Below, in pieces: positions 1-64,000 of a DNA stretch of 64,000 bases (within the stretch, counting starts at the first letter, position 1; the number at the start of each line of letters is the position of its first letter). The position numbers and the translations under genes are program-made. This stretch comes from Cyanobacterium sp. HL-69 (GTDB lineage: Bacteria; Cyanobacteriota; Cyanobacteriia; Cyanobacteriales; Cyanobacteriaceae). Location of the stretch: the NCBI GenBank assembly GCA_002813895.1, contig CP024912.1:186001-250000 (forward strand), read 5' to 3'. The notes under the pieces were generated by a model. That model did not search any database. It worked only from the letters and a program-made list of their open reading frames with translations, and was not told where the DNA came from.

Positions 1-1
1 T

Positions 2-1192
2 AAAAAACGTTTAGTAACTCAGCCTATTTGCGTTGATACAAATATCATGTCAATGATTTGTCCTCGTCTAATAGATTTACAATTTGCTTATCATTGGATT
101 TTGTCAATAGATCTTGCTAGATTAAATTCAGGAACAAGTGTTCCACAAATCAATAATAAAGATCTCAATCCACTACTATTCCCCTTACCTCCATTAGAAG
201 AACAAGAGAGAATAGTAGAGAAAATAGAGACATTGATGGAAAAGTGCGATCGCCTCGAAAAACTCCATCAAGAAAAAGAAGCAAAAAGATTAAAAATCCA
301 AATAGCAGTAGGTGACAAACTCTTAAAGGCAACTGATAAAAAGGGTTTTGATGATGCTTGGCAATTTATGCGAGACAACTTCGAGACAATTTACAGCGTC
401 AAAGAAAACGTTAAACAATTACGGCAAATCATTCTACAATTAGCCGTCATGGGTAAATTAGCGCCCCAAGATGACAATGATAAACCCGCCCAACAATTAT
501 TAAAAGACATTGAAGCCGAAAAGCAACAGTTAATCAAGGAAGGAAAGATTAAAAAGCAAAAACCCTTACCAGAAATTACTCCTGATGAAATTCCCTATGA
601 TATTCCCGATAGTTGGGAGTGGGTGAGATTAGGTGATTCTATGCTCAAAGTTACTGATGGTACTCATAAGTCACCCATTAATATTCAAAAAGGTGATTTT
701 TTATATATTTCAGCAAAAAACATTAAAAATGAGGGAATATCATTAGATAATGTGACATACGTTACCAAAGAAATTCATGAAACAATTTATTCCCGATGTA
801 ATCCAGAATTTGGAGATATTTTATATATAAAAGATGGTGCAACTACTGGGATAGCGACTATAAATAATTTAAAAGAGCAATTTTCAATGTTGTCTAGTGT
901 CGCATTAATTAAACAGCCGAGACAAATTTATAATAAGTTTTTATTACTTAGTTTAAAGTCACCTTTTTTTTATAAAGAAATACGAGCAGATATGTCAGGA
1001 GTCGCTATTACTCGTGTGACATTAAAAAAAATAAAAGCTTTCATTGTTCCTTTACCACCATTAGAAGAACAAAGGAGAATAGTAGAAAAAGTAGATAAAA
1101 TGATGAAACTATGTGATGAATTAGAGGAAAAAATAACCAACCAAACAGAAAAACAAACCAGCCTTTTAAACGCCCTTATTGCTCAAATTTAA
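2..1192 (+). CDS. hsdS: Type I restriction-modification specificity subunit HsdS (5' end cut by window edge)
   Basis: Sequence-recognition subunit of a type I restriction-modification complex. The frame is open from base 2, so the start lies outside the window; the ATG at 47 is internal. Two copies of the conserved helical region are visible, each starting with PLPPLEEQ and followed by RIVEK (about codons 60-75 and 345-360). This is the family's two-TRD, two-coiled-coil layout. Only the tail of the first target-recognition domain is present; the second, after the SWEWVRLGD motif, is complete. hsdR lies 1.5 kb downstream on the same strand with repeats and a transposase gene between them. hsdM is presumably upstream, outside the window. 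Confidence 0.93.
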   Translation, partial: KKRLVTQPICVDTNIMSMICPRLIDLQFAYHWILSIDLARLNSGTSVPQINNKDLNPLLFPLPPLEEQERIVEKIETLMEKCDRLEKLHQEKEAKRLKIQIAVGDKLLKATDKKGFDDAWQFMRDNFETIYSVKENVKQLRQIILQLAVMGKLAPQDDNDKPAQQLLKDIEAEKQQLIKEGKIKKQKPLPEITPDEIPYDIPDSWEWVRLGDSMLKVTDGTHKSPINIQKGDFLYISAKNIKNEGISLDNVTYVTKEIHETIYSRCNPEFGDILYIKDGATTGIATINNLKEQFSMLSSVALIKQPRQIYNKFLLLSLKSPFFYKEIRADMSGVAITRVTLKKIKAFIVPLPPLEEQRRIVEKVDKMMKLCDELEEKITNQTEKQTSLLNALIAQI

Positions 1193-1235
1193 GGTTAATT
1201 TTTGTTTTATTAAGAAGGTTTAAGGGTGATTTTAT

Positions 1236-1310
1236 CCCACCGTGTAATAAATTACACGGCTAATAGAATTACGTTCAATGAATTGAACTAAGATGTTATT
1301 TTTTAAGGTT
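1236..1310 (-). repeat. Inverted copy A of the two-hairpin REP-like doublet
   Basis: Two perfect hairpins: CCGTGTAAT/ATTACACGG (1240-1259) and GTTCAAT/ATTGAAC (1273-1288). A near-identical copy lies 540 bp to the right at 1776-1850. Read on the minus strand, the order is GTTCAAT hairpin, 12-nt spacer, GCCGTG hairpin. The 125-bp direct array units show the same order and the same spacer length, so this is an inverted, diverged member of the same family. Confidence 0.75.
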
Positions 1311-1757
1311 AAGTTTATTGTATGGCGATATTAGGAGATAATCATTTAATATTTGCATGGGGTTAAGGGCGCTGGTTTTTACGATGATTAATGATGAAAA
1401 AGTTTAATTTATTAAACGAAATTGCGGTAGCCGTGAAATTTATTGCATGGGGATATTAGGAGATAATCATTTAATATTTGTATGGGGTTAAGGGCGCTGG
1501 TTTTTAGGATGATTAATGATGAGCAAGTTTAATTTATTAAACGAAATTGCGATAGCCGTGAAATTTATTGCACGGCGATATTAAGGGTTAATCATTTAAT
1601 ATTTGTATGGGGTTAAGGGCGCTGGTTTTTAGGATGATTAATGATGAGCAAGTTTAATTTATTAAACGAAATTGCGGTAGCCGTGAAATTTATTGTACGG
1701 CGATATTAAGGGATAATCATTTAATATTTGTATGGGGTTAAGGGCGCTGGGTTTTTT
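1311..1757 (+). repeat. 125-bp tandem repeat array, left part (REP-like units)
   Basis: The word GATATTA recurs at 1327, 1452, 1577 and 1702, an exact 125-bp period. Each unit holds the palindrome GTTTAAT-TT-ATTAAAC (1402-1417, 1527-1542, 1652-1667), a 12-nt spacer, and a GCCGTG...CACGGC hairpin preceded in most units by GTAG. Because 125 is not a multiple of three, the reading frame shifts in every unit, so the array is not a repeated coding domain. The fourth unit breaks off near 1757 and the array resumes near 2290, with the transposase segment between. Confidence 0.85.
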
Positions 1758-1775
1758 ACAGTTTTATAGCATTTT

Positions 1776-1850
1776 CCCACCGTGTAATGAATTACACGGC
1801 TAATAAGATTACGTTCAATGAATTGAACTAAGATATTATTCTTAAGGGCT
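1776..1850 (-). repeat. Inverted copy B of the two-hairpin doublet, overlapping the 3' end of the transposase gene
   Basis: Hairpins at 1780-1799 (CCGTGTAAT/ATTACACGG) and 1813-1828 (GTTCAAT/ATTGAAC), nearly identical to 1236-1310. It covers the stop codon of the transposase gene and lies in opposite orientation to the direct array units on both sides. Confidence 0.75.
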
Positions 1851-2243
1851 AAATTTTTCTAATTCAGTAATGGTAGTTTTATTTTGATGATGCTGTTTTT
1901 GATTTTTTACATAGTTAATAGCAATGGGTAAATTTTGAACTCCGACGCTAAATATCCCATAACCATCTTGCCAATAAAAGCTGTTATTGTAATTTTTACC
2001 AATAAAATTAGAACTACTAGCTTTAATTTTTCTAACATATTCAGAAATAATAATGGTGGGCGGAATTGATACTATTACATGAATATGGTCTGGCATACCA
2101 TTAATTATATGTATCTTACATTTTAGTGCCTTGGATTTGTCAATAATGTATTTATATAGTCTTTCTTCTATAGATGTTGAAATTAAAGGCATTCTTTCTT
2201 TTGTTGCCCAAACAATATGATAGTATAAGTGCCAGTATGCCAT
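1842..2243 (-). CDS. Single-domain Y1 (HUH) transposase, RAYT/IS200-like
   Basis: A 133-residue protein of the Y1 transposase family, which cuts single-stranded DNA at hairpins through a covalent tyrosine link. The HUH motif is H53-I-H55 in PDHIHVIV. The likely nucleophile is Y111 in YVKNQKQHH, and the conserved WQDGYGIFSV stretch lies between them. The length matches the family, and there is no accessory tnpB gene. Its setting inside an array of palindromic repeats with inverted copies alongside favours a REP-associated (RAYT) transposase over an ordinary IS200. The gene appears intact. Confidence 0.88.
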   Translation of the reverse strand: MAYWHLYYHIVWATKERMPLISTSIEERLYKYIIDKSKALKCKIHIINGMPDHIHVIVSIPPTIIISEYVRKIKASSSNFIGKNYNNSFYWQDGYGIFSVGVQNLPIAINYVKNQKQHHQNKTTITELEKFSP

Positions 2244-2289
2244 TTGACTGTTAGCTTTTTAAATAACAATAATTTTAACAAGGAAAATT

Positions 2290-2530
2290 TATCGTTTCAT
2301 TAATAATCAATAACAAAAAAGTTTAATTTATTAAACGAAATTGTGGTAGCCGTGAAATTTATTGCACGGCGATATTAAAGGTTAATCATTTAATATTTGT
2401 ATGGAGTTAAGGGCGCTGGTTTTTACTATGATTGATGATGAGCAAGTTTAATTTATTAAACGAAATTGCGGTAGCCATGAAATTTATTGAATGGCGATAT
2501 TAAGGGATAATCATTTAATATTTGCATAGT
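2290..2530 (+). repeat. 125-bp tandem repeat array, right part
   Basis: Continuation of the left array, with GATATTA at 2371 and 2496, again 125 bp apart. Hairpin palindromes lie at 2321-2336 and 2446-2461. In the last unit the second hairpin reads GCCATG...AATGGC instead of GCCGTG...CACGGC. The G-to-A and C-to-T changes compensate each other, so the stem is kept while the sequence changes. Confidence 0.82.
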
Positions 2531-2653
2531 TTGAGGTGCAATGATTCAAATAGAATTTGTCGTTTTACTATTAATATAAAAGAAGATATTGTTTTAGGAT
2601 TACAACCTCTTTTTCAATGTTTTTATACTAATTATGGAGTGGCTGAGATTTGA
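2519..2653 (+). other. Short open frame ending on the hsdR start codon (possible gene remnant)
   Basis: A frame without its own convincing start is open from 2519 and ends in TGA at 2651-2653, overlapping the TTG start of hsdR at 2650. It encodes about 44 residues ending in TNYGVAEI. It may be the tail of a gene cut away by rearrangement at the repeat array, or it may be chance. No family is recognised. Confidence 0.2.
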
Positions 2654-5034
2654 ATAAAAAAGAGTTGTCGGAAAGAGATATTTGTACAAAATTTATCACC
2701 CCAGCGCTCATCAAAGCAGGATGGAATCTGCAAACCCAAGTCAGAGAAGAATTTAGTCTCACCAAAGGACGTGTCGTTGTGCGGGGCAAACTTCATACCC
2801 GTGGGCAACAAAAACGAGCGGACTATGTATTATTTTATCAACCTAATATTCCCCTTGCGGTCATCGAAGCCAAGGATAATAAACATATTGTGGGAGATGG
2901 AATGCAACAGGCTTTGGAGTATGCTGATTTATTGCAAGTACCCTTTGTTTTTAGTAGTAATGGCGATCGCCTCTTATTTCACAACAAACTTAATCGAGAT
3001 GGCAAAATAGAACAGGAAATCGAATTTGAGCAAATGCCTAGCCCTGATATGTTGTGGGGTTGGTGGTCAAAATCTCAGGGATTAAACGAACAACAACAAA
3101 AACTCATCACCCAAGACTATTACAACGATGGAAGCGGAAAAACCCCCCGCTATTACCAACTTTTAGCCATCAACAAAACCATCGAAGCCATCTCCCAAGG
3201 GCAACAAAGAATATTATTAGTAATGGCCACAGGCACAGGTAAAACCTTCACCGCCTTTCAGATTATTTGGCGCCTATGGAAATCAAAACATAAAAAAAGA
3301 ATCCTCTTTTTAGCAGATCGCAATATCCTTGTAGATCAAACCATGAGTAATGATTTTAAACCCTTTGGGTCAGCCATGACCAAAATTCAAAAACGCCAAG
3401 CCAACAAATCCTATGAAATTTACCTCTGTCTATACCAAGCCATCACGGGAAAAGAAGAAAGCCAAAATATTTATAAACAATTTAGCCCCAACTTTTTTGA
3501 TTTAATCGTCATCGATGAATGTCATCGAGGTAGCGCCGCCGAAGATTCTGCATGGCGAGAAATCTTAGAATATTTCTCCGAAGCCACCCAAATCGGCTTG
3601 ACTGCCACCCCCAAAGAAACCAAAAATGTCTCCAATATTGACTATTTTGGCGAACCCATTTACACCTATTCCCTACGCCAAGGCATCGATGATGGCTTCC
3701 TTGCCCCCTACAAAGTAGTGAGAATTGATATAGATAAAGACTTATCAGGATGGCGCCCCCAAAAAGGACAAATCGATAAATATGGCAACCCCATCGAAGA
3801 TAGAATTTATAACCAAAAAGACTTCGATAAAACCTTAATCCTCGAAAAACGTACCGAATTAGTCGCCCACAAAATTACTGAATTTCTCAAAAGCACTGAT
3901 AGGTATCAAAAGGCGATCGTTTTTTGTGAAAACATAGATCATGCAGAAAGAATGCGCCAAGCCCTAGCCAACGCCAATAGCGATTTGGTTGCCCAAAACT
4001 CCAAATACATCATGCGCATCACAGGAGACAACCCAGAAGGTAAAGCAGAATTAGATAACTTCATCTTTCCCGAAAGCACTTACCCCGTCATCGCCATCAC
4101 CTCCAAACTAATGACCACAGGAGTAGATGCCCAAACCTGTAAGCTAATCGTACTCGATCAACGCATCCAATCCATAACCGAATTTAAACAAATCATCGGT
4201 AGAGGTACAAGGATAAACGAAGAATACGATAAATTTTACTTTACCATCATCGACTTCAAAAAAGCCACCGAACTCTTTGCAGATCCAGATTTTGACGGCG
4301 ATCCAGTGCAGATATATGAGCCGAAAACCCTCGAAGACTCCTCCGTACCTCCCGACGATTTTGATAACCAAGATGAGCCGAACAAGTACCCAGAAACCCA
4401 TAAAAAGAAGGGTAACTATAAAGCCTCCGAACCATCCGCCCACTGGGGAACATGGACAAACGAAGATGAAATTAAGCGATATGTGGTCAATGATGTAGAA
4501 GTAAAAGTTTCCTCCGAAAGAGTGCAATATTACGATGCAGAAGGAAAATTAATCACCGAATCGTTAAAAGACTATACCCGCAAAACCGTTAATCAAAAAT
4601 ATCAATCTCTCAATGAATTTTTGCGTCAATGGAGTAAAGCAGAAAAGAAAGAAATCATCATCCAAGAATTAGCCCAAGCAGGAGTATTTTTTCCCGCCTT
4701 AACCCAAGAAGTGGGTAAAAATTATGATCCCTTTGACCTAATCTGTCATATCGTCTGGGATGTACCCCCCCTAACCCGTCAAGAAAGAGCAAGGGAAGTT
4801 AAAAAACGGGATTACTTTAGCAAATATGGCAAACAAGCACGACAAGTATTAGATGGGTTATTAGATAAATATGCCGATGAAGGCATAGAAGCGGTAATTG
4901 AGCCACAAATCTTAAAAATTGATCCTTTTTCCCAAATGGGTACACCCATGGAAATAGCCCAGTTATTTGGCAGTACAAAAGGTTATTCTCAAGCAGTTCG
5001 TGAGTTACAAACACAGTTATATAGTATCAATTAG
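2650..5034 (+). CDS. hsdR: Type I restriction endonuclease subunit HsdR (EcoEI-type)
   Basis: Motor and nuclease subunit of the type I complex. It translocates DNA by ATP hydrolysis and cuts unmethylated DNA. The N-terminal PD-(D/E)xK nuclease core shows D58 and E73-A-K75. The helicase shows Walker A ATGTGKT (193-199), DECH (289-292), GLTATP (316-321) and QIIGRGTR near residue 515. At 794 residues it fits the shorter EcoEI-like class rather than the ~1100-residue EcoKI class. The start is TTG, chosen because the N-terminus fits the family and GGAG lies about 11 bases upstream. The gene is intact and converges on the NACHT gene with an 8-bp gap. Confidence 0.93.
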
Positions 5035-5042
5035 ATTAGCAA

Positions 5043-7352
5043 CTATTGCCATTCTCGATCCTCTAATTCCTTTTGAGGTAACAACAATGTAGCTTCAATC
5101 TCTTGTCGAATAGCCGTGGTAATTTCGCAGTTACTATTCAAGCAATCGATCAGCAGTTGATTTGCATCATAATAGCGTTGCAACACTTGCTGTTGCTCGG
5201 GGCTAAACTGCCAAGGATGATTAATATTTCGATATTTGATAATCATTTTCCTCAACTGTTCTACCCAAGCCGAGTAGTGCCTTTCCCACCACTTCTGGAG
5301 CATTTCTTGGTTTTGGCTCGAAGGTGGCAATTGTTCTTTTAATTGTTGCACAGACTTATAAAATCCAGCATCCAAAACCATTGTCAGAATATTGTTGAGA
5401 GCCTCACTACAAGCATTAACATAGGCAAAATCTTGACTATGATCGATCGCAACTTCTAGCAACAAGTTATCTAAGGCTGCATCCAAAAACATTCCTTGGT
5501 CGAGGGTAGTAGCTAGGGCAAAGTTAGCGGCGGTATGAGGTGAGTTGGCAAGGGCAAGATAAAACGCCCGTGAGGTAGCAAATTTAGGTTGGGTGGGAAT
5601 AGTTTGAGATTTTTCGCTTGCCCACATCAAAAATTCTTGTAAATATGGGTCTTGTGCCACCAAAGCATCGATTTCTTGCTTCATCAACTGGACCATCGAA
5701 TCGGCACTTCGTAACATCGCGGCGGTTAACAAAAAAACTTCTCGCCAGTGAGGATCACTAATATGGCTCACCAGTCCTCCTAGGGCTTGTTCTAATGCCC
5801 GCAAATTATAACTAGCAACAATTTTTCGAGCTGTGAGATATTCTTGAAACACAAGATAGGAGAAGGAAAAGATTCCTCTGGCTCGTTCTGTGAGTAACCC
5901 ATGTTGAGCCTCAATGGATTTTAAGATTGCCTCGCTTTCGAGTTGAAACTCTTCTGGCTCTAGGGTTGCACTAGGTAAATTTCGTAGATAATCCTCAATA
6001 TATTGTTCAATCACCCGTTGCTCGAAAAAATACTGCCCCTGCTCAAAAGTTACCGCTGCAAGTTGACTCAACAGTTTAAGTTTTTGTGGCAACAAAAATC
6101 CTCTATAAACCTCATCTCTTTCAACTCCTCTGGTTTCATCCCATTTACTCAATAGTAAGTCTAGCCCTTGCTTATAAAAATCAGAGCGTTTGGCAGGAAA
6201 TTTTTCCTGCCCATGAAATACCCAACAGGCGAGATGAAGAAACAGAGGGGTAGTCACCAATTGACGAAACTGCCAGTTTTCGGGCAAGTTCAACTTCTCC
6301 ATAAACTGAGCAGAGGGATCTTCTTGTCCAGAGGTAAGAGTCTTGGGAGTGAATGCGGCAAACCACTTTTGGGCGAAGATGATGATTTGAGCTTGGGTAA
6401 AGGGGGCAATTTCTACATCAGTAAAGCCTTGTAGTTGCAGTTTTTGGGCGGCAGTACGGCAGGTGGCTACAAACTGATTTTTGTGATATTTTTTCGAGAA
6501 CCTCCGAATCTCCCTAGTAACTTGTGTCATGTTCTTTTTTAGAACCTCGTCCATGCCATCTAATAATAGTAAAACTCGTCCCTCTTTGACTAAAGTTTCG
6601 GGTACAGATGGATTTGAAATTCCTGAAATGATAAATTCTTGATGAATGTAATTTAAGAGGCTAAATTTCGCATCTTCCCGACTAGATTCTTCGGCAAAGT
6701 CTTTGAGAGTAATAAAAATCGGCACTTGATGGGGGGCGAATTCTCCCCGATCGCACTGAATGGCAAGATGTTTCAAAAAGGTGGTTTTGCCCACCCCTGA
6801 TTTACCTAGTAACCTAACTTTGGAGTAGGTTTGCACTGCCTCCATTCCCGATATTTGTTTCTGCTCTACCTCTCCCAAACCAAAGCGATTAAATTCGGTG
6901 GGTTCCAATTTTTGTAAATCAGAAATCTCAAACCATTGTTGACTGGCAATTTCTTCCAAAATATTAACATCGACGTAGATTTCGTCAATGCTGACGGGAT
7001 GATTAATATCTAATAACTGCAAGATGCCACACTGGTTTTGTATGGTTTCTTTACGTTGCGATCGCACCTGTGTTACCAGATTATCAATATTTATAGGGGC
7101 GGTTTCTCCTGGTTCGAGAAACTTTGCTGGGGGACTATCTGCAATTTCTCGCCACTCTAAATCGAGTATTCCGCAAATTTCTGTAAAAGTACAGCGATCA
7201 ACGGGTCGTCCAGAAAAAAATCGCCAAATTGGTTGACGAGTCTTTAAGTTCACCTCCGCTGCCAAATTTTCCTGTGTCCAACCTTTTAGAGCAAATGCTC
7301 GTTTAGCTTTTTGAATTCCTGAAGGGGATGCCTGGAGCGATCGTTTGACCAT
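5043..7352 (-). CDS. HTH-NACHT domain STAND NTPase (possible antiphage sensor)
   Basis: Signal-transducing NTPase of the NACHT class. An N-terminal helix-turn-helix-like region spans about residues 1-50. The P-loop GKSGVGKT is at 183-190 and the Walker B region LLLLDGMDEV at 260-269. A helical part carries the NACHT/STAND signature FSYLVFQEYLTARK, followed by a helical C-terminus of about 250 residues with no recognised sensor repeats. The ATG at 7352 is preferred over 7391 because cyanobacterial relatives begin MVKRSLQASP; the longer form adds 13 unlikely residues. Bacterial NACHT proteins include known phage-defence proteins. The position beside a type I system supports that role here, but it is not proven. 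Confidence 0.82.
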   Translation of the reverse strand: MVKRSLQASPSGIQKAKRAFALKGWTQENLAAEVNLKTRQPIWRFFSGRPVDRCTFTEICGILDLEWREIADSPPAKFLEPGETAPINIDNLVTQVRSQRKETIQNQCGILQLLDINHPVSIDEIYVDVNILEEIASQQWFEISDLQKLEPTEFNRFGLGEVEQKQISGMEAVQTYSKVRLLGKSGVGKTTFLKHLAIQCDRGEFAPHQVPIFITLKDFAEESSREDAKFSLLNYIHQEFIISGISNPSVPETLVKEGRVLLLLDGMDEVLKKNMTQVTREIRRFSKKYHKNQFVATCRTAAQKLQLQGFTDVEIAPFTQAQIIIFAQKWFAAFTPKTLTSGQEDPSAQFMEKLNLPENWQFRQLVTTPLFLHLACWVFHGQEKFPAKRSDFYKQGLDLLLSKWDETRGVERDEVYRGFLLPQKLKLLSQLAAVTFEQGQYFFEQRVIEQYIEDYLRNLPSATLEPEEFQLESEAILKSIEAQHGLLTERARGIFSFSYLVFQEYLTARKIVASYNLRALEQALGGLVSHISDPHWREVFLLTAAMLRSADSMVQLMKQEIDALVAQDPYLQEFLMWASEKSQTIPTQPKFATSRAFYLALANSPHTAANFALATTLDQGMFLDAALDNLLLEVAIDHSQDFAYVNACSEALNNILTMVLDAGFYKSVQQLKEQLPPSSQNQEMLQKWWERHYSAWVEQLRKMIIKYRNINHPWQFSPEQQQVLQRYYDANQLLIDCLNSNCEITTAIRQEIEATLLLPQKELEDREWQ

Positions 7353-7662
7353 AATAAAGATACAACTTTTATATTGAGACTCAGAATACAAAGTTTTATA
7401 TTTTATAAAATCAAAAATTTGTCTGACCGCTCGATGTTAACACTTTTACTTAAGTATATTAATGTTTAGTCTAAATTTTTGTAACAAATTAGAACATAGC
7501 CATTAGTGGCAAGTATTGAGTTAAAAGCATTGCTTAACAAAGATTTAAGGATATAAACATGGATAAATATAGGATCTTTTTAGTTTTTATTCAGTCTGTA
7601 ATCAAGGTTTTTTTGCTGTCTTCAATACATAACACTTAAGTGCAATACGTAAGTACCTTGTT
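7353..7662. other. AT-rich intergenic region, no confident gene
   Basis: 310 bases between the NACHT start and the ketolase stop. The only coding hint is a 26-codon plus-strand ORF at 7559-7639, with AAGG about nine bases upstream and a hydrophobic middle. This is too weak to call a gene. No RNA gene is recognised. Confidence 0.4.
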
Positions 7663-8430
7663 CTATTTCAAAACCATTGCGGGGAGTTTCCACCAAGGTA
7701 TATCAGGATATATATGATGTTCTTTGTGGTAGCCAAAATGATAGCAGGTGAGAAATGACCAAAGAAAAGGGCGATAAATACTTTGGGTGCGATACGAATC
7801 TTGATAACCGTCTATGGGTTTGCGATGGGGAAGAAAAGTTCCAAAATAGAAAAGCTGAAACGAACTTAAAAGGGTGGGAACTGCCCAAAATAAGATTAAA
7901 TTAGTATAGTTGATCTTGAAAAAAATATGCACACTTACAGCAGTGACAATTAAACCCACAAAACGCCACCAGCTCCAATACCCTTGCATAAAGCAGATAT
8001 ACCAGATAAACGCATTGTCCGCTTGACCTTTGCTGTCATGAAAATCAGGATCGGATTCGCTAGCAGGGGAATGATGGTGCTGTAGATGATTTTTTCGCAA
8101 CCAATCATAAGAGAAAAAACCGTAGAGTAAGAGTGTTAGGGAGCCGAAAAAGTAATTAATTTGAGGATGCTTGGGAAAAATTGATCCATGGATGGCATCA
8201 TGGGCAGTGATGAAAAGCCCCGTGCAGAGGAATGTTTGCCACAATATTGCTATCAATGTCCACCAGATTAATGTTTGTTCTACAGTTACGGCACTCAAAA
8301 GAAACCCGAAACTGAACCCCCAGAGGGAAATAATCAAAAGGGCGATCGCCACTCCCCTTATGGCAATTCCTGAAGAAATCAAAGGATTGGAGTTGTCTAA
8401 AGATGAATTAAATCGTGTTTCATCTGTCAT
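7663..8430 (-). CDS. crtW: Beta-carotene ketolase, CrtW type
   Basis: Membrane di-iron oxygenase that adds keto groups to beta-ionone rings, giving echinenone or canthaxanthin. Histidine boxes are HDAIH (77-81), HLQHHH (115-120) followed by SPASESDPDFH, and HKEHH (235-239) in the typical FGYHKEHHIYPDIPWWKLP context. These neighbours distinguish CrtW from general fatty-acid desaturases. Several hydrophobic segments fit a membrane enzyme, and 255 residues is normal. Echinenone-type ketocarotenoids also serve the orange carotenoid protein in cyanobacteria, but no OCP gene is in the window. Confidence 0.9.
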   Translation of the reverse strand: MTDETRFNSSLDNSNPLISSGIAIRGVAIALLIISLWGFSFGFLLSAVTVEQTLIWWTLIAILWQTFLCTGLFITAHDAIHGSIFPKHPQINYFFGSLTLLLYGFFSYDWLRKNHLQHHHSPASESDPDFHDSKGQADNAFIWYICFMQGYWSWWRFVGLIVTAVSVHIFFKINYTNLILFWAVPTLLSSFQLFYFGTFLPHRKPIDGYQDSYRTQSIYRPFLWSFLTCYHFGYHKEHHIYPDIPWWKLPAMVLK

Positions 8431-8476
8431 AAAAAAGTAGAACTTGTCTCAATAAATTTTAAATATTAACCCCAAT

Positions 8477-8659
8477 TTACAAGGCAGTCATTATCTTAAT
8501 TAATTCTGTAGATAAATCCGCTTTTAAATTATGGCACTTTTTGAAGAGAACACCAGCAAGAATATAAATATTTGGCGAATAAAAGGCTTTGTAGTGCTTC
8601 TGAAGTTCCGCTATTCTTTTGGTCACCTTGGGTTCTGAACTATAATAACCAAAGCTCAT
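8477..8659 (-). CDS. Small hypothetical ORF (60 aa), possibly a remnant
   Basis: Sixty codons lying between crtW and the next minus-strand gene in the same direction. The translation is of mixed composition (ELQKHYKAFYSPNIYILAG in the middle), unlike a random shadow. I see no clear ribosome-binding site and recognise no family. It could be a small gene, a fragment of a larger lost gene, or chance. Confidence 0.3.
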   Translation of the reverse strand: MSFGYYSSEPKVTKRIAELQKHYKAFYSPNIYILAGVLFKKCHNLKADLSTELIKIMTAL

Positions 8660-8707
8660 GGGTGAAGCGATAAAATCATCTAAACTCTTTCTTTAGTAAA
8701 CAATTGA

Positions 8708-9292
8708 TCACGGGTGTACCATACTAGCACCGCCCAAAATACGAGAAAGACGACTTGCTTCTACTAATCCATCCAAAGAGGCGATCGCCAATAGTACCCG
8801 ATAGCCCTCTAAGTCCATGTCTTCTCGTAGATAACGTTTTGCCACTGATAATGGTGGATTTAGGTCGAGATTTACTCGTTCTTGGAGAGCATTTTGAACG
8901 TTTAATTGCTTGATGGTGTTTAGGTTAATTTGGGTATATTCCCATGTTTGCCACACAGACTCGATGCGATCGCACAGATTTTTAATATAGTTATAATGCT
9001 CATTGTTATAAGACTCTAAAGCATCATACCAAAAGAACTTGAGCCGATTGATTTGATAGAGCAACCGCTGTAAAAAACGGTTTGCTTGTTCTGTGTTTGG
9101 GTTTACGGTATATGCTTCTATTAAGGCTAAAGAAACAAATTCTTCAAAGTCTTTACTCAGAGAAAGTTGTTGTTTTACCCGTTGGCTTAAATCATCCAGT
9201 GTCAAAAGCCAACAAAATTGTTGCTCGGCCTCCTGATAACTAGATATGTTCACCACAGGTAATGGTGTATCGACTTTTGTCTTAATTAGCAT
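8708..9292 (-). CDS. Conserved-looking hypothetical protein (194 aa)
   Basis: Soluble, mostly helical protein with no signal peptide or membrane segment. Leu-, Gln- and aromatic-rich helices (QRLLYQINRLKFFWYDAL) are followed by a C-terminal segment, LEGYRVLLAIASLDGLVEAS. No family is recognised. It lies 30 bp upstream, in the transcription direction, from no other gene except the short ORF toward crtW, and 30 bp downstream of the small membrane protein gene, so all three may be co-transcribed. Confidence 0.65.
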   Translation of the reverse strand: MLIKTKVDTPLPVVNISSYQEAEQQFCWLLTLDDLSQRVKQQLSLSKDFEEFVSLALIEAYTVNPNTEQANRFLQRLLYQINRLKFFWYDALESYNNEHYNYIKNLCDRIESVWQTWEYTQINLNTIKQLNVQNALQERVNLDLNPPLSVAKRYLREDMDLEGYRVLLAIASLDGLVEASRLSRILGGASMVHP

Positions 9293-9322
9293 GTTAGGGA
9301 ATGGGGAATAGGGTAAGCAAAA

Positions 9323-9595
9323 TTATAAAAGTTTCCCAGCCATCAAAGCCGTTAGTACCACCAAACCTAATGCTCGACGAAAGTAATTTACTCCTTGAAA
9401 TAATTCTTGCCAAGCCCAAGTAAACAACGAACCGAAAGCGATTAAATCTAGTGCGATATTAACTCTACCCGTGGTCAGAATCAGCCTTAATAAACTGGCG
9501 ACAATCCCCACAATGAGGGGTAAATTTGGTGGTTGGGCGATGACAATGTTGCCTTGGTCATCGTGAAAAATTTGATTGAGTAAGGTATTTCCCAT
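9323..9595 (-). CDS. Small membrane protein (90 aa), unknown function
   Basis: Two hydrophobic segments (around PLIVGIVASLLRLIL and the C-terminal ALGLVVLTALMAG) predict an integral membrane protein. The ATG at 9595 is chosen because AAAGGA precedes it at proper spacing. The in-frame start at 9661 would overlap the upstream oxidoreductase gene and add 22 unlikely residues. No family is recognised. Confidence 0.6.
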   Translation of the reverse strand: MGNTLLNQIFHDDQGNIVIAQPPNLPLIVGIVASLLRLILTTGRVNIALDLIAFGSLFTWAWQELFQGVNYFRRALGLVVLTALMAGKLL

Positions 9596-9647
9596 GAATT
9601 TATCCTTTGCTGTAATAAAGTTTATAGGATTGAGAAAAACAGAAAGT

Positions 9648-11174
9648 TTACCCTTCGTCAAGTATTTTTTCCAAGTCTTTTACCGCAGGGCCTTGGATTA
9701 GCTTGCCGTCGCAGCCAAACCGAGAACCGTGACAAGCACAATCCCAACTCTTTTCGGCATTGTTCCAACTCACAATACAAGCAAGGTGCGGACACACAGC
9801 AGAAACAGCATGAACTTTTCCCTCTTCATCTCGATAAGCGGCTACCTTCTCATCGTCAATAGTTATTAGTTTCCCTTCACCCTTGGTAACCTCAGCAAAA
9901 GAAGAGTGCTGAATACCTTTAAGGCGATCGCCTACCCACCGAGAGGCAACCTCAATATTACTTTTAATCAATTTTGGGTCTAAAAATGGGGTGGCACGAG
10001 TGGCATCATACAAGTCTGCGTAGGGATTATCTTTTCCTAGAACCAAGTCTGAAAGTAGCATCCCAGCCATCGCACCCTTCGACATTCCCCATAGGCTAAA
10101 TCCTGTGGCGACATAAATATGATTATTGAAGGGGGTCAGTTTGCCAATAAAGGGTAGTTTATCAAAGGACACCATATCTTGATTTGACCAACGATAGGCA
10201 AACGAATCAATGCCGAACTGATTTCGGGCGTAGGTTTCTAGGTTTTGGTAAAGTTCTTTGGTGTCATTCACAGTACCGACTTTATGTCCTTCTCCGCCCA
10301 CTAACAGGAGTAATCCTCCCTCATGGGGTGTCGTGCGAATGGAATGGGAATTTTTGCCACTGCCGATATACATCCCTTGGGGTGCTTTTGCAGGATCAAT
10401 CATCGCCCCAATGATATAGGAGCGTTTGGGATAGGTTTTGGCGAAGAAAAACAGTCCTTGATCGAGGATCGGTAGATTTGTGGCAACAATGACATCTTGA
10501 GCGTCTATTATTCCCCGATTAGTAACAACTTGGCAAAGATTATCTTTTTCGTCAACCTTTTGAACCCTCGTATTTTCAAATATATGACTTCCGTTACCAA
10601 GAATACTTTTGGCAAGATGGAGTAGATATTTACGAACATGAAACTGAGCCTGATAGTCTAGTTTTATGGCTCCTGAGATCGCAAATGGTAGTGATGTTTC
10701 TTGAACAAGGGTAGCAGAAAGTCCTAGTTTAAGAGCCGCATTCACTTCGTCTTTTATTTTATCTAGCTCTCCGTCTGGCTCTGCAAAAGTGTAGGCACTT
10801 TGACGGCTAAAATCACAATCAATTTTTTCTTGCTCTACCAATTGAGCGATGTACTCAATTCCAGCTTGATTTGACTCGGCATAGAGTTGTGCTTTTTGTT
10901 CTCCGATTTCTTTGATTAAGTCAGCATAAATCAACTGATGTAGTGATGTGATTTTGGCAGTGGTATTACCAGTTACACCCGTGACAATTTCTCTTGACTC
11001 AATCACTGCCACTGTTTTTCCAGCACGTTTTAATTGTGTGGCAGCGCTCAGTCCGACAATGCCCGCCCCCACAATAGCAACATCAACAGAAATGCTATTT
11101 TCTAGGACAGGATAGGATGTTTTGGGGGTAGAATCAATCCAAAAAGAAGTCTGTTTGCCAGTTAAAGTACTCAT
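9648..11174 (-). CDS. FAD-dependent oxidoreductase with C-terminal Rieske domain
   Basis: A D-amino-acid-oxidase-like flavoprotein fused to a Rieske [2Fe-2S] domain. The dinucleotide fold VAIVGAGIVGLSAA is near residue 30. The Rieske ligands are C-P-H and C-A-C-H near the C-terminus (CPHLACIVSW ... CACHGSRFG). Such two-domain proteins presumably pass electrons between the flavin and the cluster; the substrate is unknown. The ATG at 11174 is preferred over a TTG start at 11213 that adds 13 residues. It lies in a minus-strand run with a Gly-rich membrane protein and a hemerythrin-domain protein, which hints at a redox or stress role. Confidence 0.85.
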   Translation of the reverse strand: MSTLTGKQTSFWIDSTPKTSYPVLENSISVDVAIVGAGIVGLSAATQLKRAGKTVAVIESREIVTGVTGNTTAKITSLHQLIYADLIKEIGEQKAQLYAESNQAGIEYIAQLVEQEKIDCDFSRQSAYTFAEPDGELDKIKDEVNAALKLGLSATLVQETSLPFAISGAIKLDYQAQFHVRKYLLHLAKSILGNGSHIFENTRVQKVDEKDNLCQVVTNRGIIDAQDVIVATNLPILDQGLFFFAKTYPKRSYIIGAMIDPAKAPQGMYIGSGKNSHSIRTTPHEGGLLLLVGGEGHKVGTVNDTKELYQNLETYARNQFGIDSFAYRWSNQDMVSFDKLPFIGKLTPFNNHIYVATGFSLWGMSKGAMAGMLLSDLVLGKDNPYADLYDATRATPFLDPKLIKSNIEVASRWVGDRLKGIQHSSFAEVTKGEGKLITIDDEKVAAYRDEEGKVHAVSAVCPHLACIVSWNNAEKSWDCACHGSRFGCDGKLIQGPAVKDLEKILDEG

Positions 11175-11219
11175 GGGTATTTTGGTAGTTGTGGAATAAA
11201 TGATTGGTGACAAAAGCTA

Positions 11220-11238
11220 GGGCGAAAATTGTTCGCCC
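11220..11238 (-). terminator. Hairpin downstream of the Gly-rich membrane protein gene
   Basis: GGGCGAA (11220-11226) pairs with TTCGCCC (11232-11238) around a 5-base loop. On the minus strand it follows the stop at 11265 and is followed by a short T-rich stretch, so it may be a weak intrinsic terminator. Confidence 0.4.
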
Positions 11239-11264
11239 CGGCCAATCTTAATTTCATAAATGAT

Positions 11265-11987
11265 TTAGGATTGGGCTTGATATTCTTCATTAGACTCCCG
11301 TCTCTGAGTATGGGCATTGCGAGCGCCTACATTGGCACCGATCACCGCGGCGGCTAATCCTAAAAAGGCTCCAAAGGTATAAGTCCAACCAGCTTTTGCC
11401 GCACCACCAGCAACATCTCGTGTTTGGTCTGCGCTTAAAGTTGGTATAGAACCTTGTGTTCCAGATGGAGAATTCGGATCTATATTCGTTCCAGGGGAAT
11501 CATCTGGATTTCCACTCTCACCAGGCATAATTATCCCGCTTTGTGGAGCTTGGTTAGCGATGATAGTATCGGCATTATTTGCAAGTAAACCAAAAGCACC
11601 CGACACCCCACTTGCCAGTAACCAAGAGCTTATAACAAGGGTTGTTGCCCAAAGGACGGCTCCATTAAGCATGGCAGTGTTGTTATTGACAGAGCCATAA
11701 GCTCGTGCTGTTATCCAACCCCCTAAAAATAAAGAAATAAATAGACTAATAATTGTCCAGATCCCCACAGCTTGAGCCACTCCATCGGCATTGGAACGAG
11801 GTGCGTCTGAACCTGAAATGGTGGTTAGTCCTATGGCAGCACCTATGGCACTCAGCAACAATTGAGTACTTATTGCGATAACTAAGCCAGCAATTATTGC
11901 ACCCCAATTAATGCGATCGCCAAATTGCTTGATATTGTTAATTCGTCTGTCTGAACCAGTGTCTGAAGGTCGATTTGTATAAACCAT
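11265..11987 (-). CDS. Gly/Ala-rich multi-pass membrane protein, unknown function
   Basis: 240 residues with about four membrane segments (INWGAIIAGLVIAIS, IWTIISLFISLFLGGW, LWATTLVISSWLLASG, FGAFLGLAAAVIG). Between the third and fourth is a long Pro/Ser/Asn/Asp-rich hydrophilic loop. The ends are hydrophilic and charged. CAGGAG lies just upstream of the ATG. The Gly-zipper-like membrane segments resemble stress-associated small membrane proteins, but I cannot name a family. A hairpin separates it from the hemerythrin gene upstream. Confidence 0.72.
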   Translation of the reverse strand: MVYTNRPSDTGSDRRINNIKQFGDRINWGAIIAGLVIAISTQLLLSAIGAAIGLTTISGSDAPRSNADGVAQAVGIWTIISLFISLFLGGWITARAYGSVNNNTAMLNGAVLWATTLVISSWLLASGVSGAFGLLANNADTIIANQAPQSGIIMPGESGNPDDSPGTNIDPNSPSGTQGSIPTLSADQTRDVAGGAAKAGWTYTFGAFLGLAAAVIGANVGARNAHTQRRESNEEYQAQS

Positions 11988-12021
11988 AATATATACTCCT
12001 GTAATTAAGAATTGAGTTGAT

Positions 12022-12045
12022 GGAACTTATGGTAGTGTAAGTTCC
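12022..12045. other. Intergenic hairpin (8-bp stem)
   Basis: GGAACTTA (12022-12029) pairs perfectly with TAAGTTCC (12038-12045). It sits between the stop of the hemerythrin-domain gene and the next start on the minus strand. No U-run follows, so it may be a processing or attenuation hairpin rather than a terminator. Confidence 0.35.
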
Positions 12046-12053
12046 TAGAAAAT

Positions 12054-13091
12054 TTAGCGAGAAGCAGCTACGAGTCGCTGATCTTGAATTTGGCTTTTTG
12101 CAGTTTTGAAGTCTGTGGCTAGTTGTTTTTGTTGTTCGTCACCCAGATTATTTTGAATAAGAGGAAACATATCTTTTTCTTCCTCTGACACATGAGCCTT
12201 TACTGCAACCATTAAACGTTTTATGGCATCTTTAAATGCCACTGTATCTTCACAATTCATGGCTTTTATCTGTTCAAGCATTTGTTTCATTTGAGCTTGT
12301 TCATCATATAGTTGTTGAATATCTTCATAATGAGGACGCACTATGGGATAAACTACTTCTTCCTCCGCTTGGGAGTGAGCAGATAAATCTTGGTAAACCT
12401 GTGCAAAATATTCTTTTAGTTTTTGAGGATTATTAGTACCTTTAATTTCATCGAATAGGGTACTAACTTTGATATGATCCAAACGAATGAGTTCACAGAT
12501 ACCTATCTCATCATCACTATGACTTATGATGCCCCCAGCCATACCACTCAGGGCGGCTAGGCTATCTTGTACCCTTGACCATAATCCGTTGTCCGAAGGC
12601 TTGCCCGTTAGTTCTAGGGTGCTTAAACATTCCATCATGCCTTTTAGTTGCTCTTCATGACCACGATTTTCAAAGTTGACAGCATTTAAAGGGGCGATCG
12701 CCACGGCAATATCTGCACCAACTACTTGACCTGCTTTATGAACGAGAAGTCCTGATATGGCTTGGGTATGCTTGAGCAGTTCATGCTTTGCTACCTTTTC
12801 AAACAAGGGAATCTCAGAATCTTGCATCATCATCTCGATTTCTTTGATTTCTTCTAGCATCGAGGGTTTAGGTTCAGCCTTAATGCCATACTGAATGATT
12901 ACGGTATCAATAATACCTAAGTTCTTTTGATCGTCTGTGAGAAAGCCCTGTAAACGGTCAGAAATTTCTCCATCTTCACAAGCTTTGATTAAAGTTTGCT
13001 CGTTAGCAATCAGCAGATTTTGAGTCGCTTTCATGTCTGCTAATTTGACTGCGATAGCCTTGCGTTTGTTATCTTCTAGTGTTATCGACAT
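12054..13091 (-). CDS. Hemerythrin HHE-domain protein
   Basis: Cytoplasmic helical protein of 345 residues. The C-terminal third (about 200-312) has the hemerythrin pattern: H206, H239 with E243, and H300 with E304, which would bind a di-iron site for O2, NO or iron sensing or storage. The N-terminal 190 residues form another helical region of unknown function. The ATG at 13091 is chosen because AAAGGAG lies at good distance; the upstream in-frame ATG at 13217 adds 42 residues that look non-coding. A 12-base-plus hairpin region separates it from the downstream gene. Confidence 0.8.
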   Translation of the reverse strand: MSITLEDNKRKAIAVKLADMKATQNLLIANEQTLIKACEDGEISDRLQGFLTDDQKNLGIIDTVIIQYGIKAEPKPSMLEEIKEIEMMMQDSEIPLFEKVAKHELLKHTQAISGLLVHKAGQVVGADIAVAIAPLNAVNFENRGHEEQLKGMMECLSTLELTGKPSDNGLWSRVQDSLAALSGMAGGIISHSDDEIGICELIRLDHIKVSTLFDEIKGTNNPQKLKEYFAQVYQDLSAHSQAEEEVVYPIVRPHYEDIQQLYDEQAQMKQMLEQIKAMNCEDTVAFKDAIKRLMVAVKAHVSEEEKDMFPLIQNNLGDEQQKQLATDFKTAKSQIQDQRLVAASR

Positions 13092-13533
13092 TGGCGATTG
13101 CTCCTTTATAGTTAAGAGATAGTGTTCTCTATACGGGATTCTTACACTGGTATGTTTTATTTCCTGAATGATTTGATTAATTTGATTAACTTTGAAACAA
13201 AGTGTAATAAGGAGCATCCCAATTAATTTCTTGGTAAGATCATTTTTAATTCAGATGGGCAATGGAATAATAGTTAAAATGTTAAGTAAGTAGGCATAAT
13301 TAAATCGATTTAGGTAAGGGGTTTAAACCCCTTGTTCATAAGAGTCTTAATAAAATAAGAGCTATAATTAATTTCGCCAACCTACTTAGATATTAATTGT
13401 AATTTACATAATATTTCACACCATAATTAAGTAACATTTTGTTTTTATCTCATGAAAAAAACCTCCCCCATTCTTGCCCAAAGGGCAGAGTGAAAAAGGT
13501 TGAATTTTTTACGTTTTCGAAGTGACTCTAAAA
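13092..13533. other. Intergenic region holding 102-bp element copy 1
   Basis: 442 bases between the hemerythrin gene start and the stop of the one-TM protein gene. It holds the 102-bp palindromic element at 13287-13388. The rest is AT-rich with a small GCCC-TTT-GGGC-type hairpin near 13480. No gene is recognised. Confidence 0.5.
13287..13388 (+). repeat. 102-bp dispersed palindromic element, copy 1
   Basis: The ends are TAAGTAGG and CCTACTTA (8-bp terminal inverted repeat), with an internal palindrome around AAGGGGTTTAAACCCCTT. Near-identical copies lie at 14847-14948 (inverted), 21187-21288 and 48252-48353 (inverted). All four are intergenic and carry no ORF. Confidence 0.85.
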
Positions 13534-14010
13534 CTAGATAATCCCGACTCCTTTATCTCCGTCTTCACTATTTATTTCCTTTAATTCTTGCGCTCTTTCT
13601 TGTTTTTCAGCCTCTTGTTTTTCCCTTAAGTCTCCGCGCTCTTCCACATACATTTCAGGCTCAACTGCATAATTATTGACTAACCCTTCTCGGCTGACAG
13701 TATAACCTCCTGTATTATCGTCATCAGATTCAGGAACATTTTTAAAGTCTCCTCCTTCTCTCTCCATTCGGGCTGCAGTTTCTGCAGAGATGATGTTACG
13801 ATCATAGTTAGCAGACTTGTCTTTCTTTTCTTGGGGAGAATCGTTAACAGATTGAGTATTTGTCGAGCTCGTGTTGTCTGTGGACTCCTTGGATTTAGAC
13901 CAAGTAAAAGAGGCTACACCGATAACAGCAATAAATCCCACGATTAGCACTGACACCGCTGTGACGGGAAAGTGGCTAGTTTCTGCGGTAATTTGTAATA
14001 AAAGTTCCAT
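13534..14010 (-). CDS. Single-TM acidic protein, unknown function
   Basis: 158 residues. One membrane segment (TAVSVLIVGFIAVIGVASF, about 17-35) is followed by a Ser/Thr/Asn-rich linker and a highly charged Glu/Lys-rich C-terminus (EKQEAEKQERAQELKE). This suggests an N-anchored protein with a disordered or coiled tail. GAGGA lies eight bases before the ATG. Inverted copies of the 102-bp element bracket this gene together with the HTH-GrpE gene. Confidence 0.68.
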   Translation of the reverse strand: MELLLQITAETSHFPVTAVSVLIVGFIAVIGVASFTWSKSKESTDNTSSTNTQSVNDSPQEKKDKSANYDRNIISAETAARMEREGGDFKNVPESDDDNTGGYTVSREGLVNNYAVEPEMYVEERGDLREKQEAEKQERAQELKEINSEDGDKGVGII

Positions 14011-14114
14011 AAGAATTCCTCATGTGTCTTCGTTTCTGAGCATACCATTTTCCTTTAACAAAGCTATAGGAGTACATTCCGAATACTACATTACGGAAAT
14101 TTACACTTTTTGAT

Positions 14115-14747
14115 TTAATTACCTTCTTGAATTTTTGTTTCTACCGGGCTTACTTTGGCACGATATAGCAATTTGTCTTTTTGACGATAGCCTACATAAC
14201 GAATTTCTACTTTTTCAATTTCTTCTTGGGTTGTTGCCATTAATTCGTGTTGTTGAGGATCATACTTTACTATAGCACCCACTGGGGCGATCGCCTTTAT
14301 ATCCCAACCAGATAGCAAATTATTCAAAGGTTTAAGTAAAGGAATCAAACGAGAAGCAGGTAAATCAGGTTTTTTTTCTACCACCTTAACCAAAGTCGGC
14401 AACTGCAATAATAACGACTCTAAGGTGTCCATAACCCCCTGTTGCACCTCTTGGGTTATCTGAGCCCGTAAATTATCATCTCCATTTGTGGAAGTCTGCG
14501 TAGTAGATGTATCCGAGAATTTCCCGTCTATGTGGTTTAAAAAATCTTCCAACGATAAATTTAACTCCCTCGCTATAGTTTTTATATATTTGAGAGGAAT
14601 TTGATCTATCAATCCACAATCAATACGATGTAAAGTTAACTCAGAAATCCCCGTCTTACGGCTAAAATCCAGATAATGGGAAAATTTAGCATCCTGTATC
14701 AATTTGGATAGAGTCGTTATTTGCTCTGTTTTTTGTGAATTTATCAT
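14115..14747 (-). CDS. HTH protein with GrpE-like C-terminal domain
   Basis: An N-terminal XRE-like helix-turn-helix (about 10-73, LDFSRKTGISELTLHRID) is followed by a Thr/Ser linker and a helix. The C-terminal region (about 148-200: GWDIKAIAPVG, YDPQQHELM, VEIRYVGYRQ, RAKVSP) resembles the beta-wing of GrpE, the nucleotide-exchange factor of DnaK. It lacks the long paired helix of true GrpE, so it is unlikely to be the housekeeping grpE. A role in tying chaperone state to transcription is conjecture. The 210-residue ORF is intact. Confidence 0.65.
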   Translation of the reverse strand: MINSQKTEQITTLSKLIQDAKFSHYLDFSRKTGISELTLHRIDCGLIDQIPLKYIKTIARELNLSLEDFLNHIDGKFSDTSTTQTSTNGDDNLRAQITQEVQQGVMDTLESLLLQLPTLVKVVEKKPDLPASRLIPLLKPLNNLLSGWDIKAIAPVGAIVKYDPQQHELMATTQEEIEKVEIRYVGYRQKDKLLYRAKVSPVETKIQEGN

Positions 14748-14846
14748 AGCCGTTGTTTTTGTGTATATGTTAGCAATATTTTTGGCAAATACCTTACATT
14801 AAAACCTGTTTGAATTATTTTTATTTTATTCATTTGCAAATGTCAA

Positions 14847-14948
14847 TAAGTAGGTTGGCGCAATTAATTATAGCTCTTATTTTATTAAGACTCTTATGAA
14901 CAAGGGGTTTAAACCCCTTGCCTAAATCGATTTAATTATGTCTACTTA
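14847..14948 (-). repeat. 102-bp dispersed palindromic element, copy 2 (inverted)
   Basis: Reverse complement of copy 1, with only scattered differences, such as TCTACTTA at the right end instead of CCTACTTA. It ends one base before the stop codon of the glycosyltransferase gene at 14950, so it would form the 3' end of that mRNA. Confidence 0.85.
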
Positions 14949-14949
14949 C

Positions 14950-15750
14950 TCATATCTCCTCAACGGTAATCAAAATATCATTAGAGATAAGGGCAACTTC
15001 TTCTCTTAAACTACCGTACAACTTTCGGGCTAAAATCATTTGGTTAGAAATAGCTATATTACGATTACGAGTTATGAGAGGAGATTTTTGAGACAAGTTT
15101 CTCACATCATCTCCGTGACTTTGATGTGACACTGCCCCCATAGATTTTATGGCATATCCCAAAATATTAGCCCTAATCAATAAATCTTGATCTTCCCATC
15201 CCCATTCTTTGAGTTGTTCATTATAACCCCCAAGAAACAGTAAATTATTTTTGGTCGCACAAATCAATCCACACCCCGGACGTTTTGATGGTGATGATTC
15301 TTTTATTATATTTATGTGAATCTTATTACCCACTTTTGTCACGGTAGGCTTAAGACGAGGACGCTTGAGGGCGTTGTTATCTGTGTCGGTTTCTTTTACT
15401 TCTTGAATATAAACAATAAGGGATTTGTGAAGGTTATTATTTATAGTTGTATAAATACTTGTAATCGTATTTTGGTTCCAAATTATATCGGCATCGGACA
15501 TAAGCAAGATGTCACCGACACTATTTTTGATACCATAATTTAAATAGGTTGTTTTACTAAAGGGATACTGGGAATAATTAATAATTCTTAGTTTTGAATT
15601 GTTTTTTATCTTGTCATCAATATTTGATTTTATATCCCCTGATAAAATAGTTATTAGACTTATTTCTTTGATTTCTAGTAAACTAAGAATAGTTTTATTA
15701 ATACTTACTCGTTGTTTAAGGGGTATTAATACCTCAAGACTATTATTCAT
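14950..15750 (-). CDS. GT2-like glycosyltransferase (second of an overlapping pair)
   Basis: GT-A fold sugar transferase of 266 residues. The N-terminal nucleotide-binding part (SLEVLIPLKQR) is followed by the metal-binding D-A-D in ILLMSDADIIW. The C-terminal acceptor region GGYNEQLKEWGWEDQDLLIR is typical of the galactosyltransferase C-terminal family. There is no membrane anchor. Its start overlaps the stop of the preceding gene by 8 bp, which suggests translational coupling. It is likely to act on a cell-surface polysaccharide; the donor and acceptor are unknown. Confidence 0.8.
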   Translation of the reverse strand: MNNSLEVLIPLKQRVSINKTILSLLEIKEISLITILSGDIKSNIDDKIKNNSKLRIINYSQYPFSKTTYLNYGIKNSVGDILLMSDADIIWNQNTITSIYTTINNNLHKSLIVYIQEVKETDTDNNALKRPRLKPTVTKVGNKIHINIIKESSPSKRPGCGLICATKNNLLFLGGYNEQLKEWGWEDQDLLIRANILGYAIKSMGAVSHQSHGDDVRNLSQKSPLITRNRNIAISNQMILARKLYGSLREEVALISNDILITVEEI

Positions 15751-16483
15751 TATCCTTATATTTACGGTAGTAATATTCCCTATTTTTATTAATAATTTCT
15801 GGAGAATACCAATCTTGATTATGGTTGTGATGAAGATGTAGATATAGTAAGTCTGGCACTCGACAAAGGGTATAACCTAAATTACAGTATCTTTGGATAA
15901 TATCTTGATCTTCTCCTCCCCAACCCACAAAGTTTTCGTCCCAACCACCAATTTTTTTTAATTCTTCGGTACGGAACAGGGGAAGCACTCCAAATTTTTC
16001 ATGGCTAGTAAGGTGTTTTTTTAGGGCGCTAGATTCATCTTCAGCGGCGATCGCACTTCGCACTATAATAGAATCTAAATCACTTTTATTATCGATAAAT
16101 GGCTGTGGTGCCATCAAACGATAACCCGTTACTAAAAATGAAGAAGATTTTTTGGCTATTTCTAAATGGCGTAAAAGACTATTTCTATAAGGAATTAAAT
16201 CAATATCAAAAGCCATCAAAAATTTAGTATCAACTAAATTAAGTCCATGATTTAACAGTGAAGTTTTGTGAAATACACTATTATTTTGGACATAAAAATA
16301 CTTTATTCCTATTTTTTCTAGCTTTTCTTGGATAGCTAAATTAGGTTTTTTATCACTCTCAATAAAGATTACTTCTGGTAAATCTTCTAATTCACAATCA
16401 AGAGAAGTAAACCAACTATAAAAGGAATAAAATGCTAATTGTCTTTGTCTATAGGATATGACTAAGGTAAGTTCATTTTTCAT
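15743..16483 (-). CDS. GT2-like glycosyltransferase (first of an overlapping pair)
   Basis: 246 residues with the same architecture as its downstream neighbour: N-terminal LTLVISYRQRQ, D-I-D metal motif in FLMAFDIDLIPY, and the acceptor-site signature GGWDENFVGWGGEDQDIIQRY. The two proteins share fold and motifs but are clearly diverged, so they are an old duplication or recruited partners. The 8-bp overlap implies one transcript. No polymerase or flippase gene is nearby to name the product. Confidence 0.8.
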   Translation of the reverse strand: MKNELTLVISYRQRQLAFYSFYSWFTSLDCELEDLPEVIFIESDKKPNLAIQEKLEKIGIKYFYVQNNSVFHKTSLLNHGLNLVDTKFLMAFDIDLIPYRNSLLRHLEIAKKSSSFLVTGYRLMAPQPFIDNKSDLDSIIVRSAIAAEDESSALKKHLTSHEKFGVLPLFRTEELKKIGGWDENFVGWGGEDQDIIQRYCNLGYTLCRVPDLLYLHLHHNHNQDWYSPEIINKNREYYYRKYKDNE

Positions 16484-16544
16484 TAGCCACTAGTCCAGTG
16501 GTTTAGGACTTCCCAATTATACAAAAAAATTAATCTTCGTATCA

Positions 16545-17564
16545 TTAATTTCCCCAACGGAAGATAGAAGCCCCCCAACTCAATCCGGCCCCAAAACCTG
16601 ACACTGCAACCACATCTCCTGATTTAATTTTACCTTCTTTCAAGGCTTCATCAAGGGCAAGGGGAATGGACGCAGCGGAGGTGTTGCCGTAATTTTGAAG
16701 GTTACTAATAACTCTATTTTCGGGAATTTTTAAACGACTAGCTACCGCATCAATGATTCTTTTGTTGGCTTGGTGAAGAATTAGCCAATCAACATCATCG
16801 GTGGTTAAATTTGCTCTGAAGAGAGCTTTTTCAATCACTTCAGGTACTTTATTCACGGCAAAGCGATATACTTCTCTACCATTCATGGTGATGTTACTAA
16901 AACTACCGTGGTTAATTTTTTTGTCTTCGCCAATGTCTTGTAAGTTGCCCTGATAGGAAAGATTGAGGGTATTATTCAATGCCCCATTACTGCACATTTC
17001 AAAGCCAAGAAGGTTGTCTTTTTCTGGGCTACCCTGACACACTACCGCCCCAGCACCATCTCCAAATAGTACGCAGGTAGTACGATCGCCCCAGTCCACC
17101 CAACGGGAAAGACAATCGGCGCCGATAACGAGGACATTTTGATATACCCCATTACGGATAAACTGAGAAGCTGTAACTAATGAAAAAACAAATCCTGAAC
17201 AGGCTGCCGTTAAATCGAAAGCCACCGCACGAGTTGCACCGATGAGATTTTGCACCTGCCCTGCACTACCAAATAAATCATCGGGGGTGGAGGTAGCCAG
17301 AATAATTAAATCAATGTCGAGGGGTGTTAGGTGGGCATTGGCGATCGCCTTTTGTCCTGCTTGGGCTGCCAACTCACTCAGGGTAGTAGAGGTGGCAATA
17401 TGACGTTGTTTAATACCCGTACGAGAGCTAATCCAATCATCGGAAGTATCGACTATCTGACTCAAATCCTCATTACTAATCACCTGAGTAGCAATGGCTG
17501 AACCACTACCAATAATTGTGATGCCATTTTTGGCGTTAATAGCCGACTCCTTAACCGATTGCAA
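16545..17564 (-). CDS. fabH: Beta-ketoacyl-ACP synthase III
   Basis: Starts fatty-acid synthesis by condensing acetyl-CoA with malonyl-ACP. The catalytic triad is C122 (TAACSGF), H264 (LILHQANKRI) and N294 (NYGNTSAAS). The length of 339 residues is usual, with a short N-terminal extension before the core. It lies 26 bp downstream of plsX in the same direction, the common plsX-fabH pairing that links fatty-acid and phospholipid synthesis. Confidence 0.97.
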   Translation of the reverse strand: MQSVKESAINAKNGITIIGSGSAIATQVISNEDLSQIVDTSDDWISSRTGIKQRHIATSTTLSELAAQAGQKAIANAHLTPLDIDLIILATSTPDDLFGSAGQVQNLIGATRAVAFDLTAACSGFVFSLVTASQFIRNGVYQNVLVIGADCLSRWVDWGDRTTCVLFGDGAGAVVCQGSPEKDNLLGFEMCSNGALNNTLNLSYQGNLQDIGEDKKINHGSFSNITMNGREVYRFAVNKVPEVIEKALFRANLTTDDVDWLILHQANKRIIDAVASRLKIPENRVISNLQNYGNTSAASIPLALDEALKEGKIKSGDVVAVSGFGAGLSWGASIFRWGN

Positions 17565-17590
17565 TGACTTATCTCCTTATAAATGCTTTA

Positions 17591-18649
17591 CTACTCTTTA
17601 ACTTCTGATACCAAACTATCACCTTTTCCTAACGAGCCACCTGTTTGATAGTGCTGAATGCGATCGACAATTTCATGGTCAATGGCTTCTTTAGCTACCC
17701 GAATGGCGTTAAAAATAGAAGGAGCTTGGGAGCTACCATGGCTGATAATACACACTGCAGGAACTCCTAACAATAGCGCTCCCCCATGCTCGGCATGGTC
17801 AATTCTTTGTTTAATTCGTTTTAAATTGGGCTTGAGAACAGCTGAACCAACCTTACCCCTAACCCCAAAAGGTAATTCCTCTTTGATAATTTGTAGCATA
17901 ATCTCCCCCACGGCTTCCGCAAACTTGAGCAAAACATTACCTACAAATCCATCACAAACAATTACATCAAAATCTCCCGATAAAACATCTCTGCCTTCGG
18001 CATTACCCGCAAAAGGAATGGCAGGATTACTACTCAATAACTTATAGGTTTCCTTCGCCAACTCATTGCCCTTTTTGGCTTCTTCTCCGATGTTGACTAA
18101 TCCCACCTTGGGTTCTTCTACTTCCAATACATACTTACTATAAATAGTACCCATCACGGCAAACTGTTCCAAATATTTGGGTTTACAATCCACATTGGCA
18201 CCCACATCCAAAACAATTACCGACTTATTGGCATACATAGTGGGGAATACGGCCCCAATGGCTGGACGATCAATACCTTTGATTCTTCCCAAAGAAAGGG
18301 AAGCTGCCGCCATAGCTGCCCCTGAATGTCCTGCGGAAACAACCCCCTGAGCGCGTTTTTCTTTTACCAGTTTCATGGCGATATTAATAGACGCTTTCGG
18401 CTTACGACGAACCCCCGTTAAGGCACCCTCATCCATAGAAACAAGTCCTTCTGAGGGTACTATTTCAATATTGGAAATATTAGCTCCATCATGGTTTGCC
18501 AGTTCGGTTTCGATGATTTGCGGATCTCCTACCAGGAGAACGTCTATGTCCAATTCTGCGGCCGCTCTGATAGCCCCAGCAACAATTACTCCCGGGCCTC
18601 TATCTCCGCCCATTGCGTCCACCGCTATTTTTGCTCGTGTTGATGCCAT
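17591..18649 (-). CDS. plsX: Phosphate acyltransferase PlsX
   Basis: Converts acyl-ACP to acyl-phosphate for phosphatidic acid synthesis. The family start IAVDAMGGDRGPGVIVAG is clear, as are SAGHSGAAMAAA and DVGANVDCKP. The length of 352 residues is normal. It is the first gene of the plsX-fabH pair. Promoter elements should lie in the 289-bp gap shared with the divergent ribBA. Confidence 0.97.
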   Translation of the reverse strand: MASTRAKIAVDAMGGDRGPGVIVAGAIRAAAELDIDVLLVGDPQIIETELANHDGANISNIEIVPSEGLVSMDEGALTGVRRKPKASINIAMKLVKEKRAQGVVSAGHSGAAMAAASLSLGRIKGIDRPAIGAVFPTMYANKSVIVLDVGANVDCKPKYLEQFAVMGTIYSKYVLEVEEPKVGLVNIGEEAKKGNELAKETYKLLSSNPAIPFAGNAEGRDVLSGDFDVIVCDGFVGNVLLKFAEAVGEIMLQIIKEELPFGVRGKVGSAVLKPNLKRIKQRIDHAEHGGALLLGVPAVCIISHGSSQAPSIFNAIRVAKEAIDHEIVDRIQHYQTGGSLGKGDSLVSEVKE

Positions 18650-18818
18650 TGCTCAGTTTATTGGGTTAAAATCTTCAAAATTATATCATGTTTACCCTAG
18701 ATTCCTGTTTGGGGATTGTAAGGGTAACTTTTGTTTTTTATATTTAACAGCATCATATATCATTTTTGTCTTTCTTGCTTGATCTAATCCATTTGTTTGC
18801 GGATTACGGTGGTTTGGA

Positions 18819-18910
18819 GGGAAAAGAATGCGACATGGTTGTTATTCTTGGTGGTTGATTCTTTTCCCTTGATTTGTGCAAGTTGATACAAAATCTCATT
18901 AGAATAGGAT
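18819..18910 (+). promoter_or_regulatory. Hairpin and candidate promoter upstream of ribBA
   Basis: GGGAAAAGAAT (18819-18829) pairs perfectly with ATTCTTTTCCC (18858-18868). It is followed by a sigma70-like TTGATA (18883-18888), a 16-base spacer and TAGGAT (18905-18910). The hairpin lies upstream of the candidate -35, so it would be an operator-like site rather than a leader structure. I do not see an FMN riboswitch. Confidence 0.35.
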
Positions 18911-18938
18911 TAAGAATAATCAGGAAAAAAAAGCTGTT

Positions 18939-20600
18939 GTGACCACAGAAAATATTACCTTTAATACCGTAGAAGAGGCGATCGCAGACATCAAAGCAGG
19001 ACGTTGTATTGTTGTTGTTGATGATGAGAATAGAGAAAATGAAGGGGATTTAATCTGTGCGGCTCAGTTTGCTACCCCAGATATGATTAATTTTATGGCT
19101 GTAGAGGCTAGGGGATTAATCTGTTTAGCCATGACAGGGGAGCGTTTAGACGAGTTGGATTTACCCCTGATGGTGACAAAAAACACCGACAGCAATCAAA
19201 CGGCTTTTACGGTGAGTATTGATGGGGCAAAACATTTGGGGGTTACTACGGGCATCTCGGCAGAAGATCGAGCTAAAACCATTCAAATTGCCATTAATCC
19301 TACCACTAGCCCCGAAGATTTGGGACGACCTGGGCATATTTTCCCGTTGCGATCGCGCCAAGGTGGTGTTCTCAAAAGGGCAGGACATACAGAAGCAGCG
19401 GTGGATTTATCCCGTTTAGGTGGTTTATACCCTGCGGGGGTAATTTGTGAAATTCAAAACCCTGATGGTAGTATGTCTCGTTTACCAGAGTTATATAAAT
19501 ATGCCCAAAAACATGATTTAAAACTGATTAGCATTGCAGACTTAATTAGTTATCGCCTCAAACATGACCGTTTTGTGTATCGAGAAACCGTTTGTAATTT
19601 CCCCAGTCAGTTTGGGGATTTTCAAATTTACGCCTATGGTAATGCCCTTGATAAAACAGAGCATATCGCCATTGTGAAGGGAAATATTGAGGAGTTTAAG
19701 GATCAACCTGTGATGGTGCGGATGCACTCAGAATGTTTAACAGGGGATGCTTTAGGCTCTTTGCGTTGTGATTGTCGGATGCAACTACAAGCGGCCTTGA
19801 AGATGATCGAAAATGCGGGTTTAGGGGTGGTGGTATATCTGCGTCAGGAGGGCAGGGGCATCGGTTTGGTGAATAAGTTAAAAGCCTACACCCTTCAAGA
19901 TATGGGCTTTGATACGGTGGAAGCCAACGAAAAATTAGGTTTTCCCCCAGATTTAAGGGATTACGGTATGGGGGCTCAAATTCTCAATGATTTGGGCATT
20001 AAAAATATTCGTCTGATTACTAACAATCCCCGAAAAATTGCAGGGTTGAAAGGCTATGGCATCGATATTGTGGAGCGTCTGCCTTTGTTTATTGAAGCCA
20101 ATGATTATAACTTTAATTATCTCAACACCAAGGCGGAGAAGTTGGGGCATATGTTGTTACAAACTTTCCTCTGCACCATCGCCATTACGTGGGAAAATAG
20201 CCAATCTCCCACCGCCCGTTATGAAAAGTTAGAAAAACTTCGTCATGTGATTCGTAGTAATAATTTCGTAACACAGGAAGAAACAAGACCCGTGGCGATC
20301 GCCCTTTTTAGCCAACCTACCATGATTTTACACCTCGGTTTTGATAAACCTGCCATGGTAGAACATGGATGGTACAAAAATTATAACCATCCCTACCTAA
20401 AAAGCATCCTCAGCATCATTGAAACCCTCAGTAAAGGTGAAGATCTGGTAAAAATGCAATTTTTGATAGCAGAAGGAGAAGACCCCATGTTAGGCTTACA
20501 GGTGCGTTTAGAAAGAGAACAAATATCTCCTGAAACATCCATCACCAAACTAGCCCCCACACTACAACCACAAACCATTTATCAATGGAACAAGGTTTGA
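18939..20600 (+). CDS. ribBA: Bifunctional riboflavin enzyme RibBA (DHBP synthase / GTP cyclohydrolase II)
   Basis: Supplies both precursors of riboflavin. The N-terminal DHBP synthase domain (about 1-205) shows [11 protein letters not shown] and RPGHIFPLR. The GTP cyclohydrolase II domain (about 206-400) shows the zinc cysteines C266, C277 and C279 in [16 protein letters not shown], and QEGRGIGL. About 150 further residues extend past the usual end, as in many cyanobacterial RibBA; their function is unclear. The start is GTG at 18939, with AGGAAA upstream. The gene is divergent from plsX. Confidence 0.96.
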
Positions 20601-20613
20601 TCAAGGGAATATT

Positions 20614-20649
20614 GACAGGAAAACAATACCGTAACAGTTGCCTCCTGTC
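20614..20649 (+). terminator. Possible terminator hairpin after ribBA
   Basis: GACAGGA (20614-20620) pairs with TCCTGTC (20643-20649) around a 22-base loop and is followed by TTAATCTTTATT. The long loop makes it a weak candidate; it also serves the convergent gene end at 20665. Confidence 0.35.
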
Positions 20650-20664
20650 TTAATCTTTATTCTA

Positions 20665-21024
20665 CTAATAAGCGCAAATGGTAAAGTCACTACCAACCCA
20701 ACAGGCACGGTCAGATTGCGATCGCCTTGCGGTACCCCAACGGGAGCTAATTCCACCAGTGGTTAAACCAGAAACTTCTGCTACCCCCGGACTGGTGATA
20801 TAAACACTAATGGACTCTCTTCCGTAAATTAATCCAGACTTAGCCTCGATCCAAAAACTGCCATTACCACCATACTGATTAAAGTTGCACTTATCACGAA
20901 AAACCACTTGATTATTTTCTCCTCTAATAACACAGGTAGCCTCTTTAGCTTGTGCCATTTGTGGTGACAATGAAACCGATAAAATTGCAGTTAAAGATCC
21001 TATGGATAATAGTTTTTTAATCAT
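20665..21024 (-). CDS. Small secreted protein, unknown function
   Basis: 119 residues with a clear Sec signal peptide (MIKKLLSIGSLTAILSVSLS, cleavage likely after AQA-K). The mature ~92 residues carry four cysteines (ATCVI, DKCNF, RACWV, TICAY) that could form two disulfides. The composition is Gly/Ser-rich and beta-like. It resembles small cyanobacterial secreted proteins, but no named family is recognised. Confidence 0.72.
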   Translation of the reverse strand: MIKKLLSIGSLTAILSVSLSPQMAQAKEATCVIRGENNQVVFRDKCNFNQYGGNGSFWIEAKSGLIYGRESISVYITSPGVAEVSGLTTGGISSRWGTARRSQSDRACWVGSDFTICAY

Positions 21025-21186
21025 GACTGTTACTCGATTATTTTGTTAATGAAAAGGATATTTCAAAGAGGTTAAACTCACTGTAGTAATGGAAAATAAG
21101 AGGAAACTTTCGTTAACTTCAAAAAAATTAAGCCTTTATTGAATAATACCCTTAAAAGACTAATAACATTACTGAATTTAGATAAG

Positions 21187-21288
21187 TAAGTAGGCATAAT
21201 TAAATCGATTTAGGCAAGGGGTTTAAACCCCTTGTTCATCAGAGTCTTAATCAAATAAGAGCTATAATTAATTTCGCCAACTTACTAA
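21187..21288 (+). repeat. 102-bp dispersed palindromic element, copy 3
   Basis: Same orientation as copy 1, sharing the left end AGTAAGTAGGCATAAT and the AAGGGGTTTAAACCCCTT core. The right end is altered (CTTACTA instead of CCTACTTA). It is intergenic. Confidence 0.82.
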
Positions 21289-21516
21289 TAGCGTTTTTTA
21301 TAATTATGAGATACAGTTATTATTCTCAATTCCTCCGAATTTGCGGGGGATTTAGGGGGATAATTTTTGACCCCGTAACCATGATAATTGCTATATTCTT
21401 TTTAAGAAATAGACAATAGTGACAATATTTTAAACATTGAATACTTTTTATTATTGAAAAATTTTTCCTATCATCATTAAATAACTGACATCACGCACTC
21501 ATTCATAATTATTTTT

Positions 21517-21540
21517 AACAAGGGGCTTAAGCCCCTTGCC
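21517..21540. repeat. Core hairpin of the 102-bp element family with compensated change
   Basis: The palindrome CAAGGGGCTTAAGCCCCTTG is flanked by AA and CC. It matches the core of the 102-bp element except that T-A pairs are replaced by C-G pairs on both arms, so pairing is preserved. Confidence 0.6.
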
Positions 21541-21730
21541 TAATTCAGAAAGAACCCTGTTGCCCAATTCGGAACCCCTTTGCCCAAAACATCTACGGAC
21601 ATAGCATGAACATCCAACATCTTTACTACCTCAAACTAATTATATTTTTGCGTATCATCATTAAATAACAGCAAACTCGCAAGAAAAATTCAATTTATCT
21701 TACTTGTTTTATTTTTTCACCTATTACCAA

Positions 21731-23767
21731 TTACCTCCATCCATCCCAGTCTTCATTAAAAATGGACGTATTAGGAAAAGCCGTGGGATTACCATTACTA
21801 TCCAATATCGTTTTTAGTGTTTGTAAATGGGGGTTACGGAAAGCAAAACCTTCGGTAAACTCATAGGGCAAAATATTTTTATCCAAAGCCATGGCGGCCG
21901 TAGTACCTGCCGCTGCCCCCGATGACCATTCAAAAGAATGTACTCGATAAGCCGCTGCCGCAATGTGACTGGTGGCAATACTTTTTCCAGCGACAATCAT
22001 ATTGTCTATTTTTTGGGGAATCATGGCAGAAAGGGGCATTTGAAAGGGATAAGCCTGTCCTTGACCCCTTCTTTCTCCTTCTCTTTCGGTATTACCCGGT
22101 TTTTCGTGGGGGCTTTCACTCATACAGGGGTGAAAATCAATGGCATAATGTCCAATCCCCACTGAATCGGCGTAAATGGTGGAACGGCTCCTTTTGGGGG
22201 CTTGATCAGGGGAAATTTCACCGCTAATAACTCCAAAACCTTCTAATCCTGCCAAAATTGCCCTTAATTGACGATATTCTTGGGGTGTAAGGGTTTCTTT
22301 GTAATAATCATCGTCATAGTTTACCCGGGAAATATCCACTTCATTGACGGTAAAACCATCGGGGTGGGCATAGTTGGGGCGACCAATAATTCTTCTTCCT
22401 TCTCTAATGTAGGGATACTTGGAAAGTCCGTGGGCTGTCCCCATGGGGGAATCGAATCCTGTGAGAAAAATATGATCAGGGTGAGGTTTTTTAACCCCAT
22501 CTCCCAGTTGAGAATCTGTTGTACCTGCCACCAACCAATGGTAAAAACCGATCGCATTTTGTTCGCCTTTCGAGAGGGTTTCGGTGCGTAAGCCCCCCAT
22601 CCAGCCGTGGGGTTGTAGTTGTCCCATCGCCTCTAGTTGCTCTCTGCTATAAATCAGGTTATCTACGGATGTGCCTGGGCGGTAGTCGTTACCCCAAGTC
22701 CAGTTTTGCATGGCAATATCCCCAGGGGTAGGGGTGGTGAAGCCAATGCCCCCAAAGGTTACTCTCTCGCTGGGTTGAGCCTTGTAGATACGACGGTAGG
22801 TAAAGACGAGGTCAAAATCCGCTAGTCTTTCTAATTCGTAGCTGTAATAGGGAGCATATTGTTGATAAAATTCTGGCTCTGGTTGCGGTTGGGGGGTTTC
22901 GGTTTTTTCCATGGCGAAGGTATAGGTAAAACCTTGGGTACAGTAGGGATCAGGTGTTCTACTGGATGAGGATGGTTCGTAGGCAGAAAGAGGATCTATA
23001 CCAAGACGATAGGGGATGTCGGTTAAACCGATGATTTCCCCTGTTTCTGTGGCTTCTATGACCATCCAATGGGCTTTTGCTTCTAAATTGTCGTTTTGGG
23101 GAGGAACAAATTTAATGACCGTTTTCTTCAGCCTGGAGGAATCTTCGTAGGTGTAGGCATCCTCGATAATTTGGGAAAGGGGTTCGCTATTGAGGGGAGG
23201 GGTGTTGGGTTGTGGTTTATGGCTAATGGCGATCGCACTTACTATCTGTTCCCCTGTGCCACCATTTTCTACCCTTTCTATCTGCACATCCTTAATAACA
23301 GTATTGGGAAACCATTTGAGAGTACCATTTCCCTTTCTAGCAGCATCTTGCAATTGACGCTCAAGAATATAATCCGCATCCTTGGGCAAAAAACAAGAAG
23401 CACTTACCCAACACTCTCCTAAATTTAACTTGCCATAAAAATCACCAATACGATCTCGAAATTCTAAATAACCCTTGGGAAAAAATAACTCCTGTCTTTG
23501 GGTGCTACGCTCATCTAAAGCCGATGTACCTTGGGAAGAAATTTGACCCCCTACCCAGTCGGTAATCTCTGTTAAACACACAGTTTTACCCATCAATAAC
23601 GCTTCATAGGCTGCCCCTGCCCCCGCCAATCCTCCGCCGATAACGAGGATGTCACATTCTTCTATTTGTTCAGGATTTCGAGGGAAGTTATTCATTGCGA
23701 TCGCAGGAATGGTAAAAAAGAGGACTAAAGGGATTGAGAGTATTTTTTGCCAAGGTTTACGCTTCAT
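21731..23767 (-). CDS. Exported FAD-dependent oxidoreductase
   Basis: 678-residue flavoprotein of the FAD-dependent oxidoreductase group. A Sec-type signal peptide (KILSIPLVLFFTIPAIAM) is followed by the dinucleotide motif DILVIGGGLAGAGAA (39-53) and GGQISSQGTSALDE. The C-terminal FAD-binding part has DNMIVAGKSIATSHIAAAAYR. It has no twin-arginine motif, which is odd for an exported flavoprotein, because these usually fold before Tat export. The substrate is unknown. It is an isolated gene flanked by AT-rich intergenic DNA. Confidence 0.82.
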   Translation of the reverse strand: MKRKPWQKILSIPLVLFFTIPAIAMNNFPRNPEQIEECDILVIGGGLAGAGAAYEALLMGKTVCLTEITDWVGGQISSQGTSALDERSTQRQELFFPKGYLEFRDRIGDFYGKLNLGECWVSASCFLPKDADYILERQLQDAARKGNGTLKWFPNTVIKDVQIERVENGGTGEQIVSAIAISHKPQPNTPPLNSEPLSQIIEDAYTYEDSSRLKKTVIKFVPPQNDNLEAKAHWMVIEATETGEIIGLTDIPYRLGIDPLSAYEPSSSSRTPDPYCTQGFTYTFAMEKTETPQPQPEPEFYQQYAPYYSYELERLADFDLVFTYRRIYKAQPSERVTFGGIGFTTPTPGDIAMQNWTWGNDYRPGTSVDNLIYSREQLEAMGQLQPHGWMGGLRTETLSKGEQNAIGFYHWLVAGTTDSQLGDGVKKPHPDHIFLTGFDSPMGTAHGLSKYPYIREGRRIIGRPNYAHPDGFTVNEVDISRVNYDDDYYKETLTPQEYRQLRAILAGLEGFGVISGEISPDQAPKRSRSTIYADSVGIGHYAIDFHPCMSESPHEKPGNTEREGERRGQGQAYPFQMPLSAMIPQKIDNMIVAGKSIATSHIAAAAYRVHSFEWSSGAAAGTTAAMALDKNILPYEFTEGFAFRNPHLQTLKTILDSNGNPTAFPNTSIFNEDWDGWR

Positions 23768-23982
23768 AATCGCTGCTCATCATATGGATTTTTATTAATC
23801 ATACTATAAGAAAAAAATTGATAATTACTAATGGATAATTGATAATAAAAACTAAGGGAATTAAGAAGATGTAAAAGGCAATTAATCTAAACTCTTTATT
23901 TTATAGGCTTCTGACATTTTTTGTTGCCAACCTTACATATTTTATTCATATCCCTTCCCTTTGTTAGTTTAATTAGTCACCC

Positions 23983-26199
23983 ATGAAACCATCCATTACA
24001 CCCAGAAAATTTCGCTCTGAACACATCAATCAGGCTTCTAATGTCAATTTAGAAGAGATAATGACCATCGCATCTCAACAGCGCCCCTGTGTATTTGGAA
24101 TTACCATCGATGACGCTACCACCGTTGACAGAGACGATGCTATTTGGATGATTGAGTTGGATAATGGACAGTTTGAGTTACAAGTAAGTATTACGGATGT
24201 TGGTGCTTTAATTACCAAAGATTCTCCCATTGACAAAGAAGCCTTAAAAAGGGTGGTGACGCTATATCATACCAAGCCCCCTACCCCCATGTTACCCATT
24301 AATATTAGTACCAATTTAGGTTCATTAGAAGAAGACGAAGAAAGATTAGCTATTACATTTTTTTTTACTATTGATAATAAAGGAAATATAGTTAGCTTTG
24401 AGATAAAAGAAACTATTTTCAAAAATTTACGAGCTTTTAGTTACGAAGAAGTAGAAAATATTTTAAAAAACCCTTCCCAAGAAAATCATGATGGACTATT
24501 AGTTAAAATCCAAACTATTGCTCAAATATTAGCTAGTAAAAGAAAAGGAAAATCAGGTATTTTAACTAAAGATGGTTACATTGATGAAGATGGCAATCTC
24601 ATCGCAGATAATGTTAATACCCATCAATTAATTGCCGAGGTAATGATTTTAACTAACACTACCATTGCTAATTTGTTGGCACAACAAAAAATCCCTGCTC
24701 TTTTTCGTACTCAGGATGTGGGTATTAAGGATTTAAACAAAGCTATCAAGGAAATGGGGCATTGTTTAGTACCTGCTATTTATAGCCCTTGCCCTTTACA
24801 ACACGTTGGTTTAGCCCTAGACACCTATTCCCATTTTACTAGCCCTCTTAGACGTTTTGTCGATTTAGTAAATCATCGCATTATTAAAGCAATTATTAGG
24901 GGTGTTTCTTCTCCTTATCATCGAGATGAATTGCAAGATATTGCTGACTATATTAATGATTTTCATTGTCAGTATAAAGAAGATAAATCTCATCATCTAA
25001 GAATGAGGAGAAAAGAAGATATTGCTAAAAAGTATAATCAGATTAGTGGTAATGAAATTAAAGAATTATCTACTGAAGATTTTTCAGAATTATTAGAATA
25101 TTTTGCTTATAGAAATCGCTTACCAGAAATTTTAGGGCATATCAAAGAGAGAGTTAATGATTTATCTTTAAAAGATTTTTATTTTATTTGGTTTGTCGCC
25201 AAAATAAATGATTTATTTTATTTAGAAAATATTGACGGAATATCGATACTGTTAATAGCTTCTCAAATTGAAAATATAACCGTTGACTATGACATTAAAT
25301 ATAACCGTAAAAATAAAACTTATCAGGCAAAATGTTCTTTAAATGGTTTAACTACCCCTGATTTTGCGGAAAATGTCAAAAAAATGGTAGCAAAACAAAC
25401 CTCGGCAGTTATGGCTATTCGGGGTTATGTTACTCATGGGTTGGTGAAAAAAGGTAACTCTGATGTTTCCGATGATTCTTCTTCTCAAGATATTAATAAC
25501 AACACTATCAAAGAGGAAAATTTTTCTGCTTTGTTACATCAAGCCATAGAGGAAAATTCCTTAACCGATGATTTTTTGAAGGAAGTGGAAAAGAGAATTG
25601 ATTCTTTACAACCAAAAGACTTTTATAAGTTATGGTTTTTGGCTAGGGTAAATGGTTTTTTTGAGCCATCCATTGACGCTGTATCAGTGTTGCTCGTGCG
25701 ATCGCAATTAGATCATGTAGAGGTAAAATATGTCATAGAAAGTTATCCTAATAATAGTGGCTATATTAGCCTTTGTTATGTAGATAGTTTTACTACCCCA
25801 CAACCTGCCTTTAGTCAAAAAAAGAGTAAAGCCAAACAACAATCAGCCCTAGAATATATTAAGGCTTTTTTGAATGATGAATTAACCAAAAATCCCACGG
25901 TAATTACTTCGGAAGAAAATAGTCCCATAAATCCTCCCATAATTCCCATATCCGCTGATACCAAAACAACAGAAGAAACCAATTATGTCTCCTTAATCCA
26001 TGATTTCTGTCAAATTAATCAGATAGATTACCCCGAATATAAATATTTAAAAATAGATAGCTTTTTTCAGTGTTTTATTAGTCTTTATTATCAGGATAAA
26101 ATGATTCAATCCGTGGGCTATGGAAGAAGTAAAAAAGATGCCAAACAATGTGCTTCCCATATCATGGTTATTCAGCACCATCTCGATATTACTGTTTAA
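23983..26199 (+). CDS. RNase II/R-type (RNB) exoribonuclease with three C-terminal dsRBD-like modules
   Basis: The RNB catalytic domain (about 35-310) keeps the four metal-binding aspartates with exact RNase II spacing: D43, D49, D51 and D52 in TIDDATTVDRDDAIW. It also keeps Y95 with PMLP, and YSHFTSPLRRFVDL (272-285). It lacks the N-terminal cold-shock domains and has no C-terminal S1 domain. Instead there are two tandem ~115-residue modules (about 362-478 and 512-622), each with KDFY, a SILL/SVLL helix, strands and a Lys-rich KxxAKQxSA helix. A final dsRBD-like domain follows (666-734, GYGRSKKDAKQCASHIM). The likely role is RNA decay or processing on structured RNA. Confidence 0.85.
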   Translation: MKPSITPRKFRSEHINQASNVNLEEIMTIASQQRPCVFGITIDDATTVDRDDAIWMIELDNGQFELQVSITDVGALITKDSPIDKEALKRVVTLYHTKPPTPMLPINISTNLGSLEEDEERLAITFFFTIDNKGNIVSFEIKETIFKNLRAFSYEEVENILKNPSQENHDGLLVKIQTIAQILASKRKGKSGILTKDGYIDEDGNLIADNVNTHQLIAEVMILTNTTIANLLAQQKIPALFRTQDVGIKDLNKAIKEMGHCLVPAIYSPCPLQHVGLALDTYSHFTSPLRRFVDLVNHRIIKAIIRGVSSPYHRDELQDIADYINDFHCQYKEDKSHHLRMRRKEDIAKKYNQISGNEIKELSTEDFSELLEYFAYRNRLPEILGHIKERVNDLSLKDFYFIWFVAKINDLFYLENIDGISILLIASQIENITVDYDIKYNRKNKTYQAKCSLNGLTTPDFAENVKKMVAKQTSAVMAIRGYVTHGLVKKGNSDVSDDSSSQDINNNTIKEENFSALLHQAIEENSLTDDFLKEVEKRIDSLQPKDFYKLWFLARVNGFFEPSIDAVSVLLVRSQLDHVEVKYVIESYPNNSGYISLCYVDSFTTPQPAFSQKKSKAKQQSALEYIKAFLNDELTKNPTVITSEENSPINPPIIPISADTKTTEETNYVSLIHDFCQINQIDYPEYKYLKIDSFFQCFISLYYQDKMIQSVGYGRSKKDAKQCASHIMVIQHHLDITV

Positions 26200-26249
26200 T
26201 TATTGTTACAATTTATTGCAGAAGCTATTATTTATTTTAAAAATATATT

Positions 26250-27014
26250 ATGCAATTAACTTGGTTTGATAGTAATTCATGGTTAATCGAGATTGCGGAT
26301 AAAAGAATTTTACTAGATCCTTGGTTCGTGGGATCTTTGACTTTTGGTAATTTGGACTGGTTATTTGAAGGCAAAAAACGTAACCCTCAGCCTATCCCTG
26401 AGAATATAGATTTTATTTTACTCTCCCAAGGGTTAGAAGATCATGCCCACCCTCCTACTTTAAAGGAATTAGATCATAGTATTCCTGTGATTGGTTCGGA
26501 AAATGCGGGTAAGGTTTGTAAAGAATTTGGCTATGAAAAAATTACGACCCTCCGCCATGGGGAGAGTTATGTTATCGATGACAAAATCGAAATCAAGGCG
26601 GTAAAAGGCTCTCCTGTGGGCCCTACTTTGGTGGAAAATGGCTATATTGTCAAGGATTTAACGAACGGTGATTCCCTTTATTATGAGCCCCACGGCTTCC
26701 ACAGTCAAAATCTGCAAACAGAGGACCGTATCAAAGCCATTATCACCCCTTTAACCAATGTCAAGATACCCTTGATTGGCCCTGTAATTAAAGGGCAAAA
26801 AAGTGCCTTAGAAGTTTGTCAGTGGCTCAAACCTGAATATATTTTACCCACGGCGGCAGGGGGAGATATTGAGTTTAAGGGATTTTTAATCAATTTACTT
26901 AAGGAAGAGGGTAGTTTAGATAGTTTTCGCTCGATGTTGAAGGAGGCAAATTTATCTACTCAAGTGATTGAGCCAAAGCCCTATGAGGCGGTAAGTTTTG
27001 CTGTCAATGTTTAG
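26250..27014 (+). CDS. MBL-fold protein with degenerate metal site
   Basis: Metallo-beta-lactamase-fold protein of 254 residues, related to UlaG-like hydrolases. The usual HxHxDH motif reads Q60-G-L62-E-D64-H65, so the first two histidines are lost while Asp and the last His remain. H67 follows. Other fold features are kept (LLDPWF, YYEPHGFH, LPTAAGG). Activity is therefore uncertain; it may bind one metal or use another site. Its stop overlaps the convergent rluD-family gene by 4 bp. Confidence 0.75.
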   Translation: MQLTWFDSNSWLIEIADKRILLDPWFVGSLTFGNLDWLFEGKKRNPQPIPENIDFILLSQGLEDHAHPPTLKELDHSIPVIGSENAGKVCKEFGYEKITTLRHGESYVIDDKIEIKAVKGSPVGPTLVENGYIVKDLTNGDSLYYEPHGFHSQNLQTEDRIKAIITPLTNVKIPLIGPVIKGQKSALEVCQWLKPEYILPTAAGGDIEFKGFLINLLKEEGSLDSFRSMLKEANLSTQVIEPKPYEAVSFAVNV

Positions 27015-27967
27015 CCATTATTTCTTCGGTTTTTTAGGACTTTAACTAATTTTTCCATTTCTGGGGGGATAGGTGCGATCGCACTTACTTCTTCTCCTGA
27101 GATGGGGTGAGTCAGGGTAAGACGAAAGGCGTGTAATGCTTGTCCTGTGAGGTTTACCCCTACCGAATGCCCGGAGCCGTACAATTGATCACCGATGATA
27201 GGATGCCCCATTTGGGTAGTGTGTACCCGAATTTGGTGGGTACGCCCCGTTTCTAGCTGAAAATGTAACCAAGAATAATTACCCAATCTTTCTTTTACCT
27301 GCCAATGGGTGATAGCATTTTTACCCCCTTTTTCGATAGGTACTACCGCCATTTTTTTTCGTTGGGTAGGATGACGACCAATAGGCAGATCAATTGTACC
27401 ACTATCCTCATGGGTAGAACCATATACCACCGCTAAATATTCCCTACGGGCAGTTTTTGCCTTAATTTGAGCCTGTAAATCATTTAACACCAGTTCCGTT
27501 TTTGCCACCACGATCGCCCCTGTGGTATCCTTATCAAGACGATGGACAATGCCAGGGCGTTCTACCCCCCCAATGCCTTGTAAATCGGGGCAGTGAGCCA
27601 ACAGCGCATTAACGAGGGTACCATCACCATGGCCGGGGGCAGGATGTACTACAAAGTTCGCAGGTTTATTGATAATTACTAAAAACTCATCCTCATAGAG
27701 AATATCAAGGGGAATGTCTTGGGCTTCAATGTGAGAAGGCACAACGGCGGGAATATGGACATGGATTGAATCTCCCTGTTTTAGTACTTCCTTTTTTTGG
27801 GTACAAATGCGATCGTTTAAATATACTTGCCCATCCTCAATCAACTTTTGCACCCGTGAGCGCGATAAATTTACTAAATTCTCTGCCAACCAAACATCAA
27901 TCCTTACTTTGCCCCTATCCACCACAAAATCTCGAAATGCTTGGCTTATCTCTAACTCATTAGTCAC
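27011..27967 (-). CDS. RluD-family 23S rRNA pseudouridine synthase
   Basis: Converts uridine to pseudouridine, most likely in 23S rRNA. An N-terminal S4 RNA-binding domain (RIDVWLAENL, SRSRVQKLIEDGQVYLN) is followed by the catalytic domain with GIVHRLDKDTTG, whose Asp is the nucleophile. RTHQIRVH is also present. The length of 318 residues fits RluC/RluD. The exact target uridines cannot be read from the sequence. Confidence 0.92.
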   Translation of the reverse strand: MTNELEISQAFRDFVVDRGKVRIDVWLAENLVNLSRSRVQKLIEDGQVYLNDRICTQKKEVLKQGDSIHVHIPAVVPSHIEAQDIPLDILYEDEFLVIINKPANFVVHPAPGHGDGTLVNALLAHCPDLQGIGGVERPGIVHRLDKDTTGAIVVAKTELVLNDLQAQIKAKTARREYLAVVYGSTHEDSGTIDLPIGRHPTQRKKMAVVPIEKGGKNAITHWQVKERLGNYSWLHFQLETGRTHQIRVHTTQMGHPIIGDQLYGSGHSVGVNLTGQALHAFRLTLTHPISGEEVSAIAPIPPEMEKLVKVLKNRRNNG

Positions 27968-27991
27968 TAAAATATTACCTCATTACAGTGG

Positions 27992-28016
27992 GTTGGGCTT
28001 AAAAATAAAACCCAAC
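27992..28016. repeat. Intergenic hairpin GTTGGG...CCCAAC
   Basis: GTTGGG (27992-27997) pairs with CCCAAC (28011-28016), with further partial pairing of the AT-rich interior. It lies between two co-directional minus-strand genes. Similar short GTTGGG hairpins are common intergenic repeats in cyanobacteria. A terminator role is possible but no U-run follows. Confidence 0.35.
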
Positions 28017-28069
28017 GAGAAGAATTGATTGTTTCATTATCAACTCTCAATGATCCATTATCAATTAAT

Positions 28070-29230
28070 TTAATACCTAAAATTAATTAACTCAGAAATC
28101 GCCTTCACCCTTTCCAAATGACTAGGGCAATTTTGACGAGAATCCGTAATTAACCAATCCAAAGCCGCCTCCTTAACATCAATAGAACTTCCTGTTTTAT
28201 CAACACAATAGCGACCAAATACAAGTTTATCCACCAGACGAACTCCCCTACCTAAACGGGAATATTCAAAGATAACACTATTATCCACCGTCGCCCCCTC
28301 ACAAATCCAACAATTAGGCCCAATCATAGCAGGGCCAACAATTTTTGCTCCATCCTCAATGTGAGTCATGCCACCGATATACACAGGGCCAGTAATATCT
28401 ACCTTATCCCAATTAATAGACACATTAACCCCCGTATAAACCCCTGGCTTAACCTCTTTACCCGGGATTTCAACATTTTTGATTTCCCCTGATAATACCG
28501 AGCGAATCGCTTGCCAATAGTCTGGTACTTTACCAATGTCCACCCACTCAAACTCCATATTCACTGCATAAAAAGGCAAACCCAACTCCACCAAATGGGG
28601 AAATAAATCACCACCAATGTCATATTCCTGATTCGGGGGAATATAATCAATTACCTCCGGTTCAAAAATATAAATCCCAGTGTTAATCTCTGTGCTGAGG
28701 GCTTCCTCTACCAATGGCTTTTCTTGGAAAGTTAAAATTTTGCCATCATCATCCGTTACCACCACCCCATAACTCGGTACCGCTTCCCTAGGGACTGATT
28801 TTGTGACCACCGTGGCGATCGCCCCTTTCTCCTTATGCTGTCGCACCACCTCAGTCAAATCAAGATCAATTAAAGCATCTCCACACAAAACCACAAAAGT
28901 ATCATCAAAAAAAGGATTAAACTCTTGAATACGCTTAATTCCTCCCGCCGAACCCAAAGCATTACCCACCAACTCTCCATCCACAATGCTTCCCTCAAAA
29001 GAATAACCGATTTGAACCCCAAACCGTTGCCCATCACGGAAATAACTCTCAATTTGCTCCGCCAAATGGCTCACATTTACCATCACCTCATCAAAACCAT
29101 GTTGCCTCAACAACTCCAACAAAAACTCCATCACAGGCTTTTGTAAAATAGGAATCAAAGGTTTAGGGATAGTGTGAGTAATAGGACGAATACGAGTTCC
29201 CTTTCCCGCCGCCAAAATCATTGCTTTCAT
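28070..29230 (-). CDS. Sugar-phosphate nucleotidyltransferase with C-terminal left-handed beta-helix
   Basis: 386-residue NDP-sugar pyrophosphorylase. The N-terminus has the nucleotide-binding signature MKAMILAAGKGTRIRPIT and the CGDALIDLDL metal site. The C-terminal ~120 residues are hexapeptide-like (IGGMTHIEDGAKIVGPAMIG). It most resembles mannose-1-phosphate guanylyltransferase or glucose-1-phosphate-type enzymes; the substrate cannot be settled from the sequence. It probably feeds surface polysaccharide synthesis. Confidence 0.87.
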   Translation of the reverse strand: MKAMILAAGKGTRIRPITHTIPKPLIPILQKPVMEFLLELLRQHGFDEVMVNVSHLAEQIESYFRDGQRFGVQIGYSFEGSIVDGELVGNALGSAGGIKRIQEFNPFFDDTFVVLCGDALIDLDLTEVVRQHKEKGAIATVVTKSVPREAVPSYGVVVTDDDGKILTFQEKPLVEEALSTEINTGIYIFEPEVIDYIPPNQEYDIGGDLFPHLVELGLPFYAVNMEFEWVDIGKVPDYWQAIRSVLSGEIKNVEIPGKEVKPGVYTGVNVSINWDKVDITGPVYIGGMTHIEDGAKIVGPAMIGPNCWICEGATVDNSVIFEYSRLGRGVRLVDKLVFGRYCVDKTGSSIDVKEAALDWLITDSRQNCPSHLERVKAISELINFRY

Positions 29231-29447
29231 AGGAGAATATTAATTAAAAACTAATAAATAAAGAGATCATAAGAAAAATATAGCCTTAAAATCAAATGTT
29301 ATCATTTTTAACTAAGGATTCCCGATTAAACGCGCCATAATAAAACTTTTTATTAACCACAAAGTCTCGATTATCAAAAATTAAGATACACTGAAATTGA
29401 ACTTCCTGATGAATAATCAAAATTAGCTCAAAAGAGAACCAGAGTGA

Positions 29448-30977
29448 ATGAGTGTTATTTATTGCCTTAATCCCCATTGTGAAAATCCCCAAAATGATAC
29501 CAAAACGAGAAAATGCAGGAGTTGTGGCTCTAATTTAATTCTCCATAAAAGGTACGTCGCCATCAAAAAAATTGGCAAAGGAGGATTCGGCACCACTTAT
29601 CTTGCCGTGGACATGGGCAATAAAAATCAATACTGTGTCATCAAACAACTAGATCCCGCTTCCGCCAATCCCGACTCCTACAGCACCGCCCTCGACTTGT
29701 TCAATCGGGAAGCAAAAACCATGGCAAAGCTAGAACACGCCCAAATTCCCAAGTTAATTGATTATTTTGAAGAAAAAGAACAATTTTATTTAATTCAAGA
29801 CTTTATCCTCGGACGGGATTTAGAAAGAGAAGTAAAAAAAGGCAGAATCTATCAAGAATCATCCGCCAAAAACTTCCTGCGTAGTATGCTTCCCGTGCTG
29901 CAATATATACACTCTCGCAAAGTAATTCACCGAGACATCAAACCAGGCAACATATTAAGGGAAAAAGAAAGCAAAAAACTATTTCTCATTGACTTTGGTG
30001 CCGTAAAAGAAGAAGTCAACACCAAACTCATGAACGCCAATCCCCAGAGCGCCTTTACCAAAATCTCTGTGGGCACCATGGGCTTTGCCCCCCCCGAACA
30101 ACTCGCCATGCGTCCTGTTTATTCTAGTGATATATATGCCCTTGGGGCAACTTGTATCTTTTTACTCACAGGGAAAGCACCCAAAGACTTGTGCGATCCA
30201 GAAACAGGGGAATTAGCATGGGAAAATCACACCACTGTTAGTGCAACCTTTGCCAAAGTGTTGAATAAAATGCTAGAAATAGACGTGAAAAAAAGATTTA
30301 ACTCCGCGGGGGATGTCATTCAAGCCCTAGATTTAGTCCCCTATGAGCAGGAGTTGGCAGAAAGTATGTTTTTTACCACCACCGCCCCTAAAGAAGAAAG
30401 TAAATCCGATGATCAAGATAGCGATTCTAGTTCTAATTTAACTACTCAAAACCTCGCTGATGCCATCCGTCGTCGAAGAGAAAAACAAAATCAACCTCAA
30501 AATATCCCCAAGGTAGCCACTCCCCGTGTACAAGTTCAAAAACTACAAATAAATTCCCCAGAAATGATTATCCAAGAATATCAACGGGGTAATCGTAACT
30601 TTAGTCAACAAACCCTGAGTGGTTTCGATTTAGAAGGTTTAAAATTACCAGGTTGTAGTTTTTCTCAAAGTAAATTAATTGGGGTAAACTTACAAAAAGC
30701 AAATCTGTATCGTAGTAATTTGATGGGGGCAAACTTTGCCCAAGCCAACCTACGGGAAGCTATTTTAAAACGAGCGGAGTTATACAAAGCTAACCTAAAA
30801 AATGCTGACTTACAAGGCGCCGATTTACAAAAAGCCAATCTTACAGAAGCTACCCTCAAGGATGCGAACCTCTGCGGTGCAAATCTTACGGAAGCTAAAG
30901 TTGACGATGAACAGTTACGCCTTGCCAAAACCAATTGGAGAACAATTTTGCCCAATGGTAAAAGGAAATGGTGGTAG
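29448..30977 (+). CDS. SpkB-like Ser/Thr kinase with zinc ribbon and pentapeptide repeats (copy 1)
   Basis: N-terminal four-Cys ribbon C6, C11, C23, C26. The kinase domain shows IGKGGFGTTY (glycine loop), VIKQL (lysine), HRDIKPGNIL and DFGAVK, with GTMGFAPPEQ in the activation segment. A low-complexity linker leads to about 18 pentapeptide repeats (A-N-L-x-x type, roughly 390-490). This is the layout of Synechocystis SpkB, where the Cys motif is needed for activity. A paralogue follows 62 bp downstream. Substrates are unknown. Confidence 0.9.
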   Translation: MSVIYCLNPHCENPQNDTKTRKCRSCGSNLILHKRYVAIKKIGKGGFGTTYLAVDMGNKNQYCVIKQLDPASANPDSYSTALDLFNREAKTMAKLEHAQIPKLIDYFEEKEQFYLIQDFILGRDLEREVKKGRIYQESSAKNFLRSMLPVLQYIHSRKVIHRDIKPGNILREKESKKLFLIDFGAVKEEVNTKLMNANPQSAFTKISVGTMGFAPPEQLAMRPVYSSDIYALGATCIFLLTGKAPKDLCDPETGELAWENHTTVSATFAKVLNKMLEIDVKKRFNSAGDVIQALDLVPYEQELAESMFFTTTAPKEESKSDDQDSDSSSNLTTQNLADAIRRRREKQNQPQNIPKVATPRVQVQKLQINSPEMIIQEYQRGNRNFSQQTLSGFDLEGLKLPGCSFSQSKLIGVNLQKANLYRSNLMGANFAQANLREAILKRAELYKANLKNADLQGADLQKANLTEATLKDANLCGANLTEAKVDDEQLRLAKTNWRTILPNGKRKWW

Positions 30978-31039
30978 TATATATGTTCTTGATTTTTTTA
31001 TTTTACTCGTAAAAATTTTCCCTAAATGAACCAAAGCAG

Positions 31040-32557
31040 ATGATTATTAGTTATTGCGTTAACCCAGAATGTCCTAGCCCCAAAAACCATCCTAAGCTCA
31101 AAAATTGCAATGCCTGTGGTTCTAATTTAATTCTGAATAGACGTTATCGAGTTATAAAAAGATTGGGTAAAGGGGGATTTGGTGCTACTTTCGTTGGGGT
31201 AGATTTAATAAATAAGGATGATCCTCTTTGTGTGGTGAAACAGTTACGCCCCATTGTAGATGATCCTCAAGCCTTCAAAATGGCTCTTAGTTTGTTTAAG
31301 AGGGAAGCGAAAACCCTAGCTAAAATTAATCATCCTCAAATACCTAAGTTACTTAATCATTTTGTGGATGATGAGAAGTTTTATGTCATTCAAGAGTTGA
31401 TTAATGGGGATAATCTGCAAAAGGAAGTGAAGGAAAAAGGGGTATATGGGGAGTTGGGGGTAAAAAGATTTTTGGCGGAAATTACCCCTATTTTGCAATA
31501 TTTACACTCTCAAAAGGTAATTCATAGAGATATAAAACCGGCTAATATTCTGCGACGCAAAAAAGATGGTAAATTAATTCTCATTGATTTTGGGGCGGTA
31601 AAAGATCAAGTCAATACTCAGTTAGCCCAAACCTATGGACAAACTGCCCTGACTCAGTTTGCGGTGGGTACTATGGGTTATGCCCCCCCTGAACAAATGG
31701 CTATGCGTCCTATATATGCCAGTGATATATATGCCCTTGGGGCTACTTGTCTTTATTTGTTAACGGGTAAATCACCTAAAAAGTTTGAACGGGATTCTGA
31801 TACGGGGGATATTATTTGGGAAAGTGAGGTTAATATTAGCCCTAGTTTCAAAAAGGTGTTGAGTAAAATGTTAATGCCTAATGTGAAAGAGCGTTATAAG
31901 ACGGCGGATGAGCTATTAAAGGCTTTGGATGTTGCACCTTTTGAGCAGAGTTTAAACCAAAGTTTTGTGACGGTTATTCAGTCTACGGATAAGAGTTCGG
32001 ATGATATTTCGACAACAGATTTATCGACTACTCAGACGGGGGATATGACAATGTCTCCCACCCAACAGTTACGACAGGCGATTCAAAAGAGAAAGAAAAA
32101 AACTAATACGATTACGATTAAGTGGGATGATGAGAGTTTTCGGGCTGCTTATAATGGGGGAAAAAAGGATTTTAGTGAGCAGGAGTTGAATAATATTAAT
32201 TTGACGGGGGTTAAGTTAAGTAAGTTTATTTTTCGTTATGCTCAGTTGGAGGGGGCTATTTTTATTGAGAGTAATTTAGCTCAAAGTAATTTTTATAGTT
32301 CTAATGTGCAGGGAGCTAATTTTTCCAATGCTAATTTGGCTCAGGCTTATTTTGCTAAAAGTGAGTTGAGGGATGCTGATTTTCGGGGGGCTAATTTACA
32401 GGGGGCTGATTTTACTAATGCTAATTTGGCGGATACTAATTTTTGTGGGGCTAATTTGAAAAATAGTAAAATTACTCAAAATCAGTTGAAGGATGCGAAG
32501 GTAAATTGGGCAACGGTGTTTCCTGATGGGGGGCGCCGTTGGTGGAAGTTGTTTTAG
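31040..32557 (+). CDS. SpkB-like Ser/Thr kinase with zinc ribbon and pentapeptide repeats (copy 2)
   Basis: Paralogue of the preceding gene with the same domain order. The Cys ribbon sits at identical positions (C6, C11, C23, C26). The glycine loop is LGKGGFGATF, followed by HRDIKPANIL, DFGAVK, GTMGYAPPEQ and C-terminal pentapeptide repeats. Codon use differs visibly: copy 1 favours C-ending codons, copy 2 T-ending ones (GCT AAT TTT runs in the repeats). The stop overlaps the convergent DUF3685 gene by 4 bp. Confidence 0.9.
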   Translation: MIISYCVNPECPSPKNHPKLKNCNACGSNLILNRRYRVIKRLGKGGFGATFVGVDLINKDDPLCVVKQLRPIVDDPQAFKMALSLFKREAKTLAKINHPQIPKLLNHFVDDEKFYVIQELINGDNLQKEVKEKGVYGELGVKRFLAEITPILQYLHSQKVIHRDIKPANILRRKKDGKLILIDFGAVKDQVNTQLAQTYGQTALTQFAVGTMGYAPPEQMAMRPIYASDIYALGATCLYLLTGKSPKKFERDSDTGDIIWESEVNISPSFKKVLSKMLMPNVKERYKTADELLKALDVAPFEQSLNQSFVTVIQSTDKSSDDISTTDLSTTQTGDMTMSPTQQLRQAIQKRKKKTNTITIKWDDESFRAAYNGGKKDFSEQELNNINLTGVKLSKFIFRYAQLEGAIFIESNLAQSNFYSSNVQGANFSNANLAQAYFAKSELRDADFRGANLQGADFTNANLADTNFCGANLKNSKITQNQLKDAKVNWATVFPDGGRRWWKLF

Positions 32558-34215
32558 TTTTTGATTTTTTTGCCGATTCCTTGTAATATTCCTTTGCCGA
32601 TTAAGCCTATTCCTCTACCGATAATTTCCGTGAGAATAAAGACTACTGCTTTTCCGAGTATGTCGGCGATCGCCTGTAATCCCCTTGTAACACTATCTAC
32701 AAATTCGATCATAATGGTGATAAACCAAGGGATGCCTGTGAGGGAGTTTAATTCTTGGTGTCGTGAATGGCTAATTTTGCCGATAATAATGCCTTGATAA
32801 CCTAGTTTTAAGATTTGATACTCGTCTTCAAAAATGTTACGGGGAATTTGCCAATATTTTTCCCTTTTATATTTCCATGCTAAATTGTTCCGAAACATGG
32901 CTATCTTACGGGATGATTTCCATTCTTGTTTGAAAAGATTATGCTTGATCGGTTGGGATTCTGATAAATTATTTAAGGTAAATTGCATGGTACTACAGGC
33001 GATCGTAATTAAAACATTTTCTGTTAATATCTGTTCTATTTCTGAGGCTGATTTACTTTGATAAGGATAAATTTGATCGTCAATAAAAAACTCTTTTTCT
33101 AGCACTAAATAACATAATAATTCTTCAAATAAAGGAAGATTAATAAAATTATTTTCGACTAAAAATTGTCCTTGTTTAAAAATATTTTCTTTAAAATTAA
33201 TCAACCTATCTCCACTGTCCAAAGAAACATAACGTCCTAAAAACTTGGTTGCGACATTTTGCCACAATTCTCTGACGATAGATGTCTTTCTTTCTATGAG
33301 CTGGTCTTCATTTAATTTAAGGAATTTTAACTCTGAAACTAACTGCTTAAGTTCTTTTAATACTAATAATAATAAGTCTCTTTTTTTATCTTCTTTGAGA
33401 ATATCTAATTCCAAAATTATATCCGTCGTATTTTTTAGAGAACCTTGGATTTTTTTAGGAATAATATCTTCATAATCTAAACTATTATCAGAAGCTAGAA
33501 TAATATTAGGATTTACCTCAGAGGGGGGCAGTTTAACCATAGAATCAGGATCTTCTTGAGAGTTGTCTTCTTCATCCATGGAACTGTTTAACATCCCGTT
33601 AGGGGTTGCCACAAATTGATTGACTAACCACCTTACAACCTTTAACTCTCTTCTTCTACCCTGCCAAAAAAGAATATCAAGGGGAGATAAATTACTATTT
33701 TTTAAATAAGAATTAACCTGTCTAATGCTTCTTTCTATTTCTCTTAATCCTAGCTCACATTGACGATAGAGCCAACCACCAATTAGCGTACGATTTTTAT
33801 TTTTAATGTTGACATAGTAAGTTTTACCATTAGCACATAGTTTGATTCCCTTAATTAAGTCTGAAATTTTAATATTTCGAGGACAACAGCCCTTAATATT
33901 CTCGATAGTTTTGATGTTTTCATCACTACCCCAAGGGGTAATTAAAAGTATAGGTAAATCTGGATATTTAGTAGTAAGTTTGCGGCTTAGTTTTACCAAA
34001 TTTGTTAACTTATTCGGCTCTACTGCTAAATCTAAAGATATTAATAATAAATCTACTGAATTTTCCTTTAATAAAGGCAAAGTTTCCGTCATTGTACCCT
34101 GTGCCAAAATTCTGATGTTAGAATTACTTTGTTCTTGTATGAGGGCAATTAAACCAAGACGAAAAACAGGATCATCATCTATCAATAAAATATTAACATT
34201 AGCATCATTTTTCAT
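32554..34215 (-). CDS. Pseudo-receiver protein of the DUF3685/Ycf55-like group
   Basis: The N-terminal receiver-like domain (about 1-125) keeps the acidic cluster D13-D14-D15, but the phospho-acceptor position is S60 (DLLLISLDL). It should therefore not be phosphorylated in the normal way. The following ~430 residues resemble the cyanobacterial DUF3685 region related to plastid Ycf55. The C-terminus is hydrophobic and Gly-rich (GRGIGLIGKGILQGIGKK). It lies 2 bp from the Fur-family gene upstream, so the two are probably co-transcribed. Confidence 0.75.
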   Translation of the reverse strand: MKNDANVNILLIDDDPVFRLGLIALIQEQSNSNIRILAQGTMTETLPLLKENSVDLLLISLDLAVEPNKLTNLVKLSRKLTTKYPDLPILLITPWGSDENIKTIENIKGCCPRNIKISDLIKGIKLCANGKTYYVNIKNKNRTLIGGWLYRQCELGLREIERSIRQVNSYLKNSNLSPLDILFWQGRRRELKVVRWLVNQFVATPNGMLNSSMDEEDNSQEDPDSMVKLPPSEVNPNIILASDNSLDYEDIIPKKIQGSLKNTTDIILELDILKEDKKRDLLLLVLKELKQLVSELKFLKLNEDQLIERKTSIVRELWQNVATKFLGRYVSLDSGDRLINFKENIFKQGQFLVENNFINLPLFEELLCYLVLEKEFFIDDQIYPYQSKSASEIEQILTENVLITIACSTMQFTLNNLSESQPIKHNLFKQEWKSSRKIAMFRNNLAWKYKREKYWQIPRNIFEDEYQILKLGYQGIIIGKISHSRHQELNSLTGIPWFITIMIEFVDSVTRGLQAIADILGKAVVFILTEIIGRGIGLIGKGILQGIGKKIKN

Positions 34216-34217
34216 GA

Positions 34218-34658
34218 TTAATTTTGATTGCGATAGCCAAAAAAGTCTACACGATAATTTACTACTTTTACCCCTGTTTGCTGTTCTATTTGTTCAATCA
34301 ATTCTGGGGGTAATTCTACATTGACATTAATAATTTTATTTGTATCAATGATGTTGACATGACTGTGTCCATCTGTAACATTACCGTATAACCTGCCATC
34401 GTGTCTATCTACACATTCAATGATGCCATGGAGAGAAAGGGCTTCTAGGTTTTGATATACGGAGGCTAGAGCAATATGTTTACCTTGTTGGCTCAAAAAA
34501 TCATAAACTTGTTTGGCAGTTAAATGTTCTTTTTGTGACCACAATAATTCTAGGATAAATCTTCTTTGCCGAGATACTCTCATGCCCAATTCTTGGCAAC
34601 GATTCAGGGCATCTTTGAGGGAGTGTACAGTTTTTTCGGTTGCCCCTTCTAGCTGCAT
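34218..34658 (-). CDS. Fur-family metal-responsive regulator (Zur/FurB-like?)
   Basis: 146-residue Fur-type repressor. The winged-helix part has GMRVSRQRRFILELLW and LASVYQNLEALSLHGIIE; the metal-binding part has DGHSHVNIID. The CxxC structural zinc motifs of classical Fur are missing. The overall pattern is closest to my recollection of the cyanobacterial Zur/FurB group, but this assignment is uncertain. A palindrome at 34684-34707, just upstream of the start, could be its own operator. The next gene (DUF3685) begins 2 bp after the stop. Confidence 0.78.
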   Translation of the reverse strand: MQLEGATEKTVHSLKDALNRCQELGMRVSRQRRFILELLWSQKEHLTAKQVYDFLSQQGKHIALASVYQNLEALSLHGIIECVDRHDGRLYGNVTDGHSHVNIIDTNKIINVNVELPPELIEQIEQQTGVKVVNYRVDFFGYRNQN

Positions 34659-34683
34659 TGTTTTTTATTGTCCTTTTTTTGAC

Positions 34684-34707
34684 TAAAGTAAATTCACTTA
34701 TACTTTA
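34684..34707. promoter_or_regulatory. Candidate Fur-family operator upstream of the regulator gene
   Basis: TAAAGTA (34684-34690) and TACTTTA (34701-34707) form a perfect 7-bp inverted repeat with a 10-base AT-rich spacer. It lies 26 bases upstream of the Fur-family start codon. Position and symmetry suit an autoregulatory site. Confidence 0.4.
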
Positions 34708-34919
34708 ACTAAGTTTTCCCCATTCCTACATTTTTTTATACTATGAAGAATAAAAATTTAAGTAAATAGGGTGCGCTGAAGAAATCAGAAAGTATGGTTA
34801 GGGATAAATAGCTATTAGCTTTTGCCTTTTGTCAGAAAAAATCTCTACATATCCCCGTGTCTAATTTTTTTGTTGTTATGCTAGAAACAATATTGCTATT
34901 TTAATTTTTTTTAAATTTT

Positions 34920-36302
34920 ATGACTATTACTAATTATTCTATGCAATCCTTTGTGGATGAGCAGAGGAAATTTTTTGCCAGTGGGGCAACCAAATCCTAT
35001 GATTTTCGTTTACAACAGTTGAAAAAATTAAAAGAGGCGATCGCCCTTAGACAAGATAAGATATTAGAAGCATTACATGAGGACTTAGGTAAACCAAACC
35101 TAGAAGGCTGTTTTGAATTAGCTGTCATCTCAGAAATCAGCTACGCTATCAAAAACCTCAAAAAATGGATGAAACCTAAACGGGTGAGTGCAGGAATTGA
35201 AAACTTCCCCGCCTGTGCCAAGATTCATTCCGAGCCATTGGGGGTAGTATTAATCATAGGACCATGGAATTATCCCTTTACCCTGATGATTTCTCCCCTC
35301 GTAGGGGCGATCGCCTCGGGAAACTGTGCTATGCTCAAACCATCAGAATTAGCACCCCACACCTCCGCCCTCATCACCGAATTAATCAAAGACATCTTTC
35401 CCCCCGAATATATCTGCATTCAAGAAGGAGGAGTAGAAGTAGCCCAAGAATTACTCGCTACCAAATTTGATCATATTTTCTTTACAGGAGGCACGAAAAT
35501 TGGTCAAATTGTCATGGAATCCGCCGCCAAGCAACTAACCCCCGTTACCCTCGAATTAGGAGGAAAAAGCCCCTGTATCGTTGACAAAGAAACTAACCTC
35601 AAAATTACCGCCCAAAGAATCACTTGGGGTAAATTTATCAACGCCGGGCAAACCTGCATCGCCCCCGATTACATCCTCGTAGATAAAGCCATCAAACAAG
35701 AATTTATCCAAGAAATCAAACAATGTGTCCATGATTTTTTTGGAGATAACCCTGCCCAAAGCCCCGATTTTGCCCGTATTATTAATCAAAAGCAGTTTGA
35801 TAGACTAGAGCAATTATTAGATAGTGGCGATATTATCGTCGGCGGAGAAACCAATCGAGAAAATAAATATATTGCCCCCACAATTATTGATAACGTGCCC
35901 CTCAATTCCCCCATCATGGCAGAGGAAATTTTTGGGCCTATCATGCCTATTCTTGAATACAATCATCTTGATGAAGCCATCAACATCATCAACAGTAAAC
36001 CCAAACCCCTCGCCCTTTACTTTTTCTCTAACAACTCAGAAAACAAGAAACGTATCCTCCATGAAACCTCATCAGGGGGATTATGCTTCAACGAAACCAT
36101 CATGCAAGTGGGCGTAAAAGACTTACCCTTTGGGGGGGTAGGAGATAGCGGCATCGGTGCATACCATGGCAAAACTAGCTTTGATACCTTCTCTCATAAA
36201 AAAGCCGTCTTATCTCGTTATTTTTGGGGTGATTTGAAATGGCGTTATGCTCCCTACAGTGACAAAATTGTGAATACTTTTAAGAATTTTTATACTAAGT
36301 AG
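34920..36302 (+). CDS. Aldehyde dehydrogenase family protein
   Basis: NAD(P)-dependent oxidation of aldehydes to acids. ELGGKSP carries the general-base Glu and NAGQTCIAPD the catalytic Cys (about residue 245). At 460 residues it belongs to the shorter class-3-like group, which includes the Synechocystis Slr0091 enzyme acting on apocarotenals and fatty aldehydes. The C-terminus is hydrophobic and aromatic. A strong intrinsic terminator follows at 36326. Confidence 0.9.
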   Translation: MTITNYSMQSFVDEQRKFFASGATKSYDFRLQQLKKLKEAIALRQDKILEALHEDLGKPNLEGCFELAVISEISYAIKNLKKWMKPKRVSAGIENFPACAKIHSEPLGVVLIIGPWNYPFTLMISPLVGAIASGNCAMLKPSELAPHTSALITELIKDIFPPEYICIQEGGVEVAQELLATKFDHIFFTGGTKIGQIVMESAAKQLTPVTLELGGKSPCIVDKETNLKITAQRITWGKFINAGQTCIAPDYILVDKAIKQEFIQEIKQCVHDFFGDNPAQSPDFARIINQKQFDRLEQLLDSGDIIVGGETNRENKYIAPTIIDNVPLNSPIMAEEIFGPIMPILEYNHLDEAINIINSKPKPLALYFFSNNSENKKRILHETSSGGLCFNETIMQVGVKDLPFGGVGDSGIGAYHGKTSFDTFSHKKAVLSRYFWGDLKWRYAPYSDKIVNTFKNFYTK

Positions 36303-36325
36303 TTACAATTTTTTTATAGTTTTAT

Positions 36326-36347
36326 AAAAGGGGTTTTATCCCCTTTT
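36326..36347 (+). terminator. Intrinsic terminator after the aldehyde dehydrogenase gene
   Basis: AAAAGGGG (36326-36333), a 6-base loop, and CCCCTTTT (36340-36347), followed by more T. This is a strong stem with a U-run on the plus strand. Confidence 0.8.
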
Positions 36348-36574
36348 TATATGTTTTTTGATTAAAATTTCACACGTATTTGTTGGACAAATAATTATCG
36401 TAAATCCAATGACAATAATTAATTTTAACAGTATCATCTTTACAATTATGTATCTTTTGCTAATATTTTAAGCTAAAAAATAATCTACACAATCTAATTA
36501 TTATAGCTTTTGGAAAATAATTTGAGCATACACCTTTGTTATAATAGTTAAATCTTCTTTTGACAATATAGAGA

Positions 36575-38371
36575 ATGAATTTACGCACTAAAAATAACGA
36601 TTGGGGATTAGTTCTAAAAATACTACCCTACGCAAAACGAAAATCACCTGTTTTAATATTATCTTTTATTTTATTGATACCCCTGTCCGTGGCGGGGGCG
36701 ATTCAACCCTTAATTGTAGGACAAGGTATTTCCTTATTACAAGGAGAAGACACTTGGAGCTTTTTAGAGTCTTATTCCATTGCTGAGGGTTTAAATTTAC
36801 TATCTTTTATTTTACTCGGAACAATTATTTTTCGGACAATTTTTCTGGCTTGGCAGGGCTTTTTAGTCCAAAAAGTTGGGCAAGAAATTACTGCTTTTAT
36901 CCGTCAAGATTTATTTAATCATGTTACTTCTTTATCCTCTAACTTTTTCCACAAAACTCCTGTAGGAAAATTAGTTACTAGATTAATCAACGATGTGGAA
37001 GCGTTGGGGGATGTTTTTGCCACGGGTGCCATCGGTATTGTTAGTGATGTAATTTATATTCTCGCCATTATTATTACCATGTTTTCCCTTCAGTGGCAGT
37101 TAGCCCTACTGTTGGTATTCATGTTGATTCCTGTATCTGCATTGATTATTTACTTTCAAAAGCAGTATCGTAAAGCTAACTATGTGGCGAGGGAAGAATT
37201 GTCGGTATTAAATGCCATGTTGCAAGAAAACGTGGTAGGTATTAATATTGTGCAGTTATTTCGTCGTGAAAGACATAATAGCGAGTTATTTCGCACCGTC
37301 AATGAGCGTTATCGGGTAGCGGTGGATAAGACTATTTTCCATGATTCTGCGGTGTCAGCTACCCTTGAATGGGTGTCTTTAGTGGCGATCGCCGTTGTGC
37401 TGTGGATCGGGGGAGTGCTAATATTAGGAGATAACCTCAACTATGGTACATTATCCGCCTTTATTCTTTACTCCCAAAGATTGTTCGATCCTCTCAGACA
37501 ATTTGCTGATAAGTTTACCATGTTCCAAGCAGGATTTACGGCGATCGAACGTATCTCTGAATTGATGAATATTCCCCTGGAAATCGAAGACAGAGATAAT
37601 GATATAAGTCTTCATGATAACGAAGCAAATCAAGATGCCGTGGGTGAAATTCGTTTTGAAAACGTCTGGTTTGGTTATAAACCTGATGAATACGTCCTCA
37701 AAAATCTTAACTTTACCATTCGCCCCGGAGAAAAGGTTGCCCTAGTAGGTCCCACAGGAGCAGGTAAAAGCTCCATAATCCGCCTTCTATGTCGTTTGTA
37801 CGAACCCACCCAAGGACGAATTTTAGTGGACGGTATCGACATCAGAGACATCGATCAGGCAGAATTAAGAAGCCATATCGGAGTCATATTACAAGAGAGC
37901 TTTATTTTTGCGGGGGATGTGAAAAGAAATATAACCCTAGGGGAAACCTATGATTTTGATGAAATAGAAAACGCCGTCAAACTCACCAACATTAAGCCTC
38001 TCATCGAAGAATTACCCCAAGGTTACAAGACCCAATTACGAGAAAGGGGGGCAAACCTATCCGCAGGGCAAAAACAATTACTCGCTTTTGCAAGGGTAGC
38101 TATTCGTAATCCTAATATTTTGGTATTGGATGAAGCCACCTCCAGCCTTGATGTTTTCACCGAAGCAGATACCCAAAAGGCTTTGGATGAATTATTGATT
38201 AATAAAACTGCCATTATCATTGCCCACAGACTTTCTACCATTCGGAATGTGGATAAAATTTTGGTTCTCAAACAAGGGGAATTAATTGAGTCGGGTAATC
38301 ACGATGAGTTGTTGAAAGAGGATGGTTTATACGCCAGTTTATATAAATTGCAAATGTTGGCAACGGTTTAA
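36575..38371 (+). CDS. ABC exporter half-transporter (MsbA/MDR type)
   Basis: 598 residues with an N-terminal six-helix membrane domain (about 20-330) and a C-terminal ATPase. Walker A is GPTGAGKSS, the signature is LSAGQ rather than LSGGQ, Walker B is ILVLDEATSSLD, and the switch is AHRLSTI. It probably works as a dimer exporting lipids or hydrophobic compounds; the substrate is unknown. It stands alone, without a partner gene, so a homodimer is likely. Confidence 0.92.
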   Translation: MNLRTKNNDWGLVLKILPYAKRKSPVLILSFILLIPLSVAGAIQPLIVGQGISLLQGEDTWSFLESYSIAEGLNLLSFILLGTIIFRTIFLAWQGFLVQKVGQEITAFIRQDLFNHVTSLSSNFFHKTPVGKLVTRLINDVEALGDVFATGAIGIVSDVIYILAIIITMFSLQWQLALLLVFMLIPVSALIIYFQKQYRKANYVAREELSVLNAMLQENVVGINIVQLFRRERHNSELFRTVNERYRVAVDKTIFHDSAVSATLEWVSLVAIAVVLWIGGVLILGDNLNYGTLSAFILYSQRLFDPLRQFADKFTMFQAGFTAIERISELMNIPLEIEDRDNDISLHDNEANQDAVGEIRFENVWFGYKPDEYVLKNLNFTIRPGEKVALVGPTGAGKSSIIRLLCRLYEPTQGRILVDGIDIRDIDQAELRSHIGVILQESFIFAGDVKRNITLGETYDFDEIENAVKLTNIKPLIEELPQGYKTQLRERGANLSAGQKQLLAFARVAIRNPNILVLDEATSSLDVFTEADTQKALDELLINKTAIIIAHRLSTIRNVDKILVLKQGELIESGNHDELLKEDGLYASLYKLQMLATV

Positions 38372-38545
38372 TATTGGGTGGTAGATGACGTAACATGATG
38401 CGTCCTTATAGGTGTTAGGTTTCCGATCATGATGGTATGGGGAGATAAGATGATGAAGGGATAAAATTAATTATCAATTATACGTTGCTTAAAAATCCCT
38501 TGTTATAATAATTTTCATACCCCTTTACAGATTCAGATTAAACCC

Positions 38546-40306
38546 ATGAAAAAACTCTTTTTGTTCTTAGCATTTTTGGTAGGACTGTGGTTAGCAGTTT
38601 TCACCTTCAAAATATTTAATATGGGAGGGGAATATCAATCAATTATTGTCAACTTCAAAGATGATATTGCCGTTACCCAATTAGAAGAAGGTTTAAATAA
38701 CATTTCCCTCAAGGTTAATCAGACTCCTACTCTCAATAGTCCATTTTCTACTGATAGAAACGTCTATATTTTGGAAGGAAACAAAGAAACCTTAAAAACA
38801 TTGAGAAGATCTGAACTTCGGGAAAAAATAGAATATATAGAACCAAACTATATCTATCACACCCTCGAAATTCCTAATGATCCAGATTATAGTAAGCAAT
38901 GGAATTTAAGAGCGATTAATGTTGAGAGAGCATGGGCAGACAGTAAAGGGGAAGGTGTTACCGTGGCGGTTATCGATACAGGGGTAAGTCGTGTACCTGA
39001 TTTAGAGCAAACGGAATTTGTAGAAGGATATGACTTTATAAACGATCGCACCGAAGCCCTTGATGATGTGGGGCATGGCACCCATGTGGCTGGTACTATC
39101 GCTCAATCTACCAACAATAAGTATGGGGTAGCAGGAATCGCCTACAAAGCCAAAATAATGCCCCTGAAGGTATTGGGTTTGGGGGGTGGTACCGTGGCAG
39201 ACATTGCCGAAGCCATCCGTTTTGCCGCCGATAATGGCGCGGATGTTATCAACATGAGTTTGGGTGGTGGGGGAGATAGTCACCTCATGAGAGAAGCCAT
39301 TGATTATGCCCATAACAAAGGTGTGGTAATCATTGCCGCCGCCGGTAACGAAAACGAAAACTCCGCTAGTTATCCCGCCCGTTACCCCAAAGTAATTAGT
39401 GTATCCGCCATAGATGCGATCGGCGAAAAAGCCCCCTATTCCAACTTTGGAGCAGGTATTGACATCAGCGCCCCAGGGGGTAGCGATAAAGGTTTAATCA
39501 TCCAAGAAACCATCACAGGGAGCAATCAACAACCCTCCTTTGAAGGGTATCAGGGTACCAGTATGGCATCCCCCCACGTGGCAGGGGTAGCCGCCCTCAT
39601 CAAAGCCACAGGAATAAAAGATCCTGAAGAGGTGCGACAAATTTTGATCGAGTCCGCCCGTGAAGTAGCCGAAGATCCCTTTAACCATTACGGTGCAGGA
39701 CGTTTGGATGCAGGTGGTGCGGTGCAACTCGCCCTCAAGGGTAAAATTACCGTCAAAGACTTTCTCCGCTGGTTACGGGATAGCGGTTACCTAAACCCTG
39801 GTTTCTGGATTGATGGTGGCACCATTTTACTATTACCTAAATTAGGCATGGTAATCGGTTCATATCTCCTTGCTTGGTTTATCCGTAATTACCTTGTATT
39901 TAACATGAGTCTTGCGGGTGGCATGGTGTTTGGTAGTTCAGGATTATTTGTTTTACAAGGATTATATATCTTTGATTTACCCCAATGGCCTCTGCGTTTA
40001 ATAGGAAGTTCTCTCCCTGAATTGGGTAATGTGGTAGTGGGTACCAGTAGCCTTAATCCTATCTTTGCCAGTGCCTTAATTCCCTTTATCTTAATTGTTC
40101 TATTTTTGGGACATAACACTTTAAAGTGGGTTGCCATTGGCTCTTGTTTGGGGGTTGCTTCCTGCCTCGGTATTTCTGCTTTTTATAACCCTAATGTGTG
40201 GGGTTTAGGTATGGGTATCACCGCGCAAGGCTTTTTAGTTGTTAATGCCCTTATCTGTTTCGGTTTGGCATATCTTGCAAGTAAAAATGATCAGGCGATA
40301 ACTTAA
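38546..40306 (+). CDS. Membrane-bound subtilisin-like serine protease (S8 family)
   Basis: An N-terminal signal or anchor (FLFLAFLVGLWLAVFTF) is followed by a propeptide-like region. The S8 catalytic domain has D144 (AVIDTGV), H177 (HGTHVAG) and Ser near residue 338 (GTSMASPHVAG). The C-terminal ~150 residues contain about four membrane segments, which is unusual for subtilases. The protease domain should face the periplasm. The target is unknown. Confidence 0.9.
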   Translation: MKKLFLFLAFLVGLWLAVFTFKIFNMGGEYQSIIVNFKDDIAVTQLEEGLNNISLKVNQTPTLNSPFSTDRNVYILEGNKETLKTLRRSELREKIEYIEPNYIYHTLEIPNDPDYSKQWNLRAINVERAWADSKGEGVTVAVIDTGVSRVPDLEQTEFVEGYDFINDRTEALDDVGHGTHVAGTIAQSTNNKYGVAGIAYKAKIMPLKVLGLGGGTVADIAEAIRFAADNGADVINMSLGGGGDSHLMREAIDYAHNKGVVIIAAAGNENENSASYPARYPKVISVSAIDAIGEKAPYSNFGAGIDISAPGGSDKGLIIQETITGSNQQPSFEGYQGTSMASPHVAGVAALIKATGIKDPEEVRQILIESAREVAEDPFNHYGAGRLDAGGAVQLALKGKITVKDFLRWLRDSGYLNPGFWIDGGTILLLPKLGMVIGSYLLAWFIRNYLVFNMSLAGGMVFGSSGLFVLQGLYIFDLPQWPLRLIGSSLPELGNVVVGTSSLNPIFASALIPFILIVLFLGHNTLKWVAIGSCLGVASCLGISAFYNPNVWGLGMGITAQGFLVVNALICFGLAYLASKNDQAIT

Positions 40307-40352
40307 TTGATAATTGAGAATGGATAATTGATAATAATTAATTGTCCATTCC
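40307..40352. repeat. Dispersed TGATAATT/GGATAATT intergenic repeat
   Basis: TTGATAATTGAGAATGGATA begins a stretch that continues into TTGATAATAATTAATTGTCCATTC; GAATGGA and TCCATTC pair. Related AATGGATAATTGATAAT text lies near 23816-23850 and, reversed, near 28030-28070. A looser match lies near 60670. Confidence 0.5.
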
Positions 40353-40373
40353 CAATGCCAAATAAAACACTTT

Positions 40374-40895
40374 ATGAATAAATATAATATTGATCTTTAT
40401 CTTGAAGATAATTTTTTTGCTCCTCAAAATGAATCTTTGCCTATTATGGAGGAACAATGGCGATCGTGGTTTTCTATTTGGTTAGCCATGACAGATAATG
40501 ACCTTGAAGAAGATAAAAACTATGAAGTTAGTTTGGTGTTAACCAATGATGAAGATATAAAAGAATTAAATAGTCAATTCAGACAAAAAGATCAAGCCAC
40601 GGACGTTTTAGCCTTCGCTAGTCTGGATGATGAATTTTCACCCCCCGACATGGTGAATACGATTCCCCTCGGTGATGTGATTATTTCCATAGAAACAGCC
40701 CAAAAACAGGCAAAAGAACAAAATCACTCTCTCAAGAATGAATTAGCATGGTTAGCTTCCCACGGTTTTTTACATCTTTTAGGTTGGGATCATCCTAACA
40801 ATGATTCTCTGAGGGAAATGTTGGCAGAGCAACAAAAACTCCTTGATGGGGTAGGAATTGATAAAATTAGTCTTGATTTTCTGAAGATTTCTTGA
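40374..40895 (+). CDS. ybeY: Endoribonuclease YbeY
   Basis: Zinc-dependent endoribonuclease for rRNA maturation and ribosome quality control. The metal site is H130, H134, H140 in HGFLHLLGWDH. The upstream conserved QFRQKDQATDVLAF and PLGDVIIS are present. The length of 173 residues is normal for the longer cyanobacterial form. Confidence 0.95.
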   Translation: MNKYNIDLYLEDNFFAPQNESLPIMEEQWRSWFSIWLAMTDNDLEEDKNYEVSLVLTNDEDIKELNSQFRQKDQATDVLAFASLDDEFSPPDMVNTIPLGDVIISIETAQKQAKEQNHSLKNELAWLASHGFLHLLGWDHPNNDSLREMLAEQQKLLDGVGIDKISLDFLKIS

Positions 40896-40929
40896 TGGTG
40901 GGCTGTGCATCGCCCACCCGAATATAAAT

Positions 40930-41745
40930 TTAAGTTTGCCCGTCAAGATTAATAAAACTTTCGAGGGCTTTTATCATGCTAGGGGGCCATCTTCTGACTT
41001 CCTTTAACCAATCTAAGTCTTTGTAACGGCTATCCATACCCACGGTGGCAACCCAGTTACTTTCGGCTTCTCCTTGTTTACCATTTTCCCAGAGGGCAGC
41101 GGTGAGGGCGGCACGCATATCAGGAAACATAGGATATTTACGAACGATGTTGCGCATCTTTCTAAGGGCATCGTCTTTTCTACCTAATTCGTAGAGGGCA
41201 AGGGATTCATTAGCCCCTGCAAAGGCAAAATTTGGGGCGATTTCGGTGGCTTTGTGGTACAATTCCACGGCGGTTTCCCAATTTTTTAATCCTGCGTTGG
41301 CATTGCCTAGGTTATTATATGCCATGGCATCGTTAGGATCTAATTCTAATACTTTATTGTAATCTGCGATCGCCCTTTGATACTCTCCTAAACCTTCATA
41401 GGCAGCACCTCTATTGAGGTAAGGATCAGGTGCATCAGGTGCTAAAATTATAGACTGGTCATAATCTGCGATCGCCTCTTGTAACTTATTCTGACTAACA
41501 AGGGCATTACCACGATTACTCCATACCGCAGGATTAGTAGGAAAAGCCTCAATTAACTGCGTCCAGTATTCTTGAGCCGTGACAAAATCACCTTTCTGAG
41601 TAGCTTCTATGGCTTTTTGAGCAATGGCTTCACCTTCTGCCAACTGCTCTTCGGTGATAGTGATTTGCTCTTGGGCAAAGGCTGGAGGAGGAGAAATCCA
41701 GAGAAAACACAAGACAAGGATAGTGACAATAATTGACTTAAACAT
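40930..41745 (-). CDS. Exported TPR protein
   Basis: The Sec signal peptide (FKSIIVTILVLCFLWIS, cleavage near AFA-Q) sets the start at 41745 rather than 41793. The mature part is a run of about five tetratricopeptide repeats (WSNRGNALVSQNKLQEAIADY, PYLNRGAAYEGLGEY and following), so it is a protein-binding scaffold in the periplasm or thylakoid lumen. Its partner is unknown. The C-terminus (WPPSMIKALESFIN) resembles other cyanobacterial TPR proteins. Confidence 0.85.
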   Translation of the reverse strand: MFKSIIVTILVLCFLWISPPPAFAQEQITITEEQLAEGEAIAQKAIEATQKGDFVTAQEYWTQLIEAFPTNPAVWSNRGNALVSQNKLQEAIADYDQSIILAPDAPDPYLNRGAAYEGLGEYQRAIADYNKVLELDPNDAMAYNNLGNANAGLKNWETAVELYHKATEIAPNFAFAGANESLALYELGRKDDALRKMRNIVRKYPMFPDMRAALTAALWENGKQGEAESNWVATVGMDSRYKDLDWLKEVRRWPPSMIKALESFINLDGQT

Positions 41746-41824
41746 ATTAAATTGAAATTGCGGATTTATACCCACTATATCCGATCCACCCACCGTAATT
41801 GATTCTTTTCGCCCCGAAATTTTC

Positions 41825-41830
41825 TATAAT
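41825..41830 (+). promoter_or_regulatory. TATAAT -10 hexamer just before dnaG
   Basis: A perfect TATAAT ends only six bases before the dnaG ATG, which would place the transcription start at or next to the start codon. No Shine-Dalgarno sequence lies between, so a leaderless mRNA is possible. Confidence 0.45.
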
Positions 41831-41836
41831 TTAACC

Positions 41837-43762
41837 ATGGAAAAAATAAGTCTTCATCCCGACACCATCAACGAAGTCAAGGAAAAAATTGACCTTGTGG
41901 AAATAGTTTCTGACTATGTAGTTTTACAGAAAAAAGGGCGAGAGTTTAGCGGTTTATGTCCTTTCCATGACGAAAAAAGCCCTAGTTTTACCGTTAGCCC
42001 CACCAAACAACTTTACTACTGTTTCGGTTGTGGGGCTGGAGGAGGCGCCATCAAATTTTTGATGGATATAAATAAACAATCTTTTAAGGAAGTTGTATTA
42101 AATCTTGCCCACCGTTATCAAATACCCGTTAAAAGTTTAGCTCCCGAACAACAAAAAGAAATTCAAAAACAGATTTCTTTGAGGGAACAATTATACGAAA
42201 TTTTGGCAGTGGCTTCTAGTTTTTATCAACATAGTTTACGACAAAAAGAAGGAGAAGAAGCCCTTAAATATTTAACCGAAAAAAGAGCCTTAGATGAAGA
42301 AACTATCCAAGGTTTTCAATTAGGATATGCTCCGAATAATTGGGAAACTCTTTATAATTATTTAGTGGAAATCAAAAATTATCCTGTGATGTTAGTTGCC
42401 CAAGCGGGATTAATTAAAGAAAGAAATAAGGGAGATGGATATATTGATTATTTTCGCAATCGTTTAATGATTCCTATTATTGATAAAGAGGGAAGGGTAA
42501 TTGCTTTTGGGGCAAGAAGTCTCGATGGTAATGAGCCAAAATATTTAAACTCCCCTGAGACGGAATTATTTTCTAAAAGTAAAACTTTATTCGCCCTTGA
42601 TAAGGCAAAAAAAACCATTGTTAAAGAGGATAAAGCCATAGTTGTTGAGGGATATTTTGATGCGATCGCCCTTCATCGTTATAATATAAAAAATGCTGTA
42701 GCTGTGTTAGGCACTGCTTTAACTCAAAGCCATGTCAAACTCCTTTCTCGTTACACTGAATCTAAGGAAATTATTATCAATTTTGATGCGGATAAAGCTG
42801 GTTTAAAAGCAACAGAAAGAGCCATAAAAGAGGTAGAAACTCTGATTTATTCAGGGCAAATGAAGTTAAAAGTTGTTAATATTCCTGATGGTAAAGATGC
42901 TGATGAATTTTTAGCTATGGATATGGAAGCCAAGGAAAAGTACCTGACTTTGATGGAAAATGCTCCGTTATGGTTAGATTGGCAAATACAGCAAATCTTA
43001 GTTAGTAGGAATTTACGGAAAAGTGGTGATTTTGAGTTAGCTTTTCAAGGGATTGTCAGATTAATAAAAAAAATTAGTAAAGATTCCACCAAAGATTATT
43101 ATTTATCCAGTTGTGCAGAGTTATTATGTCGGGGTAGAAGTGAATCTAAGAGTCTTAATTCCCAAGAGTTTAAAAGAATTTATCAGAGTTTACAAACGGC
43201 AACAAAAACTTATAATCAGAAAAAAAATTACCGTAAGACAAGTACTTTTTTGGGCAAAAGTTCAGAGAATATAAAAATAGAGGAAGCAGAGTTTTTAATT
43301 TTATTAATTTACCTTCATTGTCCTAAGTGGAGAGATGATATAATTGAGCAATTAGACCAAAAAGATTTAGTTTTTACTTTCAAACCCTATCGTTTTTTGT
43401 GGCAACAAATTCATAGTTTAAATATCGAACAACTAGATAATACTGATAATAATTTATTGTTAATGTTGCAAGAAAATATGAATATTCCCCCAGAAATGTC
43501 CCCTATATTAAACCCTGTTTTGTATCCTACCGAAAATGTAAGTCAACGACTTTTTGCACCAGAAGCTAATTTTTTAAGTGCGATCGCCTCTCTCCAATCC
43601 ATTAAACTAGAAAAGTATAAACAATATTGTCAGCAACAAATTCCTGAACTAGAAAAAGAAAATAATTTAGACAAAATGCAACACTTTTACCAAGAAATAC
43701 TTATTACAGAAAAACAATTACAAGAGTTAAAAAATATGAGATTTCAAACCTCAGAAATTTAG
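41837..43762 (+). CDS. dnaG: DNA primase DnaG
   Basis: Synthesises RNA primers for replication. The CHC2 zinc finger uses C41, H44, C62 and C65 (LCPFHDEKSPSF ... YYCFGCGAGG). The TOPRIM core shows VVEGYFDAIALH and IINFDADKAG. The C-terminal helical helicase-binding region follows. The length of 641 residues is usual. The leader is very short, with a TATAAT box directly before the ATG. Confidence 0.97.
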   Translation: MEKISLHPDTINEVKEKIDLVEIVSDYVVLQKKGREFSGLCPFHDEKSPSFTVSPTKQLYYCFGCGAGGGAIKFLMDINKQSFKEVVLNLAHRYQIPVKSLAPEQQKEIQKQISLREQLYEILAVASSFYQHSLRQKEGEEALKYLTEKRALDEETIQGFQLGYAPNNWETLYNYLVEIKNYPVMLVAQAGLIKERNKGDGYIDYFRNRLMIPIIDKEGRVIAFGARSLDGNEPKYLNSPETELFSKSKTLFALDKAKKTIVKEDKAIVVEGYFDAIALHRYNIKNAVAVLGTALTQSHVKLLSRYTESKEIIINFDADKAGLKATERAIKEVETLIYSGQMKLKVVNIPDGKDADEFLAMDMEAKEKYLTLMENAPLWLDWQIQQILVSRNLRKSGDFELAFQGIVRLIKKISKDSTKDYYLSSCAELLCRGRSESKSLNSQEFKRIYQSLQTATKTYNQKKNYRKTSTFLGKSSENIKIEEAEFLILLIYLHCPKWRDDIIEQLDQKDLVFTFKPYRFLWQQIHSLNIEQLDNTDNNLLLMLQENMNIPPEMSPILNPVLYPTENVSQRLFAPEANFLSAIASLQSIKLEKYKQYCQQQIPELEKENNLDKMQHFYQEILITEKQLQELKNMRFQTSEI

Positions 43763-43904
43763 TAAAATAAACTTAATTAAAACTATAACAATCCTAAATT
43801 ATTCGTGACATCTTTAAATTGAACTCCACCTTGTTAATGGGGGTTAAAAGTGATCATATTTTCCCATAATCAAACAAAAGCAAAATGAAGTTATATATTA
43901 TTTA

Positions 43905-43980
43905 TTAGTCTAATTTATTAAACGTCAACTATTAGCTATAAAATTTATTACATAAAAAAATTATAGGTAATTAACTACCT
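43905..43980 (+). repeat. Diverged copy of the REP-like two-hairpin unit
   Basis: The text TCTAATTTATTAAACG followed by TAGCTATAAAATTTATTACA lines up with the 125-bp array unit at 1402-1451 with similar spacing, but the GCCGTG stem has decayed. It lies in the 283-bp AT-rich gap before miaA, 41 kb from the array. Confidence 0.45.
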
Positions 43981-44045
43981 TGTAAAACACGATATTTTAT
44001 TGTAAAAATATAAAACTGAGAAAACTAAATTAACTTTATTATTAA

Positions 44046-44936
44046 ATGAAAAAATATTCCCTTATTGTTGTGTGTGGCGCTACCGCTAGCGGAAAATCAT
44101 CCCTTGCCCTCAAACTAGCCCAAAAATTAAACAGTATCATCATCAGCGCCGACTCTCGCCAAATATACCAAGAATTTGACATCGGCACAGCCAAACCCAG
44201 TATCCAAGAGCAAAAAACCGTCCCCCATCACCTCATCGATATTTGTCACCCCACCGAAACCCTTACCCTTGCCGATTACCAAGAAAAAGCCCAAGCCCTT
44301 ATCCAACAAAATCATCATCTTCCTCCCCTTTTAGTTGGTGGCACAGGATTGTATATCAAATCCATTACCAAAGGGCTAAAAATTCCCCGTGTAGCCCCTC
44401 AACCGCAACTCAGACAACAATTGATGACTTATGATCAAAAACAGCGGTATGCTATGTTAAAACAAGTTGATGACGAAGCTACTAAAAAAATTCACCCTAA
44501 CGATGAAACTAGAACCATTAGAGCCTTAGAGGTTTATTATGTCACAGGACAGCCCATTTCTGAACAACAGGGAGAATGCCCCCCTTCTTATCCCATTTTA
44601 CAAATAGGTTTACATTGTGATGGGGAAATGAGTCGCACCAGAATTAGTAAACGCACCGCCATGATGTTGGAGGATGGATTGGTGAGGGAGGTAGAAACTT
44701 TGATGGCAAAATATGGGGCTGATTTACCGTTACTAAATACCCTTGGTTATGGGGAAATTAAGCAATATTTATTGGGTGATATATCTTTGGATGAGGCACG
44801 GGATTTGATTGTTACCCATACTTGTCAGTTTGCGAAAAGACAGAGGACATGGTTTAATGCCTATCCTGAGATTAATTGGTTTGATGCTGATGCCTCTGAT
44901 TTGTTTAGGCAGGTTACGGATTTAATTGAGGGGTAA
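44046..44936 (+). CDS. miaA: tRNA dimethylallyltransferase MiaA
   Basis: Adds an isopentenyl group to A37 of tRNAs that read UNN codons. The P-loop is GATASGKSS, followed by SADSRQIYQEFDIGTAKP. The tRNA-recognition signature TLGYGEIKQYL and the C-terminal KRQRTWF are also present. The length of 296 residues is normal. Confidence 0.97.
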   Translation: MKKYSLIVVCGATASGKSSLALKLAQKLNSIIISADSRQIYQEFDIGTAKPSIQEQKTVPHHLIDICHPTETLTLADYQEKAQALIQQNHHLPPLLVGGTGLYIKSITKGLKIPRVAPQPQLRQQLMTYDQKQRYAMLKQVDDEATKKIHPNDETRTIRALEVYYVTGQPISEQQGECPPSYPILQIGLHCDGEMSRTRISKRTAMMLEDGLVREVETLMAKYGADLPLLNTLGYGEIKQYLLGDISLDEARDLIVTHTCQFAKRQRTWFNAYPEINWFDADASDLFRQVTDLIEG

Positions 44937-45065
44937 ATTTTTTCTTGTAAGGGGAAGGGAAGTAAGGTGCGCTGAAGAGGTTGAAATATGAAACCCCAAC
45001 AAACACCAATGAATTTTTCCACGGACAAACTTTGCCTAATTTCCCCATCAACAATTCACCCTGTT

Positions 45066-47390
45066 TTAAGTCAATTTAGATAATTTGGTATGACTAGGAT
45101 TAATAATCTTTCTGCCCACTTCAAAGTTAACCACAATGGTATTTTTTTTGCCTAATCCTAAAATATGGGTGACTACACCATTACCGAAAGTGGGGTGGTA
45201 CAGGCGATCGCCCTCTTGCCAATTTTCAGAGCATTTAGGCTTTTCCTCCTTCTCCTCGGTAATAATATTTCCCGTGGCATAACTAGGGGTTAAATTAGTA
45301 GAAATCAAATCTTGGGGCAACTCAGCCAAAAACTGAGAAGGCGCACAAAAATCCACATTACCCCAAGAATAACGCTCCCGTGCATGGGTAAGGAATAATT
45401 GTTCCTTCGCTCGTGTAATCCCTACATAACACAAACGTCTTTCTTCCTCCAAATCCAAAGGATCATTTAAACTACGGTTATGGGGTAATAAACCTTGCTC
45501 AAAACCAACCAAAAACACCACAGGAAACTCTAAACCCTTCGCCGAATGGAGAGTCATCAAAGAAACCGCCGAATCTCCCTCATCCAAATTATCCAAATCC
45601 GAAGCCAAAGAAGCATTGCTCAAAAATCCTTCCAAACTAGCATCCTCATTATCCTCCTGAAACTGCATCATGGCATTTAACAACTCATTCAAGTTTTCCT
45701 GCCTATTTTCCGCCTCATCAGTGCCTTGTTGCTTCAAATCATCCAAATAACCAGATACTTCTAGCACTTCCTCCAAAATTTGTGTCCCCGGAATATCCTT
45801 TACTTTTTCCTGACAATTACTAATAAGACTAGCAAATTGACTAATTCTTTTAGCTGCCCTTCCCGCAATGGTATTTACTGAAGTTTGGTCGCTTATTATT
45901 TCCCAAAGAGGTATATTTAACTCTTGAGAAGCCGTAATTAAATTTTCTGTGGTAGTTTTTCCAATACCCCTTTTTGGAGTATTAATTACCCTCAATAAAC
46001 TCACCGTATCCGCAGGGTTTATAATCAACTTTAGATATGCAAGAGCATCTTTAATTTCTTTTCTTTCATAAAACTTAAAACCCCCCACAATATTATAAGG
46101 AATACTACGTCTAATTAACTCATCTTCAAAAGCCCTTGATTGAGAGTTAATACGATATAAAATAGCAAACTTACCCCAATCTAAACTAGGGTTTTGTTTT
46201 ACCATACTTTCAATTTTTCGTATAACAAAAGAAGCCTCTTCCCTCTCATTATTGCCCCGATAACAATAAATAGCCTCTCCCTCCGCACGGGTTGCCCGTA
46301 ATACCTTATCAATCCTCTGACTATTATTTTCAATTAAATAATTAGCCGCTTGTAAAATGTTTTCTCGAGAGCGATAATTTTCCTCCAACTTAACCATAGT
46401 GCGAGTATCATCATCTGCCAAACCATCCCCAAAATCCTGCTGAAAATTAAGCAAAATTGTGAAATCTGCCATCCGAAAAGAATAGATAGATTGATCAGCA
46501 TCTCCTACCACAAAAATAGATCTATTTTGCCAATTCCAGTGTTTTTTATCAGGCTCATTATTAGTAGCTAAAAGTTGAATTAATTGATACTGAATTTGGT
46601 TTGTATCTTGATATTCATCTACTAATATATGTCTAAATTGTTGATGCCAATAACCTAAAACAGATTCATTTTGCTGAAAAATTCGTACAGGAATTAACAA
46701 TAAATCATCGAAATCTAAGGCATTATTTTTTGCTAATTCATTTTGATATTCTTCATAAATTTCTGCTAAAACTCTACCTCGATAATCCGGTCTTTCGATA
46801 GCATATTGAGAAGGAGAAAAACCCAAGTTTTTGGCATTACTAATGCCATAACGCATCTTTTTAGGGTCAAACTTTTTATCATCTAAATTGAGCTTTTTAA
46901 CAACAATTTGTTTGACAATACTTTGAACATCAGACTCATCTAAAATAGTAAAATTCCTTTCCCACTTTCTCCCTTTCTCATCCTGATATTTATTCAAATC
47001 AAATCGTAAAATTTTGGCACAAAGACTATGAAAAGTCCCAATCCAAAGGGGTTTTATGGTGCCACGATATACCTTTGACCTAATATTTTTCTGCTCCAAT
47101 TCTGGTAGAGATTCTAACTTTTGTTGATGCTTTCTGTCTGCCATCTCTTGGGCAAAAATTAACTCAATTCTTTCCTTCATTTCCTTCGCTGCTTTGTTGG
47201 TAAAGGTTACAGCAAAGATATTTTCTGGGGATACTTGGTGGGTTTTTATTAAATTTGCGATACGATATGTCAAAGCTCTAGTTTTTCCTGAACCAGCCCC
47301 TGCAACCACTAATAAAGGTCCATTGAAGTGTTCTACAGCGGTACGTTGGGCGGAGTTTAGATGGTCGAGAAAGTCAGAGTTAGAAGTCAT
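45066..47390 (-). CDS. pcrA: ATP-dependent DNA helicase PcrA/UvrD
   Basis: Superfamily-1 3'-5' helicase for repair and replication. Motifs: GAGSGKTRAL (I), DEYQDTN (II), VGDADQSIYSFR (III), TLHSAKGLEFPVVFLVG (V) and RRLCYVGITRAK (VI). The C-terminus has a Tudor-like segment (GDRLYHPTFGNGVV). The ATG at 47390 (MTSNSDFLDHLN) is preferred over 47447, which adds 19 residues before the family start. The length of about 774 residues is normal. Confidence 0.95.
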   Translation of the reverse strand: MTSNSDFLDHLNSAQRTAVEHFNGPLLVVAGAGSGKTRALTYRIANLIKTHQVSPENIFAVTFTNKAAKEMKERIELIFAQEMADRKHQQKLESLPELEQKNIRSKVYRGTIKPLWIGTFHSLCAKILRFDLNKYQDEKGRKWERNFTILDESDVQSIVKQIVVKKLNLDDKKFDPKKMRYGISNAKNLGFSPSQYAIERPDYRGRVLAEIYEEYQNELAKNNALDFDDLLLIPVRIFQQNESVLGYWHQQFRHILVDEYQDTNQIQYQLIQLLATNNEPDKKHWNWQNRSIFVVGDADQSIYSFRMADFTILLNFQQDFGDGLADDDTRTMVKLEENYRSRENILQAANYLIENNSQRIDKVLRATRAEGEAIYCYRGNNEREEASFVIRKIESMVKQNPSLDWGKFAILYRINSQSRAFEDELIRRSIPYNIVGGFKFYERKEIKDALAYLKLIINPADTVSLLRVINTPKRGIGKTTTENLITASQELNIPLWEIISDQTSVNTIAGRAAKRISQFASLISNCQEKVKDIPGTQILEEVLEVSGYLDDLKQQGTDEAENRQENLNELLNAMMQFQEDNEDASLEGFLSNASLASDLDNLDEGDSAVSLMTLHSAKGLEFPVVFLVGFEQGLLPHNRSLNDPLDLEEERRLCYVGITRAKEQLFLTHARERYSWGNVDFCAPSQFLAELPQDLISTNLTPSYATGNIITEEKEEKPKCSENWQEGDRLYHPTFGNGVVTHILGLGKKNTIVVNFEVGRKIINPSHTKLSKLT

Positions 47391-47634
47391 CGAGCAGTTA
47401 AGTTGTAAAATGGACACAATCTCATTATAACAGTCGGTACGTTCCATTAAACGCAGTCTAATAATTGACCATGGATGATAAAGATATATAAATACTTTTT
47501 TCTTGGTGATTTTTTATTTCAATTCATCGGAGGTATTAAGTATATTATTTTCCCATAATTTATTTAACTAAACATTAGTCACCATTTTTCTTTACTCTAT
47601 TTAACCATCAAAAACACTAACACAAAATATTGCT

Positions 47635-48168
47635 ATGAATAAACTTATTCTTATTTTTACTTTGATAATAAGCACTTTTTTCGGGCAAGAAAGTTATGGG
47701 AGGAATAATATTTCTTCAGAAAATCAATGTAGAGCAGATATTAATCATTTGGGAGATAAGTTAGTAAATGAAATTGGTGATTATGGTAATAGAATTATCC
47801 AAAAAACTCGACGAGGGGGAGCAAATTCTCCAATTATGCCTATATATATTGTTACGGTGGGGCAGGTGGAGTTTGAGGAGTTACCTTTATCAGAAAAAAG
47901 TTATGGGGCAAATAATTCATCTCATATCGAGCAAATTTTTTTTACTACCCGTGAAAGACAGTATCTGAGTGATACAAGATTGGAGGAAACCAATAATTAT
48001 CATTGGTTGTTATTAACCTCCACGGATAGGGGTTGGGATATGGTGATGTTGCTAACAAGATTTGGGGAGGTAGGAGATAATGGCTTAGTTTCTCCCATAG
48101 TTGATACTACCTCGGGGGTAGTTGGTGAGGCAGTAAGGTTATGGCTAAGGGATTGTCAATATTTATAA
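47635..48168 (+). CDS. Small secreted protein, unknown function
   Basis: 177 residues with a Sec signal peptide (KLILIFTLIISTFFGQ). The mature part has two cysteines, one near each end (NQCRAD and RDCQYL), which could pair. The rest is polar and beta-like. No family is recognised. The next gene also encodes a secreted protein, but a 102-bp repeat separates them. Confidence 0.72.
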   Translation: MNKLILIFTLIISTFFGQESYGRNNISSENQCRADINHLGDKLVNEIGDYGNRIIQKTRRGGANSPIMPIYIVTVGQVEFEELPLSEKSYGANNSSHIEQIFFTTRERQYLSDTRLEETNNYHWLLLTSTDRGWDMVMLLTRFGEVGDNGLVSPIVDTTSGVVGEAVRLWLRDCQYL

Positions 48169-48251
48169 TAAATTGATGGTTAAAACAAGAGACAATGATT
48201 AGGTAGCAATGGAAAATAAAACTTTTAAAAAGTTGACGTATGATTAATAAA

Positions 48252-48353
48252 TAAGTAGGTTTGCGAAATTAATTATAGCTCTTATTTTATTAAGACTCTT
48301 ATGAACAAGGGGTTTAAACCCCTTGCCTAAATCGATTTAATTATGCCCACTTA
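48252..48353 (-). repeat. 102-bp dispersed palindromic element, copy 4 (inverted)
   Basis: Reverse orientation relative to copy 1. The end TAAGTAGG is at 48252 and the core CCCCTTG text is near 48320. It sits between two secreted-protein genes. Confidence 0.84.
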
Positions 48354-48386
48354 CTTAAAATAATTTTTTTCAAAAATTTTAAATCT

Positions 48387-48860
48387 ATGTGGAAATCTTT
48401 GATTGCTTCCTCGTTGTTGATAACAACCGCTAACTTAACTTTATTTCTTTCTGAGGTAGATGCCCAAACTGAAACCAATAACAATCCTCCTGCACAAACT
48501 TATCAACCTGGTTTCTGGCAACCAGTGGCAAGGGTAGATACAGAAAAACCTATTAGTTTAAATATTATTAATCAAACAGGTATTTTTCTTGACTATTCTT
48601 TCACCAATGAAAATCTTACCCCTACGGTTTTAAGGCCTGATGATAATGCTACTATTAGAAGTTTAAATCCTGAAAGCTCAATTTACTTAGTTATATATCC
48701 TGATTTGAATACTCCTAATGCTTCTCGTATGAATCTTAAATATTCGGTGGAGGTTAGTGAGGATAATGTGATTAATTTAACTGTCAGTGTTATCGAGGAA
48801 ATTAGTAGGGGAAATCGTACTTTTAATTTACAACCTACGGGAGCTATTTTTCTTTATTAG
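48387..48860 (+). CDS. Small secreted protein, unknown function
   Basis: 157 residues with a signal peptide (SLIASSLLITTANLTLFL, cleavage near VDA-Q). The mature domain is Asn/Thr/Ser-rich with alternating hydrophobic strands, so it is probably a beta-sandwich. No cysteines and no recognised family. The 102-bp element ends 33 bp before the start codon and would lie in the promoter or 5' UTR. Confidence 0.7.
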   Translation: MWKSLIASSLLITTANLTLFLSEVDAQTETNNNPPAQTYQPGFWQPVARVDTEKPISLNIINQTGIFLDYSFTNENLTPTVLRPDDNATIRSLNPESSIYLVIYPDLNTPNASRMNLKYSVEVSEDNVINLTVSVIEEISRGNRTFNLQPTGAIFLY

Positions 48861-48961
48861 TAAAAACTAATTTAGCGATACTGTAATTGAATTTAATTAG
48901 AAAATCATTCCCTATTTCCCATTTTCCAGCTCAACTAAGGCACTTTTTCATCAATTCCTAA

Positions 48962-50632
48962 TTATCCATTGTTAACTCCTTCTGACCACCAGTTATGATG
49001 TTTAATTAGGGTATGACATTGCCAATTTTCTTTGGTTTCTGGGTAGTCAAGACGATAATGCCCTCCTCTGCTTTCGGTGCGGAATTGTGCAGATTTGACA
49101 ATTAAGTATCCGACTTCTAAAAGGTTGAGGGTTTCTGCGGTTAGTTTTAGCTGTTGTTCTAAAATAGGAGATTGTAGGCTGTATGAGTGCTGAGGATTTA
49201 AGTTTTTGAGAAATTGACCGATTTTTAGATTGTCTATGTCATTATGCCATTGTTCCACAAGAGCGATCGCCCTTAGCAACATATCATCACGACGACAAAT
49301 CCCCGCCACCTCCCAAATCAAAAGAGGTAACTCTGTGCGAATCTTATTAACTACTGCCATATCATCCTGCCAGTGATTATCCCCCAAAGGAATATTATCA
49401 GTATTCAAAAAAGGATAAACTAGGGAATCAAAATCCAAATCCTTGAGAGTTTCTCCAAACACCAAACACTCCAAAAGAGAATTACTAGCCAAACGATTCG
49501 CCCCATGTACCCCCGTATTTGCCGTTTCTCCGATGGCGTATAACCCATCAATGGAAGTTTTATTGTGCAAATCCACCGCAATACCCCCCATCCAATAATG
49601 GGCAGCAGGGGAAACAGGAATCGGCTGGGAAAATAAATCAATGCCCCACTCCTGACAACGTCTGATGATATTAGGAAAACGATACTCTAAGCGAGGACGA
49701 GGAATCGGGCGTAAATCGAGAAATACGTTATCTAAAGCTGGATTAGGGCTAATTTTCTGTAAATGGTTGTAAATAGCACGGCTAACCACATCACGGGGTG
49801 CCAATTCCCCCTTGGGGTGATAATCAAAAGCGAATCTGTAACCCTCCCTATCAATTAGGTGGGCGCCTTCCCCCCTCACCGCTTCACTGATGAGAAAACG
49901 AGGGGCATTTTCCTTCTTCAAAGCCGTAGGATGAAACTGCACAAATTCGAGGTTACGCAACAGCGCACCGCTGCGCCATGCCAGGGCAACCCCATCCCCT
50001 GTGCTTACCTTGGGGTTAGTGGTTTGGGCGAATACCTGCCCTCCTCCCCCTGTAGCAAGAATAACGGCTTTTGCTCCCAACCAAGTAATTTTATTATCAT
50101 GCAATAAACAAAGCCCCTGACATTTTTCCCTTTTTTCATCTAGCCATAAGTCAAGGGCGTAGGCTTGTTCATAAATGGAAATATGTTCACTTTCGATTAC
50201 CCTTTGTCTTAAAATAGAAACAATCGCCCTCCCCGTGGTATCCGCTGCATGGAGTACCCTCGGAAAAGAATGGGCAGCTTCCAATGTCATCGCTAATTCA
50301 TCATTGTGACGATCAAATTCTACCCCCATTTCCAACAATGAGCGAATGGAAGTCACCGCATTTTCTACTAAATATTGTACCGCTGTGCGATCGCACAGTC
50401 CAGCCCCTGCTTTTAAAGTATCTTCTAAATGTAGTACAGGTGAATCATTAGGGGCGATCGCTGCTGCAATGCCCCCCTGCGCCCAATCACTGGCCCCCTT
50501 TTTCAGCTTATCCTTAGTAATTAGACAAATACGTAACTCAGCAGGAAGTTTGAGGGCAGCATATAAACCAGCAGCCCCAGAGCCCACAATAATAACATCG
50601 AAATGATCAGGCAAAGGAGGAGTAAAGTTCAA
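48962..50632 (-). CDS. nadB: L-aspartate oxidase
   Basis: FAD enzyme oxidising aspartate to iminoaspartate, the first step of de novo NAD synthesis. FAD motif VIIVGSGAAGLYAALK at the N-terminus; GASDWAQGGIAAA; FVQFHPTAL; and a C-terminal flavin signature GANRLASNSLLECLVFG. It has the succinate-dehydrogenase flavoprotein fold. The length of 556 residues is normal. nadA and nadC are not in the window. Confidence 0.94.
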   Translation of the reverse strand: MNFTPPLPDHFDVIIVGSGAAGLYAALKLPAELRICLITKDKLKKGASDWAQGGIAAAIAPNDSPVLHLEDTLKAGAGLCDRTAVQYLVENAVTSIRSLLEMGVEFDRHNDELAMTLEAAHSFPRVLHAADTTGRAIVSILRQRVIESEHISIYEQAYALDLWLDEKREKCQGLCLLHDNKITWLGAKAVILATGGGGQVFAQTTNPKVSTGDGVALAWRSGALLRNLEFVQFHPTALKKENAPRFLISEAVRGEGAHLIDREGYRFAFDYHPKGELAPRDVVSRAIYNHLQKISPNPALDNVFLDLRPIPRPRLEYRFPNIIRRCQEWGIDLFSQPIPVSPAAHYWMGGIAVDLHNKTSIDGLYAIGETANTGVHGANRLASNSLLECLVFGETLKDLDFDSLVYPFLNTDNIPLGDNHWQDDMAVVNKIRTELPLLIWEVAGICRRDDMLLRAIALVEQWHNDIDNLKIGQFLKNLNPQHSYSLQSPILEQQLKLTAETLNLLEVGYLIVKSAQFRTESRGGHYRLDYPETKENWQCHTLIKHHNWWSEGVNNG

Positions 50633-50768
50633 AGTTTTATAGTATCAGTTAGTGGCGAAAAAGTTATTTTTGCTCATTTTATCCAATCAAGGTAACCTTT
50701 GCCATCGTTTTTTTGATTTACCCTTACAATAAAAAAAGAACCATTGAAGATTTGAGATAAAACAATTT

Positions 50769-51104
50769 ATGGCTGAATCAGAAAATATTTTTCAAAAAGC
50801 CCTTTATCTAGGTATCGGTATCGCAGGATATGCCGCCGAAAAAGCAGGAGATACTCTCCAAGAATTGAAACAACAAACCGACAAAATAATTAATAATCCC
50901 AACTTTCCCCAAGAGTTGCAAAAAATGGCCGATGAAATGGTGAGCAAAGGTAAAATCACCGCCGAAGAAGCCAGAAAATTTGTGGATGAAACCATCCAAC
51001 AAGCCAAAGATAAACAAAAAATGAATGGTAATCCTCCCGATTCATCATCAAATCAACCTCGCACCATTGAAATTATTACCGATGATGACGACAATGATAA
51101 TTAA
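50769..51104 (+). CDS. Phasin-like helical protein
   Basis: 111 residues. A hydrophobic start (ALYLGIGIAGYAAEKAGDT) is followed by an amphipathic, charged helical region (KITAEEARKFVDETIQQAKD) and an acidic tail. This resembles the small phasin-like/PhaF-type helical proteins of cyanobacteria. The function is unknown. It lies 34 bp upstream of the next gene, so they may be co-transcribed. Confidence 0.7.
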   Translation: MAESENIFQKALYLGIGIAGYAAEKAGDTLQELKQQTDKIINNPNFPQELQKMADEMVSKGKITAEEARKFVDETIQQAKDKQKMNGNPPDSSSNQPRTIEIITDDDDNDN

Positions 51105-51138
51105 TAGCTCAAAAACTAACCATTACCAAAAATAATTC

Positions 51139-51624
51139 ATGGACAATTGGGAAAAACAGTTAATTAATTGGTTAAATCAGGCAGAAAACAATTTTAATAA
51201 CTTCTGTGAAGAAGTGACTCAAGAATTAGAAAAAACTGCCCACAACACCGAGTTATTTATTGATAATCTAACCCAAGAAATAGATAATAAAATCCCCCAA
51301 GAAATAGACGATTTTTTGTTACAAGTCGATTACTTTTTAGAAGAATGTGCCGTATTTCTTGCCGATGAAATACTTCCCCATATCCTAGAGGATTTTCCTC
51401 CTAACCCACCATCAGAAGAAGATTCAGACTTCGACAGTAACATTGTCTGGTTTGACGAAGAAAAAATCACCCCCGACGCACAATTTCACCCTGCTTGTAT
51501 CGGCTGTAAAAATTATCACGGACGAAGATATAACGGTAATTTTTTAGTTTGTGGTATTCATCCCTATGGATGGAATGATGAAAATTGCCCCGATTGGCAA
51601 GATCAAGAATCCCATTCAAATTAA
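51139..51624 (+). CDS. Cyanobacterial protein with C-terminal Cys-rich module
   Basis: 161 residues. The N-terminal two thirds are acidic and helical (NFCEEVTQELEKTAHNTE). The C-terminal module has Cys at ACIGCKNYHG, VCGIHPYGW and ENCPDW, an arrangement that could bind zinc or an Fe-S cluster. The pattern is common in cyanobacterial proteins of unknown function. No family is named with confidence. Confidence 0.75.
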   Translation: MDNWEKQLINWLNQAENNFNNFCEEVTQELEKTAHNTELFIDNLTQEIDNKIPQEIDDFLLQVDYFLEECAVFLADEILPHILEDFPPNPPSEEDSDFDSNIVWFDEEKITPDAQFHPACIGCKNYHGRRYNGNFLVCGIHPYGWNDENCPDWQDQESHSN

Positions 51625-51864
51625 AAAATTCCTTCCCAAAACCTTAAGGTGTCTTCAAAACTACGTAGAAAGTTGACAAAAACCATGTATAATGACTCTA
51701 AATCTTAAGCTATGTAGCAACACTTAGTCATCACTTTTTTGATAAGAAAATAATTTGTTTTTATATTTATCTATCTATTGTCTGTTAATAAAATCGGCAA
51801 TTAGTTAATAAATTATAATCCATAATTTCCCTATAACTTCCTTTATTTTTAATAAAAAATATTA

Positions 51865-52323
51865 ATGAGTCATACCTTTTTATTGCAACCAAGTAGCTGG
51901 ATTATTAAAGGGAATCTAACTGAAAAAAATCACATTTCTATTCCTTTTAAAGGAGCAACTATCATTACTTGGGATCAAAGTAGTTGGTTCATTATGAAAA
52001 CAAAGTTAGTATTTGATAACAATCAATCCTCCCCAGAAATAGCCAAAGATTTAGAGTTTGAATATAAAGGTTTTTTACCTAATAATAAATATAGTTACAG
52101 CTATGTCTTAAAAAGAAGTGATTTCGATAAAATAGAAGGAGAAGGATGGATTACAAAAAACTCCATCATTCAGCGTTATTGGATTTTGGGTGATAGTCGT
52201 CGTCGTAGCGTACTCGAAACAATGTTTCAGTTAGATGAAGACCATTATCATTTCTCTAGCACCATGGTAGCAGGTAATAATATCGTTAATGTGACAGAAG
52301 GTATTTTAGAACGTCATGGATAA
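51865..52323 (+). CDS. Hypothetical protein (152 aa)
   Basis: Soluble, beta-rich protein without a signal peptide, beginning SHTFLLQPSSWIIKGN. The aromatic and charged pattern (YSYSYVLKRSDFDKIEGEGW, SSTMVAGNNIVNVTEG) looks lipocalin- or calycin-like, but this is impression only. It lies 57 bp upstream of the third kinase gene, so co-transcription is possible. Confidence 0.65.
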   Translation: MSHTFLLQPSSWIIKGNLTEKNHISIPFKGATIITWDQSSWFIMKTKLVFDNNQSSPEIAKDLEFEYKGFLPNNKYSYSYVLKRSDFDKIEGEGWITKNSIIQRYWILGDSRRRSVLETMFQLDEDHYHFSSTMVAGNNIVNVTEGILERHG

Positions 52324-52380
52324 AACTAGATAGTATAAGTCAGAATATAAATATAACAAGATTTGATGGGCAATTAAATC

Positions 52381-53946
52381 ATGAGTTTAGGGAAAGGCAA
52401 ACAAAATCAACAAAATCAGCGTATATTAGCAGATCGCTATCAGTTAATTGAATTAATCGGTAGTGGTGCTATGGGGCAGGTATATCGAGGAGAAGATAAA
52501 CTGCTCGGTGGCGTGGTGGTTGCGGTGAAGTTTTTGTCTCAAACCTTGCTCAATGATAAGATGCGTCATCGCTTTGAGCGGGAAGCGACCATCAGCGCCC
52601 TTTTGGGGGAAAAAAGTATCCATATCATCAGGGTAAGGGATTATGGTGTTGATGAAAATGAAGTTCCTTACTATGTGATGGAGTTTTTAGAGGGGGAGAG
52701 TTTAAGTCAGGTAATTAAGTTTCAGCCTTTGCCCCTTAAACGTTTTCTCTACCTCAGTCGTCAAATATGTGTGGGAATGGATGCTGCCCACAGTGGTATT
52801 ATGCTCAAAGGGGAATTGTGTCAGGTGGTTCACCGAGATATAAAACCGAGTAATGTATTGGTGATGCAAGATCCTACCTTGGGGGAATTGGTCAAAATTC
52901 TTGATTTTGGGATTGCCAAGTTGGTACAGGCAAACGCTACTCAAACCCATTCTTTTATGGGTACTTTGGCTTATTGTTCCCCTGAACAAATGGAAGGTAA
53001 AGAGTTGGACAATCGCTCTGATATTTACAGTTTGGGGGTAATGATGTATGAAATGCTTACCCTTGAAATGCCCATTTTACCTGAAACTTCTTCTTTTGGG
53101 GCTTGGTACAAAGCCCACCATGACTTTAAACCTCGTCCTTTTGATGCCCATCTCAAAATTCCCCAAGAATTGAAGGATGTCATCATGAAGTGTATGGAAA
53201 AGTCTCGGGATAATCGTCCTCAAACGGTAGCGGAAATTTTACGGGTAATTGAGGTTTTGGAGAAGGATAATAAATCTAATCATCATACCCCTGATCGTAT
53301 GACGGCTTTTAGTGGTCAAAAAACCATTGTGGCGGATACCTATGATTCCGATGATATAGGTTCTCAGGGCGATCGCACCGAAGTCGCTCCCAAAATGGAT
53401 CTCAGTGCCACAATGATTTCTAAAAATCTCACTTGGCCCAATAATAAACCAATCCAAAAAATTGTTTTTCCCAAGGTGGTCATTAGTTCTGGGCAAACCT
53501 TTCCCAGTCTTTGGGTGATGATTGAAAGAGATGATATTCTCAGTCGTATCAAGGATATGAGATACAATCAGTTTCTTTTTCTCAACTCTCCCCATCCCAT
53601 GATTCTCTGGATTACGGTGATTTACAATCCCCATCGAGGCCCCCGTTGGTTGCCTTGTTACCTTGATCTCAAATCTCAAACTTCCCGTCAGGTAACAGCT
53701 GCCCTTGCCAAAACTGGTAGTTATAAAATCCTCTTTTTTGCGGTAGAAGAGCCGGGAAGGTGTCAACACGTCACAGGTTCAACCATTGCTTCTAATCAAT
53801 GTAAAATCATGGCAGAGTGGCTGGAGAATAGTAAAAATACGCCCAATCAGGGAGATGCAAAAATGAGTAAGCAAAGATTGAGGGATGAATTTAATAAGTT
53901 AAAGCCCGTGATTCTTTCTAAGCTGAAAAATAGCTATAAATCTTAG
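52381..53946 (+). CDS. Ser/Thr protein kinase with a unique C-terminal domain
   Basis: 521 residues. Kinase domain (about 18-300) with IGSGAMGQVY, VAVKFL, HRDIKPSNVL, DFGIAK and GTLAYCSPEQ. A low-complexity linker (300-375) leads to a C-terminal globular domain of about 140 residues (IERDDILSRIKDMRYNQFLF, ILFFAVEEPGRCQHV) with no family I recognise. Unlike the two kinases at 29-32 kb it has no zinc ribbon or pentapeptides and no membrane segment. Its substrate is unknown. Confidence 0.87.
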   Translation: MSLGKGKQNQQNQRILADRYQLIELIGSGAMGQVYRGEDKLLGGVVVAVKFLSQTLLNDKMRHRFEREATISALLGEKSIHIIRVRDYGVDENEVPYYVMEFLEGESLSQVIKFQPLPLKRFLYLSRQICVGMDAAHSGIMLKGELCQVVHRDIKPSNVLVMQDPTLGELVKILDFGIAKLVQANATQTHSFMGTLAYCSPEQMEGKELDNRSDIYSLGVMMYEMLTLEMPILPETSSFGAWYKAHHDFKPRPFDAHLKIPQELKDVIMKCMEKSRDNRPQTVAEILRVIEVLEKDNKSNHHTPDRMTAFSGQKTIVADTYDSDDIGSQGDRTEVAPKMDLSATMISKNLTWPNNKPIQKIVFPKVVISSGQTFPSLWVMIERDDILSRIKDMRYNQFLFLNSPHPMILWITVIYNPHRGPRWLPCYLDLKSQTSRQVTAALAKTGSYKILFFAVEEPGRCQHVTGSTIASNQCKIMAEWLENSKNTPNQGDAKMSKQRLRDEFNKLKPVILSKLKNSYKS

Positions 53947-53978
53947 GTAGGGAATAAGGAATGGTTTTTAAGCATCAT

Positions 53979-54377
53979 TCATTTTTCTGAATCATCCAAC
54001 CCTAAATACAAGGGTAGAGGTTGAGTTTTTCTGGTTTGGGGGTTGATACAGACATGGCGAGTTTTGGCAGTGGCCACTTTTTCATCTTCTTTCTCGATGG
54101 TATATTCAATTTCAAAAGCCTTTGGGTTAAGGGAAATGGGCTTTAAATATACTTGAATAATATCCCCACAAAAAAGAGGGCTAAAAAAATCAATTTCCCC
54201 ATGGACAACGGGAATAGCCATGGTGGGATTTTGAAAAAAACTGCGTAAATCTACCCCCAAATTTTCTAAATAATGTTCATAGGCTTCATGGCAAATAGAA
54301 AGAAGTCTAGCAAAATAAACCACTCCTGCGCTGTCGGTATCAGCAAAGTGAATTTTTCTGTCATAGGCAAATGTCAT
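53979..54377 (-). CDS. 1,4-dihydroxy-2-naphthoyl-CoA thioesterase (hot-dog fold)
   Basis: Hydrolyses DHNA-CoA in phylloquinone (vitamin K1) synthesis for photosystem I. The 4HBT signature DTDSAGVVYFAR is at 13-24, followed by HEAYEHYLENLG. The length of 132 residues is usual. It resembles the cyanobacterial DHNA-CoA hydrolase (Slr0204 type). YbgC-like thioesterases share the fold, so function is inferred. Confidence 0.8.
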   Translation of the reverse strand: MTFAYDRKIHFADTDSAGVVYFARLLSICHEAYEHYLENLGVDLRSFFQNPTMAIPVVHGEIDFFSPLFCGDIIQVYLKPISLNPKAFEIEYTIEKEDEKVATAKTRHVCINPQTRKTQPLPLYLGLDDSEK

Positions 54378-54432
54378 AATTTCTTAACCTCAAAAATGGT
54401 TACAATGGAATTATTAATCAAAATCTCAACAT

Positions 54433-55695
54433 ATGACTAATTCCTTATTTGCCGATGCCAATATCAGGCTAGAAAGGGCTTTAAAGTATATTCAAATTTC
54501 TCCCTCCACAGAAGAAAAACTAAAATACCCTAAATCTAGTTTGGCTGTATCTATTCCCCTGAGAATGGATGATGGCTCGTTAAAAGTTTATCAGGGTTAT
54601 CGAGTAATTTACAATGATAGCCGAGGCCCGGGTAAAGGGGGTGTCCGTTATCATCCTTCTGTAAACCTCGATGAGGTGAAGTCTCTTGCCTTTTGGATGA
54701 TGTTTAAATGTGCGGTGTTAAATCTTCCTTTTGGGGGGGCTAAGGGGGGTATTCAGGTAAATCCAAGGGAGTTGTCGAAGGGAGAATTAGAAAGACTCTC
54801 TAAAAATTATATCAGTGCGATCGCCGATTATATCGGGCCAGATAGGGATATTTTAGCTCCCGATGTTTACACCAACGAAACAGTTATGGGGTGGATGGTA
54901 GAAGAATATAGCAACATCACCCGACAAATTTCCTGGGGAGTAGTTACAGGAAAACCTTTAACCATGGGGGGAAGTGAGGGCAGAAGTACCGCCACAGCCA
55001 CAGGGGCTTTTCATGTCATCCAAACTATCTTACCCAAATTTGAGAAAAAACCAGAGCAAACCACCATTGCCGTCCAAGGATTTGGTAATGCGGGGGCGCA
55101 AATAGCCCAATTACTATATCAAGCAGGGTATAAAGTAGTGGCAGTAAGTGACTCCAGGGGAGGGATTTATTGTGAAGATGGTTTAGATATTCCTAGTATT
55201 CGTGAATATAAAGAAAGTAATAGCACTGTTAAGGATGTTTACTGTCAAGAAACTGTTTGTGACTTGAGGGAAAATGATCTAATTACCAATGAGGAGTTAT
55301 TAACCCTTGATGTAGATGTCTTAATTCCTGCGGCCCTAGAAAACCAAATTACCGAGGAAAATGCTCACCAAATTAAAGCCCCATTTATTTTTGAGGTTGC
55401 CAATGGCCCTGTTACTTCTTCAGCTGACTTGATTTTAGAAGAAAAGGGGATTCGAGTAATTCCTGATATTTTGGTTAATGCTGGGGGCGTTACCGTTAGT
55501 CACTTAGAATGGGTACAAAATCGTAATGGGATGTATTGGGATTTAGAAAAAGTACAACAACACCTCCAGGAAGGAATGGAGAGGGAAACAGAAGTAATCT
55601 GGAAAGTTGCCCTAGAGTATGAAGTTTCCATGCGTACCGCCGCTTATATTCATTCCCTCAAACGTCTTGATGATGCCATGGGGTTTGATGTTTAA
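54433..55695 (+). CDS. gdhA: Glutamate/leucine-type dehydrogenase
   Basis: NAD(P)-dependent amino-acid dehydrogenase of the Glu/Leu/Phe/Val family, 420 residues. The substrate-binding LPFGGAKGGIQVNP carries the catalytic Lys; GPDRDILAPDVYTN follows; the nucleotide fold is AVQGFGNAGAQIA. The length and motifs fit the hexameric GDH class. Coenzyme and direction cannot be read here. The end overlaps the convergent gene by 4 bp. Confidence 0.9.
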   Translation: MTNSLFADANIRLERALKYIQISPSTEEKLKYPKSSLAVSIPLRMDDGSLKVYQGYRVIYNDSRGPGKGGVRYHPSVNLDEVKSLAFWMMFKCAVLNLPFGGAKGGIQVNPRELSKGELERLSKNYISAIADYIGPDRDILAPDVYTNETVMGWMVEEYSNITRQISWGVVTGKPLTMGGSEGRSTATATGAFHVIQTILPKFEKKPEQTTIAVQGFGNAGAQIAQLLYQAGYKVVAVSDSRGGIYCEDGLDIPSIREYKESNSTVKDVYCQETVCDLRENDLITNEELLTLDVDVLIPAALENQITEENAHQIKAPFIFEVANGPVTSSADLILEEKGIRVIPDILVNAGGVTVSHLEWVQNRNGMYWDLEKVQQHLQEGMERETEVIWKVALEYEVSMRTAAYIHSLKRLDDAMGFDV

Positions 55696-56303
55696 TTATC
55701 CACACTACCACTGAGAGACTTTAATTCAGGGTTATCGGCGATCGCCTCTACGGTATTATAACAAATGTAGGGTAAACCAGAAGCCTTTAATCCCTTTAAA
55801 ATCCGAGCATTAGTATGGGGAAATACCACAAAAATAGGGTGAATCTTTTCCGCCCTATCACTAAACATATGATCATCCATCTCAGGCATAATCCACTCAT
55901 ACTCATTGGCCAAAGCAGTTTGAGCATTGCGCCAGCGCAGTAGTAAATCAGAAAAATCTTCTTGAGGGCGATGAATAAAAACTAAAATTTCTACCCCCAT
56001 CTTAATCTTCCACTCAGGATCGCACATTAACACCGCAATATCACAGGGAATTGATACCATTTCATCCATAGACATCTGATTCATTCCCGAAGGAGCATAA
56101 GAGCGAGAACCCATGGAAGATATATTATTAACATGACGTACCTTGGCCAAAGGTAAAGGAATTGTAATTAAACTGTCACTAGGGCGCCTCATACTCGGTA
56201 CCATGGCTAAATATTCCCGATACTGACTCAATAAAGCCACAATTCTTTCTTTATCAGTATAGTCAGCCAACGCCGTTTCATAATCGGATTGATTTATAGA
56301 CAT
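55692..56303 (-). CDS. Hypothetical protein (203 aa)
   Basis: Soluble protein with no signal or membrane segment. Conserved-looking stretches are PSMRRPSDSLITIPLPLAKV, SIPCDIAVLMCDPEWKIKMG and HPIFVVFPHTNARILKGLKA. No family is recognised. It lies 47 bp downstream of pilC in the same direction, so it may be co-transcribed with it. Confidence 0.68.
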   Translation of the reverse strand: MSINQSDYETALADYTDKERIVALLSQYREYLAMVPSMRRPSDSLITIPLPLAKVRHVNNISSMGSRSYAPSGMNQMSMDEMVSIPCDIAVLMCDPEWKIKMGVEILVFIHRPQEDFSDLLLRWRNAQTALANEYEWIMPEMDDHMFSDRAEKIHPIFVVFPHTNARILKGLKASGLPYICYNTVEAIADNPELKSLSGSVDN

Positions 56304-56350
56304 TAATTAAAATTCACTTTCAACAGTGGACAAAGATTATTATTTTTTAT

Positions 56351-57565
56351 TTAAGCAATTTGATCGAAAATAGAGAACATAGGTAAATACATCGATAACA
56401 AAATTGTACCAACCATTCCCGCAATTCCCACCATCATTATGGGTTCAATTACGCTGGTAAGGGCTTTAATGGCTTGTTCAACCTCATCCTCATAAAAGTC
56501 GGCTACTTTCATCATCATCGCATCCAATTCTCCCGTTTCCTCCCCAATGCTCATCATTTGAACCGCCATGGCAGGAAATACGTTTTTCTCTTCAATGGCA
56601 AGACTTAACATACCCCCTTCCAATACAGAGTTTTTTGCAGCCCCGATGGCATTCCCAATTACCCTATTACCAATAGTTTCTTCTACGATTTCTAAACACT
56701 GTAAAATAGGTACTCCCGAGCGAGTAAGGGTACCAAAAACTCGACAAAAACGAGCCACGGCACTTTTTTGGTTCAAATCTCCAAAAATAGGAAGTTTAAG
56801 AGCAATACTATCAATTTGTAACCTTCCTGCGGGAGTTTTATAATACTGCCTAAAACCAAACACAAGACCAATTATTACCAATACAGGAATCACCGCAGCG
56901 GGGCTACGTAAAAACGCACTAAGAGTTACCATAAACTGAGTTAAGGCAGGTAACTCTGCTCCTAGTTGGTCAAAAATGCCTGAAAATACGGGAATTAAGA
57001 AAATTGTCATACCCAAAAAAGCTACTACCGCAAATAAGCCTACGGTAACAGGATAAGCCATGGCGGATTTAACTTGGTTTTGTAGCCTTGACACATCCTC
57101 TAATAGTTTTGCTAGACGATTCATTACTTCGTCTAAAACCCCCCCAATTTCTCCCGCTTCTACCATGGAGACATATAATTGATCAAAACAATCAGGGTGT
57201 TTAGCAAGAGCTTCGGATAAATTTGTTCCCTGTTGTACGTCTTCATTAATAGCACTTAATGCTTTTTTAAACTTAGGATTGGAAGATTGTTCCGCCAAAA
57301 CTGATAACGCCCTAACAATTGCTACCCCTGCGTTAACTAATACAGCGAATTGACGAGAAAAAATAGCCTTATCTTTAATGGTAACTTTACTTAAGGCGGC
57401 TTCGATACTCGCCAAATCAAAATCCATCCCCGCTTTTTTGACTTTACCAATGGCGGCGAATCTTTTTCTTAAAATTCTTCTTGCTTCATCGGCTGATTCG
57501 GCGGTAACTCTTTCTTGTAGTATGTTTCCTGATTTGTCTTTTACTTGAGCGATAAAAGTAGCCAT
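56351..57565 (-). CDS. pilC: Type IV pilus inner-membrane platform protein PilC
   Basis: Inner-membrane assembly protein for type IV pili (twitching, natural competence). It has two T2SSF domains in tandem (FSRQFAVLVNAGVAIVRAL and FCRVFGTLTRSGVPILQCL), with membrane segments YPVTVGLFAVVAFLGMTIF, VIPVLVIIGLVFGF and MMVGIAGMVGTILLSMYL. The length of 404 residues is normal. The partner ATPases PilB and PilT are not in the window. Confidence 0.95.
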   Translation of the reverse strand: MATFIAQVKDKSGNILQERVTAESADEARRILRKRFAAIGKVKKAGMDFDLASIEAALSKVTIKDKAIFSRQFAVLVNAGVAIVRALSVLAEQSSNPKFKKALSAINEDVQQGTNLSEALAKHPDCFDQLYVSMVEAGEIGGVLDEVMNRLAKLLEDVSRLQNQVKSAMAYPVTVGLFAVVAFLGMTIFLIPVFSGIFDQLGAELPALTQFMVTLSAFLRSPAAVIPVLVIIGLVFGFRQYYKTPAGRLQIDSIALKLPIFGDLNQKSAVARFCRVFGTLTRSGVPILQCLEIVEETIGNRVIGNAIGAAKNSVLEGGMLSLAIEEKNVFPAMAVQMMSIGEETGELDAMMMKVADFYEDEVEQAIKALTSVIEPIMMVGIAGMVGTILLSMYLPMFSIFDQIA

Positions 57566-57668
57566 GATTTCACCCTCTATTTACTCAATAATAATCGCTA
57601 TTTATATATTTTGACATTATTTCATGGCTTAGTTGTCATGAAGATTGATTGGATACAATTTGTTAACA

Positions 57669-58847
57669 TCATTCAAATTCTATAAATAGTTCTGTTAAAA
57701 CGGAGTTGGAATATAAGAACCCTTCTGGATCTGATAATCTTAAATTTTTGCTATTGTTGGAAAAAATCACTAATTTTTGTTCTATGGGTGCTTGAAGGGT
57801 TTTAATTATCTGAGAAACGGTGTCTGTACCAAATTTTTTTTCTATGGATAGTAAATTTACTCCTTCTTTTAGTCTTAATCCCAACATGAGAGTATCTAAT
57901 AATTCTTCGGTGGGGGTTGTGCTTTCATGGTCTATTTTTCCTTTGTTGATGATTAATTGATTAACAAATTCAAAGTATTCTTTGCGGGTGCGAGGGCGAC
58001 TAAATCTTTGTTTTTGGGTATAACTAGCCGCGCCCATGCCGAAGCCGTAGTAGGGTTGGTTATGCCAATAAACTAGGTTATGCTTACAGTGATAACCTTC
58101 TTGGGCATAGTTACATATTTCGTAGTGGTTATAGCCATTTTCCTGAAGGATAGTAGAGCCTAAACGATACATTTGGGCGGTGGTGTAATCTTGGGGGAGA
58201 GGTTTATCTCCTGCTTGGTATTTTTTGCCAAATACTGTACCTGATTCTATGACTAAATCATAGCAGGATAAATGTTTGGGCTTGAGATCGATCGCCTTTA
58301 AAAGAGAATCTTCCCAGTGGGTAATGGTTTGATGGGGTAGTCCAGAAATTAAGTCTAAACTCCAATTATCAATACCTACTTGGTGGATATATTCTACTGA
58401 TTGATATGTATCTTTTGTACAGTGCGATCGCCCACATTCTTGTAATAAATAATCATCAAATGATTGTCCCCCCAAACTAATGCGATTTACCCCTAATGTT
58501 TGATAAGTCCTAAGCTGTTCTAAACTAAAAGTAGCAGGATCAATTTCCATGGAAATTTCAATGTTTTGAGCAAAAGAAAAATGATTTTCCAAAGTCACTA
58601 AAATTTTTTCTAACCCTTCTACTGCCAATAGAGAAGGAGTACCACCCCCAAAAAAAACTGTCTCTAAAGGCACAGATTTTATATTATTTATTGTGAGAAT
58701 TTCCTGACATAAAAAATCTACATATTCCCGTTGCCAAGGGGAATATTTTCCCCCTGCATTATTACCCAAAACCGTGATGGGAAAATCACAATAAAAGCAC
58801 CGACGACGACAGAAAGGAATATGAATGTAAGCAGAAGTAATGGACAT
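57669..58847 (-). CDS. hemW: Radical SAM protein HemW (HemN-like)
   Basis: Radical SAM enzyme with the cluster motif C13-R-R-R-C17-F-Y-C20, at the very N-terminus as in HemW, and EIDPATF, GGQSFDDYLL and SLDLISGLPHQT. The 392-residue length and missing N-terminal HemN extension point to HemW, a haem chaperone, rather than oxygen-independent coproporphyrinogen oxidase. Confidence 0.9.
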   Translation of the reverse strand: MSITSAYIHIPFCRRRCFYCDFPITVLGNNAGGKYSPWQREYVDFLCQEILTINNIKSVPLETVFFGGGTPSLLAVEGLEKILVTLENHFSFAQNIEISMEIDPATFSLEQLRTYQTLGVNRISLGGQSFDDYLLQECGRSHCTKDTYQSVEYIHQVGIDNWSLDLISGLPHQTITHWEDSLLKAIDLKPKHLSCYDLVIESGTVFGKKYQAGDKPLPQDYTTAQMYRLGSTILQENGYNHYEICNYAQEGYHCKHNLVYWHNQPYYGFGMGAASYTQKQRFSRPRTRKEYFEFVNQLIINKGKIDHESTTPTEELLDTLMLGLRLKEGVNLLSIEKKFGTDTVSQIIKTLQAPIEQKLVIFSNNSKNLRLSDPEGFLYSNSVLTELFIEFE

Positions 58848-58996
58848 TTTAATGTTGATATAATACCCTTATTTTAATTGTTAAAGTTAGTGGAACTTTT
58901 CATCGGTTTGTCAATTCTGTAAAATAGCCCTTATCATAGGGCAGAATAAAAATAATTTTTAGCTATTCCTTATTTTTAATTATCACCATTATTACT

Positions 58997-59860
58997 ATGA
59001 TTCCATCTCGATTATTGCAGAAAAATATAACCCTACTCTTTCCCCTTTGTACGCTCCTGTTCTTAAGCATTTACCACCAAAAGGCGATCGCCCAGCAAAT
59101 CCAAGTAATTGGGGTATCTCCGTTCGATGAAACCCCCAATCAGAGCGATTCTAACCCCATCACTTCCATTCCTCCCTTGCCTGATAAAACTCCCCCCACA
59201 GACACCATTGTTATCAATGGAAATCCAACCCCTGCTAGAATGCCTGTACCTACTAATATAAAAGGCATCGGCTCTAGTCAAAATCTACCATCTCCTCCCA
59301 GTCTTTCCGAGCCTTATCGCGCCCCTGACAATTCAGGAAATATTTCCCCCTACAATCAAACACCCACATCTACCAATAGGGTAACTTCCCCCAATAATAA
59401 CACTCCCCGTAATACTGATTCAAACCCCAATAATTCCCCTGTTACCATAACGATTACGCCCAACAGTGGTTCTAATAATACGACTACCACAAATAATTCT
59501 CCCTCCACAAGTAATGAGAATATTCCTATTCAAAGGAGAAGAAGTATGAGGGAAATTTTAGTTTTTGATCGTCCCATATCCCCCTCAAATAATAGCACCA
59601 ACACCACCACAGCCGTTAATATTCCTTCTAATAATACTCCTGTAAATACCCATAGCGGAGCATTCCGAGTGTTTGTGAGGGCAACTAATCCCAACGAAGA
59701 AAATAGGGTAAAAGATATTTACCCCGAGGCTTTTCGTGCTAATTATCAAGGTAATACCGTCTGGCAAGTGGGGCTTTTTAGTACCCGCAAAAATGCCGAA
59801 CAGGCGGCACAACCCTTACGAAATGTCGGTTTAAGTCCGATTCTTAGTCCTGTTAATTAG
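58997..59860 (+). CDS. Secreted low-complexity protein with SPOR-like C-terminus
   Basis: 287 residues with a signal peptide (ITLLFPLCTLLFLSIYHQKA, cleavage near AIA-Q). A long Pro/Ser/Thr/Asn-rich, probably disordered stretch follows. The last ~70 residues (VWQVGLFSTRKNAEQAAQPLR) resemble a SPOR peptidoglycan-binding domain. It is probably periplasmic. The stop overlaps the convergent IscA-type gene by 8 bp. Confidence 0.75.
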   Translation: MIPSRLLQKNITLLFPLCTLLFLSIYHQKAIAQQIQVIGVSPFDETPNQSDSNPITSIPPLPDKTPPTDTIVINGNPTPARMPVPTNIKGIGSSQNLPSPPSLSEPYRAPDNSGNISPYNQTPTSTNRVTSPNNNTPRNTDSNPNNSPVTITITPNSGSNNTTTTNNSPSTSNENIPIQRRRSMREILVFDRPISPSNNSTNTTTAVNIPSNNTPVNTHSGAFRVFVRATNPNEENRVKDIYPEAFRANYQGNTVWQVGLFSTRKNAEQAAQPLRNVGLSPILSPVN

Positions 59861-60209
59861 TTTCCGTAGAAAAAGAAACACCACAATTACAATGGCTCTT
59901 GGCTTGGGGGTTTTGATATTGGAAAGAACCCCCCATCAAATCTTCGGCATAGTCGATAACTAAGTCTTGGACATAATTGTAACTTTGTTCATCCACAACG
60001 ATCGCAATTTCTTTATGGTGGTTAAAAGTGCGGTCAAGCAATGCCATTTCATCTTGACTTTTTGATACCTGCTCATCAAAACTAAGTTGATACAGAAGTT
60101 CTGCACAACCACCCTGTTCTACTTTGATACGTAAATATGAATTAGGTTGAGAATTATAATTTTTTAGCCTTGCAATTTCTGCAATCGCACTTTCAGTTAA
60201 ATTAATCAT
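59853..60209 (-). CDS. IscA/SufA-type Fe-S cluster carrier
   Basis: HesB-like scaffold or carrier for Fe-S cluster assembly. The three family cysteines are C35 (GGCAELLY), C107 and C109 (HCNCGVSFS). The length of 118 residues is normal. No other isc or suf gene is next to it. It is likely a free-standing A-type carrier. Confidence 0.9.
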   Translation of the reverse strand: MINLTESAIAEIARLKNYNSQPNSYLRIKVEQGGCAELLYQLSFDEQVSKSQDEMALLDRTFNHHKEIAIVVDEQSYNYVQDLVIDYAEDLMGGSFQYQNPQAKSHCNCGVSFSTETN

Positions 60210-60214
60210 GTAAA

Positions 60215-60619
60215 TTATTTTCTGGCGTAATCATCTTGAAAACGAATAATATCATCTTCTCCTAAATATTCGCCATTTTGAACCTCAATTAAAACTAACT
60301 TAATAACTCCAGGATTTTCCAGACGATGGCTAGTACACTGAGGCACATAGGTAGATTGATTGGCAGCCAAAATTTTAACCTCATCCCCACATTCCACCTT
60401 CGCAGTACCAGACACCACAATCCAATGCTCACTACGATGATGGTGCATCTGTAAACTTAAACGATGACCTGGATTAACTTCAATTCTTTTTATCTTATAA
60501 CCAGGTCCTTCTTCTAGGGTGGTAAATGTACCCCAAGGGCGACTTTCTGTTTCGTGGGAATGATTGGTGGTCGAAAAAGAAATGATCGAAGTTTTGGGCT
60601 GATGTCCAACAGTTTCCAT
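60215..60619 (-). CDS. Cupin, mannose-6-phosphate isomerase type II-like
   Basis: 134-residue single-domain cupin resembling the C-terminal half of bifunctional ManC. SRPWGTF, GHRLSLQMHHHRSEHW and PQCTSHRLENPG give the metal-binding histidines and cupin folds. It may isomerise mannose-6-phosphate or bind a sugar phosphate. It lies 5 bp upstream of the IscA-type gene, in the same direction. Confidence 0.85.
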   Translation of the reverse strand: METVGHQPKTSIISFSTTNHSHETESRPWGTFTTLEEGPGYKIKRIEVNPGHRLSLQMHHHRSEHWIVVSGTAKVECGDEVKILAANQSTYVPQCTSHRLENPGVIKLVLIEVQNGEYLGEDDIIRFQDDYARK

Positions 60620-60744
60620 GATGATTTTTACCTTATCCTTCTTTTGTATTTATCAACCATAGCACAGGAAAATTGATAATGAACCATGGGTAATGGACAA
60701 TTAAGTTATTCTTGAATTGATGCTCATTATCTCCATTACCTTAT

Positions 60745-61338
60745 CTAATATCCGAGGCGACACACCGCTAATAAAGTACCTTGGATTTCGACATTTTCTG
60801 GACTGACTTTGATAGGTTCATATTTTGGGTTAGATGCTTTTAAAATGATTTCCTCGGGGTTAAAATAAACTCTTTTTAAGGTAGTACCATAACCATCCAC
60901 TCGGGCTGCCACTATTTCTCCTTCCTTAGCTTCCTTGGTTGATTTCATAATCACATAGTCTCCCTCGGTGATAAAGTCTTCAATCATACTATCTCCTACC
61001 ACCTTCAGGGCGAAGCAATTAGGCTGATTGAACATGGAGACAACATCTAATTTTTCGTGGTCATCGGTAAAGGGTTCGACTAATCCTCCCGCTGTGATGG
61101 TGCCTAAAATGGGTAAGCCGTCATGGGGTTTAAGGATTTTCATGGTTCTTGCTTGTCCCTCTATCCAGTCAATATAACCCTTGGCTTTGATTCTTTCTAA
61201 ACGGCTTTGGATGGGTGCGGGCGATCGCAAATTCATCGCTTTCATCATCTCTCGAATGGAAGGAGAATACTTGTTAACATTAATATATTCCACCAACCAA
61301 TCATATAATTCTTTTTGTGCGGGAGTTAAATTTTCCAT
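60745..61338 (-). CDS. lexA: LexA repressor
   Basis: The N-terminal winged helix (TPAQKELYDWLVEYI, YSPSIREMMKAM) is followed by the S24 protease domain. The cleavage bond A83-G84, S117 (VGDSMIED) and K155 (TTLKR) are all present, so self-cleavage looks possible. The ATG at 61338 (MENLTPAQ) fits the family; 61368 would add ten residues. A perfect cyanobacterial LexA box at 61389-61402 lies upstream, which suggests autoregulation. Confidence 0.95.
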   Translation of the reverse strand: MENLTPAQKELYDWLVEYINVNKYSPSIREMMKAMNLRSPAPIQSRLERIKAKGYIDWIEGQARTMKILKPHDGLPILGTITAGGLVEPFTDDHEKLDVVSMFNQPNCFALKVVGDSMIEDFITEGDYVIMKSTKEAKEGEIVAARVDGYGTTLKRVYFNPEEIILKASNPKYEPIKVSPENVEIQGTLLAVCRLGY

Positions 61339-61388
61339 CTCTGTAATTTTATATAGACTAGATGACATTTTTTATTTTAATGTATTAA

Positions 61389-61402
61389 AGAACACTCGTA
61401 CT
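61389..61402 (-). promoter_or_regulatory. LexA box upstream of lexA
   Basis: On the minus strand the 14 bases read AGTACGAGTGTTCT, a perfect match to the cyanobacterial LexA site RGTACNNNDGTWCB. It lies about 50 bases upstream of the lexA start, where it should cover the promoter. Confidence 0.8.
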
Positions 61403-61534
61403 AAAAACAATTGATAATTAGTCATTAATAATGGTTTCCCTCTCATCACCTCTACCCCTCATCATCCAATAACTCAATAATCGGCAATAATAGATAGATA
61501 GTAAATAAAAAAATCCTGTAAAAAATTTAGTGAA

Positions 61535-63526
61535 ATGGACGTAAAGCCTTTACTTTATATAGAAATTCCCCATCCCAAAACCCAAGAAGTTCTCGAGTGG
61601 TTACAAAAATCTTGGCAACCAAGCATCGGTAAAAAAACTCTTACCCAAGATGGACTAAAGATTGAACTGGGCGAAAATAGCGAACTATCTATTTTTCTTT
61701 GGTCATTGCAACGGACAACTTATCTAAAAATATACCGTTGGGGCAAAAAACTATCAAGTAAAGAAAACAAAATAAAAAAAGAATTAAAAAAAGCGATTTA
61801 TCAAAAATTCCCTCAAAATTATCCCCAATTACCAGACATTGATTTAACGAATCAATCCATTTTTGAAGCCCTCAAACCCCATTATCCTGAAACTGTTAAA
61901 TATTTTCAGAAAATGCCCCAAGGGGAATATGATCTCAATAGAGTTTATTGGTGGGAAAAAAAATGGCGAGAAAGTGTAGAAAATAATGCTGAAAATTCTA
62001 GTAATTATCAAGTTAAACCTGTATTATTTAAAGACCAAAGCAAGGGAAAAGCTGATTATGATATCATCTACGTAGGAGGTGCTTTAGGAGCAATTCATGC
62101 GGCTTTAATAGCAAAAATAGGCTATAACGTCTTGGTAATTGAGCGTTTAAAATTTGGAAGAATGAACCGAGAATGGAATATTTCTAGGGATGAATTTCAA
62201 GTATTAATCGATCTAGGACTATTTACCAAAAAAGAATTTGAATACTGTATTGCTGCCGAATATAAAGACGGTTTTAGTAAGTTTTTTGACGCTAATAACC
62301 CTGATAAATTAAAGGCTAATGTTTTACACACTCCCACCGTTTTAAATATTGCCCTTGATACTAATAAATTATTAGAAGTATGTCAGAAAAAATTAATTAA
62401 ATATGGTGCTGATATATGGGATGAAACAGATTTTGAAAAAGCTACCGTCGGCAAAGACATCGTCACCGTTAAAGGTACCCATTTAGTCACAGAAGATGAA
62501 AGAGAAGCCACAGGAAGACTTTTAATAGATGCCATGGGTACTGCTTCCCCCATTGCTTGGCAAATCGCAGGTAAAAGAACTTTTGATAGTGTCTGTCCTA
62601 CGGTGGGAGCTATTCTAGAGGGTTTTGATCCCGAAGTGTGGGATAAAACCTACGGGGATGTTTTATTTTCCCATGGAGATATTTCTAGGGGTAGGCAGTT
62701 GATTTGGGAGTTGTTTCCTGCTGAGCGAGATGAGTTGACCATTTATTTATTCCATTATCACCAAGTGCATCCTGATAACCCAGGCTCTTTGTTAGAAATG
62801 TATGAGGATTTCTTTAATATTCTTCCTGAATATCGCCGTTGCGATATGGACAAACTGGTGTGGAAAAAACCTACTTTTGGTTACATTCCTGGACGTTTTA
62901 CCGTGGGGGAAAATGACCGTGAAATCGCTACGGATAGGGTAATGGCGATCGGTGATGCGGCTTCTTTACAGTCTCCTTTGGTATTTACAGGTTTTGGCTC
63001 TTTGGTACGTAATTTGGGTCGTTTAACCAGTCTCCTTGACAAGGCATTAAAAAATGATCTTTTGGATGGGGAATCATTAAACCGCATTAAAGCCTATCAA
63101 AGTAATATTGCGGTAACATGGCTATTTTCTAAAGGAATGATGGTACCTACCCACAAAACTTTACCCCCAGAAAGGGTGAATGCGATGTTAAATACCTTTT
63201 TTGGTTTATTAGCCGATGAACCTGATACCGCTGAGATTTTTATTAAAGATCGCACAGATTGGTTTACTTTTAACCGATTAGCGCTTAAGGCGGCTCGTAA
63301 AAATCCAGCCTTATTGTTGTGGATATGGGAAATGGCTGGAACTAGAGATATATTTCGCTGGATGGGTTCTTATGCTAAATTCACCTTTGATGCTCTCAAA
63401 AATCTTCTCTTTAGCCGTTGGTTTAATCCTTGGTTGGAAAACCAGAGTAAGTGGTTAAGGGAAAGTAATCCTAAGTTGTGGTTTAAGTTGCTTACTTTTG
63501 GTTCTCGTTTTGTTTCTCAGAAGTAA
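61535..63526 (+). CDS. cruA: Lycopene cyclase CruA-like FAD protein
   Basis: 663 residues. An N-terminal domain of about 170 residues is followed by a FAD-binding lycopene-cyclase-type domain. The motifs are DIIYVGGALGAIHAALIAKIG (175-195) and FGRMNREWNISRDEFQ, the CruA/CruP signature; MNREWNISRDEF is closest to CruA. DAMGTASPIAWQ and AIGDAASLQSPLVFTGFGS also fit. It would cyclise lycopene to gamma- or beta-carotene, supplying the CrtW ketolase. CruP is the main alternative. Confidence 0.75.
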   Translation: MDVKPLLYIEIPHPKTQEVLEWLQKSWQPSIGKKTLTQDGLKIELGENSELSIFLWSLQRTTYLKIYRWGKKLSSKENKIKKELKKAIYQKFPQNYPQLPDIDLTNQSIFEALKPHYPETVKYFQKMPQGEYDLNRVYWWEKKWRESVENNAENSSNYQVKPVLFKDQSKGKADYDIIYVGGALGAIHAALIAKIGYNVLVIERLKFGRMNREWNISRDEFQVLIDLGLFTKKEFEYCIAAEYKDGFSKFFDANNPDKLKANVLHTPTVLNIALDTNKLLEVCQKKLIKYGADIWDETDFEKATVGKDIVTVKGTHLVTEDEREATGRLLIDAMGTASPIAWQIAGKRTFDSVCPTVGAILEGFDPEVWDKTYGDVLFSHGDISRGRQLIWELFPAERDELTIYLFHYHQVHPDNPGSLLEMYEDFFNILPEYRRCDMDKLVWKKPTFGYIPGRFTVGENDREIATDRVMAIGDAASLQSPLVFTGFGSLVRNLGRLTSLLDKALKNDLLDGESLNRIKAYQSNIAVTWLFSKGMMVPTHKTLPPERVNAMLNTFFGLLADEPDTAEIFIKDRTDWFTFNRLALKAARKNPALLLWIWEMAGTRDIFRWMGSYAKFTFDALKNLLFSRWFNPWLENQSKWLRESNPKLWFKLLTFGSRFVSQK

Positions 63527-63551
63527 TTCTGTTGCTGATCAAAATAGATGT

Positions 63552-63576
63552 TAGGCAAGGGGTTTAAACCCCTTGT
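63552..63576. terminator. Bidirectional terminator-like hairpin between cruA and rpe
   Basis: The palindrome CAAGGGGTTTAAACCCCTTG is followed by TT and an A-rich run. It lies between two convergent genes and has the same core as the 102-bp element, without its ends. Confidence 0.65.
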
Positions 63577-63589
63577 TAAAAAATAACGA

Positions 63590-64000
63590 TTAAGCCGTTA
63601 CTAACTCTTTTTCAGGGCGTTTGCTGTTACGGATACCTTTGATCGCCTCTGCGTAGTTAGGGGCTTTAAACACGGCAGATCCAGCAACGATCGCATTTGC
63701 ACCTGCTTCTAAAACTTGCCAAGTATTATTGGGTTTCAAGCCACCATCAACCTCAATCCAAGGATCTAAACCTCTCTCATCACACATTTGACGAAGGGCT
63801 TTGATTTTGGGAACTACCCCTGGAATGAAACTTTGACCACCAAAACCGGGGTTAACACTCATGATGAGAACTAAATCACATACATCGATGACATATTCGA
63901 TTAACTCAAGGGGAGTGGAAGGGTTTAACACAACTCCAGATTTCTTACCCAATTCACGGATTTGGCAGAGGGTGCGGTGTAAATGGGGAGAAGCATTATG
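63590..64000 (-). CDS. rpe: Ribulose-phosphate 3-epimerase (5' end cut by window edge)
   Basis: Interconverts ribulose-5-phosphate and xylulose-5-phosphate in the Calvin and pentose phosphate pathways. The frame is open to base 64000, starting in [11 protein letters not shown], so the N-terminus lies outside the window. Family motifs: [26 protein letters not shown] and [13 protein letters not shown]. The window shows about 137 residues including the C-terminus. Confidence 0.96.

Follow-up and report, generated by a model that had tools for sequence, protein, structure and literature searches.

Can an exoribonuclease of the RNB family be directed to double-stranded or folded RNA by replacing its RNA-binding domains? 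The question is raised by one ORF in the window, by which we mean the whole 64,000-nucleotide stretch of Cyanobacterium sp. HL-69 DNA that was analyzed. An initial annotation of this stretch described the encoded protein, which we label P0001 (Table 1), as an RNase II/R-type nuclease with dsRBD-like modules at its C-terminus. We examined its domains, predicted structure, relatives and genomic surroundings.

A third RNB protein, built without cold-shock or S1 domains

The HL-69 genome contains three RNB genes, P0001 and two paralogues (L001 and L002), and P0001 is built differently from both. In L001, Pfam identifies OB_RNB, CSD2 and S1 domains, all of which set it apart from P0001; from these domains and a degenerate motif, we read it as a Zam-type protein. 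L002, a cyanobacterial RNase II, shares the RNB domain with P0001 but differs in carrying CSD_RNase_II (a CSD-like barrel), a winged helix and a double HTH before RNB, and in having no dsrm. P0001 itself matches RNB (PF00773) with an E value of 1.2e-62 (212.5 bits versus a cut-off of 29.3) and dsrm (PF00035) at residues 668-728 (27.6 bits versus a cut-off of 23). The third, C-terminal dsRBD-like domain that had been proposed is thus recovered by Pfam, and the model described below gives it the corresponding fold. The only other Pfam matches, DUF1514 and TssG, were sub-threshold and chance-like.

The initial annotation also held that the cold-shock and S1 domains are gone. This holds up: Pfam gave no S1 or cold-shock match in P0001 at a limit of E 10 (HMMER drops most matches above ~0.1), and the AlphaFold2 model contains no OB-like strand run in the tail. 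Scores against the NCBIfam profiles for RNase R (TIGR02063, 188.7 bits) and RNase II (TIGR02062, 108.4 bits) fall below the equivalog cut-offs of 597.85 and 641.9, respectively. In sequence comparisons with solved structures, the top match of the catalytic part was RNase R 8cdu (E 2.3e-33); for the last domain, R2D2 was a weak match (E 0.0015).

Table 1. Features of the P0001 gene, in window coordinates.
Feature	Coordinates	Strand	Evidence
Whole gene, RNB exoribonuclease with C-terminal dsRBDs	23983..26199	+	738 aa, uninterrupted ORF
RNB catalytic domain, residues 36-306	24088..24900	+	Pfam RNB; Foldseek top match 8cdu
Catalytic aspartates D43, D49, D51, D52	24109..24138	+	Identical in 52/52 aligned rows
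Shortened segment, residues 243-264, at the tri-helix wedge site of RNase R/Dis3L2	24709..24774	+	Alignment, structures
R290-R291 of TSPLRR motif	24850..24855	+	Identical in 52/52 aligned rows
Long helix, residues 314-351, linking catalytic domain to tail	24922..25035	+	Model
Module A, three-helix subdomain, residues 362-410	25066..25212	+	Whole-protein and tail models
Module A, dsRBD fold, residues 412-485	25216..25437	+	Two models; 2lts match; homology to B
Module B, three-helix subdomain, residues 509-557	25507..25653	+	Whole-protein and tail models
Module B, dsRBD fold, residues 560-633	25660..25881	+	Two models; 8dgi and 1yyk matches
C-terminal dsRBD, residues 665-733, with KKxAK motif at 717-721	25975..26181	+	Pfam dsrm; K717/K721 conserved

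An intact active site with a reduced tri-helix segment

Conservation was read from an alignment (A5) of P0001 with 51 loci whose ORFs are 500 aa or longer and contain a TSPxR[RK] motif. A scan of an 84,980-species collection yielded 315 relatives; the loci come from the best 80 of these, so the spread described here is a lower bound. We considered 53 of the 80 for alignment (L081-L124, L126-L130, L133-L135 and L143) and left out L115 and L117, which had no qualifying ORF. Another group (L125, L131, L132, L136-L142 and L144-L160) was left out as ordinary RNase R types, and the tail HMMs found no tail in these loci. An RNB ORF with a tail or dsRBD match was present at 52 of the 80 loci, a count that is partly circular because the tail HMMs were built from our own alignments (A3 and A5). 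Pfam serves as the independent check: it detected dsrm (E <= 1) in 51 of the 52 aligned proteins, and S1 and cold-shock families were absent from the 25 families listed of 46.

D43, D49, D51, D52, Y95, E219 and R290 are invariant across all 52 rows (P0001 and 51 relatives), which confirms the intact catalytic aspartates and arginine motif noted at the outset; we take the roles of these Asp, Tyr, Glu and Arg residues to be those assigned in RNase II. We then estimated dN/dS for the P0001 gene against two genus relatives by the Nei-Gojobori method (own script), omitting values with saturated dS (the last dsRBD versus L007 and the second linker versus L006). The RNB domain gave 0.09-0.11, module A 0.18-0.21, module B 0.19-0.34 and the last dsRBD 0.14 (one relative, as the L007 value was saturated), while the two linkers gave 0.52-1.06. 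The folded parts of P0001 are under purifying selection.

These data bear on whether P0001 is a catalyst at all. Non-catalytic RNA-binding regulators are known in the family: yeast Ssd1 is reported to be without RNase activity (PMC12320835), and Zam proteins, represented in the same genome by L001, have an active site described as extremely degenerate (PMC9145284). We consider it very improbable that P0001 is a regulator of this kind, given the complete identity of the four aspartates, Y95, E219 and R290 in 52 rows and an RNB dN/dS of ~0.1. P0001 also differs from Zam in that no CSD or S1 domain was found in it, its active site is intact, and it lies outside the Zam branch of the tree described below.

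RNase R (the Bacillus subtilis/E. coli type, TIGR02063) shares the RNB domain and catalytic residues with P0001 and is its top solved-structure match both by sequence and by fold (Foldseek with the whole P0001 model: 8cdu, E 1.7e-22). Besides its missing CSDs and S1 domain and its score below the equivalog cut-off, P0001 differs from RNase R at the tri-helix wedge. The corresponding segment is ~16 residues long in P0001 (246-261) versus 56 in 8cdu (477-532), and it is modeled as one helix (251-257) rather than a full wedge of the RNase R type. Between the same anchors, the six Cyanobacteriaceae rows of the alignment have 22 residues, and the remaining 46 rows have 33-46. In human Dis3L2, the residue aligned with P0001 residue 266 is 680, just past the tri-helix (P612-M669), and the missing piece therefore falls at the tri-helix.

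In Dis3L2, a tunnel that admits only ssRNA becomes accessible once the CSDs swing away, and the tri-helix and linker (P612-M669) separate the duplex; deletion of the tri-helix is reported to impair degradation of dsRNA, but not of ssRNA (PMC10023572). We note that P0001 has no CSD barrier and that dsRBDs occupy the place of the clamp. Deinococcus 2r7d spans the tri-helix segment against P0001 without a large gap (93 versus 97 residues), and the Deinococcus radiodurans enzyme is classed as RNase II-like in a review (PMC12320835). The short segment shared with 2r7d points to RNase II-like rather than RNase R-like behavior for P0001.

A tail of three predicted dsRBD folds, two of them duplicated

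We modeled the whole of P0001 with AlphaFold2 (52 rows; mean pLDDT 88.8, pTM 0.62); because the pTM is modest, the relative placement of the domains is unsure. The model runs from RNB through a long helix to two repeats of a three-helix unit followed by a dsRBD fold, and then through a low-confidence linker to a third dsRBD. Alpha-beta-beta-beta-alpha domains are found at residues 419-483, 566-630 and 668-731. When the whole model was searched with Foldseek, ranks 1-44 were RNB-family chains (E 6.4e-10 or better) and ranks 45-50 were tandem-dsRBD chains from TARBP2, MLE, TRBP and R2D2 (E 6.2e-6 to 5.9e-4; for example, TARBP2 7zpk at 6.2e-6 and MLE 5ztm at 2.3e-5). A separate model of modules A and B (39 rows; pLDDT 92.8) gave the same topology for both. 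With this model dsRBD proteins again led the search, with E <= 0.001 for only 1 of 321 matches (8dg7, 2.6e-4).

Pairwise comparisons were made with VIA-align, in which Z values of 7-8 are common even for models that have no clear match; rows below Z 8 were excluded as evidence. Module B aligned with Loqs-PB 8dgi (Z 9.8, rmsd 2.5, 83 aligned) and with RNase III 1yyk (Z 8.3, rmsd 2.2, 69 aligned). The module A dsRBD aligned with the RDE-4 dsRBD 2lts (Z 8.0, rmsd 2.3, 72 aligned), a borderline score for this tool, so its assignment also rests on the topology in both models and on homology to module B. Based on these models, the P0001 tail is predicted to consist of three dsRBD folds, the first two each preceded by a three-helix subdomain. 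The initial annotation had treated the two ~115-residue modules as dsRBD-like throughout; each does contain a dsRBD fold, but in the models its first part is a three-helix subdomain.

The internal duplication seen in the tandem modules is confirmed. Aligned over 123 columns, residues 362-486 share 35.8% identity with residues 509-634 (79.3 bits, E 3.7e-25); the top score of 200 shuffles was 21.6 bits. Profile comparison of A with B gave a probability of 100%, and each matched the single module of other relatives at 99.4%. A quick tree separates modules A and B of six proteins, as one group, from 44 single modules (SH-aLRT 100), and the duplication is thereby placed on the line leading to the Cyanobacteriaceae.

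Since ordinary RNB proteins, including the paralogue L001, carry cold-shock and S1 domains, we also considered whether the tail could be divergent forms of these domains misread as dsRBDs. The helix-strand-strand-strand-helix order occurs three times, the folds match dsRBDs, Pfam dsrm scores above its cut-off, and no OB-like strand run appears in the modeled tail. Structure prediction and fold searching, which were among the checks suggested for this locus, returned dsRBD folds and neither an alternative fold nor a divergent CSD or S1 domain; we regard this possibility as ruled out by the model and fold searches, with a negligible residual probability.

RNA recruitment versus protein contact

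Classical RNA-binding dsRBDs contact RNA through a GPxH loop (region 2) and a basic region 3. Basic region 3 is present in P0001 as KKDAK in the terminal dsRBD and as KKMVAK and KKSKAK in modules A and B, the latter two being one residue longer than the classical motif. In the alignment of the terminal dsRBD, K717 and K721 are each conserved in 49/52 rows and A724 in 50/52, and a strict KKxAK-like motif occurs in 36/52. The classical GPxH loop is absent from P0001. A GPxH-like pattern is found in the last dsRBD of nine of the 52 rows, P0001 not included; four Glycomyces rows have a GPxH loop, and in the viral members L247 and L249 the loop reads GPDH. The pattern in L103, a cyanobacterial row among the nine, is a chance-looking string. 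Modules A and B of P0001 have no Pfam dsrm score, and the net charges of its three dsRBDs are +2, -2 and 0.

Given these features, the dsRBD folds might serve mainly as platforms for protein-protein contact or dimerization (type-B dsRBDs), and the enzyme would then be an ssRNA-specific, RNase II-like nuclease targeted by a partner or by self-association. The top matches of module B include dsRBDs in protein complexes or dimers (Z 8.8-9.8), such as Loqs-PB with Dicer-1, TRBP with Dicer or RPAP3, Staufen dsRBD5 with Miranda, and the ADAR1 dsRBD3 dimer. The near-zero charge, the lack of a dsrm score in modules A and B, and a tri-helix segment as short as in Deinococcus 2r7d agree with this. However, RNA-bound dsRBDs follow within ~1.5 Z (1di2, 8.4; RNase III 1yyk, 8.3), so fold matches cannot discriminate between the two roles. 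Each outer lysine of the terminal KKxAK is kept in 49/52 rows, and neighbor clustering (see below) revealed no dedicated partner gene, both of which argue against a role mainly in protein contact. We see such a role as a real possibility, albeit not the likely one.

We think it rather probable that P0001 is an active 3'-5' RNB exoribonuclease that its dsRBD tail recruits to duplex or folded RNA. The intact active site, the fold and dsrm matches, purifying selection on the folded parts and the presence of the gene in all 15 Cyanobacteriaceae genomes searched favor this reading. The retained lysines and the GPxH-type loops of viral and Glycomyces members favor RNA recruitment; the missing GPxH loop in P0001, its near-zero charge and the protein-binding dsRBDs among the top folds count against it. 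P0001 would act as a metal-dependent, hydrolytic 3'-to-5' exoribonuclease whose cold-shock and S1 clamp has been swapped for a dsRBD tail. The tail would dock on part-duplex RNAs, such as structured transcripts, sense-antisense duplexes or RNase III products, and a free 3' end near the docked duplex would enter the RNB tunnel and be digested. The catalytic residues, the missing OB and S1 domains, the dsRBD folds, the duplication and the monophyly of the branch (see below) are computed features; we infer the activity, its polarity, RNA binding, and whether the enzyme unwinds a duplex or trims the single-stranded 3' end next to it. With the tri-helix segment so reduced, processive unwinding is no more likely than slow unwinding or trimming as far as the duplex, and we prefer duplex-RNA recruitment with trimming or weak unwinding over a second RNase R. 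The P0001 gene offers a concrete third RNB gene with a tail that appears suited to structured RNA, and the proposal is directly testable.

Bacterial RNase III offers a parallel, as a ribonuclease with a C-terminal dsRBD like that of P0001 and one that matches module B (Z 8.3). It is an endonuclease with a catalytic domain unrelated to RNB.

A separate RNB clade that is sparse among cyanobacteria

We found the two-module gene in all 15 Cyanobacteriaceae genomes searched, which cover five of five genera, with one match each (E <= 1e-150). In a sample of 148 genomes of the order Cyanobacteriales, the full-length profile found matches at E <= 1e-60 in 13, of which nine are Cyanobacteriaceae and four are others (G010, G022, G093 and G133). 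Across the phylum, strong matches occur in 11 of 386 genomes, comprising six Cyanobacteriaceae together with G010, G133, G249, G395 (fragments) and G339. This count is the union of two scans, as the one that scored at most three candidates per genome missed G249 and G395. One phylum scan returned 116 of 386 genomes at E <= 1e-4, but at least 219 bits in only 10, and nearly all matches of the weak remainder were confined to the dsRBD part. The cyanobacteria-wide search suggested for this architecture shows a gene present in all the Cyanobacteriaceae genomes searched and sparse in cyanobacteria outside that family.

Relatives of a one-module type occur outside the Cyanobacteriaceae, in cyanobacteria of other families, in Glycomyces and Methanosarcina, and on plasmids and five viral contigs. 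Records among the 52 loci are assigned to Crocosphaera, Stenomitos, Leptolyngbya, Acaryochloris, Glycomyces, Methanosarcina, Ignavibacteria and Prolixibacteraceae, although some MAG labels among the relatives may reflect contamination. In the genus Glycomyces, the gene was present in 22 of 22 genomes searched, and the one genome examined for a second RNB match had none. In Methanosarcina, a single RNB match, counted irrespective of its tail, is present in each of 11 genomes out of 30; ten lie in frames of 596-624 aa and one is partial. The initial annotation considered that a nuclease built to load on double-stranded or folded RNA would be unusual in bacteria. P0001 belongs to a wider clade and is no single oddity.

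For phylogeny, we used the RNB core only (residues 36-306) of 55 dsRBD-type rows and 30 others (13 RNase R, four cyanobacterial RNase II, four Zam and nine viral RNB proteins without a dsRBD). One branch separates the 55 from the 30 (bootstrap 99, SH-aLRT 92); the same split had SH-aLRT values of 100 without Zam and RNase II and of 96 in a first quick tree. Four of the 55 (L122, L246, L302 and L304) have no HMM tail match in the same ORF; Pfam dsrm was found in L246 and in the ORF following that of L304. Hence, the dsRBD-bearing RNB proteins form one clade, to which RNase R, cyanobacterial RNase II and Zam do not belong. Cyanobacterial RNase II was the nearest outside group in the first tree, but branches are long, and the position of the clade relative to RNase II is uncertain.

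Members of the family with reduced accessory domains have been described. Deinococcus radiodurans RNase II and Haloferax volcanii RNase R have rudimentary or minimal accessory domains and, like P0001, no classical CSD/S1 set (PMC12320835). The review's account of them describes no dsRBDs, in contrast to P0001. No member with the P0001 architecture appears in section 4 of this 2025 RNB review, and the term 'dsRBD' is absent from its main text. Text searches of the literature, in which few subscription papers are covered, retrieved no paper on an RNB and dsRBD architecture. The parts are known, and their combination as a monophyletic prokaryotic branch is apparently undescribed.

More speculatively, the branch as a whole may be a duplex-directed 3'-5' exoribonuclease that is positioned on sense-antisense or folded RNA by its dsRBDs, splits the duplex without a classical tri-helix and feeds the tunnel. 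We consider this somewhat unlikely, and give it less weight because Deinococcus 2r7d is also short at the tri-helix. If true, the branch would provide some of the cyanobacteria with an RNase R-like activity, would be the sole RNB enzyme of some archaea and actinobacteria, and would represent a recurrent antisense-RNA-clearing tool of large plasmids and some viruses. The branch also provides a natural experiment on how RNB enzymes might act on duplexes when OB clamps are missing and the wedge is reduced.

Plasmid and viral members and gene neighbors

The branch connects an RNA-decay enzyme with plasmid and viral genomes, and a possible reading is that the clade mainly represents a gene of mobile elements. 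Copies on plasmids and viral contigs would then destroy antisense or silencing RNA, thereby protecting replication or copy-number control, and chromosomal copies such as P0001 would be domesticated. A single match is present in each of nine Acaryochloris plasmid records, and a plasmid copy used as query matches 37 Rhodococcus plasmid records at E <= 1e-20. The architecture is encoded at five of 43 viral-contig loci; the contigs measure 115-437 kb, and their viral status is the collection's assignment. Partition genes looked promising in two Rhodococcus plasmids. ParA and ParB lie directly downstream in two of the 21 plasmid regions read, ParAB lies elsewhere within one further region, and ParA in one further. 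However, 17 of the 21 have no ParA or ParB annotation (3.5-5 kb flanks), PADLOC matched a defense system in 0/3 proteins, and the gene is present in all Cyanobacteriaceae (15/15) and Glycomyces (22/22) genomes searched. Taken together, we judge a chiefly mobile-element role unlikely.

We clustered the neighbors of 57 loci (the window and 56 others, with flanks of 1.5 to 5 kb). No shared neighbor family was found beyond close relatives, except for loose groups of seven, five and four loci, which we read as sensory, UvrA-like and kinase proteins. We reject an operon partner or defense system on the basis of this clustering, the absence of PADLOC matches in the three proteins scanned, and the adjacency of ParAB in only two of 21 plasmid regions. 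In five of the nine Acaryochloris plasmid regions, recA lies within the stretch shown.

A tblastn search of a phage collection with the viral member L161 matched 38 records, none covering 80% of the query; the matches (25 listed of 38) fall within L161 residues 21-328, which is the RNB part. Most viral-contig RNB proteins are without a dsRBD tail. In another set, the HMMs detected the tail at three of 80 viral-contig loci, and those three are among the same five contigs. Pfam dsrm exceeded its cut-off in all seven plasmid and viral proteins scanned, in one as a separate ORF. In Frondihabitans, the dsRBD is a separate ORF immediately after the RNB ORF.

Genomic context of the nuclease gene and its relatives

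By clustering of neighbouring genes, we found that the divergent FAD-dependent oxidoreductase-like gene is retained next to the nuclease gene in both genus relatives (loci L006 and L007). The MBL-fold-like gene, which begins 50 bases downstream of the nuclease gene, is retained in L006.

Neighbours of the nuclease gene in the window; names reflect our reading of the sequence
Gene	Position	Strand
FAD-dependent oxidoreductase-like (divergent)	21731-23767	-
MBL-fold-like	26250-27014	+

In one member of the cyanobacterial family of the source genome (G137:C74:7759-10017), the matched stretch contains one TAA.

RNB proteins on plasmids and viral contigs

Nine Acaryochloris plasmid records (H1-H9; loci L241-L244 and L290-L294) carry a single RNB-dsRBD match each. 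Within the stretch shown around the match, recA is present in 5/9 of these records and a RecD-like helicase in 4/9. In two Rhodococcus plasmids, parA and parB lie immediately downstream of the RNB-dsRBD gene (L245:4965-8621 and L296:3501-7155).

An RNB protein that lacks the dsRBD tail is encoded in many viral contigs (loci L161-L240 and L252-L289). Seven of the nine such proteins entered in our tree fall in one branch (SH-aLRT 91).

We also observed the dsRBD as a separate ORF. On a Frondihabitans plasmid (L304:3303-5182), an RNB ORF is followed at once by a dsRBD in its own ORF. A stand-alone ORF of 153 aa (L107:6209-6667), located ~2.6 kb away from an RNB-dsRBD gene, contains a dsRBD resembling the terminal dsRBD of the family.
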